The position numbers and the translations under genes were made by a program. This document shows, piece after piece, positions 1 through 64,000 of a stretch of DNA of 64,000 bases. The stretch lies in assembly GCF_028716865.1 (NCBI RefSeq), contig NZ_JAQUOY010000004.1, positions 62,001-126,000 of the forward strand. The letters are read 5' to 3'. The notes below the pieces were generated by a model, which made no database searches, was not told the origin of the DNA, and was given only the letters and a program-made list of their open reading frames with translations. This DNA comes from Candidatus Methylomirabilis sp. GTDB taxonomy: Bacteria > Methylomirabilota > Methylomirabilia > Methylomirabilales > Methylomirabilaceae. Numbering within the stretch: the first letter of the stretch is position 1; the number at the start of each line of letters is the position of its first letter.

Positions 1-1
1 C

Positions 2-967
2 CCGATCGTCGCGCATCGGCTCGGCTTCGGGTCGATTCCCTGTACAAAGGTGGAAGGGGCGTGCGCCTCGTCCGGTATCGCCTTCCGTCATGGGGTGCTG
101 CTGATCGCATCGGGTCTCTGCGATATCGTACTCGCCGCCGGTGTCGAGAAGATGACCTCGGCGGAGACAGGGGCGGTGACGGAGGCGCTGGCATCGGCCG
201 GCGACACGGAGAGCGAGATGCGACTGGGTCTTACTTTCCCTGGGACCTTCGGGATCATCATGCGACGGCATATGCACCAGTACGGAACAACGCGCGAGCA
301 GGTAGCGATGGTTTCGATCAAGAACCGATCCAACGGCAGCGCCAATCCCAAAGCCCATTTTCAAAAGCCCGTGGCCTTGGAGGAGATCCTGGAATCACGG
401 TTGATCTGCGATCCGCTTCGACTGTACGACTGTACCCCGATCAGCGATGGCGCTGCGGCTGCCGTCCTCTGCGCGGCCGATCTGGCAGCCGAGTTCACCG
501 ATCGGCCGGTTGATGTCATCGGTTCCGGCCACGCCATGGGTCCCGCGACACTGTTCGAGATGGCGGACCTGACCACCTTCGAGGCCTCGGTGTCCGCCGC
601 GCAGCAGGCCTACCGAGAGGCCGGTCTCGCCCCGAGCGATATCGATGTGGCGGAGGTGCACGATTGCTTCACCATCGCCGAGATCACGGCCATCGAAGAC
701 CTGGGATTCGTCAAGAAAGGGCAGGGGGGACCAGCTGTCGCCGATGGACTCACGGCGCGTGACGGAAAGCTCCCGATTAACCCGAGCGGCGGCCTGCTGA
801 GCAAGGGCCACCCGGTGGGCGCCACAGGCCTCGCCCAGATCTATGAGATCGTCGGGCAACTCAGGGGTGAAGCCATCAACCAGGTAAAGGACGCCCAGAT
901 CGGCTTGGCTCACAACCTTGGTGGGACCGGAGCGGTCAGCACGGTCCACATCCTGAAGCGGCGATGA
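2..967 (+). CDS. Thiolase / acetyl-CoA acetyltransferase-like, 5' truncated by window edge
   Basis: This is the C-terminal part (about 320 residues) of an SCP-x-type thiolase family protein. The reading frame is open to the left edge, so the true start is outside the window; the GTG at 50 is not the start, because the nucleophile motif EGACASSG follows at once (Cys codon 62-64). Other thiolase landmarks are EVHDCFTIAE and the C-terminal GGLLSKGHPVGATG, which carries an active-site His. Family knowledge: such enzymes condense or cleave acyl-CoAs, and this clade often works with a Zn-ribbon/OB-fold partner. The next gene is exactly such a partner and overlaps by 4 bp (ATGA), so the two are probably co-translated. 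Substrate not deducible. Confidence 0.88.
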   Translation, partial: PIVAHRLGFGSIPCTKVEGACASSGIAFRHGVLLIASGLCDIVLAAGVEKMTSAETGAVTEALASAGDTESEMRLGLTFPGTFGIIMRRHMHQYGTTREQVAMVSIKNRSNGSANPKAHFQKPVALEEILESRLICDPLRLYDCTPISDGAAAAVLCAADLAAEFTDRPVDVIGSGHAMGPATLFEMADLTTFEASVSAAQQAYREAGLAPSDIDVAEVHDCFTIAEITAIEDLGFVKKGQGGPAVADGLTARDGKLPINPSGGLLSKGHPVGATGLAQIYEIVGQLRGEAINQVKDAQIGLAHNLGGTGAVSTVHILKRR

Positions 968-1293
968 GGATGGCCTCATTCGAGGCGTTTGCGTGTGACG
1001 CCTGCAAGGGCCTGTTTGCCCGGCCTCAAAGCGCCTGTCGGCGCTGCGGGGCGCCCACCGTTCTGTCGGTGAACCTGTCGGGTCGAGGGACGCTCGCTTC
1101 CTTCACAACGATTCGGGTGGCGCCGACTGCCTTCCAGGGGCAGGAGCCGTACGACATCGCGGTCATCGATCTGGATGAGGGGCTGCGGATCACAGCTCGT
1201 CTCACTGTCCCGGAGGGAAGAGAGGCGGGGATCGGTGATCCGGCGATCTTTGAAGAGATGCGTCCGTATGGGCCGGCCTTTCGACTGATCTGA
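964..1293 (+). CDS. Zn-ribbon/OB-fold protein (DUF35 family), thiolase partner
   Basis: A 109-residue protein with an N-terminal rubredoxin-like zinc ribbon (CDACKG near residues 11-16 and CRRCG near 25-29) followed by an OB-fold-like segment. Length and layout match DUF35 acyl-CoA-binding proteins, known to associate with SCP2-type thiolases, where they help bind CoA and may channel intermediates. The ATG overlaps the thiolase stop (ATGA), so the pair is an operon. Function beyond being a thiolase partner is inferred from neighbourhood and family only. Confidence 0.85.
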   Translation: MRMASFEAFACDACKGLFARPQSACRRCGAPTVLSVNLSGRGTLASFTTIRVAPTAFQGQEPYDIAVIDLDEGLRITARLTVPEGREAGIGDPAIFEEMRPYGPAFRLI

Positions 1294-1322
1294 GAGTGGG
1301 AGTAAATACTCAGGTAGATAGA

Positions 1323-1533
1323 CTGAAGACTGAAGGCTGTTAGGGGTAAAGCAGTAATCACACAACACTTCTGGCATTTGAGTTGGCTGATGACGTCGCA
1401 ATCTGTCGGAGCATTTGGACTTCTTGCCCAATGAGGAGTCCTCTCTGATAGAACTAAAGGTCGTAGAAACCGAGAAGGTCTTGAATGGCTTGATTCGTGC
1501 CTTGCGAGATAATGTAGAGCCTTCAGCCTTCAG
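1323..1533. repeat. Inverted repeat in intergenic region (arms 1323-1338 and 1518-1533)
   Basis: The left arm (ctgaagactgaaggct) and the reverse complement of the right arm match at 15 of 16 positions, about 180 bp apart, and together bracket most of the 1294-1574 intergenic gap. Each arm is itself a short imperfect repeat of a tgaag(g)c unit. I see no gene in this gap. The role is unknown; it may be the remains of a small interspersed repeat. Confidence 0.45.
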
Positions 1534-1574
1534 CCTAAACGCCTAAGTAGTTACGAGTGGGAGTGAGCGGCAGC

Positions 1575-2390
1575 ATGCTGACGATGGCGGGGATCCAGAT
1601 GGGGTGTGGAGCCGACCCTGTGGCGAATCTGGAAAGAGCGCTGAAGCTCAGCCGGGTCGCGGTCGAGCGGGGAGCAAAGATCATCTGCTTTGCGGAGTGC
1701 TTTGCCTGGCCCTGGTTTCCCCGTCAGGTCGATCAATCGCAGTTTGCCACCGCCGAGCCGGTCCCCGGACCGCTCAGCGAGACGATTGCCGCATTTGCGC
1801 GGGAATGCCAAGTCGTTGTCGTGGCGCCGATCTTCGAGCGCGGCGCCGATGCCGCCTGTTACAGTACGGCCCTTGTGTTTGACGCCGACGGGACCCTGCT
1901 GGGTCACTACCGGAAAAACCATATCCCGCAACTTCCGAACTATCAGGAACGGTCCTATTTCCAGCCTGGGAATCAGGGATTCCCCGTGTTCCATACCCGA
2001 TACGCCACGATCGGCATCCAAATCTCGTGGGATAACTTCTTTCCCGAAGGGTCGCGCCTGCTCGCCCTTCATGGGGCCGACGTGATCTACGCGCCGATGT
2101 CCGCCTCGGTGGTCGCATCTGCTGCCAAGTGGGAGCGGGCGGTTGTCGGAAACGCGGTCTACAACGGGGTCTTTGTGTTTCGGGTCAATCGCATCGAGGG
2201 CGAGGACGGGTTGCCCTTCTACGGAAAGAGCTTGTGCGTTGATCCGAACGGCGACTTTGTCGTGGAACCGAGCGGCGCCAGCGAGGGCGTGATCCTGGCC
2301 GAAATCGACCTGAGATGGGTCAAGACGGTCAGGGACATCTGGCCCTTCCTCCAAGACCGTCGGCCGGAGATCTATGCCGGGTTGGTCTAG
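1575..2390 (+). CDS. Nitrilase-superfamily protein with Ser at the catalytic Cys position
   Basis: A carbon-nitrogen hydrolase (CN_hydrolase) fold protein of about 271 residues. Counting from an upstream in-frame GTG at 1557, the catalytic Glu is E47 (ICFAECFAW) and the catalytic Lys is K120 (GHYRKNHIP). The nucleophile motif, normally C-W-D, reads IQISWDNFFPE, so S157 (codon tcg, 2025-2027) stands where Cys is expected. I prefer the ATG at 1575 because a GGGAG lies about 11 bases upstream and the protein then starts MLTMAGIQ, as is usual for the family. Canonical members hydrolyse amides or nitriles; with Ser this copy may be inactive, altered, or a binding protein. It sits alone, and no partner suggests a substrate. 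Confidence 0.8.
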   Translation: MLTMAGIQMGCGADPVANLERALKLSRVAVERGAKIICFAECFAWPWFPRQVDQSQFATAEPVPGPLSETIAAFARECQVVVVAPIFERGADAACYSTALVFDADGTLLGHYRKNHIPQLPNYQERSYFQPGNQGFPVFHTRYATIGIQISWDNFFPEGSRLLALHGADVIYAPMSASVVASAAKWERAVVGNAVYNGVFVFRVNRIEGEDGLPFYGKSLCVDPNGDFVVEPSGASEGVILAEIDLRWVKTVRDIWPFLQDRRPEIYAGLV

Positions 2391-2413
2391 CGTCAATACT
2401 GTTCGCTGTAGCC

Positions 2414-2438
2414 GTTCGTGGTGAGCTTGTCGAACCAC
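2414..2438. repeat. Short palindromic element of the TTCGACAAGCTCACCAC type
   Basis: The sequence gttcgtggtgagcttgtcg followed by aaccac can fold on itself (GTTCG with CGAAC; GTGGT with ACCAC). I recognise this as a kind of interspersed palindrome common in environmental bacterial genomes. It sits directly beside a second palindromic element in the gap between the nitrilase-like gene and the DUF1015 gene. Confidence 0.5.
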
Positions 2439-2464
2439 AATGACCCTTCGACTACTGTTCTGGA

Positions 2465-2532
2465 TCGTCATTCCGTGCTTGACACGGAATCCAGACGGGC
2501 CCTCTGGATACCGGCTTTCGCCGGTATGACGA
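2465..2532. repeat. Double-hairpin interspersed repeat (TCGTCAT ... ATGACGA)
   Basis: A 68-bp element bounded by perfect 7-bp inverted ends (TCGTCAT at 2465-2471, ATGACGA at 2526-2532). It contains two hairpins: one with stems TTCCGTG/CACGGAA and one with stems ATACCGGC/GCCGGTAT. This is the familiar REP/MITE-like layout in which each half ends in a ggaatccag- or ctggat-type motif. No coding capacity; possibly mobilised in trans. Confidence 0.6.
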
Positions 2533-2587
2533 ACTCGCGGCAAGCTGCGGGGAATGAACCTTCAGTACATTCAACTGAGAGGGCACT

Positions 2588-3946
2588 ATGGCGTTGATCG
2601 CACCCTTCAGAGGATTACGGTACAATCCTGATCGCGTGAAAGATCTGAGCTTGGTCATGGCTCCGCCCTACGATGTCATATCGCCGGAAGGGCAGCGAGC
2701 CTTTCATGCCCGCCACGAGCAGAACGTCATTCGCCTGATTCTCGGTGAGGCGCTGGCTGGAGACGACGAGGCACGGAACCAATACAGTCGCGCGGGAGAC
2801 TACTTCCGCCGATGGCAAACCGAGCATGTGCTGGTTCGTGACGCTACGCCCGCCGTGTACCTCTACCAGCAGACCTTTCAGTCTCATGGCGCCGGGACAC
2901 TTACGCGATACGGTCTGATCGGACTGGTTCGTCTGGAGGAGTTCGGTAGTCGTACGGTCTTCCCTCATGAGCGAACCTTGGGGGCGGCCAAGGCGGACCG
3001 ACTTCGCCTGATGCAGGCCTGTCATGCGAACTTGAGCTCTGTCTTCGGCGTCTATCCCGGTCGCATTCTCGAACTGGATCGGCTGGTGGCTGCCGCCGAG
3101 GAGTCCAGACCGACCATTGATCTCACTGACTGGGACGGCATCCGCCATCGGGTCTGGATCTGCCAGGATCGCGAGGCGATCGGGAGACTTCAGGCGGAGT
3201 GTACGTCAACACCGATCTTCATCGCAGATGGTCATCATCGATATGAGACAGCGCTCCACTTCCGAGATCTCATGCGGGCAAACGAAAAGGGCGACCCCGT
3301 TCAGACGCAGAAACGGCCGTACAACTACATCATGATGACGCTGGTCAGCGCCGAAGACCCCGGCCTGGTCATCCTTCCGATCCATCGGCTGCTCAGACAT
3401 CTGCCTGGCGGTAGCCTGGATGGATATCTGCCCCAGCTTACCCGACAATTTGCCGTCGAGAGGCTGCCTGTCCCCCGCGACCCCGAGGCCGCCGCCTCGG
3501 CCCTGCTTGGCCGGCTTCGACAGACTCAGGATGGAACACACTGTTTCGGCCTGTACGGTGGAGACGAGCGCGCATACCTCCTGACGCTTGCCGATGAACG
3601 GGCCCTGGAGGCGAAGGCTGAGGAGGACAAGCCACCCGTCTACAGACGATTGGATGTCACCATCGTGCATTCGCTTCTGATCCAGGGGCCGTGGTCCAGG
3701 CATGGACTGGGTAATCTTCCGGACGATGCGATTAGTTATAACCATGATGCCGCAGAGGCCATCCGGCTGGTCCAGCAAGAGGGGTGGGCAGCGGCTATTT
3801 TGCTCAATCCAACCAAAATCACTGAGGTCCAGGCGGTGGCCGAAGCCGCCTTACGGATGCCGCCAAAGTCAACCTTTTTCTACCCCAAGCTCCTGACCGG
3901 CCTGGTGATCCATCCCCTCATGCCCGATGAGCTGGTCGAGATATAG
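2588..3946 (+). CDS. DUF1015 family protein
   Basis: A 452-residue protein whose start (ALIAPFRGLRYNP), PPYDVIS motif near residue 27, central FIADGHHRYETA motif near residue 211 and C-terminal HDAAEAIRL and STFFYPKLLTGLV motifs are the landmarks of the DUF1015 family, at about the usual length. Family knowledge: the domain is distantly related to SerK/ParB-like kinase folds, but the function of most members is undetermined. The ATG at 2588 follows GAGAGGG. It is a single gene, and its neighbours do not point to a pathway. Confidence 0.85.
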   Translation: MALIAPFRGLRYNPDRVKDLSLVMAPPYDVISPEGQRAFHARHEQNVIRLILGEALAGDDEARNQYSRAGDYFRRWQTEHVLVRDATPAVYLYQQTFQSHGAGTLTRYGLIGLVRLEEFGSRTVFPHERTLGAAKADRLRLMQACHANLSSVFGVYPGRILELDRLVAAAEESRPTIDLTDWDGIRHRVWICQDREAIGRLQAECTSTPIFIADGHHRYETALHFRDLMRANEKGDPVQTQKRPYNYIMMTLVSAEDPGLVILPIHRLLRHLPGGSLDGYLPQLTRQFAVERLPVPRDPEAAASALLGRLRQTQDGTHCFGLYGGDERAYLLTLADERALEAKAEEDKPPVYRRLDVTIVHSLLIQGPWSRHGLGNLPDDAISYNHDAAEAIRLVQQEGWAAAILLNPTKITEVQAVAEAALRMPPKSTFFYPKLLTGLVIHPLMPDELVEI

Positions 3947-4024
3947 GCTGCTGCGAAGTGTTCAGTCGCCGGCACTCAGCCAATTCCTACCGCCCCACAA
4001 AGCGATAGTCACCCCTCAAACTCC

Positions 4025-5997
<1,973 letters not shown>

Positions 5998-6038
5998 GGC
6001 GGGCCCTCATCACGGGAAAATGCGGAAGTTGACGAACG

Positions 6039-6656
6039 ATGGGAATGACCGTAGCGGCTCGTCGCCGCCTGTTGTTGGACATCGCCCGGCGGCGGGCTCA
6101 ACCGGGGACCGGCAGCGCCAGGATTTTCTTGGAGGACCGGACCGCCGTGGCGCGCTGGCCTGACCTTACCGAGACGCTTATTGGCATTCGATGGGCCGTC
6201 GTGGAGGCGGTGGCCACCAGAGCCTACATGCCGGAGCGCGCCACCCAGGACTTGGACATCCTGGTGGCGGCCACCGATCGAGAACGGACCAGGGTCTGCC
6301 TGGAGCGTGCAGGATTCCTCTCTGTACAGACACTTGCCATCGGGGGCATGACCTGGCGCTCCCCTGAAGGGGTACTGGTGGATGTCATCGAGTCCCAAGC
6401 CCCGTGGGTATCTGATGGACTCCGATCTCTCCAACAGGACCCCCAGGGGCTTCCCGTACTGGACCTGCCGTACCTCGTATTGATGAAGGTCGAGGCGGGA
6501 CGCGCGCAGGACCTGGCGGACGCAGCGCGGATGCTGGGGTCAGCATCAGAGCCCCGTCATCAGGAGACGCGGGAGATATTTCGCCGCTGGTTACCCGACG
6601 CACTGGATGACCTGGAAAGCCTCATCACCATGGGCCGCCTGGAGATGGGGCATTAA
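6039..6656 (+). CDS. Nucleotidyltransferase-fold protein (AbiEii-like)
   Basis: A 205-residue protein with the pattern of a small nucleotidyltransferase-like family: RATQDLDILVAATDRE (the paired Asp of a pol-beta NTase near residues 70-74), a later VLVDVIESQ strand and a helical C terminus with LPYLVLMKVEAGRAQDLADAARML. Family knowledge links such proteins to AbiEii-type toxins or uncharacterised NTases. The first ATG is at 6039 and another at 6045. It is followed 27 bp later by an MNT-HEPN fusion gene. No clear antitoxin partner is seen upstream. Confidence 0.6.
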   Translation: MGMTVAARRRLLLDIARRRAQPGTGSARIFLEDRTAVARWPDLTETLIGIRWAVVEAVATRAYMPERATQDLDILVAATDRERTRVCLERAGFLSVQTLAIGGMTWRSPEGVLVDVIESQAPWVSDGLRSLQQDPQGLPVLDLPYLVLMKVEAGRAQDLADAARMLGSASEPRHQETREIFRRWLPDALDDLESLITMGRLEMGH

Positions 6657-6683
6657 CCGAGTCCTCATTGTTGAACATTGGAC

Positions 6684-7562
6684 ATGAGAAAGATTAAACC
6701 GTTGCAAGGCTTTCGCATCCTCCCGTTAGAAGATTGCCTACCGAGGCTTGCTCACGTATTTGAGCAGTACCCCGCGATCGTGGGAGCCTATCTCTATGGC
6801 TCCTACGCGAGCGGGGCATCCGGACCTCTCTCCGATGTCGATTGTGCGGTCCTTTTCGAGCCGAATCTTTCCAGGGACGAGTTATTTGAGCTGAAACTTG
6901 ATCTGATCGGACAGATCTTGCGAATCATACATAGTGATGAAGTCGATCTCGTTGTACTCAATGAAGTCTCGCCCTTGCTGGCGCATGAAGTGATCCGAAC
7001 CGGAAAGGTACTCTTTTGCCGGAATGAGAGTCAGCGATTGCGGTATGAGGCAATGGCGGTCAATCGGTATCTGGATTGGAGGCCGTTCAGCCGGATCTAT
7101 CAGAACTATCTCTTTGAAGATATTCGTAAGGGGAGGCCGCCATTGATTAATCTGGAGATCATTGAGATCCGTTTAGCCAAGCTGAGAGAATATTGCGAAC
7201 ATCTTAAAGAGCTTCGAGAATCGGATCGCGAGACCTTTAAGAGAGACTATAAGATTCATAGTCTTGCAGAGCACTTCCTCTATCTTTCCATTCAGTCTAT
7301 GCTCGATATTGGCCATCACCTGGTCGCTGGGCTCCAGTTGAGAAAACCCATGGACTATGAGGAGATTTTTCAGATCCTTGGGGAGGCCGGAATTCTTCCT
7401 GAGGAGTATGTTCGGGTGCTTGCCGGTGTGGGCCGTTTCCGAAACATCTTAGCCCATGCGTATATCGATATTGATCTGGATCGGGTGTACCAAAGTCTTC
7501 AAAAGGCGCCGGAGCAGATCAATGAGTTTATGCGACTTGTTCAGCGCGTTGTTGAAGAATAA
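6684..7562 (+). CDS. Single-chain MNT nucleotidyltransferase-HEPN (MntA-HepT-like) fusion
   Basis: One open frame encodes both halves of a type VII MntA/HepT system. Numbered from the TTG at 6678, the N-terminal minimal nucleotidyltransferase shows GSYASG (G41-S42), SDVDCAV (D53 and D55) and a third Asp in DEVDLVVL (D90). The C-terminal all-helical HEPN/DUF86 half carries the RX4HXY motif as RNILAHAY (R255, H260, Y262). Family knowledge: HepT is a ribonuclease-like toxin silenced by MntA, which adds AMP to the Tyr of RX4HXY. ATG 6684 is the natural start. Here toxin and antidote are covalently joined, so the chain may be self-modified or may have another role. Confidence 0.8.
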   Translation: MRKIKPLQGFRILPLEDCLPRLAHVFEQYPAIVGAYLYGSYASGASGPLSDVDCAVLFEPNLSRDELFELKLDLIGQILRIIHSDEVDLVVLNEVSPLLAHEVIRTGKVLFCRNESQRLRYEAMAVNRYLDWRPFSRIYQNYLFEDIRKGRPPLINLEIIEIRLAKLREYCEHLKELRESDRETFKRDYKIHSLAEHFLYLSIQSMLDIGHHLVAGLQLRKPMDYEEIFQILGEAGILPEEYVRVLAGVGRFRNILAHAYIDIDLDRVYQSLQKAPEQINEFMRLVQRVVEE

Positions 7563-7636
7563 GGGTCGTAGAACGATGTCGCGTACACGAGGCATGTGAC
7601 ATGTCTTGTCTTAGCGCAAGGAAGTCCTCAGAGAAT

Positions 7637-7830
7637 ATGACAACGGACCAAATCGATAATGCCAGGGTCGCTTACGCGGCGCTGCTGGAGTCTTCGCTGA
7701 AGCGGGTTGTAACGGTCCTGTCCGGCCTTGAAGGGGTCAGGCGGATCAGCCTTGTGGGAGATCGTATGCCCGGGGCGAGGAGATCGTGACCTACGTCACC
7801 GATCGACTAGGCCGGATGGAGGGTGAAGGT
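7637..7830 (+). pseudogene. MNT nucleotidyltransferase remnant, frameshifted and truncated
   Basis: The start MTTDQID, the helix ending in VVTVLSGLEGVRRISL and then a G-S-Y-A-R-G signature are typical of MNT-domain proteins. The signature is split between frames: the first frame reads GDRMPGARRS and stops at 7789, while SYARG is in another frame (tcg tat gcc cgg ggc). Nothing resembling the DLDIL strand follows. The rest of the gap to 8003 shows no recognisable gene. C-terminal pieces of similar proteins lie at 56.8 and 57.7 kb. Confidence 0.55.
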
Positions 7831-8003
7831 GGCGGAGGATGAGCCAAGACCTTGCTACCCAATCGGCTGGAGCAGATGGAGGCACGGTGACAAGCATGAC
7901 CCATGCGGGGAAGGCTTGGTGGAAGCGACGTCCTCTTCAAAAAGGGACGCTGGGGGGCGCTCGGGGTGTGCAAGCGGGCCGAGCCATCGCGGGGACCTAA
8001 TCC

Positions 8004-9224
8004 GTGCGCATCGGCGTAAATACCCTCCCGCTCTTTCCCGGCCAGATCGGGGGGATGGAAACGTACACCGTCAACCTCCTGACCCACCTGACAGCGATCG
8101 ATCGCCAGCATACCTACTACCTTTTCGTAACCCACTACAACCGCGATCTCTTCAAGGCCCTTTCTCAGCGTCCGAATGTCATGCGCGTCAACACCCTAAG
8201 TCTTCAGGGTTTACGATACGCCGAACGAGGAGTGGCGAGAGTGGCTGGGCCCGTGCGCCGAACGCTTCCCCGCCTGTCGCGATGGCTCGGAAACGCCATC
8301 GCCAGCGCCCATATGCTGGCCGGCATTCGCAGGCACAAGATCGACCTCTGGTTCTGTCCCCTCATCAACCTAGCCCCGCGTCATTGCCGTCTTCCCTGTG
8401 TTGTGTCGATCCCTGACCTTCAACCGGAATTCTACCCGGATTTCTTCAGGAAAGATCTCCTTGAGTGGAGGCGAAGAGACCTTCAAGCATCCTGCCGCAA
8501 TGCGACCAAGGTCGTGACACTGTCCGAATTCTCAAAAACGACTATCGTCGAGCGATATCATGTTCCAGCGGATAAAGTCCACGCGATTCCTCTCGCCGTG
8601 GGGGACGAATTCTTGCTCCCCAAGGATGACGCAGCCCGTGAGGCCGTCAGGGCGAACTATGCCCTCCCCCCTGAGTACGGCTTCTACCCGGCCAATACCT
8701 GGCCTCACAAGAATCATACGACGCTGTTGAAAGCTCTTCATCTGCTATCTGAGAAGCACGGCAAGCGACTTGCCTGCGTGTTCACCGGCGTCGAGCGGGG
8801 TGGACATGAAGCCCTTCTGAAGGCAACTGAAGAGCTTGATCTCCGTGGGCAGATCTGTCTTTTGGGGTATGTTGAGAAGGAGGACATGCCCTTGCTGTAT
8901 CGTGGCGCCAGTCTCCTGATCTTCTCCTCCCTGTTCGAGGGGTTCGGACTTCCCCTCCTCGAGGCGATGGCCTCTGACTGCCCTGTGGTCTGCTCTAACG
9001 CGACCAGCATCCCCGAGGTCGTGGGAGACGCGGCCCTGCTATGTGATCCCCACGACCCGGAGGCGATCGCCGACGCGATACACCGCATCCTCACTGATGG
9101 GGGGTTGCGACGCGCATTGGTGCAGGCGGGGCGGGAGCGTTGTCGTCACTTCTCCTGGGAGCGAACGGCCCGTGAGACCCTGAAGGTCCTGGAAGAGGCC
9201 GCCTCCATCGGGGCGCAACAATGA
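8004..9224 (+). CDS. GT4 family glycosyltransferase
   Basis: A 406-residue GT-B transferase. The N-terminal half starts MRIGVNTLPLFPGQIGGMETY. The C-terminal nucleotide-sugar domain has YPANTWPHKNHTTLLKAL, the EFKLP-type SLFEGFGLPLLEAM motif (near residues 310 to 324), and CSNATSIPEVVGDAALL. The start is GTG 8004 with GGGGA about 8 bases upstream. Cytoplasmic or membrane-associated addition of a sugar to a lipid-linked glycan is the likely role; the linkage cannot be read from sequence. It stands between an MNT remnant and a methyltransferase gene. Confidence 0.88.
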   Translation: MRIGVNTLPLFPGQIGGMETYTVNLLTHLTAIDRQHTYYLFVTHYNRDLFKALSQRPNVMRVNTLSLQGLRYAERGVARVAGPVRRTLPRLSRWLGNAIASAHMLAGIRRHKIDLWFCPLINLAPRHCRLPCVVSIPDLQPEFYPDFFRKDLLEWRRRDLQASCRNATKVVTLSEFSKTTIVERYHVPADKVHAIPLAVGDEFLLPKDDAAREAVRANYALPPEYGFYPANTWPHKNHTTLLKALHLLSEKHGKRLACVFTGVERGGHEALLKATEELDLRGQICLLGYVEKEDMPLLYRGASLLIFSSLFEGFGLPLLEAMASDCPVVCSNATSIPEVVGDAALLCDPHDPEAIADAIHRILTDGGLRRALVQAGRERCRHFSWERTARETLKVLEEAASIGAQQ

Positions 9225-9330
9225 GGTCTCTCCCATCCCCCCTGACCCAACGCCTGCTGAGTCACTCAATCACGACGTGATCTCATCTTTTCTCCCGAAC
9301 GGTTTGTAAGGAAGCAACTGACACGGAAAT

Positions 9331-10374
9331 ATGGAACAAGTAGTGTACGGAGAACAAGGCGATCGATCTAACTCAGGAGCATGGGTGAATCGCACACCCA
9401 AGTGTTGGTGCGACACAAGCGATATCATCTCTTTTGCTCCGGAGTATATGAAGTGCCGGGCGTGCGAGACACTCATATCGGTCTATATTCCCGGGTCGGA
9501 GATCTCACGAGTGACCGTCGACGAGTGCGACTTTTATGGGCGCAACTACTGGTTCGCTCATACCGAAGAGAAGCTTGGATTGCCCAATATCCTAGTCCGT
9601 TCCAAGAAGGATCTCCCCGAACGCTGCCTATACTGGTTGCGCACCGCATTGAAATACAGGTTGCCTCCTGCGCGCGTGTTGGAGCTTGGTAGCGGGCATG
9701 GAGGATTTGTGAGTCTGCTCCGCTGGGCCGGATTCGAGGCGACCGGTCTGGAACTCAGCCCCTGGGTCGTGGAGTTTGCGCGCAGAAGATTCGATGTGCC
9801 GATGCTGCTCGGACCGGTGGAGGACCAGCAGATAGAGCCCAGGTCGCTTGACGTGATTGCCATGATGGATGTATTGGAGCATCTACCTGATCCAACGGCG
9901 ACTGTACGTCACTGTTCGAATCTGCTTAAACCGAACGGTCTTCTCATCATCCAGACGCCCCGATATCCCGAGGGCAAAAGCTACCAAGAGCTGGTTACTC
10001 GGAACGATCGCTTCCTGGAAATGTTGAAACCCATGGACCACGTGTATCTGTTCAGCCGGCATTCCATCCGTGAATTCTTCACACGGCTTGGGTATGCTCA
10101 TATGCAATTCGAGCCCGCGATCTTTCCCCATTACGACATGTTTTTTGCCGTGAGCCGTGCGCCCCTTGTCCCGAATACCACAACAGCCATCAAAGCCGGC
10201 CTAAGACTGGCGCCAGGTAGGCGACTGGTTCAGGCGTTCCTGGCTGCGGACCGGATCGTGTGCATGGCTGGGGCCGAGCGCTATCAGCTCGTGTATCGGC
10301 TCTTGCGTCGGATGGAACGGGTGACTTTCCGGCTCCTGTGGAAACTGACCACTTCACGGCCGAAGGGTTCGTAG
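9331..10374 (+). CDS. Class I SAM-dependent methyltransferase with N-terminal Cys cluster
   Basis: A 347-residue protein. Residues ~24-46 hold Cys pairs (CWC and CRAC) like the small zinc-binding module of sugar C-methyltransferases. The Rossmann core has VLELGSGHGGF, GLELSPW, MMDVLEHLPDP and a Methyltransf_23-like layout. The C-terminal ~100 residues are basic and partly hydrophobic. The likely role is modification of a surface glycan or lipid intermediate, judged by neighbours (GT4 upstream, Wzz downstream). Substrate unknown. Confidence 0.78.
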   Translation: MEQVVYGEQGDRSNSGAWVNRTPKCWCDTSDIISFAPEYMKCRACETLISVYIPGSEISRVTVDECDFYGRNYWFAHTEEKLGLPNILVRSKKDLPERCLYWLRTALKYRLPPARVLELGSGHGGFVSLLRWAGFEATGLELSPWVVEFARRRFDVPMLLGPVEDQQIEPRSLDVIAMMDVLEHLPDPTATVRHCSNLLKPNGLLIIQTPRYPEGKSYQELVTRNDRFLEMLKPMDHVYLFSRHSIREFFTRLGYAHMQFEPAIFPHYDMFFAVSRAPLVPNTTTAIKAGLRLAPGRRLVQAFLAADRIVCMAGAERYQLVYRLLRRMERVTFRLLWKLTTSRPKGS

Positions 10375-10500
10375 CTAACCCCCATGCTCTGCCCGCACGA
10401 CGACGCTCTTTGAGAGGCGAAGGCTGCGTGGCAACCCGACACCCAGTAACGTTGCGAGGCGCCTCCGCGGCAATCTCTGTTCTTGAGCGGCCAAAAGAGC

Positions 10501-10530
10501 TTGCCTGCTGCCAATGTAATATAGTAAAAT
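10501..10530 (+). promoter_or_regulatory. Possible sigma-70 promoter upstream of the Wzz-like gene
   Basis: TTGCCT at 10501-10506 and TAAAAT at 10525-10530 with an 18-bp spacer, in an abrupt AT-rich stretch in the 10375-10663 gap. A second weaker candidate (TTGAAT 10613-10618 with TTATAT 10637-10642) would start very close to the gene. The remainder of the gap shows no gene. Confidence 0.35.
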
Positions 10531-10663
10531 CCTAATTTAACAAACACATTTGAGGGACCTGTGGCGGAGCGGTACTCACTACTGCCAAGTGCTGCTGAGG
10601 TCAAGGTTCCTCTTGAATTGCTAGTATCGGGAATTCTTATATAGAAGCAAGGGATTAGTCTTA

Positions 10664-11941
10664 ATGCCTGAAGCGGACGAAGTCGAACTGATCGATTATC
10701 TGAACACACTCTGGAAGTGGAAGTTCCTGATTGTCGTAGGCACGCTGGCGGCGGTGGTCATTGCCTTCGCGGTTAGCGTAAGAGCCCCAATAACTTACGA
10801 AGCCACGGCAATCTTGCTTATTACGGAGTCCAAGGTCCCTCGTCCTGAAGCGGGGGCAGGAGCACCTCAGTCCGTGGTATCCCCAGAAGTCTTTGAGGCG
10901 ACGATAAAGAGTCAGGCTCTGGCGCTCCAGGCTATTCAGCAGTTTGGATTGGATAAGAAACCATTTTCCGTGACTCCGACTGAGTTTTTAAATGATGTTG
11001 TCTCAGTGAAACCTCGACGTGGGACAAACCTCCTCACCCTCACCGCCGTCCTTCCTGATCCCAAGCTGGCAGCCGACGTAGTGAATTTCGTGGCCCAAAA
11101 GGCGGTGGAGTTAAATGCGAATCTCAATCAGATCGACACTGTTTCGACTAAAGAGTATATCCAGCAGCAGCGTGATAAAGCCGACCAGACAATGGAGACT
11201 GCACAGGCGGCTCTGGTCGAGTTTAAGCGGACTGCGAATCTTGAAAGTCTCCAGACGGAGCAACGCATTCTCCTGGCTGAGAAGGAAAAGTTGGCACAGC
11301 GTTACTCCGACCTCACCTTCAAGCTTAAAAGCCTTCAGTCCCAGGTAGCAGCCTTGAAGCAGGCTCTCACCAAACAAGAACAACTCATCACTGTCACTAA
11401 ATCCATCTTTAGCGATCCTGCTATGTTGGCTGCAACTCAGGACCGAGGCCCGATGGATGTAAAGACGCTTTCATCAATCCAGGTCAAAGATCAAGCGATC
11501 AACGAGGTCTATCAAATGCTCCAGAGCAATTTGATCGCCCAGGAAGCAAACCTGGCCTCGGCAGAGAGCGAGCGTCAAGATACTGTACAGAAAATCAGCG
11601 ACAACGAGGCAAAGCTCATCTCAATCTCACGGAAGATCGCCGACGCCGACGCTCGCTTAGAGGAGCTGGACAGGACCTATCGACTGACAAGAGCATCATA
11701 TGAGCTCTTCGCTAAGAGGTTTGATGAGGCCTCGCTCTCGGTTGCCTCCCGCGTCACCGAGTTGAAATTGATTGCTCCAGCCGGCCTCCCCACAGTCCCT
11801 CGTAGCCGAAACGTCATACGAAACGGAGTACTTGCCGGCACTGTAGCTCTGATGACATGTATCATATTGGCGTTCTCTCTGGAAAACCTCCAGGAGACGA
11901 AGAGAAGGCGTGTGAAGATTGTGAGCCCTGCCCCCTCTTGA
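10664..11941 (+). CDS. Wzz/GumC-type polysaccharide co-polymerase (chain-length determinant)
   Basis: A 425-residue protein with the classic topology: a short cytoplasmic N terminus (VELIDYLNTLWKWKF), TM1 at about residues 19-41, a long periplasmic coiled-coil region (about 160-350, Gln/Ala/Glu rich), a GNVR-like stretch and the PxxP-like LPTVPRSRNV before TM2 at about 388-410. It lacks a C-terminal tyrosine-kinase domain, so it belongs to the kinase-less class. Known role: oligomerises in the inner membrane and sets polymer length with Wzy. It is monocistronic, with its own putative promoter. Confidence 0.88.
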   Translation: MPEADEVELIDYLNTLWKWKFLIVVGTLAAVVIAFAVSVRAPITYEATAILLITESKVPRPEAGAGAPQSVVSPEVFEATIKSQALALQAIQQFGLDKKPFSVTPTEFLNDVVSVKPRRGTNLLTLTAVLPDPKLAADVVNFVAQKAVELNANLNQIDTVSTKEYIQQQRDKADQTMETAQAALVEFKRTANLESLQTEQRILLAEKEKLAQRYSDLTFKLKSLQSQVAALKQALTKQEQLITVTKSIFSDPAMLAATQDRGPMDVKTLSSIQVKDQAINEVYQMLQSNLIAQEANLASAESERQDTVQKISDNEAKLISISRKIADADARLEELDRTYRLTRASYELFAKRFDEASLSVASRVTELKLIAPAGLPTVPRSRNVIRNGVLAGTVALMTCIILAFSLENLQETKRRRVKIVSPAPS

Positions 11942-12016
11942 CCATCGCTATTCACGGCTAACCCCGGGGACCGTCCACCTATTCCGTTTCCCAAGTTGGT
12001 GGTATTACACGCACAC

Positions 12017-12045
12017 TTGACGCGATCTGTACGTTACCTTAAGAT
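12017..12045 (+). promoter_or_regulatory. Sigma-70 promoter driving the NusG-like gene and the polysaccharide locus
   Basis: TTGACG at 12017-12022 and TAAGAT at 12040-12045 with the ideal 17-bp spacer. Initiation near 12052 would leave a leader of about 180 nt before the ATG at 12231, long enough to hold RNA signals for the encoded NusG paralogue, although I recognise no ops element. The rest of the 11942-12230 gap holds no gene. Confidence 0.55.
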
Positions 12046-12230
12046 TTGAGCAGTGTTAGCTCGTTGCACGCGCTTTCTATCTGCAACGCTAAATAGGAAA
12101 GTTTGCTGTCGTTCTGTGTAACCCCGGTTGCCTAATCTTAACCGGTTGTTACGCACGCGCTAATCTCATAGTTGGAGCGCAATGATCGTGCCCTGTAAGT
12201 GAGAGGGCGAAGCTATGCCTGGAGGGAGCG

Positions 12231-12728
12231 ATGGTTACGGTTCCCCGGTGGTACGCGCTCCGCACGCGCTCCAGATACGAGAAACGAGTGTGGGCTCAGA
12301 TCGATAGCCGAGGTATCGAGGTGTTCCTTCCGCTCATCGCTCGGAGGAGGCGTTGGAAGGACCGTACGGTGCAGGTCCAATTCCCACTCTTTCCAGGCTA
12401 TTGTTTCGCACACTTCGCCTGGCAGGATCGGTTACGTGTACTGACCGTCCCTGGTGTAGTAGAGGTGTTGGGGGTGGGCGGCCACGGTGTGCCGGTCGAG
12501 GATGCCGAAATCGAGGGAGTACGACGTCTGGTCGCCAGCACCCTCCCCGTTGATCCGTACCCCTTTCTAGAGCATGGGATGGCGGTCGAGGTCCGGCACG
12601 GCCCCCTCCAGGGTCTCCGTGGGATCCTGATTCGGAAAGCCCCCAGAACACGTCTCGTGATCGGCGTCAGCCTCATCCACCAAGGGGCTTCGGTTGAGAT
12701 CGATGCCGACAATGTCATTCCGATTTGA
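12231..12728 (+). CDS. NusG paralogue (RfaH/UpxY-like specialised elongation factor)
   Basis: A 165-residue protein with an N-terminal NGN domain (WYALRTRSRYEKRVWAQI, then FPGYCFAHF and VPGVVEVLGVGG) and a C-terminal KOW domain (MAVEVRHGPLQGLRG near residues 115 to 129). The WYA...E start and the FPGY motif are those of NusG paralogues placed at the head of capsule and exopolysaccharide operons, where they stop premature termination. A GGAGGGAG Shine-Dalgarno precedes the ATG. Its position ahead of a 40-kb locus supports this role; housekeeping NusG is less likely, as no secE or ribosomal genes are nearby. Confidence 0.85.
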   Translation: MVTVPRWYALRTRSRYEKRVWAQIDSRGIEVFLPLIARRRRWKDRTVQVQFPLFPGYCFAHFAWQDRLRVLTVPGVVEVLGVGGHGVPVEDAEIEGVRRLVASTLPVDPYPFLEHGMAVEVRHGPLQGLRGILIRKAPRTRLVIGVSLIHQGASVEIDADNVIPI

Positions 12729-12847
12729 CGGGAGCCTTGGCTTATGTGGGCTGACCTTTGGCGATCGAATTCGCCAGGGCTGAGTTCCCGACCATCGGGC
12801 TCGACGTTGAAGGAGCGCGGGAGAGCAGAGGAGCTGAGAAAGGGGTA

Positions 12848-12896
12848 CAGGGGAGTTGAAGGCCCGAGGTGAGTTTGATGCACCTAAGCTCCCCTG
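12848..12896 (+). other. Two-tier stem-loop in the leader after the NusG-like gene
   Basis: CAGGGGAG (12848-12855) pairs perfectly with CTCCCCTG (12889-12896), and an inner stem AGGTG (12867-12871) pairs with CACCT (12881-12885). No U-tract follows, so it is not a classic intrinsic terminator. It lies in the 240-bp gap between the NusG-like gene and the first sugar gene, a place where a pause or loading signal would make sense. Confidence 0.4.
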
Positions 12897-12970
12897 CCAG
12901 ATGATGAACAGGTGACCGTGACCGAGCTGGTCCTACATCGGAACCATCAATGTTCCATCAGGAGTTAGTT

Positions 12971-13945
12971 ATGAAGAAAGCCTTAATCTGCGGTGCCGGT
13001 GGGTTCATCGGTGAGCACTTGGTGAAGAAGCTCAAGCGCGAGGGATACTGGGTGCGCGGCGTGGACATTAAGGCGCAAGAGTTTGCGCCCACCCAGGCCA
13101 ACGAGTTTCTGCTGCTGGACCTGCGCAACCCCGAGAACTGCCGCATAGCACTGACCCTCCAGGGCGATGCCTTCGATGAGGTCTACCAGTTGGCCGCCGA
13201 CATGGGTGGGATGGGGTTTATCTCCCGGGCTGAGTGCGAGGTGTTGCACAACAATGCGTTAATAAATATCCACATGGTGCATACGGCGGCCGAGGTCCGG
13301 GTGCCTCGCTACTTCTTCTCTTCATCGGTGTGCGTGTACCGGGATATGCAGCCCGGCGAGGCTGCGCTACGGGAGAACGACGCCATTCCCGCCAATCCCG
13401 ACAACGAGTACGGCTGGGAGAAGTTGTATGCCGAGCGGGTGGCCATGGCCTATGGCCGACGGTATGGGATGCAGGTACGCATCGCCCGCTTCGAGAACTG
13501 CTACGGCCCGGAGGGGACCTGGCGGGGCGAGCGGGAGAAGGCCCCGGCCGCCATTTGCCGCAAGGTGGCCGAGGCGGAGGACGGGGCGACCATTGAGGCT
13601 TGGGGCGACGGGACGGCGATCCGGGTGTTCACCTACGTGGATGATCTGGTAGAGGGCATCTGCGCGCTGATGCAGTCCGACCTTGAGGGCCCCGTGAACC
13701 TGGGTAGCGACGAGCAGGTCACCGTGGCTGATTTGGTGAGGACAGTGATCGGGGTGTCCGGCAAGAAGATCGACGTGCAGTGCGTTCCGGGACCGGTAGG
13801 GGTGCAATCGCGCAACTTCAGCAAGGCCCGCATCACGTCGTTAGGCTGGCGGGCGAAGTACTCCCTCAAAGAAGGCATTGCGCGCACCTATCCCTGGATC
13901 GAAGCGCAAGTGAAGCAGGCGCGAGTGGCGGTCACCCATATCTGA
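12971..13945 (+). CDS. Extended SDR, GDP-mannose 3,5-epimerase-like
   Basis: About 324 residues. The NAD-binding ALICGAGGFIGEHL, the distinctive LAADMGGMGFI, the catalytic SSSVCVY and YGWEKLYAE (YxxxK) and RFENCYGPEGTWRGEREKAP are the landmarks of the GDP-mannose 3,5-epimerase group. I place the start at ATG 12971, since AGGAG lies 7 bases upstream; the ATG at 12950 lacks a site. It probably produces an epimerised nucleotide sugar for the glycan; whether the substrate is GDP-mannose is inferred from motif similarity only. Confidence 0.78.
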   Translation: MKKALICGAGGFIGEHLVKKLKREGYWVRGVDIKAQEFAPTQANEFLLLDLRNPENCRIALTLQGDAFDEVYQLAADMGGMGFISRAECEVLHNNALINIHMVHTAAEVRVPRYFFSSSVCVYRDMQPGEAALRENDAIPANPDNEYGWEKLYAERVAMAYGRRYGMQVRIARFENCYGPEGTWRGEREKAPAAICRKVAEAEDGATIEAWGDGTAIRVFTYVDDLVEGICALMQSDLEGPVNLGSDEQVTVADLVRTVIGVSGKKIDVQCVPGPVGVQSRNFSKARITSLGWRAKYSLKEGIARTYPWIEAQVKQARVAVTHI

Positions 13946-13956
13946 GCCGAAAGTGA

Positions 13957-13974
13957 ACCACCTCTGAAGGTGGT
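13957..13974 (+). terminator. Perfect hairpin after the epimerase gene (no U-tract)
   Basis: ACCACCT, a 4-base loop CTGA, then AGGTGGT: a perfect 7-bp stem 12 bp past the epimerase stop. It lacks a run of T, so it would be at best a weak or factor-assisted terminator or an mRNA end stabiliser. Confidence 0.3.
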
Positions 13975-14077
13975 CAGCCGAGGGGGTGGACTAAGGTGAC
14001 CATTGCCCTCGATGCCGACCCACTGATTAGTCAATCGACTCTATAAACTCAACAGACTCAATTGATCCAAGAGACTC

Positions 14078-14529
14078 ATGAAGGTCGTCATCCTTATCGG
14101 GGTCTTGGCGCTCGCTTTAGCGAAGAGACTGACGCCCGCCCTGAACCGATGGTGGAGACCGGCGGCCGATTGCGTCGGGTCAAGGACTACCTCGTCGACG
14201 AAAAGGCTTTCTACTTCACCTACGGCAATGGGATTGGAGATGTCAACATCTCCGATCCCATTACATTCCACGATAACCAAGGGATGTTCACAACAGTGGC
14301 AGCTACGCGGCCTCTCGGACGGTTTGGAGTCCTTGATATGAATCGGAATCGGGTCACTTCATTCCAGGAAAAGCCGGACGGGAATGGCGGCTGGATCAAT
14401 GGTGGCTCCTTCGTGCTCTCGCCGAAGGTCATTGACCGTATAGAAGGCGACCACACCATCTGGGAGCGCGAGCCCCTGCAAGGGCAGGCGATGACGATGA
14501 CATCGGCCTTATCGCCAGTCATGGGCTGA
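14078..14529 (+). pseudogene. Glucose-1-phosphate cytidylyltransferase remnant (internal deletion, frameshift, lost C terminus)
   Basis: It begins as MKVVILIG (frame of 14078) and continues in another frame (GLGARFSEETDARPEPMVE), so the start is frameshifted. It then jumps from METGG-like sequence straight to RLRRVKDYL, omitting roughly the family's residues 30 to 110. The later motifs YGNGIGDVNI, GRFGVLDMNRN, TSFQEKPDGNGGWINGG and WEREPL are clear, but the final quarter is missing after 14490. No CDP-sugar pathway gene accompanies it. Best read as a dead rfbF-type gene left by recombination. Confidence 0.8.
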
Positions 14530-14546
14530 CCCCTGTGATCGCTAAA

Positions 14547-16376
14547 ATGACCTCCATAACAAAACTGTCAACCGCTCAGAAAATCTGGGAGCTGCTCACG
14601 TCCGCCGAGCGACGCGGTGCGGTGGTGTTGTTGGGCCTGATATTTATTGGCATGGTGCTGGAGACACTGGGTATCGGATTGGTGATTCCGGCAATTGGAC
14701 TGCTCACGCAGCGTGATTTCCTAAGCAACTATCCGGCGCTCGAACCGGCCCTCCACGCGCTGGGCAATCCTAGCCAGCAAAGCATCGTCGTCGGTGGCTT
14801 GTTCATGCTGGCGGGGGTGTCCCTCATCAAGGCGCTGTTTCTGACCTTCCTGGCTTGGCGCCAGGCTCGATTCGGATACGGCGCGCAGTCTAGCTTTTCT
14901 CAGCGTCTATTCGCCGGCTACCTGAACCAGCCCTGGGCGTTTCACCTCCAGCGCAATTCGGCGCAGTTGATTCGCAATGTCACGACCGAAGTCGGACTGT
15001 TCGGGGTCGTCATCCAAAATGCCTTGGTGGTCTTCACCGAAGGGATGGCCACCCTGGGCATTTGGATGCTCCTCGTGGCCGTGGAACCGGTCGGTACCCT
15101 CCTGGTTATGACAACAATAGGGCTTGCTGCATGGTTCTTTCATCACCTCACCAGGGCGCACCTGTTGCACTGGGGCGAGGCTCGCCAATACCACGAAGGG
15201 CTACGCATGCAGCACCTGCAACAGGGCCTCTTCGCAGCCAAGGAAGTGAAGCTGCTCGGCCGCGAAGAGGATTTTCTTGCCCGATTCAGCCTGCACAACA
15301 TCGGCATCGCGCACGTCGCGCAGCGTCAACTTACCATCCAACAGATGCCGCGCCTCTGGCTCGAGCTGCTGGCGGTGGTCGGCCTCGCCGCCCTGGTGCT
15401 CGTTATGCTTCGCTTAGGCAAGCCGCTCGATGCGCTGCTTCCCATCCTGGGACTCTTCGCGGGCGCAGCCTTCCGGGTTCTACCCTCAATCAATCGGGTG
15501 CTGGGCGCGATCCAGTCTATCCGGTATTGCCTTCCGGTCGTGAACACGCTTCACCAAGAAATGGCCCTGTTCGATGCGTCCGCTGCACCGAAGCGAATCC
15601 GCCTCCTCCCCTTCTGGGCTCAACTAGCCCTCACCAAGGTCAGTTACCGCTATCCGAATGCCGCCGCCACTTCTCTGCGAGATGTCAGCCTGACCGTCGC
15701 CCACGGTACAACGGTCGGATTCATCGGCAGCAGCGGTGCCGGTAAGACAACTCTCATCGATGTGATCCTGGGCTTGCTCAGCCCCAGCAGCGGCCAGGTC
15801 ACCGTCGACGGTGTCGACATCCAAACAAATCTGCGCGGCTGGCAGGACCAGATTGGCTACGTACCTCAGTTCATCTTCCTCACAGACGACACGCTGCGCC
15901 GGAATGTCGCCTTCGGGATCCCAGACGACCAGATCGACCACGAGGCCGTGCGTCGCGCCATTCGGGCTGCTCAGCTCGACGACTTCGTCAACGGCCTGCC
16001 CCAAGGCCTCGACACCCTCGTCGGCGAGCGCGGCGTGCGGCTCTCAGGCGGCCAACGACAGCGCATTGGCATTGCGCGGGCTCTCTACCATGACCCGGCG
16101 ATATTGGTCCTTGACGAGGCCACCAGCTCGCTCGACATCGCCACCGAGGGCGATGTCATGCAGGCCGTCTATGCATTGCGCGGCCACAAAACCTTCCTCA
16201 TCGTCGCTCACCGCCTCTCGACTGTGGCCAACTGTGATCTGTTGTTCTGGATAGAAGAAGGAAGGGTAGTCAACAGGCCAGGCGCGGGTACCGCTCGAAA
16301 GGTGGCGATGGCGAAGGACGGGAGTGCAGGAATAGTGGAGAAGCGCATAGATCAAGAATCGCAGATTCGACAATAA
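14547..16376 (+). CDS. ABC exporter, PglK/MsbA-type (candidate lipid-linked glycan flippase)
   Basis: About 609 residues: six predicted TM helices in the N-terminal ~320 residues, then a complete nucleotide-binding domain with Walker A GSSGAGKTT (near residue 394), signature LSGGQRQR (near 499), Walker B ILVLDEATSSLD (near 519) and the switch His in VAHRLS. Family knowledge: the closest described relatives flip undecaprenyl-linked oligosaccharides (PglK) or lipid A. No Wzx-type flippase is visible in the locus, which supports this reading. The start could be GTG 14535 or ATG 14547. The ~45-residue C-terminal tail is polar and looks non-conserved. Confidence 0.82.
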   Translation: MTSITKLSTAQKIWELLTSAERRGAVVLLGLIFIGMVLETLGIGLVIPAIGLLTQRDFLSNYPALEPALHALGNPSQQSIVVGGLFMLAGVSLIKALFLTFLAWRQARFGYGAQSSFSQRLFAGYLNQPWAFHLQRNSAQLIRNVTTEVGLFGVVIQNALVVFTEGMATLGIWMLLVAVEPVGTLLVMTTIGLAAWFFHHLTRAHLLHWGEARQYHEGLRMQHLQQGLFAAKEVKLLGREEDFLARFSLHNIGIAHVAQRQLTIQQMPRLWLELLAVVGLAALVLVMLRLGKPLDALLPILGLFAGAAFRVLPSINRVLGAIQSIRYCLPVVNTLHQEMALFDASAAPKRIRLLPFWAQLALTKVSYRYPNAAATSLRDVSLTVAHGTTVGFIGSSGAGKTTLIDVILGLLSPSSGQVTVDGVDIQTNLRGWQDQIGYVPQFIFLTDDTLRRNVAFGIPDDQIDHEAVRRAIRAAQLDDFVNGLPQGLDTLVGERGVRLSGGQRQRIGIARALYHDPAILVLDEATSSLDIATEGDVMQAVYALRGHKTFLIVAHRLSTVANCDLLFWIEEGRVVNRPGAGTARKVAMAKDGSAGIVEKRIDQESQIRQ

Positions 16377-16390
16377 AGCTTGGGGGAATT

Positions 16391-17133
16391 ATGGAAATCC
16401 TACGCAAGATTCGTAAGGCCACACTCCTCGTTCGGTCAGCAGGAGGCAGAGCGGACCTCGTTCACACGCTCGGTCTGCGTAGCCGTCAAGAAGAAAAGAC
16501 CGAGCGTTACTTGGAGAAACTTGGAGTCAGCCGCTATTTGATAAAGGGTTATCCGGATGAGTGCCCCCTTAATCGTAACAAGGCATACGATTTGGCAAAC
16601 TTGCACAGAATCGTACGGCGATTGCGACCGCGTGTTGTTATCGAGTTTGGTTGCGGATACAGTACCTTGGCAATTGCCCATGCGTTGAAAACAAATTCCG
16701 AAAAACATGGAAGAGCCGGACGGTTGTATGTTGTGGAGGCGGTGGAGAGGTGGGCATCGAACGTGCGTGAAAAATTATCCGATCTCTCGGATTTGTAGAG
16801 ATCAGGGTCCCCGAGCTCAAGGCTTTTTTGCTTGATGGACAGGTGTGTCACGTGTTCGCTGATTTATCGGACGTACGTCCAGACTTTATTTATCTCGACG
16901 GCCCCCAGCCTACCGACGCGAAGGGGAATATAAATGGGCTGACACCAGGTGGTCTCGTGTTCCCATGCGCGGCAGATTCTCTCTTTTATGAATGGGGTTT
17001 CTATCCTGGCTTTCAGATGCTCGTTGACGGACGGTTTCCTAATGTCGAATTTCTAAAGAAAAACCTGAAGCGTGATTACAGGATCAAATCAAGCGCATTG
17101 CATAACAACACGCTTTTTGAGTTGATTAGATGA
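16391..17133 (+). pseudogene. SAM-methyltransferase-fold protein split by a 1-base frameshift
   Basis: Two overlapping pieces together match the intact 250-residue protein at 21388-22140. The first frame carries VVIEFGCGYSTLAIAHAL and ends at a TAG at 16796-16798 after KLSDLSDL. One base more in the T-run (ggatttgtag to ggattttgtag) gives D-F-V-E-I-R-V-P-E-L-K and runs into the second frame with DFIYLDGPQP, YEWGFYPGFQ and FLKKNLKRDY to 17133. Either a real inactivating deletion or a homopolymer sequencing error. The intact protein would be of unknown substrate, in the polysaccharide locus. Confidence 0.8.
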
Positions 17134-17291
17134 ATTTGAACATATCCAGATAAGCTTGCACGCTCGAAGCAAGGTTAAATAGCCGTGAGACCCTCATAGA
17201 AGTACTGATTGAGGTTGTCAGATACGTGAATTGTTGGTCTTAGCTTACAGGCCGTTGAACGAACGCCGCCTAACACGTTGAGGATTTCGAT

Positions 17292-17771
17292 TTGAAGGTA
17301 AAGCCGCTCAAAAAGGGGGCCATCAAATTAATGGTTTATGATTTCGATGGTGTTATGACGGATAATCGTGTCCTGCAACTTCAGGATGGTACGGAAGCCG
17401 TTTGGGTGAGTCGTGCCGATGGATGGGGTATCGATCAGATCAGGAAAATGGGTATCCCGCAGTTGATCCTTAGTACGGAAAGAAACCCTGTCGTGGCGGC
17501 TCGAGCCAAGAAGCTGAATATCGAAGTTATCCACGGCAGTGGGGACAAGAAGGCCGATTTGTTGGGCTATTGCAGCAGGATGCAGATAGACCTCCGCAGC
17601 GTTCTCTATGTCGGTAATGACGTCAACGACCTGGAAGCCATGCGAGTGATTGGGTTTCCGGTCGCCCCTGCCGACGCCCACCCATCAATTATTGCCATCG
17701 CAAAATATGTTACGCGGGTTAAGGGCGGCGAAGGTGTCATCAAGGAATTGTCCGAATATGTCGCAAACTGA
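17292..17771 (+). CDS. HAD-family C0 phosphatase, KdsC / KDN-9-phosphatase-like
   Basis: A 159-residue capless HAD phosphatase. Motif I is MVYDFDGVMTDN (nucleophile Asp near residue 17), motif II LILSTERNP, the Lys and motif IV in YVGNDVNDLEAM. This size and layout is that of KdsC and the tetrameric KDN-9-P/NeuNAc-9-P phosphatases, which remove phosphate from a freshly condensed ulosonic acid. The start is TTG 17292, with AGGA upstream; the next ATG (17331) would remove the first beta strand. It overlaps the next gene, and a NeuB-type synthase follows two genes on, so a phosphorylated ulosonic acid substrate is likely. Confidence 0.82.
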   Translation: MKVKPLKKGAIKLMVYDFDGVMTDNRVLQLQDGTEAVWVSRADGWGIDQIRKMGIPQLILSTERNPVVAARAKKLNIEVIHGSGDKKADLLGYCSRMQIDLRSVLYVGNDVNDLEAMRVIGFPVAPADAHPSIIAIAKYVTRVKGGEGVIKELSEYVAN

Positions 17772-18342
17772 GGGCCAGGTCAAAGAACTGATTCGCGAGA
17801 GCATTGGGGTGAAATCCGCAATGCTTGCCGATGCCGTGCAGCTCGAACTGATCCAGCGCATCGCGGCAAGCATTATCGAAGCACTGAAGCGTGGTAAGAA
17901 GGTCATTTTCTGTGGCAATGGCGGCAGCTTCGCCGACAGCATTCATCTGGCTGGAGAATTCGTTCCACGCTTTCAGAAGGAACACGTACCGCTTGCAGCT
18001 ATTGCATTGGGTGCCAACACCTCAATCCTGACTGCAATCGGCAATGATTATTCCTATGCCGAGGTTTTTTCCCGCGAACTAGCTGCCATCGGCCAGGCAG
18101 GTGACGTCCTCATCGCCATATCGACCAGCGGCAACTCGGAAAATATTCACCGGGCGGTGCGGGTTGCCCAAGAGATCGGCATCCATGTCTACGGCATGAC
18201 CGGGCAAGGCGGAGGCCGTTTGGCGGCAGTTACGGAGAGTCTGAAAGTTCCGTCGCAAAAAACCGCCAGAATCCAAGAGTCTCACATTCTCGTGGGACAC
18301 ATCATCTGCGAGTTGGTAGAGAATGCCATGGTCGGGGCTTAA
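17758..18342 (+). CDS. SIS-domain phosphosugar isomerase, GmhA-like
   Basis: About 194 residues of a sugar isomerase (SIS) domain: FCGNGGSFADSIHLAGEFV (phosphosugar-binding Ser loop), LTAIGNDYSYAEVFSREL, AISTSGNSENIHRAV, and the C-terminal IQESHILVGHIICELVE with His/Glu typical of sedoheptulose-7-phosphate isomerase GmhA. ATG 17758 overlaps the phosphatase stop by 14 bp. GmhA makes D-glycero-D-manno-heptose 7-phosphate; in a NeuB/NeuA cluster with no HldE-type partner it may instead shape the sugar phosphate precursor of an ulosonic acid (inference). Confidence 0.82.
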   Translation: MSQTEGQVKELIRESIGVKSAMLADAVQLELIQRIAASIIEALKRGKKVIFCGNGGSFADSIHLAGEFVPRFQKEHVPLAAIALGANTSILTAIGNDYSYAEVFSRELAAIGQAGDVLIAISTSGNSENIHRAVRVAQEIGIHVYGMTGQGGGRLAAVTESLKVPSQKTARIQESHILVGHIICELVENAMVGA

Positions 18343-18413
18343 CGAAATGACCTGTTGTCTATGTAGCAGAGAAGAATCAACTCAGCGGAAGGGGTAGAAG
18401 AAGGAGTGTCTTA

Positions 18414-19268
18414 ATGAGTATTATTATTATCGCCGAGATTGGCATTAACCATAACGGCAGTATCAAGATTGCTAAGCAGTTGATTGACGTCGCCAAAGAG
18501 GCCGGCGCTGACGCCGTGAAGTTTCAGAAGCGCACAATCGACCTTGTCTACACCAAGGAAATGCTCGCTTCCCCCCGTGAAAGCCCATGGGGAAATACCC
18601 AACGCGCACAGAAGGAAGGGCTAGAATTCGGTGCGGATCAATACTGGGAGATTGATCGCCATTGCCGCGAGAAAGGTATAGAGTGGTTCGCTTCGGCTTG
18701 GGACCTCAAGAGCCAGGAATTCCTACGCCAGTTCAACCTGCGATACAACAAGATTGCGTCTGCGATGCTGGTGTGCGAGTCGCTGCTCAGGGTGGTAGCT
18801 GAGGAGAAAAAGCACACCTTCATTTCCACCGGCATGAGCAAGGTGGCGGATATCGATCGTGTCGTGACCATTTTCAAAGAAGCGGAATGCCCCTTCGAGT
18901 TGATGCATTGCGTCTCGACCTACCCGATGGTTGATGAAGATGCCAACCTCAACCGCATTATGGCTTTGCGTCAGCGTTATGGTTGTAACGTGGGCTACAG
19001 CGGACACGAAGTAGGACTGGCCGTCTCCTACGCTGCAGCGGCCTTGGGAATAACCTCGCTCGAACGTCACATCACGATGAATCGTGCGATGTACGGTTCT
19101 GACCAGGCGGCTTCGGTCGAACCCAACGGATTTCGCATGCTCGTGGGTGCTGTGCGTAAGATCGAAAAAGCGATGGGCGATGGAACACTTGAGATGAACC
19201 CGAAAGAAGTGTCGCATAGCATGAAACTGAGAGCACATCTTGGTTGGGAAAGCTCCACTATTCGGTAA
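18414..19268 (+). CDS. NeuB-family ulosonic acid synthase, short form (no SAF domain)
   Basis: A 284-residue PEP-dependent condensing enzyme: IIAEIGINHNGS, AGADAVKFQKR, WFASAWDLKS, ISTGMSKVADIDR, MHCVSTYP, GYSGHEVGLAVS and SLERHITMNRA are the TIM-barrel landmarks of sialic acid synthases. It ends about 60 residues short of full-length NeuB and lacks the C-terminal SAF (antifreeze-like) domain. AAGGAG precedes the ATG. Known chemistry: condensation of PEP with an N-acetylhexosamine-type or hexose sugar (or its phosphate). The nearby HAD phosphatase favours a phosphorylated substrate. Confidence 0.85.
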   Translation: MSIIIIAEIGINHNGSIKIAKQLIDVAKEAGADAVKFQKRTIDLVYTKEMLASPRESPWGNTQRAQKEGLEFGADQYWEIDRHCREKGIEWFASAWDLKSQEFLRQFNLRYNKIASAMLVCESLLRVVAEEKKHTFISTGMSKVADIDRVVTIFKEAECPFELMHCVSTYPMVDEDANLNRIMALRQRYGCNVGYSGHEVGLAVSYAAAALGITSLERHITMNRAMYGSDQAASVEPNGFRMLVGAVRKIEKAMGDGTLEMNPKEVSHSMKLRAHLGWESSTIR

Positions 19269-19270
19269 CA

Positions 19271-19708
19271 ATGATTACCCACATGCGACATGCGGGCATC
19301 GTAGTGGCCGACTTGGAACGCGCGTTGGGGTTTTGGTGTGATGTCATGGGGTTCGCGGTTGTCAGACAAATGGAGGAGCCCGGTGCGCAGATCGACGCTG
19401 TACTGGGATTGAAAAACACAAGAGTAACGACTGTCAAGCTGGCCGCTCCGGATGGTAACCTTATCGAGCTATTGCACTTCCATTCGCACCCATGTCAACC
19501 GGTTTGGGGTGGAACACCATTTTCAACTGGTCTAACCCATCTCGCATTTACCGTAGATGACATTGAAGCGGAGTGCACACGCCTTGACGCTGCCGGAGTC
19601 AAGTTCTTTTCACTGCCTCAAACTTCACCGGATGGCAACGTCAAGGTTACGTATGGCACCGGCCCCGAGGGACTGTTATTGGAGCTGGTTGAAGTACTGA
19701 AGAAATGA
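19271..19708 (+). CDS. VOC-superfamily (glyoxalase-like) protein
   Basis: A 145-residue protein with paired beta-alpha-beta-beta-beta modules: MRHAGIVVADLERALGFW, then GLTHLAFTVDDIEAEC, with putative metal ligands His at the start of each module and Glu in DGNLIELLHF and LLLELVEV. VOC members include isomerases, epimerases and lyases acting via enediolate chemistry. It lies 2 bp after the NeuB gene and overlaps the following TIM-barrel gene by 4 bp, so it almost certainly belongs to the same pathway. No known ulosonic acid route that I can name uses a VOC enzyme. Confidence 0.75.
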   Translation: MITHMRHAGIVVADLERALGFWCDVMGFAVVRQMEEPGAQIDAVLGLKNTRVTTVKLAAPDGNLIELLHFHSHPCQPVWGGTPFSTGLTHLAFTVDDIEAECTRLDAAGVKFFSLPQTSPDGNVKVTYGTGPEGLLLELVEVLKK

Positions 19709-20595
19709 GTACCTTGTCTCCGCTCGCGGCGGATAGCTCTTTGCACGATCGTGTCGGATTCATGCAAGGCCGTATGTCAGCCCCGAGTGATGGCCGCGTA
19801 CAAGCCTTTCCCTGGTCCTCTTGGCGGGAGGAATTTTCAGTCGCCGAAAAGAACGGCTTTCGCCTGATGGAGTGGACGCTCGATCAGGACCAATTGTACG
19901 AAAACCCCCTAATGACAGTGGCCGGACAAGTCGAGATCCGCGCGTTGGTCCAACGTTATGGTGTCGGTATTCCCTCGCTAACCGGCGATTGTTTCATGCA
20001 GGCACCGTTTTGGAAGGCGCATGGTGAGAATCGCGAATCCCTTACGCGCGATTTTCTGGCGGTGGCCGCCGCCTGCTGCAAAGTCGGTATTTCGATGTTG
20101 ATCGTGCCGTTGGTCGACAACGGTCGGTTGGAAAGCTCCTGGCAGGAGGACATTCTCGTGGAGTTCCTTCGGAGCGAGAGGCCATACTTCGAGGCGCTCG
20201 GCCTGCGTGTGCTATTTGAATCCGACTTTGAGTCGCCTGCGCTGCGTCGGTTCATCGAACGATTAGATTCTGACTCATTCGGAATTAACTATGACATTGG
20301 TAACAGCGCCGCACTCAACTTCGATCCCGTGGAAGAGATCGCAACGTACGGGCACCGTATTATGAATGTCCATGTAAAAGACCGGAAGTTGGGTGGCACA
20401 ACCGTACCGCTGGGGGAGGGGGCTGCGAATTTCGAATTGGTATTCAGTGTGCTGAGGCGGGCCGGTTACGCCTCCAATTTCATTCTCCAAACCGCCCGTT
20501 CCCCGGGCGGTGATCACGTAGGCGCCTTGCGCCGCTATCGCGACATGACCGTTGACTGGTTACGACGCGCAGAGGAAGGCCGTCTTGCATCTTGA
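19705..20595 (+). CDS. Sugar phosphate isomerase/epimerase (AP endonuclease 2-like TIM barrel)
   Basis: A 296-residue TIM-barrel protein: DRVGFMQGRMS, the metal-ligand strands LRVLFESDFE, FGINYDIGNSAA and MNVHVKDRKLGG, then PLGEGAANFELVFSVLRRAGY. These are the landmarks of the IolE/hydroxypyruvate-isomerase/epimerase superfamily. The ATG overlaps the VOC stop (ATGA). It most likely isomerises or epimerises a sugar or ketose intermediate of the glycan sugar made by this operon; exact reaction unknown. Confidence 0.8.
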   Translation: MSTLSPLAADSSLHDRVGFMQGRMSAPSDGRVQAFPWSSWREEFSVAEKNGFRLMEWTLDQDQLYENPLMTVAGQVEIRALVQRYGVGIPSLTGDCFMQAPFWKAHGENRESLTRDFLAVAAACCKVGISMLIVPLVDNGRLESSWQEDILVEFLRSERPYFEALGLRVLFESDFESPALRRFIERLDSDSFGINYDIGNSAALNFDPVEEIATYGHRIMNVHVKDRKLGGTTVPLGEGAANFELVFSVLRRAGYASNFILQTARSPGGDHVGALRRYRDMTVDWLRRAEEGRLAS

Positions 20596-21340
20596 ACTGG
20601 CTGACAAGCGGGCTCTGGTAACCGGTTCGTCGCGCGGCATCGGTCGCGCGATCGCGCAGGCTCTCCACGGCGAAGGCTGCCGGGTGATGTTGAATGGGCG
20701 TTCGGCTGACGCTCTTGCGCAGGCCGCTTCCGAACTTCCGGGAGCATCGTTCGTCGCCGGAGATGTAACGCGTCCGGAGGAAGCCCGGCGTATCGTTGCC
20801 GAGACCAAGACGGCGCTGGGTCGTCTCGATATTCTGGTTTGTAATGTGGGCAGTGGTCGCTCCGTGCCACCGGGAGCCGAATCGCATGAAGAGTGGCTGC
20901 GAGCCTTTGCGGTAAATTTCTGGAGTGCCACCAACGTAATCGAGGCTGCCCGTGAAATGCTGGCCGGTTCCCGCGGCGCGATAGTCTGCGTGTCATCGAT
21001 TTGCGGGCTGGAAGTAATACCCGGGGCGCCGGTTACCTACTCGGCCGCCAAGGCGGCCCTGAATGCCTATGTGCGCGGCATCTCTCGTCCCTTGGGAAAG
21101 CTGGGAGTGCGAATCAATGCCATCGCACCAGGCAACATCATGTTTGACGGCTCAGTTTGGGAACGCAGGATGGGAGAAGATCAGGAAGCGGTACAGAGCA
21201 TGCTTCAGCGCGAAGTAGCTTTGGCCCGCCTTGGCTCACCGCAGGATGTTGCGGAACTCGCTGCCTACCTCGCGTCCCCCCGGGCCGAGTTTGTGACTGG
21301 CGGCGTGTGGACGCTGGATGGCGGGCAAGTTCGGGCCTAG
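20585..21340 (+). CDS. Classical short-chain dehydrogenase/reductase
   Basis: About 251 residues: cofactor loop VTGSSRGIGRAIA, NNAG-equivalent CNVGSG, catalytic Ser in IVCVSSICG, and YSAAKAALN (YxxxK near residue 152), with LDGGQVRA at the C terminus. I choose TTG 20585 because AGGAAGG sits at 20573-20579, and this start overlaps the previous stop; the upstream TTG at 20552 has no such site. It would oxidise or reduce a hydroxyl of a sugar intermediate in this operon. Confidence 0.8.
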   Translation: MHLELADKRALVTGSSRGIGRAIAQALHGEGCRVMLNGRSADALAQAASELPGASFVAGDVTRPEEARRIVAETKTALGRLDILVCNVGSGRSVPPGAESHEEWLRAFAVNFWSATNVIEAAREMLAGSRGAIVCVSSICGLEVIPGAPVTYSAAKAALNAYVRGISRPLGKLGVRINAIAPGNIMFDGSVWERRMGEDQEAVQSMLQREVALARLGSPQDVAELAAYLASPRAEFVTGGVWTLDGGQVRA

Positions 21341-21387
21341 AGCGGAGAAATGTCGCCACAGTCAGTAGCCTTTTAGGAGCTTGAAAA

Positions 21388-22140
21388 ATGTTGTTGAAGG
21401 CGATTAAGTTTTGGCGCTTCGATCCGGTGACGGTCTTCTATAAACTTGGCTTGACCGGCGATTCTTCAAAAGAGGCCAGCATTCTTCTCAGCAGGTATGT
21501 CGAGCAAAGGTTTAACGAAAGTGGCCTCGCCAAGCTATTTCAGCAGTATGGTGATGAATTAGACAAGAACGAAGAGTATCGCTTATTTTTATCTGGCCAC
21601 AAAAGAGCTGATGTCGTCAATGTCTTCGATGCAGCTCTTGCGGCTCGCTCTGTGGTTGAATTTGGTTCCGGCGTGAGCACTATCACCATGGCCTTTGCTA
21701 TGAAAAAGAAGGGCAAGGGAAAAGTCCATGCGGTTGAGGCGGACGCAAAATGGGCAAATTTGGTCCGCAGTGCGGCAGACAAACTGGGATTGTCCGAATT
21801 CTGTACGGTCATGCACTCTGTTCCACGTTTGCATCGCGATGGATTTCAGGTTTTTTCGTTATTCGATTCGCAACCCAATATACGCCCTGACCTGATATAT
21901 CTTGATGGCCCGTCACCCTCTTCGGTCGAGGGGTTGCAGCAGGGGTTGACGATGCGAGGTCTTGAATTCATCGTTGCGGCAGACCCGCTGCTTTACGAGT
22001 GGTCGTTCTATGTCGGAGCAAAAATCATCGTTGATGGACGTATCAACAATGTTCGATTTCTGCAGAAGAACCTTAAACGCCAATATACGTTTCGCCGGAA
22101 TTTCTTCCGTAATACCTCAACTTTTACGCTTGTCCGCTAA
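21388..22140 (+). CDS. SAM-methyltransferase-fold protein, intact paralogue of the 16.4-kb gene
   Basis: 250 residues with a Rossmann core (SVVEFGSGVSTITMAFAM, then VHAVEADAKWANLV), the strand DLIYLDGPSPSS, YEWSFYVGAKIIVDG and a basic end FLQKNLKRQY. The pattern is that of class I methyltransferases of the Methyltransf_24 kind, but the role is unknown. It is clearly homologous to the frameshifted gene at 16391-17133, and the two paralogues bracket the phosphatase-to-SDR part of the ulosonic module. Codon use looks more AT-rich than its neighbours. Confidence 0.7.
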   Translation: MLLKAIKFWRFDPVTVFYKLGLTGDSSKEASILLSRYVEQRFNESGLAKLFQQYGDELDKNEEYRLFLSGHKRADVVNVFDAALAARSVVEFGSGVSTITMAFAMKKKGKGKVHAVEADAKWANLVRSAADKLGLSEFCTVMHSVPRLHRDGFQVFSLFDSQPNIRPDLIYLDGPSPSSVEGLQQGLTMRGLEFIVAADPLLYEWSFYVGAKIIVDGRINNVRFLQKNLKRQYTFRRNFFRNTSTFTLVR

Positions 22141-22149
22141 CGAACAAGG

Positions 22150-22989
22150 ATGATGACGGCATTCAGCAAATTTGACTTAAGCGGAAAAACCGCTCTCATA
22201 ACCGGGGCAGCCGGCCTCTTGGGCAGGGAACATGCGTTGGCCTTGCTCGAGAGCGGTGCGACCGTCGTGCTCACTGATTTGGGACTTGAGGCACTTGCGG
22301 CGGCGCGGGACACATTGTCGCAATTCGCAGAGCCGGCCAGGATACTGACGCAGGCTGTGGATGTGACACAGCCTAAAATCATTGACGCGGTAGCCGATAG
22401 GCTGGCTGCCGAGGGACACGCGATCGATATCCTCGTGAACAATGCTGCGATCGACCCGAAGGTACAGGGTGACCAAGGGGTGCTCGAAACGTCTCGGCTC
22501 GAGAACTTCCCCCTCGATCAGTGGGACATGCAAATCCGCGTGGGTCTCACCGGCGCTTTTTTGTGTAGCCAGGTTTTTGGCACGGCGATGGCAGAAAGCG
22601 GAAAGGGTGGGGTTATCCTGAATATTGCTTCGGATCTCTCCGTAATATCTCCCGATCAGCGCCTTTACCGCAAAGACGGCGTGCCGGATGAGATGCAGCC
22701 CGTGAAACCAGTGACCTATTCTGTCATCAAGGCGGGTCTTATTGGCCTGACTCGCTACCTCGCAACATACTGGGCGGATCATGGAGTTCGATGCAATGCT
22801 CTCTCGCCAGGAGGCGTCTATACGGGGCAGCCAGAAGACTTCGTACGGCGAATTACCTCGTTGATTCCGCTTGGAAGAATGGCAAAGCGCGACGAATACC
22901 GCGCGGCCGTACAGTTCCTCTGTTCCGACGCGTCCATGTACCTCAACGGACAGAACATTGTAATGGACGGTGGGAGATCCGTGTGGTGA
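22150..22989 (+). CDS. SDR of the PtmA/flagellin-glycan type
   Basis: 279 residues: LITGAAGLLGREHALAL, ILVNNAAIDPKV, LNIASDLSVISPDQRLY with the catalytic Ser, and PVTYSVIKAGLIGLTRYLA (YxxxK near residue 190), ending NIVMDGGRSVW. The insert with PDQRLYRKDG and the overall pattern resemble PtmA-type oxidoreductases, which sit beside CMP-ulosonic acid synthetases in legionaminic-type gene sets. A neuA-type gene follows 85 bp later. Likely acts on the ulosonic acid precursor; reaction inferred. Confidence 0.78.
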   Translation: MMTAFSKFDLSGKTALITGAAGLLGREHALALLESGATVVLTDLGLEALAAARDTLSQFAEPARILTQAVDVTQPKIIDAVADRLAAEGHAIDILVNNAAIDPKVQGDQGVLETSRLENFPLDQWDMQIRVGLTGAFLCSQVFGTAMAESGKGGVILNIASDLSVISPDQRLYRKDGVPDEMQPVKPVTYSVIKAGLIGLTRYLATYWADHGVRCNALSPGGVYTGQPEDFVRRITSLIPLGRMAKRDEYRAAVQFLCSDASMYLNGQNIVMDGGRSVW

Positions 22990-23074
22990 CGCCATTCCTG
23001 AACAAGTGGTGTCATGAACTGCCCCAGTTCGTGAGATCGCGACGGCACCCCCATCGATCGGGCCGGAATACAGG

Positions 23075-23812
23075 ATGAGCCGGAACGTTGCTATTATCCC
23101 CGCGCGCGGGGGATCGCAGAGTATTCCCGATAAGAATATTCGGGAATTTTCTGGGAAACCCTTGATCGCATGGACCATTGAAAAGGCGCGCGAAACCAAG
23201 GGTATCGATCGAATAATCGTCTCGACGGACAGCGAACGAATTGCAACTGTTGCTCGTAACTATGGCGCGGAGACTCCCTTTCTCCGGCCTGCATCGCTTT
23301 CCACTGCGGAAATGGCAATTGAGCCGGTATTGAAACATGCTTACGAGTGGCTTCTCGCCAATGAAGGTTATCAGGCAGAGACGCTCGTCCTGCTCTTTCC
23401 GACGAATCCGCTCCGCGAAACACGACACATTGAGGAGTCGCTTCGTCTCTTTCAGGAGACCGTCGCGGACTCGGTGATCACCGTGAACGAGTCGCCCGCG
23501 CACTATACGCCTTACTGGACCATTGTCCGAGGCGCCGATGGGAGGGCCCGCTACTTCGGCGGCGGGGACATGCGCACAGGATATACCCGGCGTCAGGATT
23601 TTCCGGAGCGTTGTTTCGCCAAGAACGACCTTATTTTCGTTCTGCGGCCTCAGAACCTCTTCGGAGATCTGCCGAGTCTCTATGGCAGACGAACAGAACT
23701 TCTAGTCACCGATCGTATCTACGACGGCGACATCAATACTCGTGAAGACTGGGATCTGACGCTCTTGACGTTCCGTTATCTGACTTCGCTTAAAGCGCCA
23801 GCTCACTCTTGA
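23075..23812 (+). CDS. CMP-ulosonic acid (acylneuraminate) cytidylyltransferase, first copy
   Basis: 245 residues with the nucleotide-binding IIPARGGSQSIPDKNI (the usual Lys after GGS is Gln), RIIVSTDSERIA, LLFPTNPLRETRHI, and the C-terminal metal site DGDINTREDWDL. This is the NeuA/PseF/LegF family, which activates ulosonic acids with CTP in the cytoplasm. It closes the module that begins at 17.3 kb. Its exact sugar is unknown because the upstream route is not a recognised one. Confidence 0.86.
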   Translation: MSRNVAIIPARGGSQSIPDKNIREFSGKPLIAWTIEKARETKGIDRIIVSTDSERIATVARNYGAETPFLRPASLSTAEMAIEPVLKHAYEWLLANEGYQAETLVLLFPTNPLRETRHIEESLRLFQETVADSVITVNESPAHYTPYWTIVRGADGRARYFGGGDMRTGYTRRQDFPERCFAKNDLIFVLRPQNLFGDLPSLYGRRTELLVTDRIYDGDINTREDWDLTLLTFRYLTSLKAPAHS

Positions 23813-23919
23813 GCTTAAATATCCTTATTGTCACAAACACCCTCCATCATGTCAAATCGCTATTGACGTGAGAGGTGGCCTTGGACTAGCGCGTCCAAAG
23901 AATGTGTGAGGCAAGGCAT

Positions 23920-25113
23920 ATGGCAATTCCAAGCGTTCTTCCTGCCTGTGCATTTTGTGGTGGCAACAAAAGTTGCGTGATCCAATATGGTCAATTTCCA
24001 ATGGCACCGCGTGCCACAAAGGAAATAGCCGTGCGGACTTTTGATTTTGCGGTTGGAACATGTGACTCTTGTGGCTTGATACAATTGATGCATCCGGCTG
24101 ATCCTAGCGTGCTTTATGAAGAATTTAAAAATGACGTTATCGGTGAGAAGCTCGCGAAGCATAGAATGGCCTTCAAGGAGTTCTTGAAATTACATATCAA
24201 GAAAGATGATAAATTGTTTGAGATAGGTGCAGGTGATGGGACGCTTGCAACATTACTACACGACAGTTTTGATCGTAGAGTCGATATCACCATCAACGAT
24301 ATCAATAATATAAATCGCGTTAGGAGTGATTTCTATTGTGTCGATGGTTGTTTTGAGACAGCCATAGTCCGTAGGAAGTACGATGTCATTTATTCGTCGC
24401 TCGTGTTTGAACATATCTGCAATTACGATGAGCACTTGCGTAAGGTGCGGACGATTTTGCGCGCTGGTGGGAAGTTTATAATGTCGGTGCCGAATATTGA
24501 AGCATGGCTCGAAAGACAATTTCTGAATACGTTCTCTCAAGAACATACCATATATGCCTTTAAAGAAGATGTATGTGATCTATTATCGAGATATGGGTTC
24601 GTCTTGCAGTCATCCTCAGATTACTCGGACTACAGCATCTTCTTGTGCTTCACTCGCGACAATGATGAAAATGTTGGTGCAGGCCATAACGGCAAAGTAA
24701 TGATCGAGAGAAAAAATACTTTGTTGGCAAACTATCACCGGTTTCTACAGGCTCTTGCTGGCTTTATCAATGATCAAGCAAAGGGCCGTACGCTCCATAT
24801 CTTTGGTGCAAATAGTTCAGCCCAAATACTGTTACGCATGTTGAGTGATGAGAATAGGAGGCGAGTTCGTTTCATTTTCGATAATTCGCCGTTAAAACAA
24901 GAGAAGTATCTTTATGGTTTCAATCTAACAATTAAAAGCCCTACGATGGTTAAATTATTAGGTAGTAATGATGCGGTCCTGGTGTTTATGGGGGCGTTTG
25001 ATAGTGAGATTATTTTACAACTTCGTTCCTATAATGACCAAGTCATCATCATCTCAAGACGCGATTTTGATGAGCGGAACCCTGTCGAAACATCGAAGAG
25101 GACTGAGAGCTAA
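23920..25113 (+). CDS. Sugar C-methyltransferase-like protein (Zn module, SAM domain, C-terminal domain)
   Basis: About 398 residues in three parts: a zinc module (CAFCGG ... CDSCGL, residues ~11-60), a SAM domain (KLFEIGAGDGTLATLL, YSSLVFEHICNYDEHL) and a C-terminal Rossmann-like domain (TLHIFGANSSAQILLRML, IFDNSPLKQEKYLYG). This is the layout of NDP-sugar C-methyltransferases (Methyltransf_13/14). ATG 23920 is preferred to 23902, since it starts just before the Zn module. The sequence is visibly AT-richer than the flanks, so it was probably acquired separately with the next gene. Confidence 0.78.
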   Translation: MAIPSVLPACAFCGGNKSCVIQYGQFPMAPRATKEIAVRTFDFAVGTCDSCGLIQLMHPADPSVLYEEFKNDVIGEKLAKHRMAFKEFLKLHIKKDDKLFEIGAGDGTLATLLHDSFDRRVDITINDINNINRVRSDFYCVDGCFETAIVRRKYDVIYSSLVFEHICNYDEHLRKVRTILRAGGKFIMSVPNIEAWLERQFLNTFSQEHTIYAFKEDVCDLLSRYGFVLQSSSDYSDYSIFLCFTRDNDENVGAGHNGKVMIERKNTLLANYHRFLQALAGFINDQAKGRTLHIFGANSSAQILLRMLSDENRRRVRFIFDNSPLKQEKYLYGFNLTIKSPTMVKLLGSNDAVLVFMGAFDSEIILQLRSYNDQVIIISRRDFDERNPVETSKRTES

Positions 25114-25158
25114 CGCTGCAGATATTCCGATACCTTGAGGTTGTCCGGAGGAATACCT

Positions 25159-26682
25159 TTGAAGTTGCTCGTAGTTGTTAATAATCATAATAGTTTCAGC
25201 GTTATGGAATTCTGCCTTAGCCTGAGGAAATACGATGATGCAGTTGAGGTGATGGTCGCCTGCGATGCTGAACTGAATGCTGCCCATGTGGAGTTTTTTG
25301 CGAAAAACAAGATTCAACGAATGGTCTTTCACCTGGGCACCAATGGCGGTGGAAACAAGAGGCAATTGTCGGTGGTAGCGAGCGCAAAACAACTCGAGAG
25401 TCAGTCAAGGAGCCGCTCAAAGAGCCAAAGAAGCGATAACTTATTAGGTACAGTTTTCTCACTCCTCATAGATTTTGCGTTGTCATCATCCTTATTTTAC
25501 TTCCTGCGAGAACAGTTTATTTTCTACAGACTCAAGAGACACAAAAAGCACGCTCTAGAGTTTATCGACAAATTCAAACCGGATGTTGTGATCTCGATCT
25601 CCGATCGTTCGCACGACTACATCGAGGCATCCACCTTATGGGCTGCGAAGCAGCGCGGCATCAAAGTGCTGGTTCCTTACGTTGCCCAATATGATATGGA
25701 TGCCGCATTGGTTTATCGAATGGCCAAAAACGGCAAACCTGACCGAGAACTTCGCGCGTTTTGGCCGCCTTCACTATACAAAATCATTTCGTATTTGAGA
25801 TTTAAGGATCAACTATACAAGGGGCTGTTTTTTCAATCCCCCTATGTGCTTAATGCGCACAGAAGAAGCGGAACACTTTCGGCCTATCCATGGTGGATTG
25901 GGAACGGGAACAGTGATGTTGTGTGCGTTGATTCAGGACACACCGCAAGAAAGTATTTAGAGCATCGCGTCAGGAGCGACAAGATTGTTGTCGTAGGACA
26001 TGTTACTTACGATAAAGTCTTCTTCTCGTATGCTAATAGGCAGTCGATCAAGCAAGCGTTGATGAAAAAATATTCCCTAGCAAGCGACAAGAAGTTACTG
26101 ATTCTGAGTATGCCTCAGTATGCTGAACAGGGTTATATGGACTGGGATCAGCACTGGGTTGAAATTGACTCGACCATCAAGGCAGTTGTCTCTACAAACA
26201 ATAATCTATTGTTGTCCATCCATCCCAGAAGTGATGTAAGAAATTATGCGTCTCTGGAGAGAAAGTACCAATGTAGAATTCTGGAGGAGCCGCTCTCAGA
26301 CGTAATTGGCGCGGCTGATTTATTCCTGGCCTCTAACTCTACAACTTTCACATGGGCGGCTCTCTGCGGAATCCCTGGCATAGCGCTCATGAGTCCAGTC
26401 CCATTTTTATTTTCGTATTTGGAATCATTACGCCCGGTAAGCGCTAGCTCTGATCTAACTGCTGAAATCACTAATATTCTAAAATCCCCAGCGATTTCGT
26501 TCGAGCCTGATTGGCAACAGTTGAGCAGAAACGAGGTTTTTGATGGCAAGTTCCAAGAACGCTTTCTTCGGCTCTTGAACAATATGCGATCAGTCCATCG
26601 GGCTTCACTATTGCCTACGGAGGATAGCTTTTCTTCCGCTGAGAGCCATGGAGAGCGAAGCGAGGCGAGTAGTCCGGGGTAG
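25159..26682 (+). CDS. GT-B-like surface glycan transferase (CDP-glycerol/epimerase-like fold)
   Basis: About 507 residues. The start is TTG 25159, six bases after a perfect GGAGGA (25147-25152). The N terminus MKLLVVVNNHNSFSVMEF, the middle PDVVISISDRSHDYIEA and the C-terminal LLLSIHPRSDVRNY, AADLFLASNSTTFTWAAL and PGIALM are typical of GT-B proteins related to CDP-glycerol transferases and UDP-GlcNAc 2-epimerases. The last ~15 residues (ESHGERSEASSPG) derive from GC-rich sequence unlike the rest, and may be read-through into foreign DNA. AT-rich like its upstream neighbour. Donor unknown. Confidence 0.65.
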   Translation: MKLLVVVNNHNSFSVMEFCLSLRKYDDAVEVMVACDAELNAAHVEFFAKNKIQRMVFHLGTNGGGNKRQLSVVASAKQLESQSRSRSKSQRSDNLLGTVFSLLIDFALSSSLFYFLREQFIFYRLKRHKKHALEFIDKFKPDVVISISDRSHDYIEASTLWAAKQRGIKVLVPYVAQYDMDAALVYRMAKNGKPDRELRAFWPPSLYKIISYLRFKDQLYKGLFFQSPYVLNAHRRSGTLSAYPWWIGNGNSDVVCVDSGHTARKYLEHRVRSDKIVVVGHVTYDKVFFSYANRQSIKQALMKKYSLASDKKLLILSMPQYAEQGYMDWDQHWVEIDSTIKAVVSTNNNLLLSIHPRSDVRNYASLERKYQCRILEEPLSDVIGAADLFLASNSTTFTWAALCGIPGIALMSPVPFLFSYLESLRPVSASSDLTAEITNILKSPAISFEPDWQQLSRNEVFDGKFQERFLRLLNNMRSVHRASLLPTEDSFSSAESHGERSEASSPG

Positions 26683-26686
26683 GCGC

Positions 26687-26712
26687 GGGCTGGCGGGCGA
26701 AGCAGCCAGCCC
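26687..26712 (+). terminator. GC hairpin just after the GT-B-like gene
   Basis: GGGCTGGC (26687-26694) pairs perfectly with GCCAGCCC (26705-26712) around a 10-base loop, 4 bp after the stop codon. No T-run follows, so termination activity is uncertain. Confidence 0.35.
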
Positions 26713-26786
26713 ATCGTGCCGTCGAGCCATTGTGGGCGAGCATTGGCGCAGTATGCGCTCTCGTCGACTGAAGAGAAGTTAGTGTA

Positions 26787-27494
26787 ATGCCAAGTTACCT
26801 TGAGACCCACTACACACGAGACGAATACAGCGAGACCGCTTACCCTCAGCGACTGTGCGACCATATTGTTAGCCACTACATCCGACCGCACGTCGGCAAT
26901 GTGGAACAGAAAACGATCCTCGACGTCGGAAGCGGCAAGGGGAATCACCTTGTCGGATTCGCGCGCAGAGGGCTCATTGCTTTGGGCCTGGATAAGCGGA
27001 AGGAATGCCTCAAGGTACTGGATACATTCGATATTCGTGAGTGCGACTTGGAGCGCGACCCCTTCCCCTTTGAAACCGAAAGCCTGGATATTGTGTTCTC
27101 AAAGTCGGTGATCGAGCACGTTGCGAACGCGGATAACTTCTTGAAGGAGACGTACCGCATACTGAAACCCGGTGGACTTGCGATTCTCATGACGCCAGAT
27201 TGGAGGACACAGGCCCATCTATTTTGGGATGACTACACGCATGTAAAACCGTGGACCCGGAAGGGTCTACAAAATGCGCTCATAATTCATGGCTTCGAGG
27301 AAGTCGAAAGCATTCTGTTTCGTCAGCTTCCCTTGCTGTGGAAGTATCCGGTACTCGAGTGGTTGGCGGATGCGATCGCCTTGGTGCCGGAGTCGTGGAA
27401 ATGGAAAGATTGCGACGAGAGCGCGTTTCGTGAGTGGATTCGATTCTCGAAGGAGAAGATGCTTTTGGCAACAGCCGTGAAGCCAGCAGGATGA
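26787..27494 (+). CDS. Class I SAM-dependent methyltransferase
   Basis: 235 residues: TILDVGSGKGNHLVGFARRG, GLDKRKECLKVLD, SLDIVFSKSVIEHVANADNF, LKPGGLAILMTPDW. Typical Methyltransf_11/23 core, followed by a basic, Trp-rich C-terminal part. Probably a glycan methyltransferase by context. It ends immediately before fragments of an SDR and a glycosyltransferase gene. Confidence 0.8.
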   Translation: MPSYLETHYTRDEYSETAYPQRLCDHIVSHYIRPHVGNVEQKTILDVGSGKGNHLVGFARRGLIALGLDKRKECLKVLDTFDIRECDLERDPFPFETESLDIVFSKSVIEHVANADNFLKETYRILKPGGLAILMTPDWRTQAHLFWDDYTHVKPWTRKGLQNALIIHGFEEVESILFRQLPLLWKYPVLEWLADAIALVPESWKWKDCDESAFREWIRFSKEKMLLATAVKPAG

Positions 27495-27635
27495 GGCCGG
27501 ACGATCAGGTTCCCCTTGTAGGTGACTATGGAAAGACGGACTACCAGGTTTGGTTGGAGACCTCGTCAGAAGCTTGCGGATATTGTTTACGAAATGGTTC
27601 AGACGGATATTCCATATCTGGACGGTGCGCGGTGA
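27491..27635 (+). pseudogene. C-terminal remnant of an NDP-sugar SDR (Gmd/epimerase-like), frameshifted
   Basis: Frame one reads RPDDQVPLVGDYGKT; a +1 shift near 27540 gives TRFGWRPRQKLADIVYEM and then VQTDIPYLDGARR with a TGA at 27633-27635. Joined, this is the end of an extended SDR such as GDP-mannose 4,6-dehydratase (usual pattern RPxEVxxLxGDxxKAxxxLGWxPxxxxxxLVxxM). The N-terminal ~270 residues are absent. Its stop overlaps the GTG of the next fragment (GTGA), preserving an old operon junction. Confidence 0.6.
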
Positions 27636-27796
27636 AGGTTCTATTTACCTCCCCGATCATTGAGCATCCCCCAGCCGGCGGACCACAGCTCAGGATCCAC
27701 AACTCGATTAAGGCCCTTGCCCGTGTGTGTGATCTGCGGATTGTCGCGCGGACTTCTCGTGATCTGGTTGATTTCTCGAAGGGCCTCCCTTTCTAA
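27632..27796 (+). pseudogene. N-terminal remnant of a GT4 glycosyltransferase
   Basis: GTG 27632 starts VKVLFTSPIIEHPPAGGPQ, clearly related to the start of the intact GT at 29676 (PKILFFAPILEYPPAGGPQ), and continues to RIVARTSRDLV before stopping at 27796. Only 55 of ~420 residues remain. The asparagine synthase gene begins 16 bp later, so this fragment marks a recombination joint. Confidence 0.7.
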
Positions 27797-27811
27797 CGCA
27801 GGGTATTCAGC

Positions 27812-29668
27812 ATGTGTGGAATTTTGGGTGCAGTTCCTGCGGTTGAGCCGGAAAGGTTTCGAAGCGTCCTAGGACGCTTGTCGCATCGAGGGCCGGATGG
27901 TGAAGGCGTCTGGCAGGACCGTGAGCATGCTATTCTCGGCCATCGTCGGCTTGCTATTCTGGATGTTTCAGAGAGTGCATCTCAGCCGATGCAGTACCTT
28001 GGCCGTTACAACATTGTTTTTAACGGTGAGATCTATAACTTTCTAGAGATTCGCCGAGATCTCGAAGGGCTCGGCCATCAATTTAAGAGCTCTTCGGACA
28101 CCGAGGTGCTGGTAGCGGCTTTCGCACAATGGGGTCCACATTGTTTAAACCGCCTCAACGGTATGTGGGCATTTGCAATTTGGGATAGCGACGAAAGGCG
28201 GTTATTTCTCTCTCGCGATCGCATGGGGGAAAAGCCACTGTTTTATTCACATATTGGACACTACTTCACGTTCGCCTCCGAGCAAAAGGCATTGCTTCCC
28301 TATCTTGAGCATGTACGCCCATCGGCCCGGTTTCACGAAATGTCGGACAGCTCGTATGCGTACGAAGCTACTCAGGATTGCCTGTTCGAAAACATCCGCA
28401 GGTTTCCGGCAGCACACTATGGGTGGTTGACGGATGGACGTCTCGAGACGAGCCGCTACTGGGTACCTCTTCATCGTAGTGTCGACGTTCCAGCGAAGTA
28501 TCCAAACCAAGTCGATTGCTTGAGGGAACTGTTGCTTGATGCATGTCGAATCCGCATGCGGGCTGATGTACCCATCGGGACAGGATTGAGTGGCGGCATT
28601 GACTCGAGTGCCGTAGCTGCGTGCATAGCCGAGATCGGGCGCCGAGGCGCTGAGCGCCTGCCTGCCGATTGGCAGAACGCATTTGTCGCCGGCTTTCCGG
28701 GGACCGTCATGGACGAAAGCGCCTATGCGGAACACGTTGCTCATCACCTCGGCATCAGCGTGTTCAAGCTGGACATCCAGCCTGACCGTTACATAGATCG
28801 AATCGAGGACTGGGCCTACCTGCTCGAAGAAGTTCACGAGGTTAACCCCCTCCCGCACATCCTGCTGTACCGGGCGATGCGTGAGCAAGGCGTTGTCGTT
28901 AGCCTAGACGGCCACGGGGGTGATGAGTTGTTCTGCGGGTACGAGTCGTCGATTCTTCACGCGTTACCCGATGCCGCGCCGAATCTGCCGGCGCTGCGGA
29001 TGGTTCTGGACACGTACCGGAATTGCCATCCGAGAAACAAACATTTTCGGGGCATGAGCCTGCCCGAGATCCTGGCCTATCTTGCGCGGTCGAGAGTCCG
29101 ACGGATGCGTGACGAACGGCACGGGACTCTCGTAGACTTCTCAGGCAAGCGCCTCGGCAGTCTCAACTCGCACCTCTTTGAACTCGTCTTTCGCACAGTT
29201 CTTCCCACCCTGCTGCGCAACTATGATCGCTACTCGATGATCAGCGGCGTTGAGATCCGAATCCCGCTGCTCGACCATCGCATCGTCGATTTCGCCTTTG
29301 CGATTCCATGGCAATCCAAGATCAGGAATGGATTCACTAAAGCGATCTTGCGGGATGCTGTAACTCCTTGGTTACCAGAAAGCATCGTGACGCGAAAGGA
29401 CAAAATCGGTTTTGCGCCACCGATTCGCGACTGGATGCGAGGGCCGCTCCGCGAATACCTCCTCGACGAAATCGCGTCACACTCATTTACGACTGCGGAG
29501 CTGATCAAGCCCCGCCAGCTCAGTGCAACTATACGGCAGCTCGTTTTCGGGAGTCGTCCGGTGAGGCTCTACACGGCGGAACAGACATGGAAGCAGTTCG
29601 GCATCTATTTGTGGGAAAAGGCCTTTATTCAAAACAGCAAACGCCGGTTCGGATGGTCTCTCGGATGA
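27812..29668 (+). CDS. asnB: Asparagine synthase (glutamine-hydrolysing)-like amidotransferase
   Basis: 618 residues: Cys2 N-terminal nucleophile (MCGILGAV), glutaminase motifs LSHRGPDGEG and NGEIYNF, and a synthetase domain with the PP-loop GLSGGIDSSAVAA (near residues 260 to 272) and LDGHGGDELFCGY. Full length for AsnB. In polysaccharide loci such enzymes often amidate uronic acids or other sugar carboxylates rather than making asparagine (known for WbpS-type proteins); the nucleotide-sugar dehydrogenase at 30.9 kb could supply such a carboxylate. Which role applies here is open. Confidence 0.86.
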   Translation: MCGILGAVPAVEPERFRSVLGRLSHRGPDGEGVWQDREHAILGHRRLAILDVSESASQPMQYLGRYNIVFNGEIYNFLEIRRDLEGLGHQFKSSSDTEVLVAAFAQWGPHCLNRLNGMWAFAIWDSDERRLFLSRDRMGEKPLFYSHIGHYFTFASEQKALLPYLEHVRPSARFHEMSDSSYAYEATQDCLFENIRRFPAAHYGWLTDGRLETSRYWVPLHRSVDVPAKYPNQVDCLRELLLDACRIRMRADVPIGTGLSGGIDSSAVAACIAEIGRRGAERLPADWQNAFVAGFPGTVMDESAYAEHVAHHLGISVFKLDIQPDRYIDRIEDWAYLLEEVHEVNPLPHILLYRAMREQGVVVSLDGHGGDELFCGYESSILHALPDAAPNLPALRMVLDTYRNCHPRNKHFRGMSLPEILAYLARSRVRRMRDERHGTLVDFSGKRLGSLNSHLFELVFRTVLPTLLRNYDRYSMISGVEIRIPLLDHRIVDFAFAIPWQSKIRNGFTKAILRDAVTPWLPESIVTRKDKIGFAPPIRDWMRGPLREYLLDEIASHSFTTAELIKPRQLSATIRQLVFGSRPVRLYTAEQTWKQFGIYLWEKAFIQNSKRRFGWSLG

Positions 29669-29675
29669 TTTCTCG

Positions 29676-30947
29676 ATGACGGTGGCAACGCTCGGAGCGC
29701 GTCCCAAGATCCTTTTTTTCGCGCCAATACTTGAGTATCCACCGGCCGGTGGTCCACAGATCAGCGTTGTCAACGCTGTAAAGGTGCTCCATCAGATCTC
29801 TGAATTACATATTGTGACCACTGTGCCGATCGATCGCGCAGAGGCCGAGGAGACCGCGCGCTTCTTCAAGGCACACAGCCATGCGCTGGTGCAAGCACCC
29901 ACCAGCAAGCTTTCCGTGAAGGGGAAGATCCTTGGGCGTCTTCTGCGGCTGTTCAGGCGGCTGGCGGCGCCGATCCTCGCCAAGAGTGATGGCCGCTACG
30001 TCGTCCAGTACGCCAATGCGTACGGTATAGACATCTTTTGGGTCGATCGCGTTCTCGAGTACGCCTTCGCTGTTTTCGCAGAGCTGCGACGTTTGCGGCC
30101 AGCCGCCATGATCGTCGGGGACACCTGCTCCGTCTATTCGCGCTTCGTTCTGCGTGAACTGCCGCTGGTATCAAATCCGTTGCGCCGTCTGAAGATCAAG
30201 ATCAGGGGGCGGAAAAAGCTGCGAGAAGAGCACATATTGACCGCCTTGGCCGACGTCGTAACTGCGGTGTCGGAACTGGATGCGCAGTACTTCCGATCCA
30301 TCGCGCCAAACCCCGATCGCGTCAAGTTGTTCTCGAACGTCATTGACCTGCGCGACTACGCGGCCGATGAACAACAAGTTGTACATCCCGATCGGCTGTC
30401 ATTACTCTTGCTCGGCTCCTTTGGTCATCAGAACAGTCCGATGGATCGGGCTGCGAAATGGATGGCCAAAGAGGTTATGCCGCTGGTGCTGCGTGAAGTG
30501 CCATCCGCTCACCTTTATATCATCGGACGGAATGCCGATAAGACGCAGGCGAACTTACGCAGCGACGCGATAACGGTGGTCGGGCAGATTCCGTCGGTGG
30601 TTCCCTTTCTCCGTCAGGCGGCAGCGACCCTCGTTCCGCTAAGATTTGAGTCCGGAACGCGATTTAAGATTCTCGAGTCCGGTGCTGCATCCGTACCTTG
30701 CATATCTACGGCCCTCGGTGCGGAGGGTATCGGCGTCACGGATAAAGTGAATATAATTATCGCCGACACTGCCGAGGAGTTTGCCGCCGCGATAGTGAGA
30801 GTATTGCGAGATCCCGCGTATGCGCGGCTCCTGGGGCGTCGACTGCACGACCTGGTGGCGGAGCGATACAGTCTCGACACGCAAAAGCGTGAGGGGCAGT
30901 CAATCATTCATTTCTTAAAGGAGTGTAGTCTTGTCCGGACCTCATAG
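29676..30947 (+). CDS. GT4 family glycosyltransferase
   Basis: 423 residues, GT-B fold: PKILFFAPILEYPPAGGPQ at the N terminus, MIVGDTCSVYSRFVL, VVTAVSELDAQYF, LLLLGSFGHQNSPMDR, LYIIGRNADK, and the donor-site region LVPLRFESGTRFKILESGA with GAEGIGV. It begins 8 bp after the amidotransferase gene and overlaps the dehydrogenase gene, giving a tight operon. A truncated relative lies at 27632-27796. Confidence 0.85.
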   Translation: MTVATLGARPKILFFAPILEYPPAGGPQISVVNAVKVLHQISELHIVTTVPIDRAEAEETARFFKAHSHALVQAPTSKLSVKGKILGRLLRLFRRLAAPILAKSDGRYVVQYANAYGIDIFWVDRVLEYAFAVFAELRRLRPAAMIVGDTCSVYSRFVLRELPLVSNPLRRLKIKIRGRKKLREEHILTALADVVTAVSELDAQYFRSIAPNPDRVKLFSNVIDLRDYAADEQQVVHPDRLSLLLLGSFGHQNSPMDRAAKWMAKEVMPLVLREVPSAHLYIIGRNADKTQANLRSDAITVVGQIPSVVPFLRQAAATLVPLRFESGTRFKILESGAASVPCISTALGAEGIGVTDKVNIIIADTAEEFAAAIVRVLRDPAYARLLGRRLHDLVAERYSLDTQKREGQSIIHFLKECSLVRTS

Positions 30948-32256
30948 CGGTACCGTCAACGTCGTTGGACTCGGGTACGTCGGGTGCGTCAGTGTCGCGT
31001 GTCTCGCGCAAGCGGGGCATCGGGTCATCGGCGTTGATGTCGATGCGTCAAAGGTCGCATTGATCCAGAGCGGCATCCCCACCATCGTGGAGCCGAGTTT
31101 GGACGAGTTGATGATGGAGGCGCATTCTCGCGGGACACTCAGTGCAACGAGCGACCTGGAGTGGGCTGTCACGCAATCCGATGTCTCAGTCGTCACGGTC
31201 GGGACGCCGAGCAGACTGAATGGTGATCTCGATCTGACGCACATCTACTCAGTTGCAGAGAAAATCGGGCACGGTCTTCAGAAGTCTCAACGCTATCATG
31301 CCATAGCGATCCGCTCTACTATCAAGCCCGGAACCTGCGCCACCGTTATCGAAATCGTCGAACGCTCTTCGGGCAAGCGGCATGGCAGTGATTTCTCCGT
31401 CGTGGCGAATCCCGAGTTTCTGCGCGAAGGGAGTGCGATCAACGACTACCTCAATCCGCCCTACGTCCTCCTTGGTGCTGATGACGCGCGCGGCGCAGAG
31501 GCGGTCGCGTCGATCTACGCCGGCGTAAACGCGAAGACGATGTGCGTCGGTATTACAACGGCCGAGATCATCAAGTATGTGAACAATTCCTGGCACGCGC
31601 TCAAAGTGACGTTTGCAAATGAAGTAGGCTCGATTTGTAAAGCGTTGAGCATCGATTCGCAGGAAGTTATGGATATCTTCGTCCGTGACCAGGTTCTCAA
31701 CATCTCGCCGAACTACCTCCGCCCCGGGTTTGCCTTCGGGGGCTCATGCCTTCCGAAGGACCTCGCCGCCCTTGCGGCCCTCGCGCGGAGTACCGGCACT
31801 GACGCGCCGATCCTTCAGAGCATCGCGGTGAGCAATGACTATCACATCCAACGCGCGATCGATCTGATCAAGAAGCAGAGCCAGAAGCGGGTCGGCTTCC
31901 TCGGCCTAAGCTTCAAGGCAGGCACGGACGATGTGCGGAACAGCCCAGCCTTGAAGATCGCCGCGGCATTGCTTCGTGATGGCTATGACATCCGGATATT
32001 CGACGAGGCGGTGCATTTCTCGCTGTCGAGCGGTCGAAGCACGGCGTCATTGCGGGCAAGCCTTGGGCATGTCGCAGAACTTCTCGTCGCGACACCCGAG
32101 GAGCTTTTGGCGCATGCAGAGTTCGTGGTGGTTGCGAAGAAGGACCAATCCTTCGAACAGATTCTACTCGGTCTGAATGGCCGACCGCTGATTGACCTGG
32201 TCTGCATGGCTAACATGGTCAGGAGTCAAGACAGCTACGTCGGTCTCGCATGGTAG
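30931..32256 (+). CDS. UDP-glucose/GDP-mannose 6-dehydrogenase family protein
   Basis: 441 residues: NAD-binding VVGLGYVGCVSVACLA, TVGTPS, IRSTIKPGTC, NPEFLREGSAI, central EIIKYVNNSWHALKVTFANE and the catalytic Cys in FAFGGSCLPKDL (near residue 273), then GLSFKAGTDDVRNSP. The motifs resemble AlgD-type GDP-mannose dehydrogenases more than UDP-glucose ones, but substrate choice is inferred. It oxidises C6 of a nucleotide sugar to a uronate. TTG 30931 has AAGGAG 7 bases upstream and overlaps the previous gene by 17 bp. Confidence 0.87.
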   Translation: MSGPHSGTVNVVGLGYVGCVSVACLAQAGHRVIGVDVDASKVALIQSGIPTIVEPSLDELMMEAHSRGTLSATSDLEWAVTQSDVSVVTVGTPSRLNGDLDLTHIYSVAEKIGHGLQKSQRYHAIAIRSTIKPGTCATVIEIVERSSGKRHGSDFSVVANPEFLREGSAINDYLNPPYVLLGADDARGAEAVASIYAGVNAKTMCVGITTAEIIKYVNNSWHALKVTFANEVGSICKALSIDSQEVMDIFVRDQVLNISPNYLRPGFAFGGSCLPKDLAALAALARSTGTDAPILQSIAVSNDYHIQRAIDLIKKQSQKRVGFLGLSFKAGTDDVRNSPALKIAAALLRDGYDIRIFDEAVHFSLSSGRSTASLRASLGHVAELLVATPEELLAHAEFVVVAKKDQSFEQILLGLNGRPLIDLVCMANMVRSQDSYVGLAW

Positions 32257-32344
32257 CCGCGAATACTGGCTTGAAAACTGGGCCTTCGTTTTCCTGAGTG
32301 GTCCCAAGGTCGGCGCTTTCGCCGACGTAGCGGCCTCATTGAAG

Positions 32345-33526
32345 ATGTCGACACGTTATATCATGACAAATTTTGCCTACGGGTTCGGTCCGTTCTTGAG
32401 GACGACAGAGCTTGCTCTGGCGACGTGCGACATTCTCTCCAAAGGCACCGGCGAGACCTTCGGCGTCATCGTTCCATGGGTGTACGGAGAGTCTCAAAAA
32501 CAAATTCTTCTCGAAGAATTCGGCGATGTCTTGAAAGAGCACCCCGGAGCCATTGTGCTCGATAAGCGGGTCGGCGCCGAGCTCGAACTCATTTTTTATG
32601 GAGAGAAAGGCTACGCGGAATCGCTCAAGTACTATCACAACTATCATGAGCGAGTCACCGACGATATCAACAACTATATTGCGAAGGGCATTATCACTGA
32701 AACATTTGACGGTGAACCGATTTCCATCGAGCGTAGCGCCATCTCGCTTTGCATAAGTCGCGCGCCGCGCGTCTACTTCGACATCGAACCGTCGTACTAT
32801 ACGAGCTTTGGGTACGTTTCCGAGATCCTCGAGCGAAGCCTGGAGATCCCTGAGATTGCCCCCGAAAGAGAATTGTGCAACGCTCTTATACCGCTTTCGA
32901 TAGACGTTGAAAAGCGCCACCGGCTTCATTTCATAGCCGATCCCGCGACATTCAGTTACCTTGGCGAGCGTCCACCCCGCTATGGGAGTGAAGTTCTAAC
33001 TCCTCCGAATGCCTTTCCGCCGAAAGAGGCGGATTGCTCCGGGATCGAGCTGGGAATCTTCGTGAGCATCACCGGTATTCCCGGGTTGCAACGGCTCTTT
33101 CAAGAGGCCCACCAGTTGGGATTCCGGTTCTACTCAAATAAGCCGCAATTCATACCAGGCGCCGTACGTGCGCTTCCTCGTACTTTGAGGTGTAAGAACA
33201 TCTCCCTGCATTTTGCCCGCGCCGGGTGGGGCTCCATCTGGTACTCGCAGTTCACCGGAGTCCCGCTAGTTGTCCCGAAGCATGACCCGCACGACGATCC
33301 GGAGATTTACTTCAACAATATCTGTATTGAGCAGCTAGGAATCGGGAAGGTGTATGCTGGGCAGCCATTGGCTGATCTTCTCGCCTTCAGTGATACGTAT
33401 AAAGCCGCAGCAGATCGACAAAATCGGCGTATTGAGACGACATATGGTACAATAAATGGTATTGCGTATACTGCAGAAAGAATAGCGATGGATTATCTTG
33501 GCAGTCTTTTCCGTCCGTCGCACTAA
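32345..33526 (+). CDS. Unrecognised protein, possibly a GT-B glycosyltransferase
   Basis: About 393 residues from ATG 32345; the frame is open upstream to 32192, but that part overlaps the dehydrogenase and looks non-coding. I recognise no family with certainty. The C-terminal third resembles the donor domain of GT-B enzymes or MGT-type transferases: LHFARAGWGSIWYSQFTGVP, LVVPKHDPHDDPEIYFNN, GIGKVYAG. The N-terminal part (YIMTNFAYGFGPFLRTTELA, ETFGVIVPWVYGESQKQ) also fits a first Rossmann domain. It lies between sugar-dehydrogenase and NeuB-type genes. Confidence 0.6.
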   Translation: MSTRYIMTNFAYGFGPFLRTTELALATCDILSKGTGETFGVIVPWVYGESQKQILLEEFGDVLKEHPGAIVLDKRVGAELELIFYGEKGYAESLKYYHNYHERVTDDINNYIAKGIITETFDGEPISIERSAISLCISRAPRVYFDIEPSYYTSFGYVSEILERSLEIPEIAPERELCNALIPLSIDVEKRHRLHFIADPATFSYLGERPPRYGSEVLTPPNAFPPKEADCSGIELGIFVSITGIPGLQRLFQEAHQLGFRFYSNKPQFIPGAVRALPRTLRCKNISLHFARAGWGSIWYSQFTGVPLVVPKHDPHDDPEIYFNNICIEQLGIGKVYAGQPLADLLAFSDTYKAAADRQNRRIETTYGTINGIAYTAERIAMDYLGSLFRPSH

Positions 33527-33569
33527 AGGTGGTCAATAGCCTATTCGCTTAGATCAACAACAAAACGCT

Positions 33570-34541
33570 ATGACAAAATTGATCGTTGAGCTGTGTCAAA
33601 ATCATCAAGGTAACCTCCAGATGTTCGAGAGATTGATAGAGTCTGCGGCAGCGAGTGGCGCGGACTATATCAAGATGCAGTCGATCTTCTCTGATGACCT
33701 AACAAAGCGCGAGCGCTTTGAAGAAGGCGAAACGGCACCTGACGGCATGACCAAGACGATCAAGCGTCCGTATAGCGCCGAAAAGGCCAGGCTCTCGAAG
33801 CTTGACCTGACAATGGACGACCATGTGTGGTTCATCGACAAGTGCAAGGAGGTCGGCGCTATTCCGTTGACGACCATCTTTGCGCGGCACAGAATCGCGG
33901 TGGTGGGTGCCTTGCCTTGGCCGGAGCGCGTGGTGAAAGTGGCGAGTTACGATTGCGCAAGCTGGCCGATGCTACGGGAGCTCGCCGGATATTTCGACCG
34001 CTTCCTTATTTCAACCGGCGCCATGCACGATGACGAAATACGTACGACCGCCGCGCTGATGAAGGAACTCGGTAAAGAGTTTAGTTTTCTTCACTGCGTA
34101 ACAAGTTACCCCAACACGCTCGACATGTGTCATCTGGCGCGCATGAGCTGGCTTCGCACATTCACGCCGGAGGTCGGCTGGTCCGACCACACGCTCGTGG
34201 AGCGCGACGGAGTGACGGCAGCAAAGGTCGCCATCATGCTGGGCGCAGATGTTGTCGAGCGTCACATCACGGTCAGTGCCAAAGACGATACAAAGGATGG
34301 GCCGGTTTCGATAACACCGGCTCAATTGAAGGATCTCGATGAGTTTCGAAGACTTCCAAGGGAAATACAGAAGGAGACTATCGAGCGGGAGACCCCAAAT
34401 TGGCGATCGCTCCTCGGTGAGGCCCAGCGCCCGTTGGGCCAGGTCGAACTTCTCAACCGGGATTACTACCGAGGACGCTTCGCGAGTCCCGACGGAAAAG
34501 GAGGCTGGATATACAACTGGGAGGATAGGAGCCTTCCATAG
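33570..34541 (+). CDS. NeuB-family ulosonic acid synthase, second copy (no SAF domain)
   Basis: 323 residues: LIVELCQNHQGN (cf. AEIGxNHxG), GADYIKMQSI, PLTTIFARHR, VKVASYDCASWPML, LISTGAMHDDEI, LHCVTSYPN, GWSDHTLVERDGVTAAK and VVERHITVSAKDD. It is diverged from the first copy (18.4 kb) and has its own C-terminal tail (LLNRDYYRGRFASPDGKGGW) instead of a SAF domain. It pairs with the cytidylyltransferase 23 bp downstream and a cupin gene, forming a second, compact ulosonic-acid unit. Confidence 0.82.
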   Translation: MTKLIVELCQNHQGNLQMFERLIESAAASGADYIKMQSIFSDDLTKRERFEEGETAPDGMTKTIKRPYSAEKARLSKLDLTMDDHVWFIDKCKEVGAIPLTTIFARHRIAVVGALPWPERVVKVASYDCASWPMLRELAGYFDRFLISTGAMHDDEIRTTAALMKELGKEFSFLHCVTSYPNTLDMCHLARMSWLRTFTPEVGWSDHTLVERDGVTAAKVAIMLGADVVERHITVSAKDDTKDGPVSITPAQLKDLDEFRRLPREIQKETIERETPNWRSLLGEAQRPLGQVELLNRDYYRGRFASPDGKGGWIYNWEDRSLP

Positions 34542-34564
34542 GATGGGAGACCTCTATATAATGC

Positions 34565-35350
34565 ATGGTGAAAGGTGCCGCTTCCAAAGAACCAGCCACG
34601 CTCCTTCATGACGGAACAGCCTTCCGTATAGTCGGCATTATCCCGGCTCGGGGAGGTTCGAAGGAAGTTCCCCGGAAGAACATAAAGCTTCTTGCTGGAC
34701 AGCCCTTACTTACCTATATGCTGAGTAGCGCCTTAGGCTCTCGATATCTTACACGCGTAGTCGTCTCGTCCGACGACGATGAGATCTTGCGGGTTGCGGC
34801 AGAATATGGAGGCGAGGATGTTTGCCTCAAGCGTCCGAGAGAGCTTGCCGAGGACGACTCGCCGGACGTTCCGATGCTTCAGCACGCAGTGCGCGAGATA
34901 GAACAAAGAGACGGGGTCACGTTCGATTACGTCGTCCAGCTTCACGCCACGACGCCGTTCATGACATCCGCAGATATCGACGGCGCCATGAAGACGCTTC
35001 TCGACGACCCGGAGGCCGATTCTGGCGTAAGCGTTTTTCAAGTGAATAGCTACCACCCCATCAAATTAAAGAAGATCGTCGGCAACCGGCTCGAGCAGTA
35101 CGTAGAACAGTGTGAGGAAAAGACAACATCTCGGCGACAGGACTTTCTTCCTGTCTACAAGAGGAATGGCGGTCTGTATGCCTCCAAGCGCTCGGTGGTG
35201 ATGACCCTCGGAAGGGTGTGGGGGGACCGGGTCTTGCCATATGTGATGCCCGACCATCGGTCACTCGAGATAGATTCCCCAACCGACTTCTTGCTTGCCG
35301 ATCTCTTGATGCGGCATATTAAGGCGAACGGCGACCCTGGAGCGTTGTGA
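34565..35350 (+). CDS. CMP-ulosonic acid cytidylyltransferase, second copy
   Basis: 261 residues with VGIIPARGGSKEVPRKNI, TRVVVSSDDDEILRVA, VQLHATTPFMTSADID and the C-terminal SLEIDSPTDFLLADLLM metal site: the NeuA family. The N-terminal ~20 residues precede the conserved core and may not be translated if a later start is used. GTG/ATG of the cupin gene overlaps its stop. Together with the second NeuB-type gene it would give a CMP-activated acid distinct from that of the 17-24 kb module. Confidence 0.84.
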   Translation: MVKGAASKEPATLLHDGTAFRIVGIIPARGGSKEVPRKNIKLLAGQPLLTYMLSSALGSRYLTRVVVSSDDDEILRVAAEYGGEDVCLKRPRELAEDDSPDVPMLQHAVREIEQRDGVTFDYVVQLHATTPFMTSADIDGAMKTLLDDPEADSGVSVFQVNSYHPIKLKKIVGNRLEQYVEQCEEKTTSRRQDFLPVYKRNGGLYASKRSVVMTLGRVWGDRVLPYVMPDHRSLEIDSPTDFLLADLLMRHIKANGDPGAL

Positions 35351-35778
35351 GTATGATCGAGCGCATCTGTCACGAGTCACAAGAGCTTGCGCTCATCATT
35401 CGACGTTCCTTTCACAAGGAGGGGATTGAGTTCTTCACGCCCGGCACGTACTCCCAGCAGATTGGCTACATGAATCGGCCGGCCGGGTACGTCATCGCAC
35501 CGCACGTACACAATCCGGTTCAACGCGAGGTGTACTACACCAACGAAGTGTTGTTCATCAAAAGCGGCCGCGTGCGTGTGGACTTCTATTCCGAGGGGCA
35601 GACCTACTTCGAAAGCACTGTGTTGGAAGCTGGCGACGTGATCCTGCTGACCTACGGCGGGCACGGTTTCGAGATGTTGGAGCCGACGGAAATCATCGAA
35701 GTGAAGCAGGGACCTTACGCTGGCGACCGTGACAAGACGCGATTCGAGCCCTCCGAGCGAATACAGATCGCCACCTAG
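35347..35778 (+). CDS. Cupin-fold protein
   Basis: 143 residues with a single double-stranded beta-helix: VIAPHVHNPVQREVYYTNEV (first cupin motif, metal-type His and Glu), FIKSGRVRVDFYSE, LEAGDVILLTYGGHGFEML (second motif, His). Small cupins like this act as sugar epimerases, isomerases or binding proteins. It overlaps the neuA-type gene (GTG at 35347, ATG at 35353), and thus probably acts in the same ulosonic pathway; the reaction is unknown. Confidence 0.72.
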   Translation: MSMIERICHESQELALIIRRSFHKEGIEFFTPGTYSQQIGYMNRPAGYVIAPHVHNPVQREVYYTNEVLFIKSGRVRVDFYSEGQTYFESTVLEAGDVILLTYGGHGFEMLEPTEIIEVKQGPYAGDRDKTRFEPSERIQIAT

Positions 35779-35812
35779 TAAAACGAGCAGCCCATCTTAT
35801 TCGGAGCGCCAA

Positions 35813-37588
35813 TTGACACACTATTTTTCTACTGTGCAGCAGACCGTAAAAGATTGCGTGCGGCGAGTCTGGCTGTTGCGGCTCGTTGCGTTTATTGTGC
35901 TCCGTCCGAGGAGGTTTTGGGACGAATTCATCGGCCCTTTGGTAGATTACTGGCGATTTCGCCGCTCCGTCGAGGGGTTCAGGAGGTTTCTTGCGCGAAC
36001 CCCAGATACGCAAATGGATTGCGACCGACCCGGACTATTGATCGTCGCTGGCCAGGCGATGAACGCGCATTGGTGTCAGCTCTGGTCCCTGCTCGGCGGA
36101 GCGTATCGACGCACCGGCCACCTCGTTTTTGTGCTCACATCGAAGAGCGAGCCAATTCGCAATCTGTATTTTCGCTTGTTCGGCATCAAGTGTATCTATC
36201 TGGAAGATCTGCAGATCCGATCGATTATCATACCTGAGTCCTTCACCAACGACGTCACTCGTCTCGAAACCTTTCAAGGTTTTAAGAACTTTTCCGTCGA
36301 AGGGGTGCCGTTCGGTCAGATCGCGATTTCTACATACAGCCGACTTCGCGCGACGGGTATCATCGATGTCTCGAATCCCAAGGTTCGCGCGGAGATTCGG
36401 GCATGGTTAATCTACCTCTATCAGACCATCGAGACTGCAAAGCGACTCTACGAAACGAAGAACATTCAGAAGCTGTTCTTCACCGAGGTGTTCATGGAAG
36501 AGTACGGTGCATGCTACTATGCGGCGCTTGCTCACAAACTGAACGTCGTTCGTTTTGCCGGCACCGTTCGCGACGACGCGGTTATCGTCCAGCACCTTAC
36601 TCACGAAAGCGATCGGACCCACCATGCTTCGATCAACCCGAAAAGTTGGGCGCGCATCTGTGAATATCCTGATTCTCTTGCAATGGATCGGGAGCTTCAG
36701 CAGAATTTTCTGGACCGTTACGGCGATCGCTGGGCATTGTCCAAGAGAAATCAGTCTAACGCTCGCATCATGCCGCCCGATGAAGCCAGAGCACTGCTTG
36801 GTGTTCCACACGATCGCAAGATCGCGGTGATCTTCAGCCACATCCTCTACGATACCCTCTTCTTTTTTGGTGAGGACTTGTTTCCGTGCTATGCCGACTG
36901 GTTCGTGGAGAGCGTCAAGGCGGCATGTATGAATTCCGATGTTCAATGGTTTGTGAAAGTACATCCATCCAATCTGTGGCGCGGTGAGCTTGAGTACTTT
37001 TTTAGCGGTAAGTATGAGGAAGTGCGACTGATCGAGAAGTATATCGGCAAACTTCCTGACCATGTGCAACTGGTTTACCCAGACACCCCGATCAGCCCGT
37101 ACACGTGGTTTCAGATTACCGATTATGGCATCACCGTGCGCGGCACGTCGGGTATCGAACTGGGGGCGTTGGGAAAGACGGTCGTCACTGCGGGTAGCGG
37201 GCGTTACGAGGAGATTGGGTTCAGCATCAATTCCCACAGCATCGATGAGTACCTGTCGGTGTTGGCACGACTTCCCGATGTGCCTACGCCCACAGCGGAG
37301 CAACGCCGCCTTGGCGCACGATTTGCCTACGGGACGTTTTGCATGAAACCGTTCACGCTCGATTTTCTTCGACCGGTCCCACGTGCCGGCAAGACCAGTA
37401 TCTTCAGCCCGGACGACCTAGTGTACCTCGGAAATTTCCCAAGCGAGCCTGAAGAGCTTCCGACGTCGATTAGCAGGTTTGTGCAGTGGAGTTTTGACCG
37501 CGATTCCATTGATCTCCTCAATGAGTGGCCGACGGAGACGTCTCGCTTGACGTCGTGGGCAGAAAAGGCCAAGGAGTTCTCGAATTAA
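35813..37588 (+). CDS. Capsule-type glycosyltransferase-like protein (KpsS/LipB-like)
   Basis: About 591 residues. TTG 35813 is chosen since GGAG (35803-35806) lies 6 bases upstream; the upstream open frame overlaps the cupin gene. Visible features are a Rossmann-like start (PGLLIVAGQAMNAHWCQLWS), WFVKVHPSNLWRGELEYF, LVYPDTPISPYTWFQITDYG and TVRGTSGIELGALGKTVVTA. The last two are the signature region of capsule polysaccharide export/synthesis proteins of the Capsule_synth family, which transfer Kdo-type residues in known cases. Next to NeuB/NeuA genes this makes it a good candidate ulosonic acid transferase (inference). Confidence 0.68.
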   Translation: MTHYFSTVQQTVKDCVRRVWLLRLVAFIVLRPRRFWDEFIGPLVDYWRFRRSVEGFRRFLARTPDTQMDCDRPGLLIVAGQAMNAHWCQLWSLLGGAYRRTGHLVFVLTSKSEPIRNLYFRLFGIKCIYLEDLQIRSIIIPESFTNDVTRLETFQGFKNFSVEGVPFGQIAISTYSRLRATGIIDVSNPKVRAEIRAWLIYLYQTIETAKRLYETKNIQKLFFTEVFMEEYGACYYAALAHKLNVVRFAGTVRDDAVIVQHLTHESDRTHHASINPKSWARICEYPDSLAMDRELQQNFLDRYGDRWALSKRNQSNARIMPPDEARALLGVPHDRKIAVIFSHILYDTLFFFGEDLFPCYADWFVESVKAACMNSDVQWFVKVHPSNLWRGELEYFFSGKYEEVRLIEKYIGKLPDHVQLVYPDTPISPYTWFQITDYGITVRGTSGIELGALGKTVVTAGSGRYEEIGFSINSHSIDEYLSVLARLPDVPTPTAEQRRLGARFAYGTFCMKPFTLDFLRPVPRAGKTSIFSPDDLVYLGNFPSEPEELPTSISRFVQWSFDRDSIDLLNEWPTETSRLTSWAEKAKEFSN

Positions 37589-37798
37589 ACTGCTGCAGCA
37601 TCGTATCTTTGATGTGGGACGACTGGCGAATAAGCGCATTCTGGATATTGGCTGCGGGAGAAACAAACTGTCGGGAGCCATTGGTCTGGATCGGACTCCG
37701 TTCCCGGGCGTGGATGTAGTGTCCAATCTGAACGATGGTCTTCCCTTTGCCGACGAAAGGTTCGAGGTTGTCTACTCTGACCAAGTGCTTAAGCACGT
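37584..37798 (+). repeat. 215-bp direct repeat, left copy (right copy 38711-38925)
   Basis: The left copy matches 38711-38925 at about 95 percent with a constant offset of 1127 bp, beginning at attaaactgc and ending at gcacgt. It covers the 5' part of a methyltransferase gene. The two copies enclose an AT-rich gene absent from the methyltransferase itself, as expected for insertion by single-crossover recombination or a duplication event. Confidence 0.88.
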
Positions 37799-37859
37799 AC
37801 CAGACACATTTTCAGGAGGCACTTTATGGCAATCAGATACTCACAAATACTCAAGATAA
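37584..37859 (+). pseudogene. Truncated first copy of a methyltransferase gene
   Basis: Carries RILDIGCGRNKLSGAIGLDR, DGLPFADERFEVVYSDQVLK, nearly identical to the intact gene at 38741, but after 37798 it departs into unrelated sequence and stops at 37859. The first 215 bp form one arm of the direct repeat. The inserted gene at 37826 begins within its tail. Confidence 0.85.
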
Positions 37860-38653
37860 TAGAGAATGCATTTACGTGCCCCAAGACATCTTTGAGATTA
37901 TTAGCACGTTCGCATCAAATAGAACGAGCAATTCGGTACAACGGTCTACCGGCCACAAAAACTGATGCTCCTCGTGGGGGGCCAATTGACAGTAACGATT
38001 TTTTTAAGTATTGCACCGCGCACAAAAAGGGTCATGGAATTTGGAAGTGGGAGCATTATTTCGATATTTACGATAGACACCTAAATAAGTTCAGGGGAAG
38101 ACCAGTCACCATAATGGAAGTAGGTATTTACAGTGGAGGCAGCCTAGGTATGTGGCGCCACTATTTTGGAGAGCAATGTAAAATCGTCGGCTTAGACATT
38201 GCCAGTGAATGTTCGGTCTATATAGGTCCGTTTGTGGATGTGTACATCGGAAACCAAGGCGATAGAGAGTTCCTCCGCAATACCCTGGATAAATGCGGTG
38301 GTGTCGATGTATTCGTGGATGATGGGAGTCACATCCCGGAGCATCAAATAGTCGGGTTCGAGGAGGTGTTTCAATTTATTCGCCCTGGTGGCGTTTACAT
38401 TTGCGAAGATATTCAGGGAATTCACAACGAATTTATTGAATATGTTTATGGCTTGTCCAAGAGTATTTGTCAAATCCGTTATACCGGTGACAAGGCGAAG
38501 ATCCCCACAAATGCTCTGCAACGTTGGGTTCGATCCATTGAAATCGCGCCATATATTGTAGCTATTGATAAGCATGAAAGGGAGCAAAGCTCCTTATTAA
38601 ATTCTAAATGGGGAACAGAGTGGCAACCATTTTCTGCAAAAGCAACTTTTTGA
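37826..38653 (+). CDS. SAM-dependent methyltransferase, MycE/cephalosporin-hydroxylase-like, in an AT-rich insert
   Basis: 275 residues: YCTAHKKGHGIWKWEHYFDI, TIMEVGIYSGGSLGMWRHYF, IVGLDIASEC, GVDVFVDDGSHIPEHQIVGF, IRPGGVYICEDIQG. This is the pattern of macrolide/sugar O-methyltransferases of the MycE type, with the DDGSH metal-site motif. CAGGAGG lies upstream of the ATG. Base composition is visibly AT-rich compared with both flanks, and the gene is bracketed by the 215-bp repeats, so it is probably a recent arrival. Confidence 0.8.
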   Translation: MAIRYSQILKIIENAFTCPKTSLRLLARSHQIERAIRYNGLPATKTDAPRGGPIDSNDFFKYCTAHKKGHGIWKWEHYFDIYDRHLNKFRGRPVTIMEVGIYSGGSLGMWRHYFGEQCKIVGLDIASECSVYIGPFVDVYIGNQGDREFLRNTLDKCGGVDVFVDDGSHIPEHQIVGFEEVFQFIRPGGVYICEDIQGIHNEFIEYVYGLSKSICQIRYTGDKAKIPTNALQRWVRSIEIAPYIVAIDKHEREQSSLLNSKWGTEWQPFSAKATF

Positions 38654-38710
38654 ATTTCTCCCTTCGAACTTTAACCGGGGGCTACGCAAATTGGAAAAAG
38701 GAACTCTCTG

Positions 38711-38925
38711 ATTAAACTGCTGCAGCATCGTATCTTTGATGTGGGACGACTGGCGGATAAGCGCATTCTGGATATTGGCTGCGGGAGAAACAAGCTGTCG
38801 GGAGCCATTGGTCTGGATCGGACTCCGTTCCTGGGCGTGGATGTAGTGTCCAATCTGAACGATGGTCTTCCTTTTGCCGACGAAGTATTCGAGGTTGTCT
38901 ACTCCGACCAAGTGCTCGAGCACGT
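38711..38925 (+). repeat. 215-bp direct repeat, right copy
   Basis: Right arm of the repeat described at 37584-37798; here it is the natural 5' end of the intact methyltransferase gene. The upstream junction (38654-38710) is unrelated to the sequence upstream of the left copy except for a few bases. Confidence 0.88.
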
Positions 38926-39283
38926 TTCAAATCTGATCGGGCTAATCGAGGAGATCCACCGTATCCTCATACCAGGTGGGATGATGGTTGCCCATGTTCC
39001 GTATTTCAGGTCGAGCTGGGCTACTATCGATCCGACGCATGTGCGACAATTCACGCTGAATTCTCTCGACTATTTCGTTAGGGGGACGTACGAGTATGAG
39101 GGGTATAGATTCTCGAACACCGCTTTTTCACGGGTCGAGCGCTATCTGGACTGGAACTATCCGTCCTCGCTGCTGCGATTCGTATTCACCGGCCTAGCGC
39201 GGAGGTGGCCGTACAGGTTTGAGAACTCGATACTGTCTTTCATTTATCCGTTCGAGAGTATGACGTTTGTCCTCACAAAATGA
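38741..39283 (+). CDS. Class I SAM-dependent methyltransferase (intact copy)
   Basis: 180 residues from GTG 38741: RILDIGCGRNKLSGAIGLDR, DGLPFADEVFEVVYSDQVLE, HRILIPGGMMVAHVPYF, then DPTHVRQFTLNSLDYF. Methyltransf_11-like. The frame is open further upstream with plausible sequence (LIKLLQHRIFDVGRLADKR), so the true start may be up to ~11 codons earlier at a non-standard codon; no clear ribosome site decides this. It overlaps the next gene by 4 bp. Substrate unknown, glycan by context. Confidence 0.75.
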   Translation: MGRLADKRILDIGCGRNKLSGAIGLDRTPFLGVDVVSNLNDGLPFADEVFEVVYSDQVLEHVSNLIGLIEEIHRILIPGGMMVAHVPYFRSSWATIDPTHVRQFTLNSLDYFVRGTYEYEGYRFSNTAFSRVERYLDWNYPSSLLRFVFTGLARRWPYRFENSILSFIYPFESMTFVLTK

Positions 39284-40368
39284 CGCAAGGCGTCTTGGCG
39301 AAAAACTCCAGTATCTTGACGGTTGCCACAGTCGATTATCTTCCTCAAGCAGTCGCAACGCTAAGGAGCGCCTATCGACAGAGCCCGCGCTCTTCCTTTC
39401 ACCTCTTCGCCGTTGACGCAACAGCAGATACTATTGCTGATCTGCGCCGACTTCTCGGAAACGATGCCACATGGATCTGCGTTTTCGGTCCGAATGATCT
39501 TGGGCCAGAGCGTGCCGGATTCCTTGGGGTATTCAATCAATACAATGCTGTTGAACTGTGCTGCTTAGCAAAATACGTCGGCATCTCGCACGTGTTGCGC
39601 GACCCATCGGCAGGAAATGTGTGTATTTTCGCAGATGCGGATACGCTGTTCCTCGGCGATGTGCATGAACCAATCGAAGCGATGGGGGAACGCGCCGTAC
39701 TCTTGACGCCGCATTACATGGGTCCGTCCAACGATATCTTAGAGCATGACACGATGATGCACGGTTGGATCAACGCGGGGTTTCTCGCGTTTCGCCGGAG
39801 TCATCCTGGTACCTGGCGTATCCTCGATTGGTTGATTAACCGAGTTTCCCGACGGGGATTCTTCGCCCCCCAATATGGTCTCAGTTGTGATCAGACATGG
39901 CTTTCAGCGATGCCGGTGCTGTTTCACGACCTGACATATGTAAGTAGGCATCGTGGTCTAAATGTTGGCTATTGGAATCTAAGTGAGCGACCACTTGCGC
40001 GGTCCGGAAAAGCTATCTTAGCCGGCGATAGTCCTCTCCTGTTATTTCACTTCAGTGGATTTGACTGGACGCACTCGAAGCGCTTATCGAAACACTCAGA
40101 ATGTCCTGTACCGCCTGGTTCGATTTTGGAGGAACTCTGTCAACTCTACCTGTCCGAACTCAACGACGTCGCAGATCTCGAGGTGGAGATCAAGGGACTT
40201 GAGACATTCGCGTGTTCGAAGGCGGACTTAATTGAAAGGATCCATGTCGGGTCTCTCCGCAACGGGGTAAATATCGTTACACCCACGACAGAGCTCGGTT
40301 TTTTTTCCAGAGTGGGCGGAAAAATAGATTCTCTGTTTCGCAAGACTATAGCCTGGCGTGGCAGGTGA
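39280..40368 (+). CDS. GT8-like glycosyltransferase (DXD-containing)
   Basis: 362 residues. SILTVATVDYLPQAVATLRS, LCCLAKYVGISHVLRD, the metal-binding NVCIFADADTLFLGDV (DAD near residue 120), HGWINAGFLAFRRS, CDQTWLSAMP and LFHFSGFDW. The order matches GT-A retaining transferases such as GT8 or nucleotide-diphospho-sugar transferases. The ATG overlaps the methyltransferase stop (ATGA). Family assignment is by motif, not certain. Confidence 0.72.
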   Translation: MTQGVLAKNSSILTVATVDYLPQAVATLRSAYRQSPRSSFHLFAVDATADTIADLRRLLGNDATWICVFGPNDLGPERAGFLGVFNQYNAVELCCLAKYVGISHVLRDPSAGNVCIFADADTLFLGDVHEPIEAMGERAVLLTPHYMGPSNDILEHDTMMHGWINAGFLAFRRSHPGTWRILDWLINRVSRRGFFAPQYGLSCDQTWLSAMPVLFHDLTYVSRHRGLNVGYWNLSERPLARSGKAILAGDSPLLLFHFSGFDWTHSKRLSKHSECPVPPGSILEELCQLYLSELNDVADLEVEIKGLETFACSKADLIERIHVGSLRNGVNIVTPTTELGFFSRVGGKIDSLFRKTIAWRGR

Positions 40369-41439
40369 GCATGGCGAGTAGGCAATTCCAAATTGGCAGA
40401 CATGAAATCGGCGGCAGTAAACGCTGCTTCATGATCGGCGAGGTTGCGCAGGCGCATGATGGAAGCCTCGGCATGGCGCACGTGTTCATTGATGCAATTG
40501 CGGCTGGCGGCGCAGACGCCGTGAAGTTCCAGACACATATCGCCGAAGCGGAAAGCTCGCCAGATGAGCCATGGCGGATGCGTTTCAGCACCCAGGATGC
40601 TTCTCGCTTTGCTTACTGGGAGCGGATGGAATTTCGCGAGGATCAATGGGTCGGCCTTAAGGAACACGCGGAGCAAAAGGGTCTTGTTTTTCTCAGCTCA
40701 CCCTTTTCAGAGCAGGCGGTTGACCTGTTAGATCGAATCGGGATGCCGGCGTGGAAGATCGCATCGGGTGAGGTGAGCAATCCGCCACTGCTTGAGCGCA
40801 TCGTGCAGACAGGAAGGCCGATTTTGCTTTCGACCGGCATGAGTCCGCTTTCGGAAATAGACCGCGTGGTGAATTGGTGTAAATCTCGATCCTACCCAGT
40901 GGCGGTCATGCAGTGCAGTTCCAGTTATCCTACCCCTCCAGAAAGGCTTGGGCTGAATTTACTTGCTGAGTATCGTGAGCGCTATGCTTGCCCCGTCGGT
41001 CTCTCTGATCATTCGGGGATGATCTTTGCAGGCCTCGCCGCTACTACTCTCGGAGCAGACCTTCTAGAGGTGCACGTGACCTTAAGTAGGGAAATGTTTG
41101 GCCCGGATGTCATCGCGTCGCTGACCACTTGCGAGTTGGCACAACTGGTCGAGGGCGTACGGTTTATCGAACAGGCTCGGGCCTGTCCGATCGACAAGGA
41201 CGCTATTGAGCCGAACGTAAAGAAACTACGGAACAATTTTCACCAAGAGTCTTTTTGCGACCCAGGATTTGCCCGTTGGAACACGGCTGGAGCGGAAGCA
41301 CCTAGCTGCGAAGAAGCCAGGAACAGGGATTCCTGCAGATCAAATCGACCTGGTTGTTGGCTGCCGCCTTGTTACAGAGGTCAGGCGTGGACGAATGCTG
41401 AAGACTGAAGATCTTTGCTCGGCCGAAGAAGATGACTGA
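40365..41439 (+). pseudogene. Full-length NeuB-type synthase (third copy), SAF domain put out of frame by a 1-base insertion
   Basis: The catalytic barrel is intact: CFMIGEVAQAHDGSLGMAH, ADAVKFQTHIAEAE, FLSSPFSEQAVDLL, WKIASGEVSNPPLL, LSTGMSPLSEIDRV, CSSSYPTPPE, GLSDHSG and LLEVHVTLSREMFGPD. After LRNNF a T-run (41237-41240) shifts the frame; the original frame goes on as nonsense to 41408, while the +1 frame reads TKSLFATQDLPVGTRLERKH and LAAKKPGTGIPADQIDLVVG to a TGA at 41437-41439, a perfect SAF domain. Removing one T restores a ~357-residue NeuB/LegI/SpsE. It may be a sequencing error or a real mutation. Confidence 0.85.
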
Positions 41440-41509
41440 CGCGCGAGGAACTGGCCGAATCCCGTTGACGCACAATCCTGGACGCTCCTTCTTCTATATC
41501 TGAAGACCG

Positions 41510-42808
41510 ATGCGGCAAGCGCTTAGACTCGCCAAGCTAAGTTTCAAGATGATCTTCGTCATCGTGCTTTTCGGCCAATTCGGCCTTAGTGCTATGGCTT
41601 ATTACCTGCACGTCGCTCATCCGGCATGGCCCTTTTGGATTACGCTCTATGCCGTTTCTGGGGTACTTGCGCTCGTGCATATCCCACAACACAAGCCAAC
41701 CATCCTAGATTTATACTTTTGCGCCTTCATTGGATACGTCACTATAAGCTTCTTTATGCTTGGAGAAAGTAGCCAGCCTGAATTTGCGCAACGAATCATA
41801 CTGCGAATTATTGCGCCCTATCTGACCGGTCGGATGATCGGCAGACATGCTCCGCTTTCTTTATTCAGTGGTCTACAAGTTCTATCGCTTCTATACCTAT
41901 TGCTGATAGGAGTGGAACTGGTTCGAGATCCAGATTTATTTCAGTCTGACAGGCTGTATCTCTTTACCGCTGACGATTGGGACAGAACCGGCGGCGACCC
42001 GACCAGCTTTAACATTGGAACCACGCTCGGCACCGCCTGGATTGCAGCCTTTGCTTATTGCACTTATAAGGGGGAGCAGTATGGCGTCCCCGTAGTTTTC
42101 CGCGCTCGACCCTGGCTGTTCGCGGTTGAAGTTGGTTTTCCCGTGGTATTGTTGTGGATCGGGTCTCGTGCCAGTGTTGTTTCGATAGTGCTGTCTGCTA
42201 TCATTCTTCCTAGTTTTACTTCTCGGATATTTACCCTAAGGAAGGTCGGTTGGTTGGTAATAACCATTGCGGCGTTACTTGTCTTTTACGCTTACCTCCC
42301 CGAAGAGAGAAGGTGGCTAATTGATGACATTGTAGTCGCTACCCCGGGAGGTTCAGTGTTCGAGCGGCTGGTGCAACTAAGCGACGCGGGGCGGCTTTTC
42401 CTGGAGTCCCCCCTCTTCGGGATTGGCGCAACAAATTTTGGATTACGATATTCCGGCCAACCGGCTGAGTTCGGGTCCCCCCACTCTCTCTTTGCGCAAG
42501 TACTCGTTGAGTATGGACTCGTCGGCGCAGGCCTACTGGCTTTGCTGCTTGTAAAGATTATTCGCACGTTCTCACGGCAGATGCGATCTCAAGACTACCG
42601 CGCGCGCCCTGCTGCGTGGGGCTTGTTTGGCATATGGATGTTCGTGCTCATCCAAGCTCAATTTATTGGTAATTTGTTCTATGATTACCATGTGTTTATG
42701 CTCACAGGCTTGTTTATTTCTTGCTTGCATAACGGGGACCGATGGGCGACTCAATTGAATCTGACTCAAGCACGCACAGTAGCGATAAAGCACGCTTTGA
42801 AGGAGTGA
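41510..42808 (+). CDS. wzy: O-antigen polymerase-like integral membrane protein (Wzy)
   Basis: 432 residues with about 10-12 hydrophobic helices and a periplasmic loop carrying ESPLFGIGATNFGLRY, GSPHSLFAQVLVEYGLVGAG, the Wzy_C-type signature with a conserved His. Such proteins polymerise lipid-linked repeat units at the periplasmic face. It sits alone between the frameshifted NeuB and a DegT aminotransferase gene. Ligase versus polymerase cannot be told by sequence, but a second, ligase-like protein lies at 52.6 kb. Confidence 0.82.
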   Translation: MRQALRLAKLSFKMIFVIVLFGQFGLSAMAYYLHVAHPAWPFWITLYAVSGVLALVHIPQHKPTILDLYFCAFIGYVTISFFMLGESSQPEFAQRIILRIIAPYLTGRMIGRHAPLSLFSGLQVLSLLYLLLIGVELVRDPDLFQSDRLYLFTADDWDRTGGDPTSFNIGTTLGTAWIAAFAYCTYKGEQYGVPVVFRARPWLFAVEVGFPVVLLWIGSRASVVSIVLSAIILPSFTSRIFTLRKVGWLVITIAALLVFYAYLPEERRWLIDDIVVATPGGSVFERLVQLSDAGRLFLESPLFGIGATNFGLRYSGQPAEFGSPHSLFAQVLVEYGLVGAGLLALLLVKIIRTFSRQMRSQDYRARPAAWGLFGIWMFVLIQAQFIGNLFYDYHVFMLTGLFISCLHNGDRWATQLNLTQARTVAIKHALKE

Positions 42809-42853
42809 TTCCAGTCTGTCTCAAAACTGCACGCTAACTACAGGTACTCAAAC

Positions 42854-43975
42854 TTGAACAATTTTATCCCAGTCAATGAACCTCTACTTGACGGTAACGA
42901 AAAGAAATATCTTAACGAGTGTATCGACAGTGGTTGGATATCTTCGGAAGGGCCATTTGTCGAGCGGCTCGAGCGGGATTTTTCCGCCCGTGTGGGCCGA
43001 CGGTTCGGAATCGCGGTAGCCAACGGTTCCGTGGCACTTGATGCTGCAGTGAAGGCGCTTGATCTCGGGTCCGGCGATGAGGTAATTATCCCTGCCTTTA
43101 CCATCATTTCGTGCGCTGCTGCGATTGTGCGGGCGGGCGCAATACCTGTTCTTGTGGACTGCGAACCGGACACATGGAACATGGACGTGGACGAGGTTGA
43201 GCGGAAGATCACTCCACGCACCCGGGCCGTGATGGCTGTGCACATCTATGGGCTGCCGGTAGACATGGATGCCTTGCTGGCCATCACACAGCCTCGTGGC
43301 ATCAAGGTGATCGAGGATGCCGCCGAAGCCCACGGTCAGACCTGCCGTGGCCGCCCATGTGGCAGCTTTGGCGAAATGAGCACCTTTAGCTTTTATCCCA
43401 ACAAGCACGTGACCACCGGCGAGGGTGGAATTATTGTGACTGATGATGAAGGGCTTGCAGAGCGCTGCCGCAGTTTGCGTAATCTTTGTTTCACACCAGG
43501 CAGGCGCTTTATCCACGAAGAGTTGGGCTGGAACTTTCGCATGTCCAATCTGCAAGCCGCACTTGGCTGCGCTCAGCTTGAACGGCTGGATATATTTATC
43601 ACACGCAAGCGACAAATGGGCCGCCGCTATGACGAGTTGCTGGCAGATGTATCGGGTATCCAGAGGCCGTTGGCTCAAGCAGCATGGGCTACAAATATTT
43701 ACTGGGTGTATGGCCTGGTGCTTGATGACGCGGTGCCCTTCGATGCAGATGAAGCGATTCGGCGACTCGCTGCACTAGGGATCGGATGCCGACCGTTCTT
43801 CTGGCCCATGCATGAGCAACCGGTGTTGAAGCGAATGGGTCTATTTGCGAGAGATAGTCATCTCGTGTCAGAACGGTTGGCACGGCGCGGTTTTTACTTG
43901 CCGAGCGGCCTTGCGCTTACTCAATCGCAAATTGAGCGCGTTGCCGATGCCGTAAGACGGATGATGGCGGGATGA
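42854..43975 (+). CDS. DegT/DnrJ/EryC1 family PLP-dependent sugar aminotransferase
   Basis: 373 residues: FIPVNEPLLDGNEKKYL, SGWISSEGPFVERLE, ANGSVALDAAVKAL, VIEDAAEAHGQ, and the PLP-binding Lys in FYPNKHVTTGEGG (near residue 185), with WNFRMSNLQAALGCAQL. The N terminus is typical of GDP-perosamine synthase-like enzymes, which aminate GDP-4-keto-6-deoxymannose, but UDP-sugar substrates remain possible. Start TTG 42854. The methyltransferase gene after it overlaps by 4 bp. Confidence 0.87.
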   Translation: MNNFIPVNEPLLDGNEKKYLNECIDSGWISSEGPFVERLERDFSARVGRRFGIAVANGSVALDAAVKALDLGSGDEVIIPAFTIISCAAAIVRAGAIPVLVDCEPDTWNMDVDEVERKITPRTRAVMAVHIYGLPVDMDALLAITQPRGIKVIEDAAEAHGQTCRGRPCGSFGEMSTFSFYPNKHVTTGEGGIIVTDDEGLAERCRSLRNLCFTPGRRFIHEELGWNFRMSNLQAALGCAQLERLDIFITRKRQMGRRYDELLADVSGIQRPLAQAAWATNIYWVYGLVLDDAVPFDADEAIRRLAALGIGCRPFFWPMHEQPVLKRMGLFARDSHLVSERLARRGFYLPSGLALTQSQIERVADAVRRMMAG

Positions 43976-44739
43976 ACGTATTCGCAGGTTATGCCCGCTA
44001 TTACGATCTCCTCTATCGTGATAAACCTTATGGGGAAGAGGCAGAGTACGTTCGTCGTTTGATCTTAGCACGTGTTCCCAAGGCTTCCGTTATCGTGGAG
44101 CTGGGCTGTGGGACTGGTGCCCATGCGGAGCATCTGGCGCGTACCGGCATGGAGGTGAGTGGTGCCGATGTGAGCGAATGGATGCTGGAGCGTGCCGTAG
44201 CGCGGCGTGCCGCCATATCAAAGGACGTAGCGCAGCGTCTGCATTTCTGCCGTGGCGATGTGCGAGATGTCAGGTTGGCTGTGCGGGCGGATGCAGTGAT
44301 TTCGTTGTTTCACGTCATGAGCTACCAATCGGAAAATGCGGATCTCCAAGCGATGTTCTCTACCGCCCGTGAGCATTTGAGGCCCGGAGGGGTATTCATC
44401 TTCGATGTCTGGTATGGGCCGGCAGTCCTTGCAGAGCGGCCCGCAGTACGTGTGAAAGAGCTCGAGGACGATGAAGTGAAAATAACCAGGATTGCCCAGC
44501 CCACAATGCACCCGAGTCGAAATCTGGTTGACGTGCATTATCGTATTATCGCTTGCGAGAAGAGGACGGGGTATTCCTCGGAAACTGAGGAAACGCATCG
44601 GATGCGTTACCTTTTCTCTCCTGAGGTCGAGTTGCTGGCAACACATGCGGGATTGAGCGTTATCGATGCACATGAGTGGATGAGCGGTCGAGCCCCCGGT
44701 TTTGACACGTGGGGTGTCTGTTTTGTGTGTCAGGCATGA
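43972..44739 (+). CDS. Class I SAM-dependent methyltransferase
   Basis: 255 residues: YARYYDLLYRDKPYGEEAEY, VIVELGCGTGAHAEHLARTG, GADVSEWMLERA, ISLFHVMSYQ, HLRPGGVFIFDVWYGPAV. Similar to methyltransferases of deoxyaminosugars (N,N- or N-methyltransferase type, Methyltransf_25). Its ATGA overlap with the aminotransferase gene suggests that it methylates the amino group made there, or a nearby hydroxyl (inference). Confidence 0.82.
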   Translation: MNVFAGYARYYDLLYRDKPYGEEAEYVRRLILARVPKASVIVELGCGTGAHAEHLARTGMEVSGADVSEWMLERAVARRAAISKDVAQRLHFCRGDVRDVRLAVRADAVISLFHVMSYQSENADLQAMFSTAREHLRPGGVFIFDVWYGPAVLAERPAVRVKELEDDEVKITRIAQPTMHPSRNLVDVHYRIIACEKRTGYSSETEETHRMRYLFSPEVELLATHAGLSVIDAHEWMSGRAPGFDTWGVCFVCQA

Positions 44740-45923
44740 AGCGGATTGGCATTCTCTTGGGAAGTGATCCAGGTAGTGGTGGCGGGTTTCAATACAGTCT
44801 GACCATGCTGGAGGCGCTTTCGGCGTTGCCACGCGAGCGCTATGGGATAGTTGCCGCTTTCTTCAACCCAGCATGGCGGGTATATGTCGAACCGTTCAAG
44901 TTGCGGATCCTGCCCCTTGGTTCTCGGGGCTGTGAGCCCTTCACCCTGGGCAGGATTTGGCGCATCGCCTGTCTGCCTATCAGTCCGTGGAAAGCAGTGC
45001 TTTGGCGATTGGATCCGGTTGTGCGAGCGATGTGGAAAGAGAGCTGTGACCTTTGGGTTTTCCCGTCTAATGACCATTGGAGCTATTTGTCGCCAGTTCC
45101 GGCGCTGGTTACCATCCATGATCTGATGCATCGTTATGAGCCACAGTTTCCAGAGGTTTCCCGATGGGGGCGCTATTTTTTCAGGGAATATCGTTTTCGC
45201 AATATCTGTCGTTTTGCAATGGCGGTATTGGTCGATTCCGAGATGGGGAAAAAGCAGGTAATGGAGTCCTATAGACTGAGGTCGGACAAGCTATTTCCCC
45301 TGCCATACTTGCCCCCGCGCTATGTGTTTGATTCTCTACCCTCCGCCGATTTCGACAAGCGGTATCCATTGCCGGCGCGCTTCCTTTTTTATCCGGCACA
45401 ATTCTGGGCACATAAAAATCATGACAGACTACTTCAAGCAGTAGCAATCGTTCGACGTTCATACCCGGATATCTTTCTGGTATTGGCAGGGCCCAAACGC
45501 TACAAGTACTCAACGCTTATTCAACGTGTCGCTGACCTGGGGCTTAGTGAGCACGTGATTTTTACCGGCTATGTTCCCGATGCTGACCTGCCGGAATTCT
45601 ATCGACGAGCGCGGGCGTTGGTGATGCCGACTTTTTTCGGGCCGACCAATATTCCGCCACTGGAAGCGTTCGCGTTGGGGTGCCCGGTAGCTATTTCAGG
45701 TATATATGGTATTCCCGAACAGACCGGCGATGCAGCCCTGCTGTTCGATCCAGGGTCGGTGGAGGATATCGCCATGGCTATTGAGCGATTATGGAAGGAC
45801 GATTGGCTTTGCGAACAATTGCGTGCCAAAGGCTACGCGCGTTCCGGAATATGGCGACAAGTCGACTTCAACAGAAGCTTGCAAGGCGTGATCGATAAGC
45901 TACTTGATTGTAGGGCGTCTTAA
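44736..45923 (+). CDS. GT4 family glycosyltransferase
   Basis: About 395 residues: MKRIGILLGSDPGSGGGFQY, TIHDLMHRYEPQFPE, AVLVDSEMGKKQVMESY, FYPAQFWAHKNHDRLLQAV, VMPTFFGPTNIPPLEAFALG and GDAALLFDP. Standard GT-B retaining transferase. The ATG overlaps the methyltransferase stop (ATGA), making a three-gene unit of aminotransferase, methyltransferase and transferase, as if building and adding one methylated aminosugar. Confidence 0.86.
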   Translation: MKRIGILLGSDPGSGGGFQYSLTMLEALSALPRERYGIVAAFFNPAWRVYVEPFKLRILPLGSRGCEPFTLGRIWRIACLPISPWKAVLWRLDPVVRAMWKESCDLWVFPSNDHWSYLSPVPALVTIHDLMHRYEPQFPEVSRWGRYFFREYRFRNICRFAMAVLVDSEMGKKQVMESYRLRSDKLFPLPYLPPRYVFDSLPSADFDKRYPLPARFLFYPAQFWAHKNHDRLLQAVAIVRRSYPDIFLVLAGPKRYKYSTLIQRVADLGLSEHVIFTGYVPDADLPEFYRRARALVMPTFFGPTNIPPLEAFALGCPVAISGIYGIPEQTGDAALLFDPGSVEDIAMAIERLWKDDWLCEQLRAKGYARSGIWRQVDFNRSLQGVIDKLLDCRAS

Positions 45924-45958
45924 GCAGGCGCATCCGAGCGGCGAGGCGAGGGTCGAAG

Positions 45959-46984
45959 ATGTTCTCTAAACAGAAGCTCCTGATCACCGGCGGCACAGGG
46001 ACCTTCGGTAATGCAGTTCTCCGAAGATTCCAGGACACAGATATTGAAGAAATCCGCATTTTTAGTCGAGACGAGAAGAAGCAGGACGACATGCGGCGAG
46101 CGATGAAGAACCAGAAGATCCGGTTCTGTCTCGGCAACGTACGGGATTACGACAGCATCGCCTCGGCAATGCAGGGCATTGACTACATCTTTCACGCCGC
46201 TGCGCTCAAGCAGGTGCCCTCCTGCGAGTTCTTTCCTCTCGAGGCCATTCGCACTAACACTCTCGGCGCAGAAAATGTCATGAATGCGGCGCTCGCCTGC
46301 GGCGTGAAGAATATGATTGTGCTGAGTACCGATAAGGCTGTCTATCCGATCAACGCCATGGGTATGTGCAAAGCGCTCATGGAAAAACTCATGATCGCCA
46401 AGGCCCGCGTGTATAGCAATTCACGGACCATCTTCTGTGGCGTCCGTTATGGTAACGTAATGGCCTCGCGGGGCTCGGTAATCCCGCTTTTCATCAATCA
46501 GATCCTCGCCGGCCAGCCCCTGACCATTACCGATCCCAACATGACGCGGTTCATGATGACGATTGAAGACGCGGTCGATCTGGTGCTCTATGCATTCCAG
46601 AATGGCCAACCGGGCGACATGTTCGTGCAGAAGTCTCCGGCCTGCACAATAAGCACTTTGGCAGAGGCGCTCCTGAAGTTGTTCGATGCGAAGAATGAGG
46701 TCCGGATTATCGGCACGCGGCACGGTGAGAAGCTCTACGAGACGCTGTTGACCCGGGAGGAGATGGCGAAGGCGGAAGACCTCGGCGGTTACTATCGCAT
46801 ACCAGCCGATATCCGAGATCTCAATTACGCCTGTTACTTCACTGAGGGGGACGCGAAAGTCTCACCGCTAGAGGATTACAACTCACATAACACGCGTCGG
46901 CTCGATGTAGACGGAACCATCGACTTGTTGTGCAAACTCGAGATCCTCAACGAGGCGCTGGAGCAGCGAAAGAGAGCGCGTTAG
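45959..46984 (+). CDS. fnlA: UDP-GlcNAc 4,6-dehydratase/5-epimerase (first step of UDP-L-FucNAc synthesis)
   Basis: 341 residues: KLLITGGTGTFGNAVLRRF, IFSRDEKKQDDMRRA, FHAAALKQVPSCEFFP, VLSTDKAVYPINAMGMCKAL. The replacement of YxxxK by MxxxK (MGMCK) is a family trait of CapE/WbjB/FnlA enzymes. It is the first of three consecutive genes in the order FnlA-FnlB-FnlC, which together make UDP-N-acetyl-L-fucosamine. Confidence 0.9.
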   Translation: MFSKQKLLITGGTGTFGNAVLRRFQDTDIEEIRIFSRDEKKQDDMRRAMKNQKIRFCLGNVRDYDSIASAMQGIDYIFHAAALKQVPSCEFFPLEAIRTNTLGAENVMNAALACGVKNMIVLSTDKAVYPINAMGMCKALMEKLMIAKARVYSNSRTIFCGVRYGNVMASRGSVIPLFINQILAGQPLTITDPNMTRFMMTIEDAVDLVLYAFQNGQPGDMFVQKSPACTISTLAEALLKLFDAKNEVRIIGTRHGEKLYETLLTREEMAKAEDLGGYYRIPADIRDLNYACYFTEGDAKVSPLEDYNSHNTRRLDVDGTIDLLCKLEILNEALEQRKRAR

Positions 46985-46986
46985 AG

Positions 46987-48096
46987 ATGATGAAGATCGG
47001 TATCACCGGAATCACTGGACTCATCGGATGGCACCTGCGCGCGTATCTGCAGGGCCGACCGGGGGTCGAGGTGCGCGGGGCGACGCGCGAGACATTCGCG
47101 GATGCCGATGCGCTGGCTGAATTTGTTTCCGGGCTAGATACCCTCGTGCATCTAGCTGGGATGAATCGCGGTGAGGACGCAGAGATCGAGGCGATCAATT
47201 TGCAATTAGTAGAAGCGTTGATCGAAGCGTGCGAGCGGACCGCCTCACTCCCCCGCATCGTTTTTTCCTCATCGACCCACGTCGAGCGTGACACCGTGTA
47301 TGGACGGTCGAAGCGAGAAGGTGCCACGCGCCTCCGTCGCTGGTCTAAGAAGTACGGGGCGCGTTTCACCAATCTGATTCTTCCGCACGTTTTCGGCGAG
47401 TTTGGCAAGCCCTTCTACAATTCCGCTGTGTCCACCTTTTGCCATCAGTTGGCCCGGGGGGAGACGCCTAGCATCATCGTCGATGGGCAATTGGGATTGA
47501 TACATGCGCAGCAGGTGACCGCGCGTATTCTTCAGATCGCCACGAATGGGGAAGATGGTGAGGTCAGGATGGAGGGGGAGCCGCTTACGGTGAGCGAACT
47601 GCTCGTCCGACTGGGGCGCATGGCCGATCTCTACAACGCTCAACTGATTCCGGACCTTCGGCATCCGCTTGATTTGCAACTCTTCAACACTTACCGTTCC
47701 TATTTGTTCCCCCATTTCTACCCGGTCTCTGTCAAGCTCCATAGCGATGACCGCGGCCAACTGTTTGAGGCGGTGCGAAGCTTGAACAGCGGGCAGATGT
47801 TCTTGTCCACCACGCATCCAGACATCACCAGAGGCAACCATTACCACACGCGTAAGGTGGAGCGTTTCCTGGTCGCCGAGGGAGATGGCTTGATACGGAT
47901 ACGCAAACTGTTTTCCAGCGAGGCGCTGGAATTCCGGGTGAGCGGCGCGCATCCCCAGTACATCGACATGCCAACTTTTTACACCCACAGTATCACTAAC
48001 GTCGGCAATTCCGATCTCCTCACCCTGTTCTGGACGCATGAGATTTTCGATCCCAACGATTCCGATACTTACCCAGAACTGGTGGTCGCGGCATGA
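46987..48096 (+). CDS. fnlB: UDP-sugar reductase/epimerase with cupin domain (CapF/WbjC type)
   Basis: 369 residues from ATG 46987. N-terminal extended SDR (KIGITGITGLIGWHLRAYL, LVHLAGMNRGED, SSTHVERDTVYGRSKREG with YxxxK) and a C-terminal cupin (SVKLHSDDRGQLFEAV, TRGNHYHTRKVERFLV, YIDMPTFYTHSITN). This two-domain layout is that of CapF/WbjC, the second enzyme of UDP-L-FucNAc synthesis; the cupin binds a metal through its His residues in known structures. It overlaps the next gene by 4 bp. Confidence 0.9.
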   Translation: MMKIGITGITGLIGWHLRAYLQGRPGVEVRGATRETFADADALAEFVSGLDTLVHLAGMNRGEDAEIEAINLQLVEALIEACERTASLPRIVFSSSTHVERDTVYGRSKREGATRLRRWSKKYGARFTNLILPHVFGEFGKPFYNSAVSTFCHQLARGETPSIIVDGQLGLIHAQQVTARILQIATNGEDGEVRMEGEPLTVSELLVRLGRMADLYNAQLIPDLRHPLDLQLFNTYRSYLFPHFYPVSVKLHSDDRGQLFEAVRSLNSGQMFLSTTHPDITRGNHYHTRKVERFLVAEGDGLIRIRKLFSSEALEFRVSGAHPQYIDMPTFYTHSITNVGNSDLLTLFWTHEIFDPNDSDTYPELVVAA

Positions 48097-49226
48097 GCGC
48101 GCTCAAGATCATGACGATCGTCGGCACACGTCCGGAGATTATCAGGCTTTCCAGGGTAATGGCGCGCCTGGACCATTATACTCAGCACATCCTGGTTCAC
48201 ACCGGCCAGAACTACGACTACGAGCTCAACGAGATCTTCTTCAATGAACTGGGACTGCGCAAACCCGATCATTTCCTGGATGCGGTCGGTGCGAGTGCTG
48301 CGCAGACCATCGGCAATATCATTAGCCGCTTTGATCTCTTGCTGGAGCAGGAACGACCCGATGCCGTACTGGTGTTGGGGGATACCAATAGCTGCCTCGG
48401 TGTCATCGCGGCCAAGAAGCGACGCATCCCGATCTTTCACATGGAGGCGGGCAATCGCTGCTTCGATATGCGGGTGCCGGAGGAAGCCAACCGCAGGCTG
48501 GTAGACCACATCAGCGACATCAATATGCCCTACAGCGACATCGCGCGTGAGTACCTCCTGCGGGAAGGGCTGCCGCCGGACCGCGTCATCAAAACGGGTA
48601 GCCCGATGTATGAGGTCTTACACCACTATTTGCCACAGATAGAGACCTCAGACGTGCTTCGGCGCCTAGAGCTGATGCCGCAGGAATACTTCGTGGTCAG
48701 TTGCCACCGGGAGGAGAATGTCGATTCCGAGGTGAACCTGGAAAAACTTGTCCACGTCTTGAATAGACTGGCTGAGTATTTCGGGAAGCGCCTGATCGTC
48801 TCCACCCACCCGCGTACACGGAAGCGTCTCGACGAAAGCCATGCTTTGCTGCACCGGCTCGTTGAGTTGATGCAGCCGCTGGGCTTTCCAGACTATGTCT
48901 GTCTGCAACAGCATGCCTTCGCTGTGCTGTCCGACAGCGGCACGATCACTGAGGAGTCATCCATCCTCAACTTCCCGGCGCTGAACATCCGGGAGGTTCA
49001 CGAGCGTCCTGAGGGGATGGAAGAGGCGGCAGTCATGCTGACGGGCTTGGAGTGGGAGAGGATCCTGCAGGCCGTCACCATCCTGGCGGAGCAGCCGCGG
49101 GGCAACCAACGCCTGCTTCGGCCGGTAGCCGACTACCAGGTCCAGAACGTTTCGGAAAAGGTCGTTCGGATCATCCTCAGCTACACCGATTACGTCAATC
49201 ACTTTGTCTGGCGTAAGATCATCTGA
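48093..49226 (+). CDS. fnlC: UDP-N-acetyl sugar 2-epimerase (CapG/WbjD type)
   Basis: 377 residues: KIMTIVGTRPEIIRLSRVMA, HTGQNYDYELNEIFF, LGDTNSCLG, FHMEAGNRCFDMRVPEEANR, SCHREENVDSEVN, SGTITEESSILNFPALNIRE. Non-hydrolysing UDP-GlcNAc 2-epimerase fold; the NRCFDMRVPEE stretch and the operon position identify the FnlC/WbjD branch, completing UDP-L-FucNAc. Cytoplasmic. Confidence 0.9.
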   Translation: MSALKIMTIVGTRPEIIRLSRVMARLDHYTQHILVHTGQNYDYELNEIFFNELGLRKPDHFLDAVGASAAQTIGNIISRFDLLLEQERPDAVLVLGDTNSCLGVIAAKKRRIPIFHMEAGNRCFDMRVPEEANRRLVDHISDINMPYSDIAREYLLREGLPPDRVIKTGSPMYEVLHHYLPQIETSDVLRRLELMPQEYFVVSCHREENVDSEVNLEKLVHVLNRLAEYFGKRLIVSTHPRTRKRLDESHALLHRLVELMQPLGFPDYVCLQQHAFAVLSDSGTITEESSILNFPALNIREVHERPEGMEEAAVMLTGLEWERILQAVTILAEQPRGNQRLLRPVADYQVQNVSEKVVRIILSYTDYVNHFVWRKII

Positions 49227-49247
49227 CCGTTGCGACTCCCTCAGAGA

Positions 49248-50498
49248 ATGGATAAAGAAACGAGGGCCCTGCGGATCCTGTTGCTCACCGATCGGTTTCC
49301 TCCGGAGGTTCGGTCGGCGGCTCGGATCTTTCACGAACTTGCCTCGGAACTGCAGCGAAGAGGTCATGATGTGGCCGTCATCGCAAAGGCGCCCCGAGGC
49401 TATGTCGCTGGCGAGGGGCGGGGGAAAGTCCTGCCAGGATGGAGTGAGGTTGACGGCGTTAGAACTTTCCGGGTACGAGGGTGCCCGATTCCCGGGTATC
49501 ATCCTATTCTTCGTGGCTTGGATCACCTGACCTTGGGATGGACTTTCGGTCGGGCCTGCCAACAGTTTGCGCGTCCGGATATCATCCTGGTGCAATCGCC
49601 GCCGCTTCCTTTAGCCTTGTCGGGAGGGACACACGCCAGAAGATGCGGCGGCCGACTGGTTCTCAATATTCAAGACCTGTATCCGAAGACTGCGATAGAC
49701 CTGGGATTGCTGAGAAATCCGGTCGCAATTGAGTTCGCGGAACGCATGGAACGTCGAGCGTACCGCGAGGCAGCACGAATCGTGGTCCATTCGAATGGGA
49801 ATCGCGATTTCCTCAAAAACTACAAAGGGGTGGCATTGGAAAAGGTTAACGTCATCCATAATTGGGTGAACACGGAGTTGCTGCGGCCGGAGCCGCGGGA
49901 CAACGATTTCAGTCGATCTCATGGTCTAACCGGGAAGTTCGTCGTATCATATGCCGGCCTCATGGGATATGCTCAGGACCTGACTACTGTTATCGAGAGC
50001 GCGAGACGTCTGCTCGAGCGTTCTGACATACTGTTCCTTCTCGTGGGTGAGGGTGTGCTGGAGCCTCGCTGGAGGCAGGCTGCGGGCGGCCTTGTCAATG
50101 TGCGCTTTCTGCCCTTGCAACCCAAAGATAAGTATGTCAAACTTTTGGCGGCATCCGATTTGTGTCTGGTGCCATTGGATGTGTCGCTCCGGACTCCAGC
50201 CGTTCCCGGCAAGCTCCAATCGATTATGGCGTCCGGGAGACCCGTAATAACGATCACTGGTCCGGAGAGCGATGCGCCGAAGCTCGTCCTAGCCAGCGGA
50301 GGTGGGGTCAATGTATCGCCGGGCGATGCGGAGGGTCTCGCCGACACAATATTCCGCTTGAGAGCGGACCCTGCCACGCGGACGCGGATGGGAGCGCGCG
50401 GACGCGCGTATGCTGAAGAGCATTTTTCTCTGCAGAAATGTGCCGACCTCTACGAGGAGTTGTTCGCTGAACTTAGGGACGAGAAGAAGACTCGTTAA
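49248..50498 (+). CDS. GT4 glycosyltransferase, probable L-FucNAc transferase (WbjE-like)
   Basis: About 416 residues: ILLLTDRFPPEVRSAARIFH, VLNIQDLYPKTAIDLGLL, RIVVHSNGNRDFL, VSYAGLMGYAQDL, FLPLQPKDKYVKLLAASDLC, VPGKLQSIMASGRPVI. The pattern matches the WbuB/WbjE-type transferases that follow fnlABC in many O-antigen loci, which suggests FucNAc as donor sugar. ATG 49248 is used; an upstream TTG at 49230 lacks a good site. Confidence 0.84.
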   Translation: MDKETRALRILLLTDRFPPEVRSAARIFHELASELQRRGHDVAVIAKAPRGYVAGEGRGKVLPGWSEVDGVRTFRVRGCPIPGYHPILRGLDHLTLGWTFGRACQQFARPDIILVQSPPLPLALSGGTHARRCGGRLVLNIQDLYPKTAIDLGLLRNPVAIEFAERMERRAYREAARIVVHSNGNRDFLKNYKGVALEKVNVIHNWVNTELLRPEPRDNDFSRSHGLTGKFVVSYAGLMGYAQDLTTVIESARRLLERSDILFLLVGEGVLEPRWRQAAGGLVNVRFLPLQPKDKYVKLLAASDLCLVPLDVSLRTPAVPGKLQSIMASGRPVITITGPESDAPKLVLASGGGVNVSPGDAEGLADTIFRLRADPATRTRMGARGRAYAEEHFSLQKCADLYEELFAELRDEKKTR

Positions 50499-50751
50499 CG
50501 CCAATGGGTACCAACAAATTCGTGGCGATGCACTCTGGAAACATTGGAAATGGGATCAAGCGGCTCGTACTAGAAACCTTGGCCGAAAGCCCGACTCTGT
50601 CAATGTCCTCTTCCTTCCCTACCAGTCCAAGGATGTGCTGTCGGATCCCTTTGTGGGCGCGGACGTTTTTCTGATCTCGCTTAAGCGTGGGCTCGCAGCT
50701 ACATCGTACCGAGCAAACTTTACAGAATTCTCGCACGGCACTCCAGTTTGA
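50499..50751 (+). pseudogene. C-terminal remnant of a WbjE-like GT4 gene, frameshifted
   Basis: Reads NVLFLPYQSKDVLSDPFVGA and DVFLISLKRGLA in one frame, then YIVPSKLYRILA in the next, with a stop near 50751. This is the conserved donor-site region of a GT4 enzyme like the one just upstream, but it is not a simple copy of it. No start or other domain remains. The rest of the gap to 50802 has no gene. Confidence 0.7.
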
Positions 50752-50802
50752 CCGTTCACTCCAAGTGCAGGCCTAGCATAACCCTTCCCGTGAGCTGAGC
50801 TA

Positions 50803-51444
50803 ATGCCCATCCCTCCGCTTCACGAGCCCTATCCTTCGCCTCTAAAACGTTCCCTGGATATCTCTCTTTCGGGTTTGGGCCTTCTTCTCTCCGCACCTCT
50901 CTGGGTATTCATCACCATTCTCATCAAGTTGGAAGATGGTGGGCCCGTCTTCTATGGGCGGGAACGAGTGGGAAAAGGGGGACTGCTATTTAGGAGTTGG
51001 AAGTTTCGGTCGATGATACCGGATTCAGACGAACGGTTTGGTCCGCTTCAGGCAAGGGATGGCGATGCGCGGGTCACCCGGGTAGGGCGGATTCTCCGGG
51101 CTACTGCGATGGATGAGCTGCCGCAACTATGGAATATCTTTATCGGCGATATGAGCTTTGTCGGTCCGCGAGCGCTGTTGCCTGAAGAGATCGAGGTGCG
51201 CGCCAATGGGAAGCTGATTCCGCTGGAGAAGATCCCCGGCTATGAGGCGCGGCACCGAGTAAGGCCTGGCCTTACCGGCGTGGCCCAAATCTATGCCCCA
51301 AGGGATATTTCCAGAAGGCACAAGTTTAAGTTCGACCTCCTCTATATCGGGAAGCAAACCTTTTGGCTGGATATCAGGTTGATCCTGCTCTCCTTCTGGA
51401 TCTCACTGAGGGGGAAATGGGAAAGTCGTCAGCACAAGTTTTAG
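50803..51444 (+). CDS. Initiating phosphoglycosyltransferase (PglC/WcaJ-type bacterial sugar transferase)
   Basis: 213 residues: [20 protein letters not shown], one re-entrant/TM hydrophobic helix, [32 protein letters not shown], the catalytic Asp-Glu in [20 protein letters not shown] and [13 protein letters not shown]. It is the short monotopic form lacking the extra N-terminal TM helices, as in PglC. It transfers phospho-sugar (often a diNAcBac, QuiNAc or FucNAc-type sugar) to undecaprenyl phosphate at the inner membrane, thus starting the repeat unit. Confidence 0.9.
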
Positions 51445-51460
51445 CTGGGAGACGAGTCAT

Positions 51461-52648
51461 TTGATACACGACGTTGTTGTCATTGGTGCAGGTCCGGCTG
51501 GAAGCTATGCCGCCTACTGCCTCGCAGTCCGTGGCTACGATGTCGTCGTCCTGGAGGAGGATCCTCTGGTGGGAAAGCCCACGTACTGCTCTGGGCTGAT
51601 CGGCCTGGAGGCGTTTGCGAAGCACAATCTGCCGATCAACGCAATCATACGGTCGTTCACTGCGGCCCGTTTCTACTCCCCGTATGGCACCGAAGCGCTG
51701 GTGTCTTCCGATCGGCCTGTCGCCTATGTCGTAGATAGAGGGGAGTTTGATCGAAGCCTGGCCAGGCAAGCACAGGAAGCTGGGGCAAGATACCGACTTG
51801 CGACCAAGTGCATTGGGATCTCCCATGTTGACGGCGGCATTACGGCAGAGATCCGAGGTCTGGAAGGAGAAGAACGCATCAGGGCTAGGGCCGGGATCGT
51901 GGCGACGGGGGTAAAATATAATCTGTTAAACGGGCTGGGGATAGCACGACCCAAACGATTCATGGAGGCTGCCCAGGTAGAAGTGAGGATGAGGGACGTC
52001 AAAGAGGTTGAGGTCTATCTGGGCCGCAAGATCTCCCCTGGGTCTTTTGGATGGGCAATTCCCCTCGGTAATGAAACGGTCCGCTTGGGCATTTGCAACG
52101 GGGGGAAGGCGATCAGATACCTGCAAGGGCTTTTAGAGAACCCATTGATTAAGCCCCGGCTCCTCGATCAGGCCCCACGGATCAAAAGCAAGCCGATCCC
52201 GATTTCTCCCGTGAAGAGGAGTTATCTCGACCACGTTCTCTTAGTGGGAGACGCGGCAGGCCAGGTAAAGCCCACGACGGGTGGCGGGATACATTACAGC
52301 ATCCTGTGTGCGGAGATTGCTGCTAGGACACTTGATGAGGCGTTCAGGGTCGGCAATTTCGGCGAGCGCCAGATGGCCATGTACGAGTCTCGATGGCGCA
52401 AGGAGATTGGAGTAGAACTGCGGACAGGATCCTTCTTCCGACGGCTCGGGGGGTGGCTATCTGATTATCAGATCGACTATCTCATCCGGTCATACAGGAA
52501 TCCTGCACTACGCGACCTTGTCCAGAGGACAGCAGCTTTCGAACGCCATAGTGGTTTCATCCTCACCCTTTGTTGCAGTCAGTTCTTCTGGGATAGCTTT
52601 TGGGCGAGGTTAAAGTCCAAGGTCTTTCGACCTTTGTCCGGAGAATGA
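51461..52648 (+). CDS. FAD-dependent oxidoreductase, geranylgeranyl reductase family
   Basis: 395 residues: FAD-binding VVIGAGPAGSYAAYCLAVRG, VLEEDP, PTYCSGLIG, VVDRGEFDRSLARQA, WAIPLGNETVRLGIC and LLVGDAAGQVKPTTGGGIHY. This is the GGR/digeranylgeranylglycerophospholipid reductase-like family, which saturates polyprenyl chains in known cases. Adjacent to the polyprenyl-phosphate glycosyltransferase, it might act on a lipid carrier (inference). Start TTG 51461. Its 3' end overlaps the convergent ligase-like gene by 39 bp. Confidence 0.8.
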   Translation: MIHDVVVIGAGPAGSYAAYCLAVRGYDVVVLEEDPLVGKPTYCSGLIGLEAFAKHNLPINAIIRSFTAARFYSPYGTEALVSSDRPVAYVVDRGEFDRSLARQAQEAGARYRLATKCIGISHVDGGITAEIRGLEGEERIRARAGIVATGVKYNLLNGLGIARPKRFMEAAQVEVRMRDVKEVEVYLGRKISPGSFGWAIPLGNETVRLGICNGGKAIRYLQGLLENPLIKPRLLDQAPRIKSKPIPISPVKRSYLDHVLLVGDAAGQVKPTTGGGIHYSILCAEIAARTLDEAFRVGNFGERQMAMYESRWRKEIGVELRTGSFFRRLGGWLSDYQIDYLIRSYRNPALRDLVQRTAAFERHSGFILTLCCSQFFWDSFWARLKSKVFRPLSGE

Positions 52649-54349
52649 TGGGTGACTGAGCTGTGCGCACGCCGCAAGGATGCCTAAGTAACCCCAGAAA
52701 AGTAGTGCCTGCCTAGAAAGGATCAGAGGATGGCTGGTAAAGGCTGTAATGAGGTAGGCTCCCACACCGATTGAGAGAAACCTCGCTAGAAGGCGCTCCT
52801 TCCCCAAGTTGCGTGAAAACCCTCCGACCAGCGCCGCAAAAACAATCCATAGGAAACCTGCGAGGCCAAGCAGCCCGGTCTCGGCGGCTACCTGGATGAA
52901 ATAGTTGTGGAGATTCTGATGCACGCCGATGACGTAACCTCTGTCACTTGGTCCGTACTGGATGAAATAGTTGTAGAGATTCTCATGCATGGCGATGACG
53001 TAACCTCTGTCACTTGGTCCGTAGTAGTGGCCGCGACCTAGCTCCCGGTAGGCAGTCCCAGGACCCATGCCAAAGACTGGGTTCTCTTTGACCATTCGAA
53101 TTCCCGCCTCCGCGAAACCTTGACGCTGTCTCTGCCATGCCTCCAGCACAACCCCGGCATCCATCGCCTGGGCGACCCTAGTTAGCCCCAGAGAGGCTAG
53201 CCTTGGATGAGTTTGAAAGGCCCTGTCGATCAAGCCGTACCCCCCAGCAAGGGAGAACAAAAGGATCCCGCCTCCGAGAGCAGCCAGAACACCTCCGCGG
53301 ACCCAACGCCCTTTCACCGACCTGGCCAAGGTGGTCCACGCAATCCCAGCCCCAGCGGTCGCCGCGATCATCGCGATTCGGGATCCAGCTAGCGGGATCA
53401 TCAACACCGTGAGAAGAACCACGAGCCCCGCTACTGCTCGTGCCCACCACCCCTTTTCGGTCAACCACTCTCCCCACGCGACAAAGAGCGTGAGCACCAA
53501 GTATGACCCGTATGCATTGACGTCCTCAAGGAGCGATCCGACCTGAGCATACTGACCCCACTGCCATGTTGCCCATACCGAGAGGCCATAGAATCCAGTC
53601 AGGCCGGCCCCGACGAGCCAGCCACGGCACACAAGCCGAATCTCTCCTGACGATCTCAATCGGTCGGCCGTCAACCGATAACAGAGGAGAGAGGCCAGAA
53701 TGAGAAGCCCTGCCCTAAACGGGTAATTAGGAGAAAGCTGACGCCCTGAAGGAATGTGACGCCAGGCTAATATGAGACGATCCCACCACCATGGGTCTGA
53801 GAGGTAAAACAGGATCATCGAGGCCAGGACGGCAAGCGCGTAAACGATAACCCTGTTTTCGACCCGTCTCGTACCCCCTGGGTCCGGCCAGATGACGCGC
53901 CTGAGGAGTAGACCGAGCGCGAGACTCAGGAACAGGATCTCGACCCCGAGCAGCCCAGCCTTCCTCTGAAGCGCTGGATCGCCGATACCCACCCAGGTCA
54001 CGAGACCGCTCGTTACCGGAGCCACCGCGAAAAAGACGGCTAGCGCCCAGACGGGTCGCGTGAGGGAGAAAAAGGCAATAGTAGAAGCGCCGGCGATTAG
54101 AAAGAGCGGCAGGAGAACGCTGGTTGATGGGGATAAGCCATGCCGTAACGTCGCGGCAGTAGCGCGAAGATACGGGACGAGGAGAATCACCAATAAGACG
54201 ACAAGCAGAAGTGGCCAGACGCGGCCTCGCCACGAGGACAGCATTCGCGAGAGATTGAGAAGCCTACTTGTCTTGGAAGGCCCGCCCTGCTCCACGAGAG
54301 AAACCGGTTCTGGCTCAGCAGTATCCTGCCTCATCTTGACGAGCTTCAT
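52610..54349 (-). CDS. O-antigen ligase/polymerase-like membrane protein with duplicated His motif
   Basis: 579 residues with about 12 hydrophobic helices. The Wzy_C signature lies in a large loop: FGMGPGTAYRELGRGHYYG, then MHENLYNYFIQ and, 22 residues on, VHQNLHNYFIQVAAETGLLG. The catalytic-type His motif therefore occurs twice, because of a 66-bp tandem duplication. The only strong promoter ahead of it is on this strand (54391-54418), separate from the plus-strand locus. Role: ligation of glycan to lipid A core or to another acceptor, or polymerisation; unresolved. Confidence 0.8.
   Translation of the reverse strand: MKLVKMRQDTAEPEPVSLVEQGGPSKTSRLLNLSRMLSSWRGRVWPLLLVVLLVILLVPYLRATAATLRHGLSPSTSVLLPLFLIAGASTIAFFSLTRPVWALAVFFAVAPVTSGLVTWVGIGDPALQRKAGLLGVEILFLSLALGLLLRRVIWPDPGGTRRVENRVIVYALAVLASMILFYLSDPWWWDRLILAWRHIPSGRQLSPNYPFRAGLLILASLLCYRLTADRLRSSGEIRLVCRGWLVGAGLTGFYGLSVWATWQWGQYAQVGSLLEDVNAYGSYLVLTLFVAWGEWLTEKGWWARAVAGLVVLLTVLMIPLAGSRIAMIAATAGAGIAWTTLARSVKGRWVRGGVLAALGGGILLFSLAGGYGLIDRAFQTHPRLASLGLTRVAQAMDAGVVLEAWQRQRQGFAEAGIRMVKENPVFGMGPGTAYRELGRGHYYGPSDRGYVIAMHENLYNYFIQYGPSDRGYVIGVHQNLHNYFIQVAAETGLLGLAGFLWIVFAALVGGFSRNLGKERLLARFLSIGVGAYLITAFTSHPLILSRQALLFWGYLGILAACAQLSHPSFSGQRSKDLGL
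52892..53023 (-). repeat. 66-bp in-frame tandem duplication inside the ligase-like gene
   Basis: Units 52892-52957 and 52958-53023 both encode YGPSDRGYVI followed by an H-x-N-L-x-N-Y-F-I-Q motif (22 residues each). They differ at a handful of bases, so the duplication is not brand new. It adds a second putative catalytic His segment to the periplasmic loop. Confidence 0.88.
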
Positions 54350-54390
54350 TTATCCTTGACTATCCATGTCACGGTCCTTACGTGAGAGCT

Positions 54391-54418
54391 ATTGTAACTG
54401 ACCTAGTGAGACTGTCAA
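54391..54418 (-). promoter_or_regulatory. Strong sigma-70 promoter for the ligase-like gene
   Basis: On the minus strand, TTGACA (54418-54413) and TACAAT (54396-54391) with a 16-bp spacer. A start near 54384 gives a short leader of about 35 nt to the ATG at 54349, which is preceded by AAGGA. Confidence 0.6.
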
Positions 54419-54457
54419 GACAATGATGCGATCCCCAAAAGGGTGAGCCAATCCACA

Positions 54458-55501
54458 CTACTGGAGGGTCAGCAGAACGAGGATTTCTCCCTGCCCTTCT
54501 TCGAGAGGTTCGAGAGCCTTGCCCAATAGTGTGCCTGGTCGATGAATCAATGTCTCGCCCAGCTTCACGGGTGAGGAACGCATGGCGTGTCCAGGCGAAG
54601 GACTCGTCACCAGCAGGTCTCCCGCCGCGATCGGTCCGTAGGCGGCATCCACCTTCACCTTGACCCGCCCGCTCTGAGCCACTTTCACTTTGCCCTCTCC
54701 CGCCTCGCCGAGCAAGAGGCCCGGCTTGGCGGACACGACCCCTGCTACCCGCGTATCGTAGGATTGGGAGGCCGGCAGGATCTGATTGTACTCCTGGGGA
54801 TCGACGACCACCACCGTCCCCGGGGGCAGGGGGCGGGGCGCCTTGACCCACTCGGCAACATCCTGGTATTTGGCCGCCAGGTTGCCATCTACCTGGACAT
54901 CCCCGGCGACGTGGAGCTTGGTCGTCGGACTCGTCGTCCCGATGCCGACGTTGCCGTTGTCTTGTATTCTCATTTTTTCACTGGAATTCACCCTAAGCGT
55001 TAGAGGCGAAGTTGATTTAGTGCCGATTTGCCCCGTATTGGCGGTAACTCCAATATCTATTTGATCGTATGTTGGAGCATTAAATGTGGCAATTGTACCT
55101 GAGTTTCCGGAACCTATACTTACTTCTAATTTCTGACCAGGCCCTGTCGTCCCGATGCCGACGTTGCCGTTGTCTTGTATTCTCATTTTTTCACTGGAAT
55201 TCACCCTAAGCGCTAGAGGCGAAGTTGATTTAGTGCCGATTTGCCCCGTATTGGCGGTAACTCCAATATCTATTTGATCGTATGTTGGAGCATTAAATGT
55301 GGCAATTGTACCTGAGTTTCCGGAACCTATACTTACTTCTAATTTCTGACCAGGCCCTGTCGTCCCGATGCCGACGTTAGTACCGGTATCCTGGATACTT
55401 GTACTCACATTACCGGCCCACACTAGGGTGAAACGTCCTATTATCAGAAGCGCACTTATCAAGATCCCGCGCCATTTCAGTTGTCGAATCAATCGCTTCA
55501 T
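54458..55501 (-). CDS. Secreted repeat protein with NVGIGTT repeats (tail-fibre/adhesin-like)
   Basis: 347 residues: a basic, hydrophobic N terminus (signal peptide, cleaved probably after VWAG), two nearly identical 71-residue repeats (about residues 48-189), each starting NVGIGTTGPGQKLEV, a third partial NVGIGTTSPTTKLHV, and a C-terminal domain from DVQVDGNLAAKYQDVAEW to the end. Such repeat-plus-C-domain proteins are common as secreted proteins of unknown role in environmental bacteria. GAGGAG lies upstream of ATG 55501. It may be a cell-surface or appendage component; function unproven. Confidence 0.8.
   Translation of the reverse strand: MKRLIRQLKWRGILISALLIIGRFTLVWAGNVSTSIQDTGTNVGIGTTGPGQKLEVSIGSGNSGTIATFNAPTYDQIDIGVTANTGQIGTKSTSPLALRVNSSEKMRIQDNGNVGIGTTGPGQKLEVSIGSGNSGTIATFNAPTYDQIDIGVTANTGQIGTKSTSPLTLRVNSSEKMRIQDNGNVGIGTTSPTTKLHVAGDVQVDGNLAAKYQDVAEWVKAPRPLPPGTVVVVDPQEYNQILPASQSYDTRVAGVVSAKPGLLLGEAGEGKVKVAQSGRVKVKVDAAYGPIAAGDLLVTSPSPGHAMRSSPVKLGETLIHRPGTLLGKALEPLEEGQGEILVLLTLQ
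54935..55360 (-). repeat. Two tandem 213-bp repeats within the secreted repeat protein gene
   Basis: Units 54935-55147 and 55148-55360 appear to differ at one base only (agcgttag versus agcgctag), with a partial third unit to about 55380. The near-identity means a very recent duplication or ongoing gene conversion; copy number may vary between cells or be collapsed in assembly. Confidence 0.9.
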
Positions 55502-55569
55502 CGCATGTCTCCTCTTTTATGCACAATTACGGGTACATGATGTCCGGCTTGCCATCATGCGCGCTCATC

Positions 55570-55665
55570 TTACTCCAGCGTACGGACCGCTGATCGAATC
55601 TCGTTAATGTGACTCGCCTTGATCATGGTCTCCCCTAGCACGATGACAAAAGGTCCCGCTTCTTC
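55570..55665 (-). pseudogene. Orphan C-terminal ELR-type module remnant
   Basis: On the minus strand this encodes VLGETMIKASHINEIRSAVR then TLE and a TAA, a diverged copy of the last module of the proteins ending at 60305 and 63861 (TPIKASHISDLRNAVRALE). No upstream part of such a gene remains. The 55502-55815 gap otherwise holds only this and a gmd scrap. Confidence 0.65.
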
Positions 55666-55670
55666 AGGCT

Positions 55671-55693
55671 GATCCCTCAGAGGCCAAGCGACG
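55671..55693 (+). pseudogene. Scrap of a GDP-mannose dehydratase 3' region
   Basis: gatccctcagaggccaagcg and the next three bases match 59253-59275 at 22 of 23 positions (D-P-S-E-A-K-R). The sequence that follows is unrelated. It is the smallest of three gmd-derived pieces in this region. Confidence 0.45.
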
Positions 55694-55815
55694 GCGCGAG
55701 CAGGAGCGCGGTGTGTTGTCGAGGGTCAACTGACGTGGCGCCAGCGGCTGTAAATGGCAGCCATGTACGACCGGTTGGTAAAGAATATGGGAACGGACGC
55801 GAACCTCGGCGTATA

Positions 55816-56130
55816 TTACTCCAGTGCCAGTGCAAAGCGGATCGCGGCGTCGACGGCTCCGAGTTTCTCTGTAGTCAGCGTCGTCATATGCTCCCGCAGG
55901 CTTGCCTTGGCGATGGTGAGGATCGTATCGAGGTTCACAGCACATGGCTGAGAAAGACCATCCGCCGGGCCGAGTGGGACTTCGACAGGGATATGACGGA
56001 TGCGGGTCGTAACGGGGGCAACCGTGACCAAGCCTCGAATCGCATACGCCTCATCTCTGGAGAGCAGGACGACAGGTCGGCGGCCGGCTGGATGGGGAAG
56101 GTCCGCCCACCAGATTTCACCGCGCCTCAC
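55816..56130 (-). CDS. MazF/PemK-family toxin
   Basis: 104 residues: MRRGEIWWADLPHPAGRRPV (the conserved GEIWW and RPVVLLSRDEA), VTVAPVTTRIR, EVPLGPADGL, CAVNLDTILTIAKASL. These are the motifs of MazF-like endoribonucleases. It overlaps the upstream antitoxin gene by 4 bp, the usual TA arrangement. Expected to cleave mRNA when free of antitoxin. Confidence 0.88.
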   Translation of the reverse strand: MRRGEIWWADLPHPAGRRPVVLLSRDEAYAIRGLVTVAPVTTRIRHIPVEVPLGPADGLSQPCAVNLDTILTIAKASLREHMTTLTTEKLGAVDAAIRFALALE

Positions 56131-56384
56131 GACCAGGGTTCCTGTGTGAGTACGGTAGCGCCGAGTTGATGCGCTAGAGCGATCTCCTCATCCGTTTCCG
56201 GTTGCTGTCGGTACCCTTCGACATAACGTGTGACCGCTTTCTGCGCACGCTGCTGACTGAGGAGATGTTCGGCGGCCTGACGGAAGAACCCGCTGCGGGT
56301 CTCACCACGGGTTCTGCACTCGCCCTCGACCGCATGCAGGAGTTCTTCTGGCAGGCTGATGGCGATCTTGACGGTTTTGCTCAT
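56127..56384 (-). CDS. Ribbon-helix-helix antitoxin (MazE/CopG-like)
   Basis: 85 residues: the N-terminal RHH DNA-binding fold (KTVKIAISLPEELLHAVEGE, ETRSGFFRQAAEHLL) and an acidic tail (QQPETDEEIALAHQL) suited to wrap the toxin. Overlaps the toxin gene by 4 bp. GGAGAAGAG precedes the ATG. It presumably represses its own promoter at the palindrome just upstream. Confidence 0.86.
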   Translation of the reverse strand: MSKTVKIAISLPEELLHAVEGECRTRGETRSGFFRQAAEHLLSQQRAQKAVTRYVEGYRQQPETDEEIALAHQLGATVLTQEPWS

Positions 56385-56403
56385 ACGATATCTCTTCTCC
56401 GGA

Positions 56404-56450
56404 ATACTAGCGTACTACTAAAGTATGAATTCTCAACATTCCGTTGTCAA
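56404..56450 (-). promoter_or_regulatory. Promoter and operator of the MazEF-like operon
   Basis: On the minus strand TTGACA (56450-56445) and CATACT (56427-56422) with a 17-bp spacer. A 23-bp imperfect palindrome with ends ATACT (56404-56408) and AGTAT (56422-56426) overlaps the -10 and start site, with internal TACTA repeats: a fitting site for the RHH antitoxin. Confidence 0.55.
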
Positions 56451-56760
56451 GAGGAATAGCTCGATCAGGAACGCCTGGCTGTCCTGTAGCGGCAGGGCTC
56501 GGATCTCACGGAGCAAATCGCTGATCTCAGCGCGAAACGATCCACTACCACCCGCTTTGAGATCATTCCTGGGGTGCGCGTCTCAGGACGTAAAGGTCGT
56601 ATTCATCAGCAATGGACTGATCACGGGCAAAGAGACGTTCACCACGAATCACCTCTGTCGCCACAAACGGATCAGCTTCGTCCAGCACTACCAGATCGAT
56701 CCGTGGGCATTGTAGAAGCTCTTCCAGTGCCACGGTCAAGCGCACCTTTCTGTTGCAGCG
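56450..56760 (-). pseudogene. Remnants of an MNT nucleotidyltransferase and HEPN partner
   Basis: The 5' part (56745-56563) encodes VALEELLQCPRIDLVVLDEA, DPFVATEVIRGERLFARDQS and DEYDLYVLRRAP, the C-terminal half of an MNT protein whose GSxxxG/DLD half is gone. Downstream, 56550-56450 reads roughly DRFALRS and LLREIRALPLQDSQAFL in different frames, like the first helix of a HEPN (DUF86) protein. Neither is intact. Confidence 0.6.
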
Positions 56761-56817
56761 CGTTCAGGCGTTCCTCCTTATCTCTCACTAGTCATTATCT
56801 CCCTCCCACCACGCCTA

Positions 56818-56926
56818 GATCGCCTCTCGCATCACGGTGCGGTAGAACCGTCCTCCTGCGGGAAAGCGATTGCCATTCTTCCTTGGTGTACACCAGCAGG
56901 TCCGTCGGCACTGCGAGTCATGCGTG
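56818..56926 (-). pseudogene. C-terminal scrap of an MNT protein (DLLVYT...FYRTVMREAI)
   Basis: On the minus strand TDLLVYTKEEWQSLSR in one frame and FYRTVMREAI with its stop in another, the usual last 30 residues of many MNT proteins. It resembles 57719-57816, so the two scraps flank the intact MNT/HEPN pair as direct repeats. Confidence 0.6.
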
Positions 56927-57253
56927 TTAGCTGCCAACGGCGCTTTGCTCAGCCGCGCGTTGGATCGGTTGGCACTGCGCTCGAATGATTTTACGGAACT
57001 GCTCGGAGAGAGCTGACCAATCCAGTACATCCACTTTAAAAGGTAGGTCGGATTCGCTGAAGGCGTCGCGAATACGGCCCAACAGCGTGAACTCCAACGG
57101 CTGCTCTGTCACAATGACAAGATCAAGATCTGAAAAGCGTCGCGCGGTTCCCAGAATCCTTGAGCCGAATACCCAGACATCGTACTGCGGCACATGCTCA
57201 TGCAGGATTGTTCTGACAATCTGCAGATGATCCTGGTCAAGATCAAGCATCAT
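56927..57253 (-). CDS. MNT-domain nucleotidyltransferase (MntA/HI0073-like antitoxin)
   Basis: 108 residues: VWVFGSRILGTARRFSDLDL with the GSR and paired Asp, VIVTEQPLEF, and third Asp in FKVDVLDWSAL. A minimal pol-beta-type nucleotidyltransferase. It overlaps the HEPN gene by 4 bp (HEPN first). In known pairs the nucleotidyltransferase modifies the HEPN protein with AMP and so neutralises it. Confidence 0.86.
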   Translation of the reverse strand: MMLDLDQDHLQIVRTILHEHVPQYDVWVFGSRILGTARRFSDLDLVIVTEQPLEFTLLGRIRDAFSESDLPFKVDVLDWSALSEQFRKIIRAQCQPIQRAAEQSAVGS

Positions 57254-57645
57254 TTGTCTTCTTCCCGCATCTTTTCCAGCAGGGCTCGGGCGTCCTGGTA
57301 AAACTCGACGGCTTTGCTGTAGACCCTCTGGGCGACAACCCGATTGTAGGTGTGGGAACTCTCATTTCTGGCTTCATAATACCCAAACCATACCGAAGGG
57401 TCGGCTAGAAGCCCGATCCTGGCGGCTTCGCGAAATAGGTCCCGTTTCGTTCTGATCTCTGTCTCCGGTACCCCGACTGTGCGGAGCACGCGCTGGAGCA
57501 ACTTCCACGACAGATCCATTGTGTACTCGAATCGTTGGATGACAGCATCACGCAGTTCTTCGTCATGGAGAGCGCCTTGAGCGCGCTGAATGGCCCGCCC
57601 TAGACTGCCCAGCGCATTGTCAAGCGGAGTAAAGTCCAGTGTCAT
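57250..57645 (-). CDS. HEPN-domain protein (HepT/HI0074-like toxin)
   Basis: 131 residues, all helical: FTPLDNALGSLGRAIQRAQG, QRFEYTMDLSWKLLQRVLR, REAARIGLL and the RX4HXY signature as RNESSHTY, with YSKAVEFYQDARALLEKM. The HI0074 (substrate-binding-like) HEPN family. With the MNT gene it forms a type VII-like TA pair; the Tyr of RX4HXY is the expected AMPylation target. Confidence 0.86.
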   Translation of the reverse strand: MTLDFTPLDNALGSLGRAIQRAQGALHDEELRDAVIQRFEYTMDLSWKLLQRVLRTVGVPETEIRTKRDLFREAARIGLLADPSVWFGYYEARNESSHTYNRVVAQRVYSKAVEFYQDARALLEKMREEDK

Positions 57646-57718
57646 GCCTACTCCAGATCACTATCGTAGCGTCTTCTAACCGTATTATGCCTTCGACAAA
57701 TGCCCTTCCCCCACCCCA

Positions 57719-57816
57719 TAGATCGCCTCTCGCATCACTGTGTGATAGAACTGTCCCTGCTTGGGAAGTGATCACCATTCCTGCTCCGCGTACACCAGCA
57801 GATCTGCCGGCGCCGG
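57719..57816 (-). pseudogene. Second C-terminal scrap of an MNT protein
   Basis: On the minus strand PADLLVYAEQEW then a stop, and in another frame FYHTVMREAIYGVGEG. A diverged repeat of 56818-56915. The stretch from 57817 to 57980 shows no recognisable gene. Confidence 0.55.
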
Positions 57817-58008
57817 CTGTTCAGTGAGGTCCCACTCTTCGGATCGCTCGCGTTAAACCGCTACCTCAATCTTTCGGGAGCTCTCTGCCTGCCCAAGGTC
57901 TCTTCTCGTGTGCGTCAACCAGCGACCTGCTCGGCTTGGCATGGCGTTACTGTAACAGGGCTATAGGGAAAGAACAAGGATTAGGGAGAGGGAGCTGACG
58001 ACTCATGC

Positions 58009-58105
58009 GCTTCACCGTCAGGGTGGGGTCGGTGAAGACCTGTGAGAAGGTCGCCGTGACGGACTGACTGGCGTTCATCGTCACCACGCAGGTCGTGGCG
58101 GTTCC
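58009..58105 (-). pseudogene. Fragment of a secreted repeat-domain gene, homologous to 60581-60677
   Basis: About 97 bp that match 60581-60677 closely (for example the shared stretch ggtcgccgtgacggactgac), corresponding to the CTVTMTASQSVTATFSQVF and DPTLT part of the metallopeptidase C terminus. Isolated, without start or stop of its own, and abutting a gmd fragment on the other strand. Confidence 0.75.
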
Positions 58106-58115
58106 GCGCCCCACC

Positions 58116-58290
58116 TACGCCCGGCAGAGGTCCAGTCCTAAGCGGGGACTCGGGTGGCAGCCTACGGTGACCTTCCGGAACCTGGTCCGGATTATGGGTC
58201 GATGCCGATCTAGAGGCGGCGGGCTTGCCCGCAAAGAGGCATGGGAAACAGTGCCTCACCGATGGTCGGCTCGCGTGGCTCAGGCGACCA
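58116..58290 (+). pseudogene. 3' fragment of a GDP-mannose 4,6-dehydratase gene, frameshifted
   Basis: Reads RPAEV-like, then KRGLGWQPTVTFRNLVRIM; after this, one extra G shifts the frame, since VDADLEAAGLP appears in the next frame. The sequence continues in parallel with 59320-59420 (shared caccgat-gtcggct-gcgtggctcagg), so both copies share the region beyond the gmd end as well. Confidence 0.7.
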
Positions 58291-58306
58291 TGATAGCGAT
58301 CCGGAA

Positions 58307-58867
58307 CTATGCGAGCACCTCATCCACCTGAACCTCAAACCCCGCTAAGACTGACGACCGCGCTCTTTCTCCAGGGCCAAAGCGCCCAACCAGACGATAA
58401 CTACCTTGCACCATGGCGAACACCTCGATCATCCCGCCTTCCCGATCCACGATCCAATATTCGGCGACGCTAAATTGCTCATACAGCGCCTTTTTCTCAA
58501 TGTGATCTCGTCGCCACGTCCCCGGCGAGACGACTTCAACGATCAGATCTGGCGCTCCGTGAATCTGGTCCTGAATAATCGCTTGTCTGGCATGTGAGAC
58601 ATAGACGATATCGGGTTGCACGACCCTCCGTGGTGTCAGGACGACATCCAAAGGCGCAAGTAAGACTTCACCCAATTGATGCATGGACACAAATTGAGCC
58701 AGCAGGCGAGCCACGCGGAAAGAGACTCTCTGATGTTGTGCGACCGGTGAAGGCGTCATGACGAGATCTCCTTCCCATAGCTCGGTCGGCTGATTCGTCT
58801 CAGTCTTCTCGGCGAGCAGTTCGTTGTACGTCCACACCCGCTTCCTCTCGGCAGCCTTTGTCGCCAT
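58307..58867 (-). CDS. Uma2-family (DUF820) putative endonuclease
   Basis: 187 residues from ATG 58867, which has GGAGGTGA upstream. VWTYNELLAE, YELWEGDLV-like ELWEGDLVMTPSP, HQRVSFRVARLL, the PD-(D/E)XK-type core VVQPDIVYVS, APDLIVEVVSPGT and KALYEQFSVAEYWIVDRE. Family knowledge: PD-(D/E)XK nuclease fold, abundant in cyanobacteria and environmental bacteria, biological role unclear. It is a single gene in the TA-rich island. Confidence 0.85.
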   Translation of the reverse strand: MATKAAERKRVWTYNELLAEKTETNQPTELWEGDLVMTPSPVAQHQRVSFRVARLLAQFVSMHQLGEVLLAPLDVVLTPRRVVQPDIVYVSHARQAIIQDQIHGAPDLIVEVVSPGTWRRDHIEKKALYEQFSVAEYWIVDREGGMIEVFAMVQGSYRLVGRFGPGERARSSVLAGFEVQVDEVLA

Positions 58868-59066
58868 TCCGGTCACCTCCTCCGCCACTCACCAACCCCC
58901 ATCCTGCGAGAGCATGCTTGGGCGAACCCACCAAACGTAGGTGGGGTTACTCATAGCCTACCTTTACCACAGAGAGGTGACGGCCGTCAAGCATGACGCC
59001 GCGCACCCCAACGTCAACGACACACGTTCTTCCACACCCGGATACTCTCCCGTTAGGAGCCACAGT

Positions 59067-59418
59067 AAGACCGCGCTGATTACGGAAATTACCGGGCAAG
59101 ACGGCTCCTACCTGACTGAACTGCTGCTCGCGAAGGGCTACACGGTCCACGGGTTGATCCGACGGGCCAGCACCTTCCATGCGCAGCGGCTCGGGCATCT
59201 GTGTCAGGACCCGTGCTATCGCCGCCCGACTGAGGTCCCGTTCCTGCAGACCGATCCCTCCGAGGCCAAGCGACGCCTCGGAGGGGGGCCCAGGGTCACG
59301 TTCCGGGACCTCGTTAGGATTATGATGGACGCCGATATCGAGGCCGCGGGCTTGCCGGCGCCTGGGCAGGGGACGCGGTGCCTTACCGATAGTCGGCTGG
59401 CGTGGCTCAGGAAGCAGC
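59067..59418 (+). pseudogene. gmd: GDP-mannose 4,6-dehydratase gene with a large central deletion
   Basis: One open frame joins the enzyme's two ends: [37 protein letters not shown] (with the first Gly of GxxGxxG changed to Glu) up to HLCQDP, then directly [39 protein letters not shown] and [11 protein letters not shown], which is the C terminus. About 250 residues including the catalytic Thr-Tyr-Lys are missing. The frame extends both ways (58941-59507) without stops, but the extensions look non-coding. Confidence 0.85.
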
Positions 59419-59475
59419 ACGTCAGTCGGCACATGGAGCCATGCGTGTTAGCCACGGCGAAATCAACCACCGAGA

Positions 59476-59513
59476 TTGACAGGTCAGATATGCTGATATA
59501 TATTTGAATATCA
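59476..59513 (+). promoter_or_regulatory. Promoter and operator of the AbrB/PIN toxin-antitoxin operon
   Basis: TTGACA (59476-59481) and TATATT (59499-59504) with a 17-bp spacer, near consensus. A 20-bp imperfect palindrome TGATATATATTTGAATATCA (59494-59513) covers the -10, and ATCAGTAAT occurs twice (59510-59518, 59528-59536). This suits autorepression by the AbrB-type antitoxin. Confidence 0.6.
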
Positions 59514-59554
59514 GTAATATTCCGAAGATCAGTAATAAAAAAAGGGGGTGCATT

Positions 59555-59818
59555 ATGGCTGTGGTCAAGGTGTGGGGGCGTGGGCAACTGACGATACCTG
59601 CCTCTCTGCGAAAGGAACTGCTTGTGGACGAGGAGACTGTGCTGAACGTTGTCAAGGTAGGGGATGCGCTTATTCTGACGCCTAAGAAGCTCGTGGGAGA
59701 TACGCTGGCCAAGAAGGCTCAAAAGGCAATGGAGAAGGCTGGGCTGAGCCTGGAAGATCTCTTGAAAGATCTGGAGAAACAGCGCGAACGGTACAATCGG
59801 GAACGCTATGGAGCCTAA
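59555..59818 (+). CDS. AbrB/SpoVT-type antitoxin
   Basis: 87 residues: MAVVKVWGRGQLTIPASLRK (swapped-hairpin AbrB DNA-binding fold), LVDEETVLNVVKVGDALILT, then a charged helical tail (KAQKAMEKAGLSLEDLLKDL) for toxin binding. ATG 59555 has AGGGGGTG just upstream; earlier in-frame starts lie in the AT-rich control region. It overlaps the PIN toxin gene by 11 bp. Confidence 0.86.
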   Translation: MAVVKVWGRGQLTIPASLRKELLVDEETVLNVVKVGDALILTPKKLVGDTLAKKAQKAMEKAGLSLEDLLKDLEKQRERYNRERYGA

Positions 59819-60260
59819 GCGGCGGAAGGTGTTCCTCGATACGAGCGCCCTGATTGCGGGGATCGTTTCTCCGACTGGCGCGGCACGCGAGGTGTTACGA
59901 CTGTGTGAGGCTGGGGTGGTAGAACTCCTCGTATCGAGACAGGTCCTGACTGAGGCAGACCGGAATCTTTCAGCAAAACTGCCCGCTTTGATCCTCGACT
60001 ACCGCCACCTGATGCACCGGATGTCACCGACGCTGGTGGAGGATCCTACCCACAGGGAGGTGGCACAGGCCCGGCGAGTCATCCATCATAAGGATGCGCC
60101 GCTCCTGGCCGCGGCGATTAGCGCAGAGGTGGATTATTTGATCACATGGAACACCAAACATTTTCACACATCACCGGTCATGCGGGCGGTTCATTTTCGA
60201 ATCGCGACGCCTGGTGAGTTCTTGGAAGAATTTCGAGGGTGGCTCTCCTCCAAGGTGTAG
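59808..60260 (+). CDS. PIN-domain toxin (VapC-like ribonuclease)
   Basis: 150 residues: KVFLDTSALIAGIVSPTGAA (first catalytic Asp near residue 11), VSRQVLTEADRNL (Glu), HHKDAPLLAAAISAEVDYLI (Asp) and TWNTKHF, which replaces the more usual T-x-D end. PIN domain of the COG2405-like kind. Its start overlaps the antitoxin gene. Expected to be an RNase neutralised by its partner. Confidence 0.86.
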   Translation: MEPKRRKVFLDTSALIAGIVSPTGAAREVLRLCEAGVVELLVSRQVLTEADRNLSAKLPALILDYRHLMHRMSPTLVEDPTHREVAQARRVIHHKDAPLLAAAISAEVDYLITWNTKHFHTSPVMRAVHFRIATPGEFLEEFRGWLSSKV

Positions 60261-60304
60261 CCTGATTCGATCCGGCTTGCTTCCCGGGAAGGCCAGGGCG
60301 GAGA

Positions 60305-60444
60305 TCACTCCAAGGCGCGGACGGCGTTTCGGAGGTCGCTGATGTGGCTCGCCTTGATGGGGGTCTGCTGCGCCACGAGGGTTTCATAACTGGAAGGGGA
60401 TGGTCCGCCGGTCTCGTTCAGCGCCTGCCGAAGTTCGTCCATGT
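60305..60444 (-). repeat. 140-bp identical repeat (second copy 63861-64000)
   Basis: Identical at every base to 63861-64000 (offset 3556) and perhaps longer, as the other copy runs to the window edge. On the minus strand it encodes the last 46 residues (about MDELRQALNETGG to LRNAVRALE) and the stop of two neighbouring secreted proteins. Confidence 0.92.
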
Positions 60445-63400
60445 GGACCTTCTTGGCCGGGGTGGTCCCGACAGTCAGCGTCGGGTCGGTCCAGGAGAAG
60501 GCCGACAGGCTGTTGACGGCCCGGAGGGTGTTGATGGCCGAACGGAGCTCGGTGACGTGGACGGCCTTGATGGGAGTGCTTCTCGCCGTCAGGGTGGGGT
60601 CGGTGAAGACCTGCGAGAAGGTCGCCGTGACGGACTGACTGGCGGTCATCGTCACCGTGCAGGTCGTGGCGGTCCCACTGCACGCACCCCCCCACGACTT
60701 GAAGCTCGCCCCGGAGCCGGGGGCTTCCGTGAGGGTAACTGGGGTGCCACTTGTATAGTTCGCAATGCAGGTGGAGCCTGTCGAACAGCTCATCCCAGAG
60801 CCCGTCACTGTCCCATTGGCGGAACCGCGGACCGTCACTGTCAGGGTAACCGTCTGAGAGACGGTGCAGGTAATGGGTGCGATTGTAAGAGACCATGCGG
60901 TAATGGTCCCTGTATCGACGGAGGCTGCGTCAATGATCTTCAATGTCCAGGTGCCGTTGCCCGCCTTGTTGGCGAAGCCGGAGAGCGGATTGGCCGGTCT
61001 AAAACTGGCGTTGGTTACCGAGCCGGTTTGGGACTGAATCGAATTGGTCGCTTCGTCGTCAAGGACGGTGTTGGTGAAGTTGTCATTACCGTTGCTTCCG
61101 GTTCCATTCGGGGGCCGGTTGATCATGGTGATGTTCGTCCCATCAGGGGCGATCAACTGTACCACCAGGTCCCCGATCCATGTATGTGTGATATTGGTGA
61201 GATTCAGATTGATGTCACCGATCACGAGTGATCCAGGAACGGTCAACGTGGCGATCGCACCCGTTGGGTTATTGTCCGGGATCGAGACCGGCGATCCCGT
61301 ATAGGTGTACGTCGTTGCCGTAACCGCTTGTCCAACTCTCAGGGTTATCGTACGGGCAGAGCTGGCCCCTTCAGCCGATGAAATGTTCAGGGTGAAGGTA
61401 ATTAATGTGCCACACGGGACGCTCTGGGCTACCGTGAACTGATACGCCGTGCCGTTTGCTGCAGCACCCGCACTGAGGTTGCCGTAACTACTCGAGGCCT
61501 GAGTAATTGTGACGCCCGTTGTGGTCGTGGATAGCGCCCCGGCGACGCTGGTCAGGCCGATGCAGGTAAAGTTGTTAGAAACTGGGACAGTCAAGACAAT
61601 AGTTTCTCCAGGATCGATCACCCCATTCCCGTTTCCACCGGCGGTATCGCCGAGCACCGCTGTGCCGTTGACAAGCGGCACGTCAAACGCCTCAATCACG
61701 CCCGTTAGGGTCGTGGAACTCGATGCCGGGGCAATGGCGGAAAAGCCCAGGCCGCGCTTCGCGAACCCTCGCCAGAGATCGATCTCGTCGGCCCCCGCAA
61801 ACCCCGCGCAGTCGGCCTGGATGATGGCGTTGCGCGCCTGCGTAAATGTCGGAGCATTCGGCGTCAGCTTCATCCCGTCGGTCACTGCCTGAAGCATCCG
61901 GTTGTTACCCGCTGCGCCACCCAGCCTGGCGATGATGTTGGCTCGCGCCTCCCAGAGCATCAAAGCCCAGATCTCGCCCACGTTGTGGACCTCGTAGGCA
62001 GTACCAATGAACGCGGGGGAAAAGGTTCCGTTGTTGATGCTGATCTGGTTCGGATCAATATCGGCGAAAGTCATCGGGTTGAGGCTCATGCTCGTCGTAT
62101 AGGGAAAACGGCGGACGCCGTAGAAGTAGTTGTCGGTGAAGGAGCCACCCGAATTGAACATCGCATAGGCGCCCGCCGCATACACGCCATTCGGGTTATC
62201 GCCTGATTCTGAGAGGAGCGAGAGCCCATAGAAGTCGGACTACCCCTCCCCCATACCTCCACCCTGTTGATTGGTGAGGCCAGAACCGTTTCCGATGAGG
62301 CGGTTGGAGAGGCCGTGAGTCAGCTCGTGAATCACGATCTCATGATCGAGATCGCCGTCTCGGTCCGGGGTAGGCCCGGTGAAGATATACATCTGCATCC
62401 GCGGAAGCGATCCGTCGGATGGGGTCGAGAAGTTGGCGTTGTTCGTCCCCGAGGAATCCTGGGCCTCGGCCCGTACGTAATCGCCACCCAGCCCGCCACG
62501 CCCGAAGTTATCGTTTTGGAAGTTCCGCGCCGACTCGGTGAAGCCGAGCGAGTACAGTTGGTCGTGGTAGCGGTTGGACCAGAAGAAAAGGTCGGTCACA
62601 ATGCCGTTGCGATAGTCCGTCCCGGTTGGTGGATCGCTCCCGCCAGGGGGTGGGTTGTAGGTGAAGATAAAATTCCGGCAACTGGGACTGGGGCCGGCAC
62701 AGACGCCTGTGGCGCGGCCGGTCGAGTCAATGCCGTTCGGGGAGACGACATCGAGTCCGGCATCGACGTTGTTGCCGGTGGTCACGTTCGAGCCGTCAGA
62801 GATCCATCCGAGGTTGTCGAAGGTCGGGAGCTCGCTTACGAAGGTGAATTGCGAGCGCGAGGCTGCAGGACCCTGGATGCCGCTGCCGGGGGTGGCGTTG
62901 GAGGGCGAAAGCGGCCCCGGGCTGTCGCTCGCGTAGACCTCGTATGTCGCAGTCTGAGACTGGTCGTTCGTAATATTCTTGCGCCAGAGGATTTGACCGC
63001 TCACGTCATCGACGATGACGTAATAGGCCGCATTGTCCTACCATAGCAAGACCCGCCAAGCCAGGACGGCCTCAGTTACGGATAGAGGAAAGATTACTAC
63101 ATCGGCAGTAATGTCGTCGGCGAAGGGGCCGCGGGTGAATCGATGCTTCAGGCCATCACTGCTTCGTTCGATCAACGGGGGAGCAGCAGCGAGATGCACG
63201 CCAATGTCCTGGGCCGCTTTCTGGACGGCGCGCTCAGGGGGCATGGTCGGGACACCTGAGAGGGCCGGGTCAAGCCCTGCCGCCAACTCGCTCGCAATGG
63301 TAGCAACCTGCCCATCAGGGGTAACGGCCGCGCGTAATTCGCCCCTGAACACGGGGATGCCGTTCAGGCGTTGCTCGAGAGTCACCCAGCTCAGATTCCC

Positions 63401-63859
63401 GGCAGGATTGGTATAGTGAGCCGTGGTGATCAAGTTGTCAACGTCACTCGATGACAGGCCGAAGAGCGGTGCCTTGGCGGCTAAGAAGCCGCGAACTGCC
63501 AGCTCGGGATCCGTTCCGGGCGAGGCTGGAGTGAGAAAGCGCCCCCGCGTGGTGATAACCTCGGGACCCCCCAGCACGGGGTGCCAGTCGACGGTAAGAC
63601 CGGGGAGAGAGGTCGCCAATGCCTGGTGCGCGGTGGCCATTCCCTTCTCGACCTGCGCCTTCCGGTTGGGGGCTGCGGAGGGAATCGTAAGGGCCTGCCG
63701 AACCGCGCGACCCTCTTTGCCCAGACGCGCGTCGAAGTTCGGTAGGCCTCCTCCTGTGGCGACCTGTGCCCGGTCCGCCCCTTGCGCCCAAGCGATGGAA
63801 GGCGCCAGGAGGATGAGGGCGATGAAGACCAGTAGGCGGTGGAGAGGCTCCATTCTCAT
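60305..63859 (-). pseudogene. Secreted M36 (fungalysin-like) metallopeptidase with two in-frame TAG codons
   Basis: A single frame of ~1185 codons with no frameshift, interrupted only by TAG at 63040-63038 (LAWRVLLW-stop-DNAAYYVIVDD) and at 62242-62240 (GGMGEG-stop-SDFYGLSLL, where family members have Trp, TGG). Order: signal peptide (MEPLHRLLVFIALILLAPSI), FTP-type propeptide, M36 catalytic domain with zinc-binding HELTHGLSNRL, P-proprotein convertase-like domain (NNPTGAIATLTVPGSL ... GNGTWTLKIIDAAS), a bacterial repeat domain (CTVTMTASQSVTATF) and three ELR modules at the C terminus (TPIKAVHVTELRSAI, TPAKKVHMDELRQAL, TPIKASHISDLRNAV). ATG 63859 lies 1 bp after the upstream gene's stop. Without suppression only the N-terminal ~273 residues would be made. 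Confidence 0.85.
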
Positions 63860-63860
63860 C

Positions 63861-64000
63861 TCACTCCAAGGCGCGGACGGCGTTTCGGAGGTCGCTGATG
63901 TGGCTCGCCTTGATGGGGGTCTGCTGCGCCACGAGGGTTTCATAACTGGAAGGGGATGGTCCGCCGGTCTCGTTCAGCGCCTGCCGAAGTTCGTCCATGT
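63861..64000 (-). CDS. C terminus of a further secreted protein with the same ELR module, cut by window edge
   Basis: Minus-strand frame open from the right window edge, ending LVAQQTPIKASHISDLRNAV-RALE and TGA at 63863-63861. Identical in DNA to the end of the peptidase gene. The rest of the protein lies beyond the window. The peptidase start is 1 bp after this stop, so the two would be one operon. Confidence 0.8.
   Translation of the reverse strand, partial: MDELRQALNETGGPSPSSYETLVAQQTPIKASHISDLRNAVRALE

Follow-up and report, generated by a model that had tools for sequence, protein, structure and literature searches.

Type VII toxin-antitoxin systems, as found in Shewanella oneidensis (SO_3165/SO_3166) and Aphanizomenon flos-aquae, consist of two adjacent genes, one for the MNT-type antitoxin MntA and one for the HEPN-type RNase toxin HepT, which is present in excess and is neutralized by AMPylation of a tyrosine. 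MntA of Shewanella adds three AMPs to the tyrosine in the RX4HXY motif of HepT, an activity that needs its own GSX10DXD motif, and the HepT:MntA ratio is 6:2 (PMC7641770; papers given by PMC number are cited here from excerpts). The corresponding ratio in Legionella is 4:1, and helix α4 of the antitoxin is described as a docking element (PMC11586414). HEPN domains of the DUF86 type have been listed as “occasionally fused to MNT” (Anantharaman et al. 2013, Table 1, PMC3710099). Single-chain toxin-antitoxins are also known from EzeT, thought to have been born from the fusion of a two-gene operon, although its domains, a zeta-like kinase toxin with the antitoxin domain in cis, are unrelated to those of MntA and HepT (PMC4826407). 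In the Rpn genes-within-genes, an internal in-frame start has been shown to give a shorter C-terminal protein, which is the antitoxin (PMC10327210).

The window, by which we mean the whole stretch of 64,000 nucleotides analysed from contig NZ_JAQUOY010000004.1 of Candidatus Methylomirabilis sp., carries an MNT and a HEPN domain in a single uninterrupted frame that runs from ATG 6684, or from TTG 6678, to the stop at 7560-7562 (Table 1). Of the two starts, ATG 6684 is the more likely, since a sister species (G022) carries a remnant of this gene with ATG AGG AAG ATC at the same place; anti-SD scoring found no Shine-Dalgarno sequence upstream of this codon. An NCBIfam scan matched MntA_antitoxin (NF047752) at residues 29-136 with 92.1 bits and HepT_toxin (NF047751) at residues 166-284 with 101.9 bits, the cut-off being 60 for each, and Pfam gave Polbeta at 74.4, NTP_transf_2 at 43.9 and HepT-like PF01934 at 89.9 bits. 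With E-values of 1.8e-26 and 2e-29 within one frame, the MNT and HEPN matches are beyond chance. In the AlphaFold2 model (mean pLDDT 92.2, pTM 0.78), the MNT domain ends in a long helix (115-149) that is followed by a short linker (150-156) and by the HEPN domain from residue 157 onwards. Among solved structures, HepT of Aphanizomenon (7ae2_A) matches the modelled HEPN with Z 20.7 and an rmsd of 1.5 over 138 residues. MntA of Shewanella (7aer_A) matches the modelled MNT with Z 13.8 and an rmsd of 2.0 over 118 residues, an alignment that covers residues 14-145, helix α4 included. All catalytic residues of both domains are present. The first-pass annotation had described a toxin-type HEPN and an antitoxin-type MNT, normally separate, in one chain with all key residues, which the matches above the family cut-offs and the GSDDD and RNHY columns bear out; the length of 290 residues that it gave is corrected here to 292 (from ATG) or 294 (from TTG), and its Y262 for the RX4HXY tyrosine is right when counted from TTG 6678 and becomes Y260 from the likelier ATG.

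Table 1. Coordinates of features discussed in the text (positions within the window)
Feature	Position	Strand	Remarks
Upstream neighbour gene	6039..6656	+	no Pfam family above cut-off; ends 27 nt before ATG 6684
Fused MntA-HepT ORF	6684..7562	+	292 aa; alternative start TTG 6678; ATG kept in sister-species remnant
MNT (MntA-like adenylyltransferase) domain	6684..7130	+	with C-terminal helix α4 (model residues 115-149); NF047752; model; 7aer_A match
GSX10DXD motif GSYASGASGPLSDVD	6798..6842	+	catalytic columns GSDDD
Shine-Dalgarno-like GGGGAGG within the frame	7130..7136	+	6 nt before TTG; -10.5 kcal/mol with anti-SD
HEPN (HepT-like RNase) domain	7143..7559	+	NF047751, PF01934, 7ae2_A match
Possible free HepT from internal TTG	7143..7562	+	139 aa; translation from TTG inferred
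TGA in +1 frame overlapping TTG (TTGA)	7144..7146	+	like the common 4-nt stop/start overlap; read from sequence
RX4HXY motif RNILAHAY	7440..7463	+	catalytic columns RNHY
HI0074/HI0073-type HEPN-MNT pair	56927..57645	-	HEPN 57645-57250, MNT 57253-56927

With the type VII systems the fusion shares its equivalog-level domains, motifs and folds, the position of the antitoxin 5′ of the toxin and, in the model, the MNT helix α4 that serves docking in the Shewanella/Aphanizomenon type. However, it forms one chain, with a 1:1 ratio by construction, from a single frame without a stop, and it is therefore a variant rather than an ordinary member of type VII. As in that type, its HEPN would be an RNase toxin neutralized by AMPylation of the RX4HXY tyrosine. 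In its own genome the fusion is the sole HepT match above the family cut-off, three further matches falling below it. HalB of Hailong uses tyrosine-primed chemistry to make oligodeoxyadenylate. The MNT-like fold of that protein (PDB 9dbh/9dbj) is a weak match to the model, at Z 7.8-7.9, a range below 8 in which shared arrangement only may be meant. A literature search on toxin-antitoxin fusions, on internal starts and on MNT-HEPN proteins, paired or fused, with a scope mostly other than subscription journals, gave no MntA-HepT fusion with an inner HepT start among the matches listed. The MNT-HEPN fusion as such is already known, if rare; what is new is the inner HepT start within it and the manner in which it appears to be built from a stop/start overlap.

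At the junction, the codons ATT CGT AAG GGG AGG CCG CCA TTG ATT are read in frame. This arrangement resembles a fusion by small frameshift, because the TGA of the +1 frame overlaps the TTG as it does in the usual overlap of split pairs. An in-frame NTG at the HepT start could be scored in 59 of 65 split MNT-HEPN pairs. Offsets were measured from the point where the MNT stop ends; eight were tried, -4 before the others, and the first in-frame NTG was taken. It lay at -4 in 27 pairs, at -8 in 19, at -11 in five, at -14 in three and elsewhere in five, so that 46 of the 59 scored pairs in the phylum overlap by 4 or 8 bases. Seven of the eight fused frames retain an NTG as the HepT start codon (GTT stands there in L002). 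In six of these seven, L006 being the exception, a stop in another frame lies at -4 or -8, compared with 28% of 736 internal NTG codons drawn from 35 window ORFs (binomial 0.0027 by frame, and 0.0083 by lineage, with 5/6). As the window junction also has +2-frame stops, TAA at 7127-7129 and TAA at 7148-7150, the latter at the -8 position, the ancestral stop is uncertain and the -4 vestige is one of several. In three other fusions the indel can be read from a comparison with close split kin: a 1-nt deletion in L002, a 2-nt insertion in L005 and, in L028, a 5-nt insertion that duplicates neighbouring bases. The window fusion has no close split kin, the nearest (L004) being 40% identical. Judged from its junction, it is very probably the product of a small frameshift at the overlap of the MntA stop and the HepT start, with the HepT start retained.

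All 95 genomes returned for the phylum, that of the window included, were searched, and 54 contained a match. Of 88 loci, 77 were scanned for MNT and HEPN frames; they come from phylum genomes and include five plasmid stretches, and the 11 omitted loci were duplicates or stemmed from other queries. The scan gave 78 HEPN-bearing frames, namely 65 split pairs (several of them broken), eight single-frame fusions and five frames with HEPN only, the last including one remnant under two ids (L010, L031) and the contig-cut end of a fusion (L025, in G019). The sample was taken from query matches, best first, and eight in 78 is therefore not a prevalence. When 67 rows (8 fused, 59 split) were placed on a tree, the fused state required seven changes, gains or losses, five of which are forced by well-supported branches; this was a quick tree with SH-aLRT support only and with several long branches, the window's among them. 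On the strength of these changes and of the indels seen against close split kin, the fusion is recurrent and mostly young, and it arises through small indels at the overlap where close kin exist. The window fusion itself is a singleton: in 14 other genomes of the genus the sole match is the G022 remnant, which is 79 and 84% identical in DNA over two pieces and has an insertion as well as a large deletion that removes the joint.

A search of a genome-contig collection returned a single locus, L033, which is the same as L002. Among plasmids, 17 records matched the window protein (P0001) at E up to 1e-5, and none matched the G020 fusion described below at E up to 1e-3. Five of the 17 were inspected: four are two annotated genes, and the fifth, from a plasmid of Cytobacillus pseudoceanisediminis (L044), has at 1429-2229 one open frame with an N-terminally truncated MNT and a HEPN. 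Given the truncated MNT start and an annotation that shows a DUF86 gene alone, this frame is counted with reserve; annotation may in this way conceal fused frames. On two haloarchaeal plasmids, from Haladaptatus (L045) and Halobellus (L048), the HepT ATG directly follows the MNT stop in the same frame at 1426-2292, so that the stop alone separates the two genes, and on a plasmid of Leptolyngbya BL0902 (L046) a type I-D CRISPR-Cas operon has an MNT-HEPN pair, at 1468-2339, inserted between its cas3 and cas6 genes. A locus in G025 (L003) that had been considered a fusion with one stop was rejected, because MNT and HEPN are separate genes there and the frame change lies within HepT.

Two of the fused lineages are inherited across species. 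In G019 and G020, which belong to different families of one order, orthologous fusions with both motifs intact are 61-65% identical in amino acids and lie upstream of shared genes for asparagine synthase, epimerase, glycosyltransferase and epimerase, G019 having an extra mannosyltransferase-like gene. The G019 motifs were read on two contigs with overlapping ends, the MNT motif on C24 and RX4HXY on C21; on each of these ends the frame continues through the joint. With pS at 0.75-0.84 (saturated) and pN at 0.24 in the MNT and 0.14 in the HEPN half, this fusion is under purifying selection in both halves. The second lineage, in G009 and G011 (L023/L032; L115, L116), comprises fusions that are 66.8% identical in a syntenic neighbourhood and under purifying selection, with dN/dS of about 0.23 in each half. 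Both genomes have lost the MNT catalytic residues and the HEPN tyrosine, and their fusion is likely a non-enzymatic, domesticated descendant of a toxin-antitoxin pair.

Across the census, the HEPN residues are intact in 5/8 fused and 55/59 split rows, and the same counts hold for both domains together (Fisher 0.032 by row, 0.12 by lineage); three of 70 rows without a scorable MNT were left out, two with an intact HEPN (L025, L080) and one without (L029). The three degenerate fused HEPNs belong to two lineages, and one of them, L028, has lost the active-site R and N that split kin up to 80% alike retain. Loss of the toxin half is therefore common but not necessary after fusion. Whereas fused HEPNs typically lack catalytic residues in the excerpt of Anantharaman et al. 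(PMC3710099), five of our eight keep them, one of these (L044) with a truncated MNT. The first-pass annotation had named two findings that would speak against a working fusion. Degenerate HEPN halves in homologues do occur, in three frames, but the HEPN is intact in the window fusion and in the inherited one of G020. As to a frameshift or missed stop between the domains, the junction does look like a small frameshift of the usual overlap; this is not in itself the sign of an artefact, since fusions of this kind have arisen repeatedly and two of them are shared between species by descent.

Like genes recognized as intragenic toxin-antitoxins by an internal in-frame start with a ribosome-binding site, the window gene has such a start, GGGGAGG-6-TTG. 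TTG 7143 corresponds to model residue 154 and aligns with residue 3 of HepT 7ae2_A. Of the in-frame NTG codons of the fused gene, 13 were scored, and this site is stronger than all the others; it is equalled or exceeded by 0.95% of the 736 internal NTG codons of the 35 window ORFs. Comparable anti-SD energies were obtained at the inner starts of G020 (-10.6), G019 (-11.6/-11.8), G009 (-9.8) and G011 (-11.4 kcal/mol), which fall within the top 2.5, 1.0, 4.0 and 1.9% of their own-contig backgrounds, respectively. Weaker values were found for L028 (-6.8), L005 (-5.9), L044 (-4.0) and L002 (-2.2 kcal/mol, the start codon being gone). Ranked within its own gene, the junction leads in G009, G011, L028 and both ends of G019. 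It takes second place among nine in-frame NTG codons in G020 and among 16 in L005, and third place among 12 in L044. The G020 fusion and both contig ends of G019 keep GGAGG-7-ATG where HepT begins. The idea that the ribosome-binding site forms a specially conserved block in this pair was rejected, as the stretch before the ATG is conserved no better than the gene overall, with ranks of 113/198 and 127/192 among the windows compared. At the HepT start of split pairs the median is -5.8, with 13.6% at or below -10.5, and fused starts are stronger as a tendency only (Mann-Whitney p = 0.067; 6 lineages vs 59 pairs). An inner start is thus present in the window and maintained in two inherited fused lineages. 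Its use in translation is possible, a little short of an even chance, and such a strong internal start may be a mere vestige.

The earlier suggestion that the toxin would be permanently silenced in cis is not supported as stated. A strong ribosome-binding site and a TTG at the HepT start suggest that free HepT may be made as well, in which case the logic of a single chain would be incomplete. Ribosomes would then yield full-length MntA-HepT together with some free HepT from TTG 7143, and the HEPN domains would pair into an RNase dimer. The MNT domain would poly-AMPylate the RX4HXY tyrosine of both fused and free HEPN and hold the RNase off, so that the toxin would be freed only if AMP were removed or the MNT ceased to work. 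By analogy with the characterized pairs, AMPylation of HEPN by MNT in the fusion is probable. A 1:1 chain alone falls short of the known ratios, and free HepT could supply the excess; this favours a working module with attached antitoxin and, probably, extra free HepT. As the antitoxin remains attached, the frameshift would be an accident that the cell survives, and this would explain why such fusions recur. We give about even odds to the overall reading from these features, in which a class I HEPN/MNT (type VII) module has been joined into one gene by a small frameshift at its stop/start overlap and supplies the fusion plus some free HepT, with HEPN AMPylated by MNT. A bolder version must be called tentative and, taken whole, on the unlikely side: that the fusion AMPylates itself, that the tethered antitoxin also modifies a nested free HepT and so meets the need for HepT excess, that this state is reached repeatedly by single frameshifts, and that selection maintains it in G019 and G020 with the inner start and both active sites unimpaired.

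Such a covalent chain fixes the partners, so that one can test directly whether AMPylation acts in cis or in trans and whether de-AMPylation is needed. If free HepT is made from the inner start, the nested product would be a toxin, in contrast to the nested antitoxin of Rpn. That overlapping operons have become fusions repeatedly, and by so short a path, hints at a simple rule for when toxin-antitoxin pairs fuse and when the toxin half later dies.

Several other explanations have to be weighed against the working module. An indel introduced by sequencing or assembly near the G4 run at 7130-7133 would mean that the organism has two overlapping genes and that the fusion is confined to the assembly. 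The exact overlap of the +1 TGA with the TTG, the intact ribosome-binding site and the singleton status of the fusion agree with such an error, as does a second apparent frame change at about 16.77-16.80 kb, which also lies beside a homopolymer (A5). However, other assemblies also show fusions by small indels at this joint, 2-nt and 5-nt insertions among them, two fused lineages are each common to two genomes, and 25 of 30 window ORFs have a Pfam match, with one (14062-14526) plainly broken. The error would moreover have to fall within an estimated 15 or so particular bases, while fusions at this joint are not rare. We therefore consider an artefact quite improbable and are highly confident that the fusion is genuine in the DNA of this organism. 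It could still be an early lesion of a departing toxin-antitoxin gene that has no selected role. Being a singleton with a wrecked counterpart in G022, where an insertion and the deletion of most of the gene are seen, the window gene may be decaying; other genes on the same island are broken, and the L028 fusion has already lost the HEPN residues retained by its kin. Yet the window gene has neither a stop nor a lost catalytic residue, and the analogous G019/G020 fusion is under purifying selection in both halves, which makes decay rather unlikely.

The fusion might instead be a domesticated two-domain nucleotidyltransferase, with HEPN as a substrate-binding or regulatory domain and MNT AMPylating another target, perhaps in a polysaccharide pathway. 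Such a role would be in line with the tendency of HEPNs fused to MNT to become inactive regulatory domains (PMC3710099), with the position of the window and G019/G020 fusions among polysaccharide genes, and with the conservation of the G009/G011 lineage despite its lost MNT and HEPN catalytic residues. Against it, RX4HXY and GSX10DXD are intact in the window fusion, whereas the HEPN-like C-terminal domain of kanamycin-type enzymes lacks the RNase motif for which the fusion has R, N, H and Y. The modelled interdomain arrangement, itself a prediction as regards domain placement, gives no close superposition on these enzymes (rmsd about 14.5-17 Å over about 200 residues), 1kny and 6p06 aligning over 204 and 207 residues at 15.9 and 17.2 Å. 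We regard domestication as unlikely. Polysaccharide loci are variable and phage-facing, a setting that would suit a sensor in which phage infection frees the toxin in cis. CapRel, a fused toxin-antitoxin, is such a phage sensor (PMC13423816), but family scans of the fusion found no CapRel-like domain, and the PADLOC matches were weak, the best (26.3 bits) being to MNT-type models of a candidate system. In addition, tblastn of the window fusion gave no match in 50,697 phage records, and viral contigs gave no confirmed relative of either the window protein or the G020 fusion. We consider a CapRel-like sensor very improbable.

The surroundings of the fused gene suggest a mobile-looking island. 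Full-length copies of the upstream neighbour gene, 79-80% identical, occur in three relatives, and the sister stretches compared for synteny share only short pieces with the window; of two DNA probes searched against the own genome, one had no match and the other scattered partial stretches only. In G022 (L031, C13:25000-44000), the stretch at about 8380-15813 holds several MNT-HEPN modules, which belong to different subfamilies and of which only a part are intact, the others being broken. They flank the same glycosyltransferase before the upstream-neighbour gene and form a hot spot inside a polysaccharide locus. Within the polysaccharide cluster of the window, a sugar-phosphate nucleotidyltransferase gene at about 13.98-14.53 kb has a frame change near its start, matches PF00483 over positions 85-190 only and looks like a pseudogene. 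A long frame at about 16391-17100 breaks off near 16.8 kb, and an apparent continuation follows in another frame, with the A5 run at 16770; as no Pfam family matches the first part, this can be called no more than an apparent frameshift.

The pair at 56.9-57.6 kb, which had been put forward as a separate two-gene version for internal comparison, is a real pair with GSX10DXD and RX4HXY (RNESSHTY). It matches PF08780 at 118.6 bits and TIGR01987 at 84.7 bits, with the HEPN gene first and a 4-nt overlap. Pairs of the PF08780 family are classed as class I HEPN/MNT (PMC7641770), and this one is therefore a genuine, though distant, module. Since it belongs to the HI0073/HI0074 subfamily and is not a split version of the same protein, its use as a like-for-like control was dropped. 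On the minus strand at 55816-56384, a PemK/MazF-like toxin gene (PF02452) follows a ribbon-helix-helix gene with a 4-nt overlap; with the HI0074-type pair and a Uma2 gene (58307-58888) nearby, 55.8-58.9 kb appears as a small toxin-antitoxin cluster. The C-terminal remnant of a lone MntA-like MNT lies at 56563-56745 on the same strand (30.1 bits to NF047752, below cut-off), and an apparent longer open version of it is found at 8380-8811 of L031.
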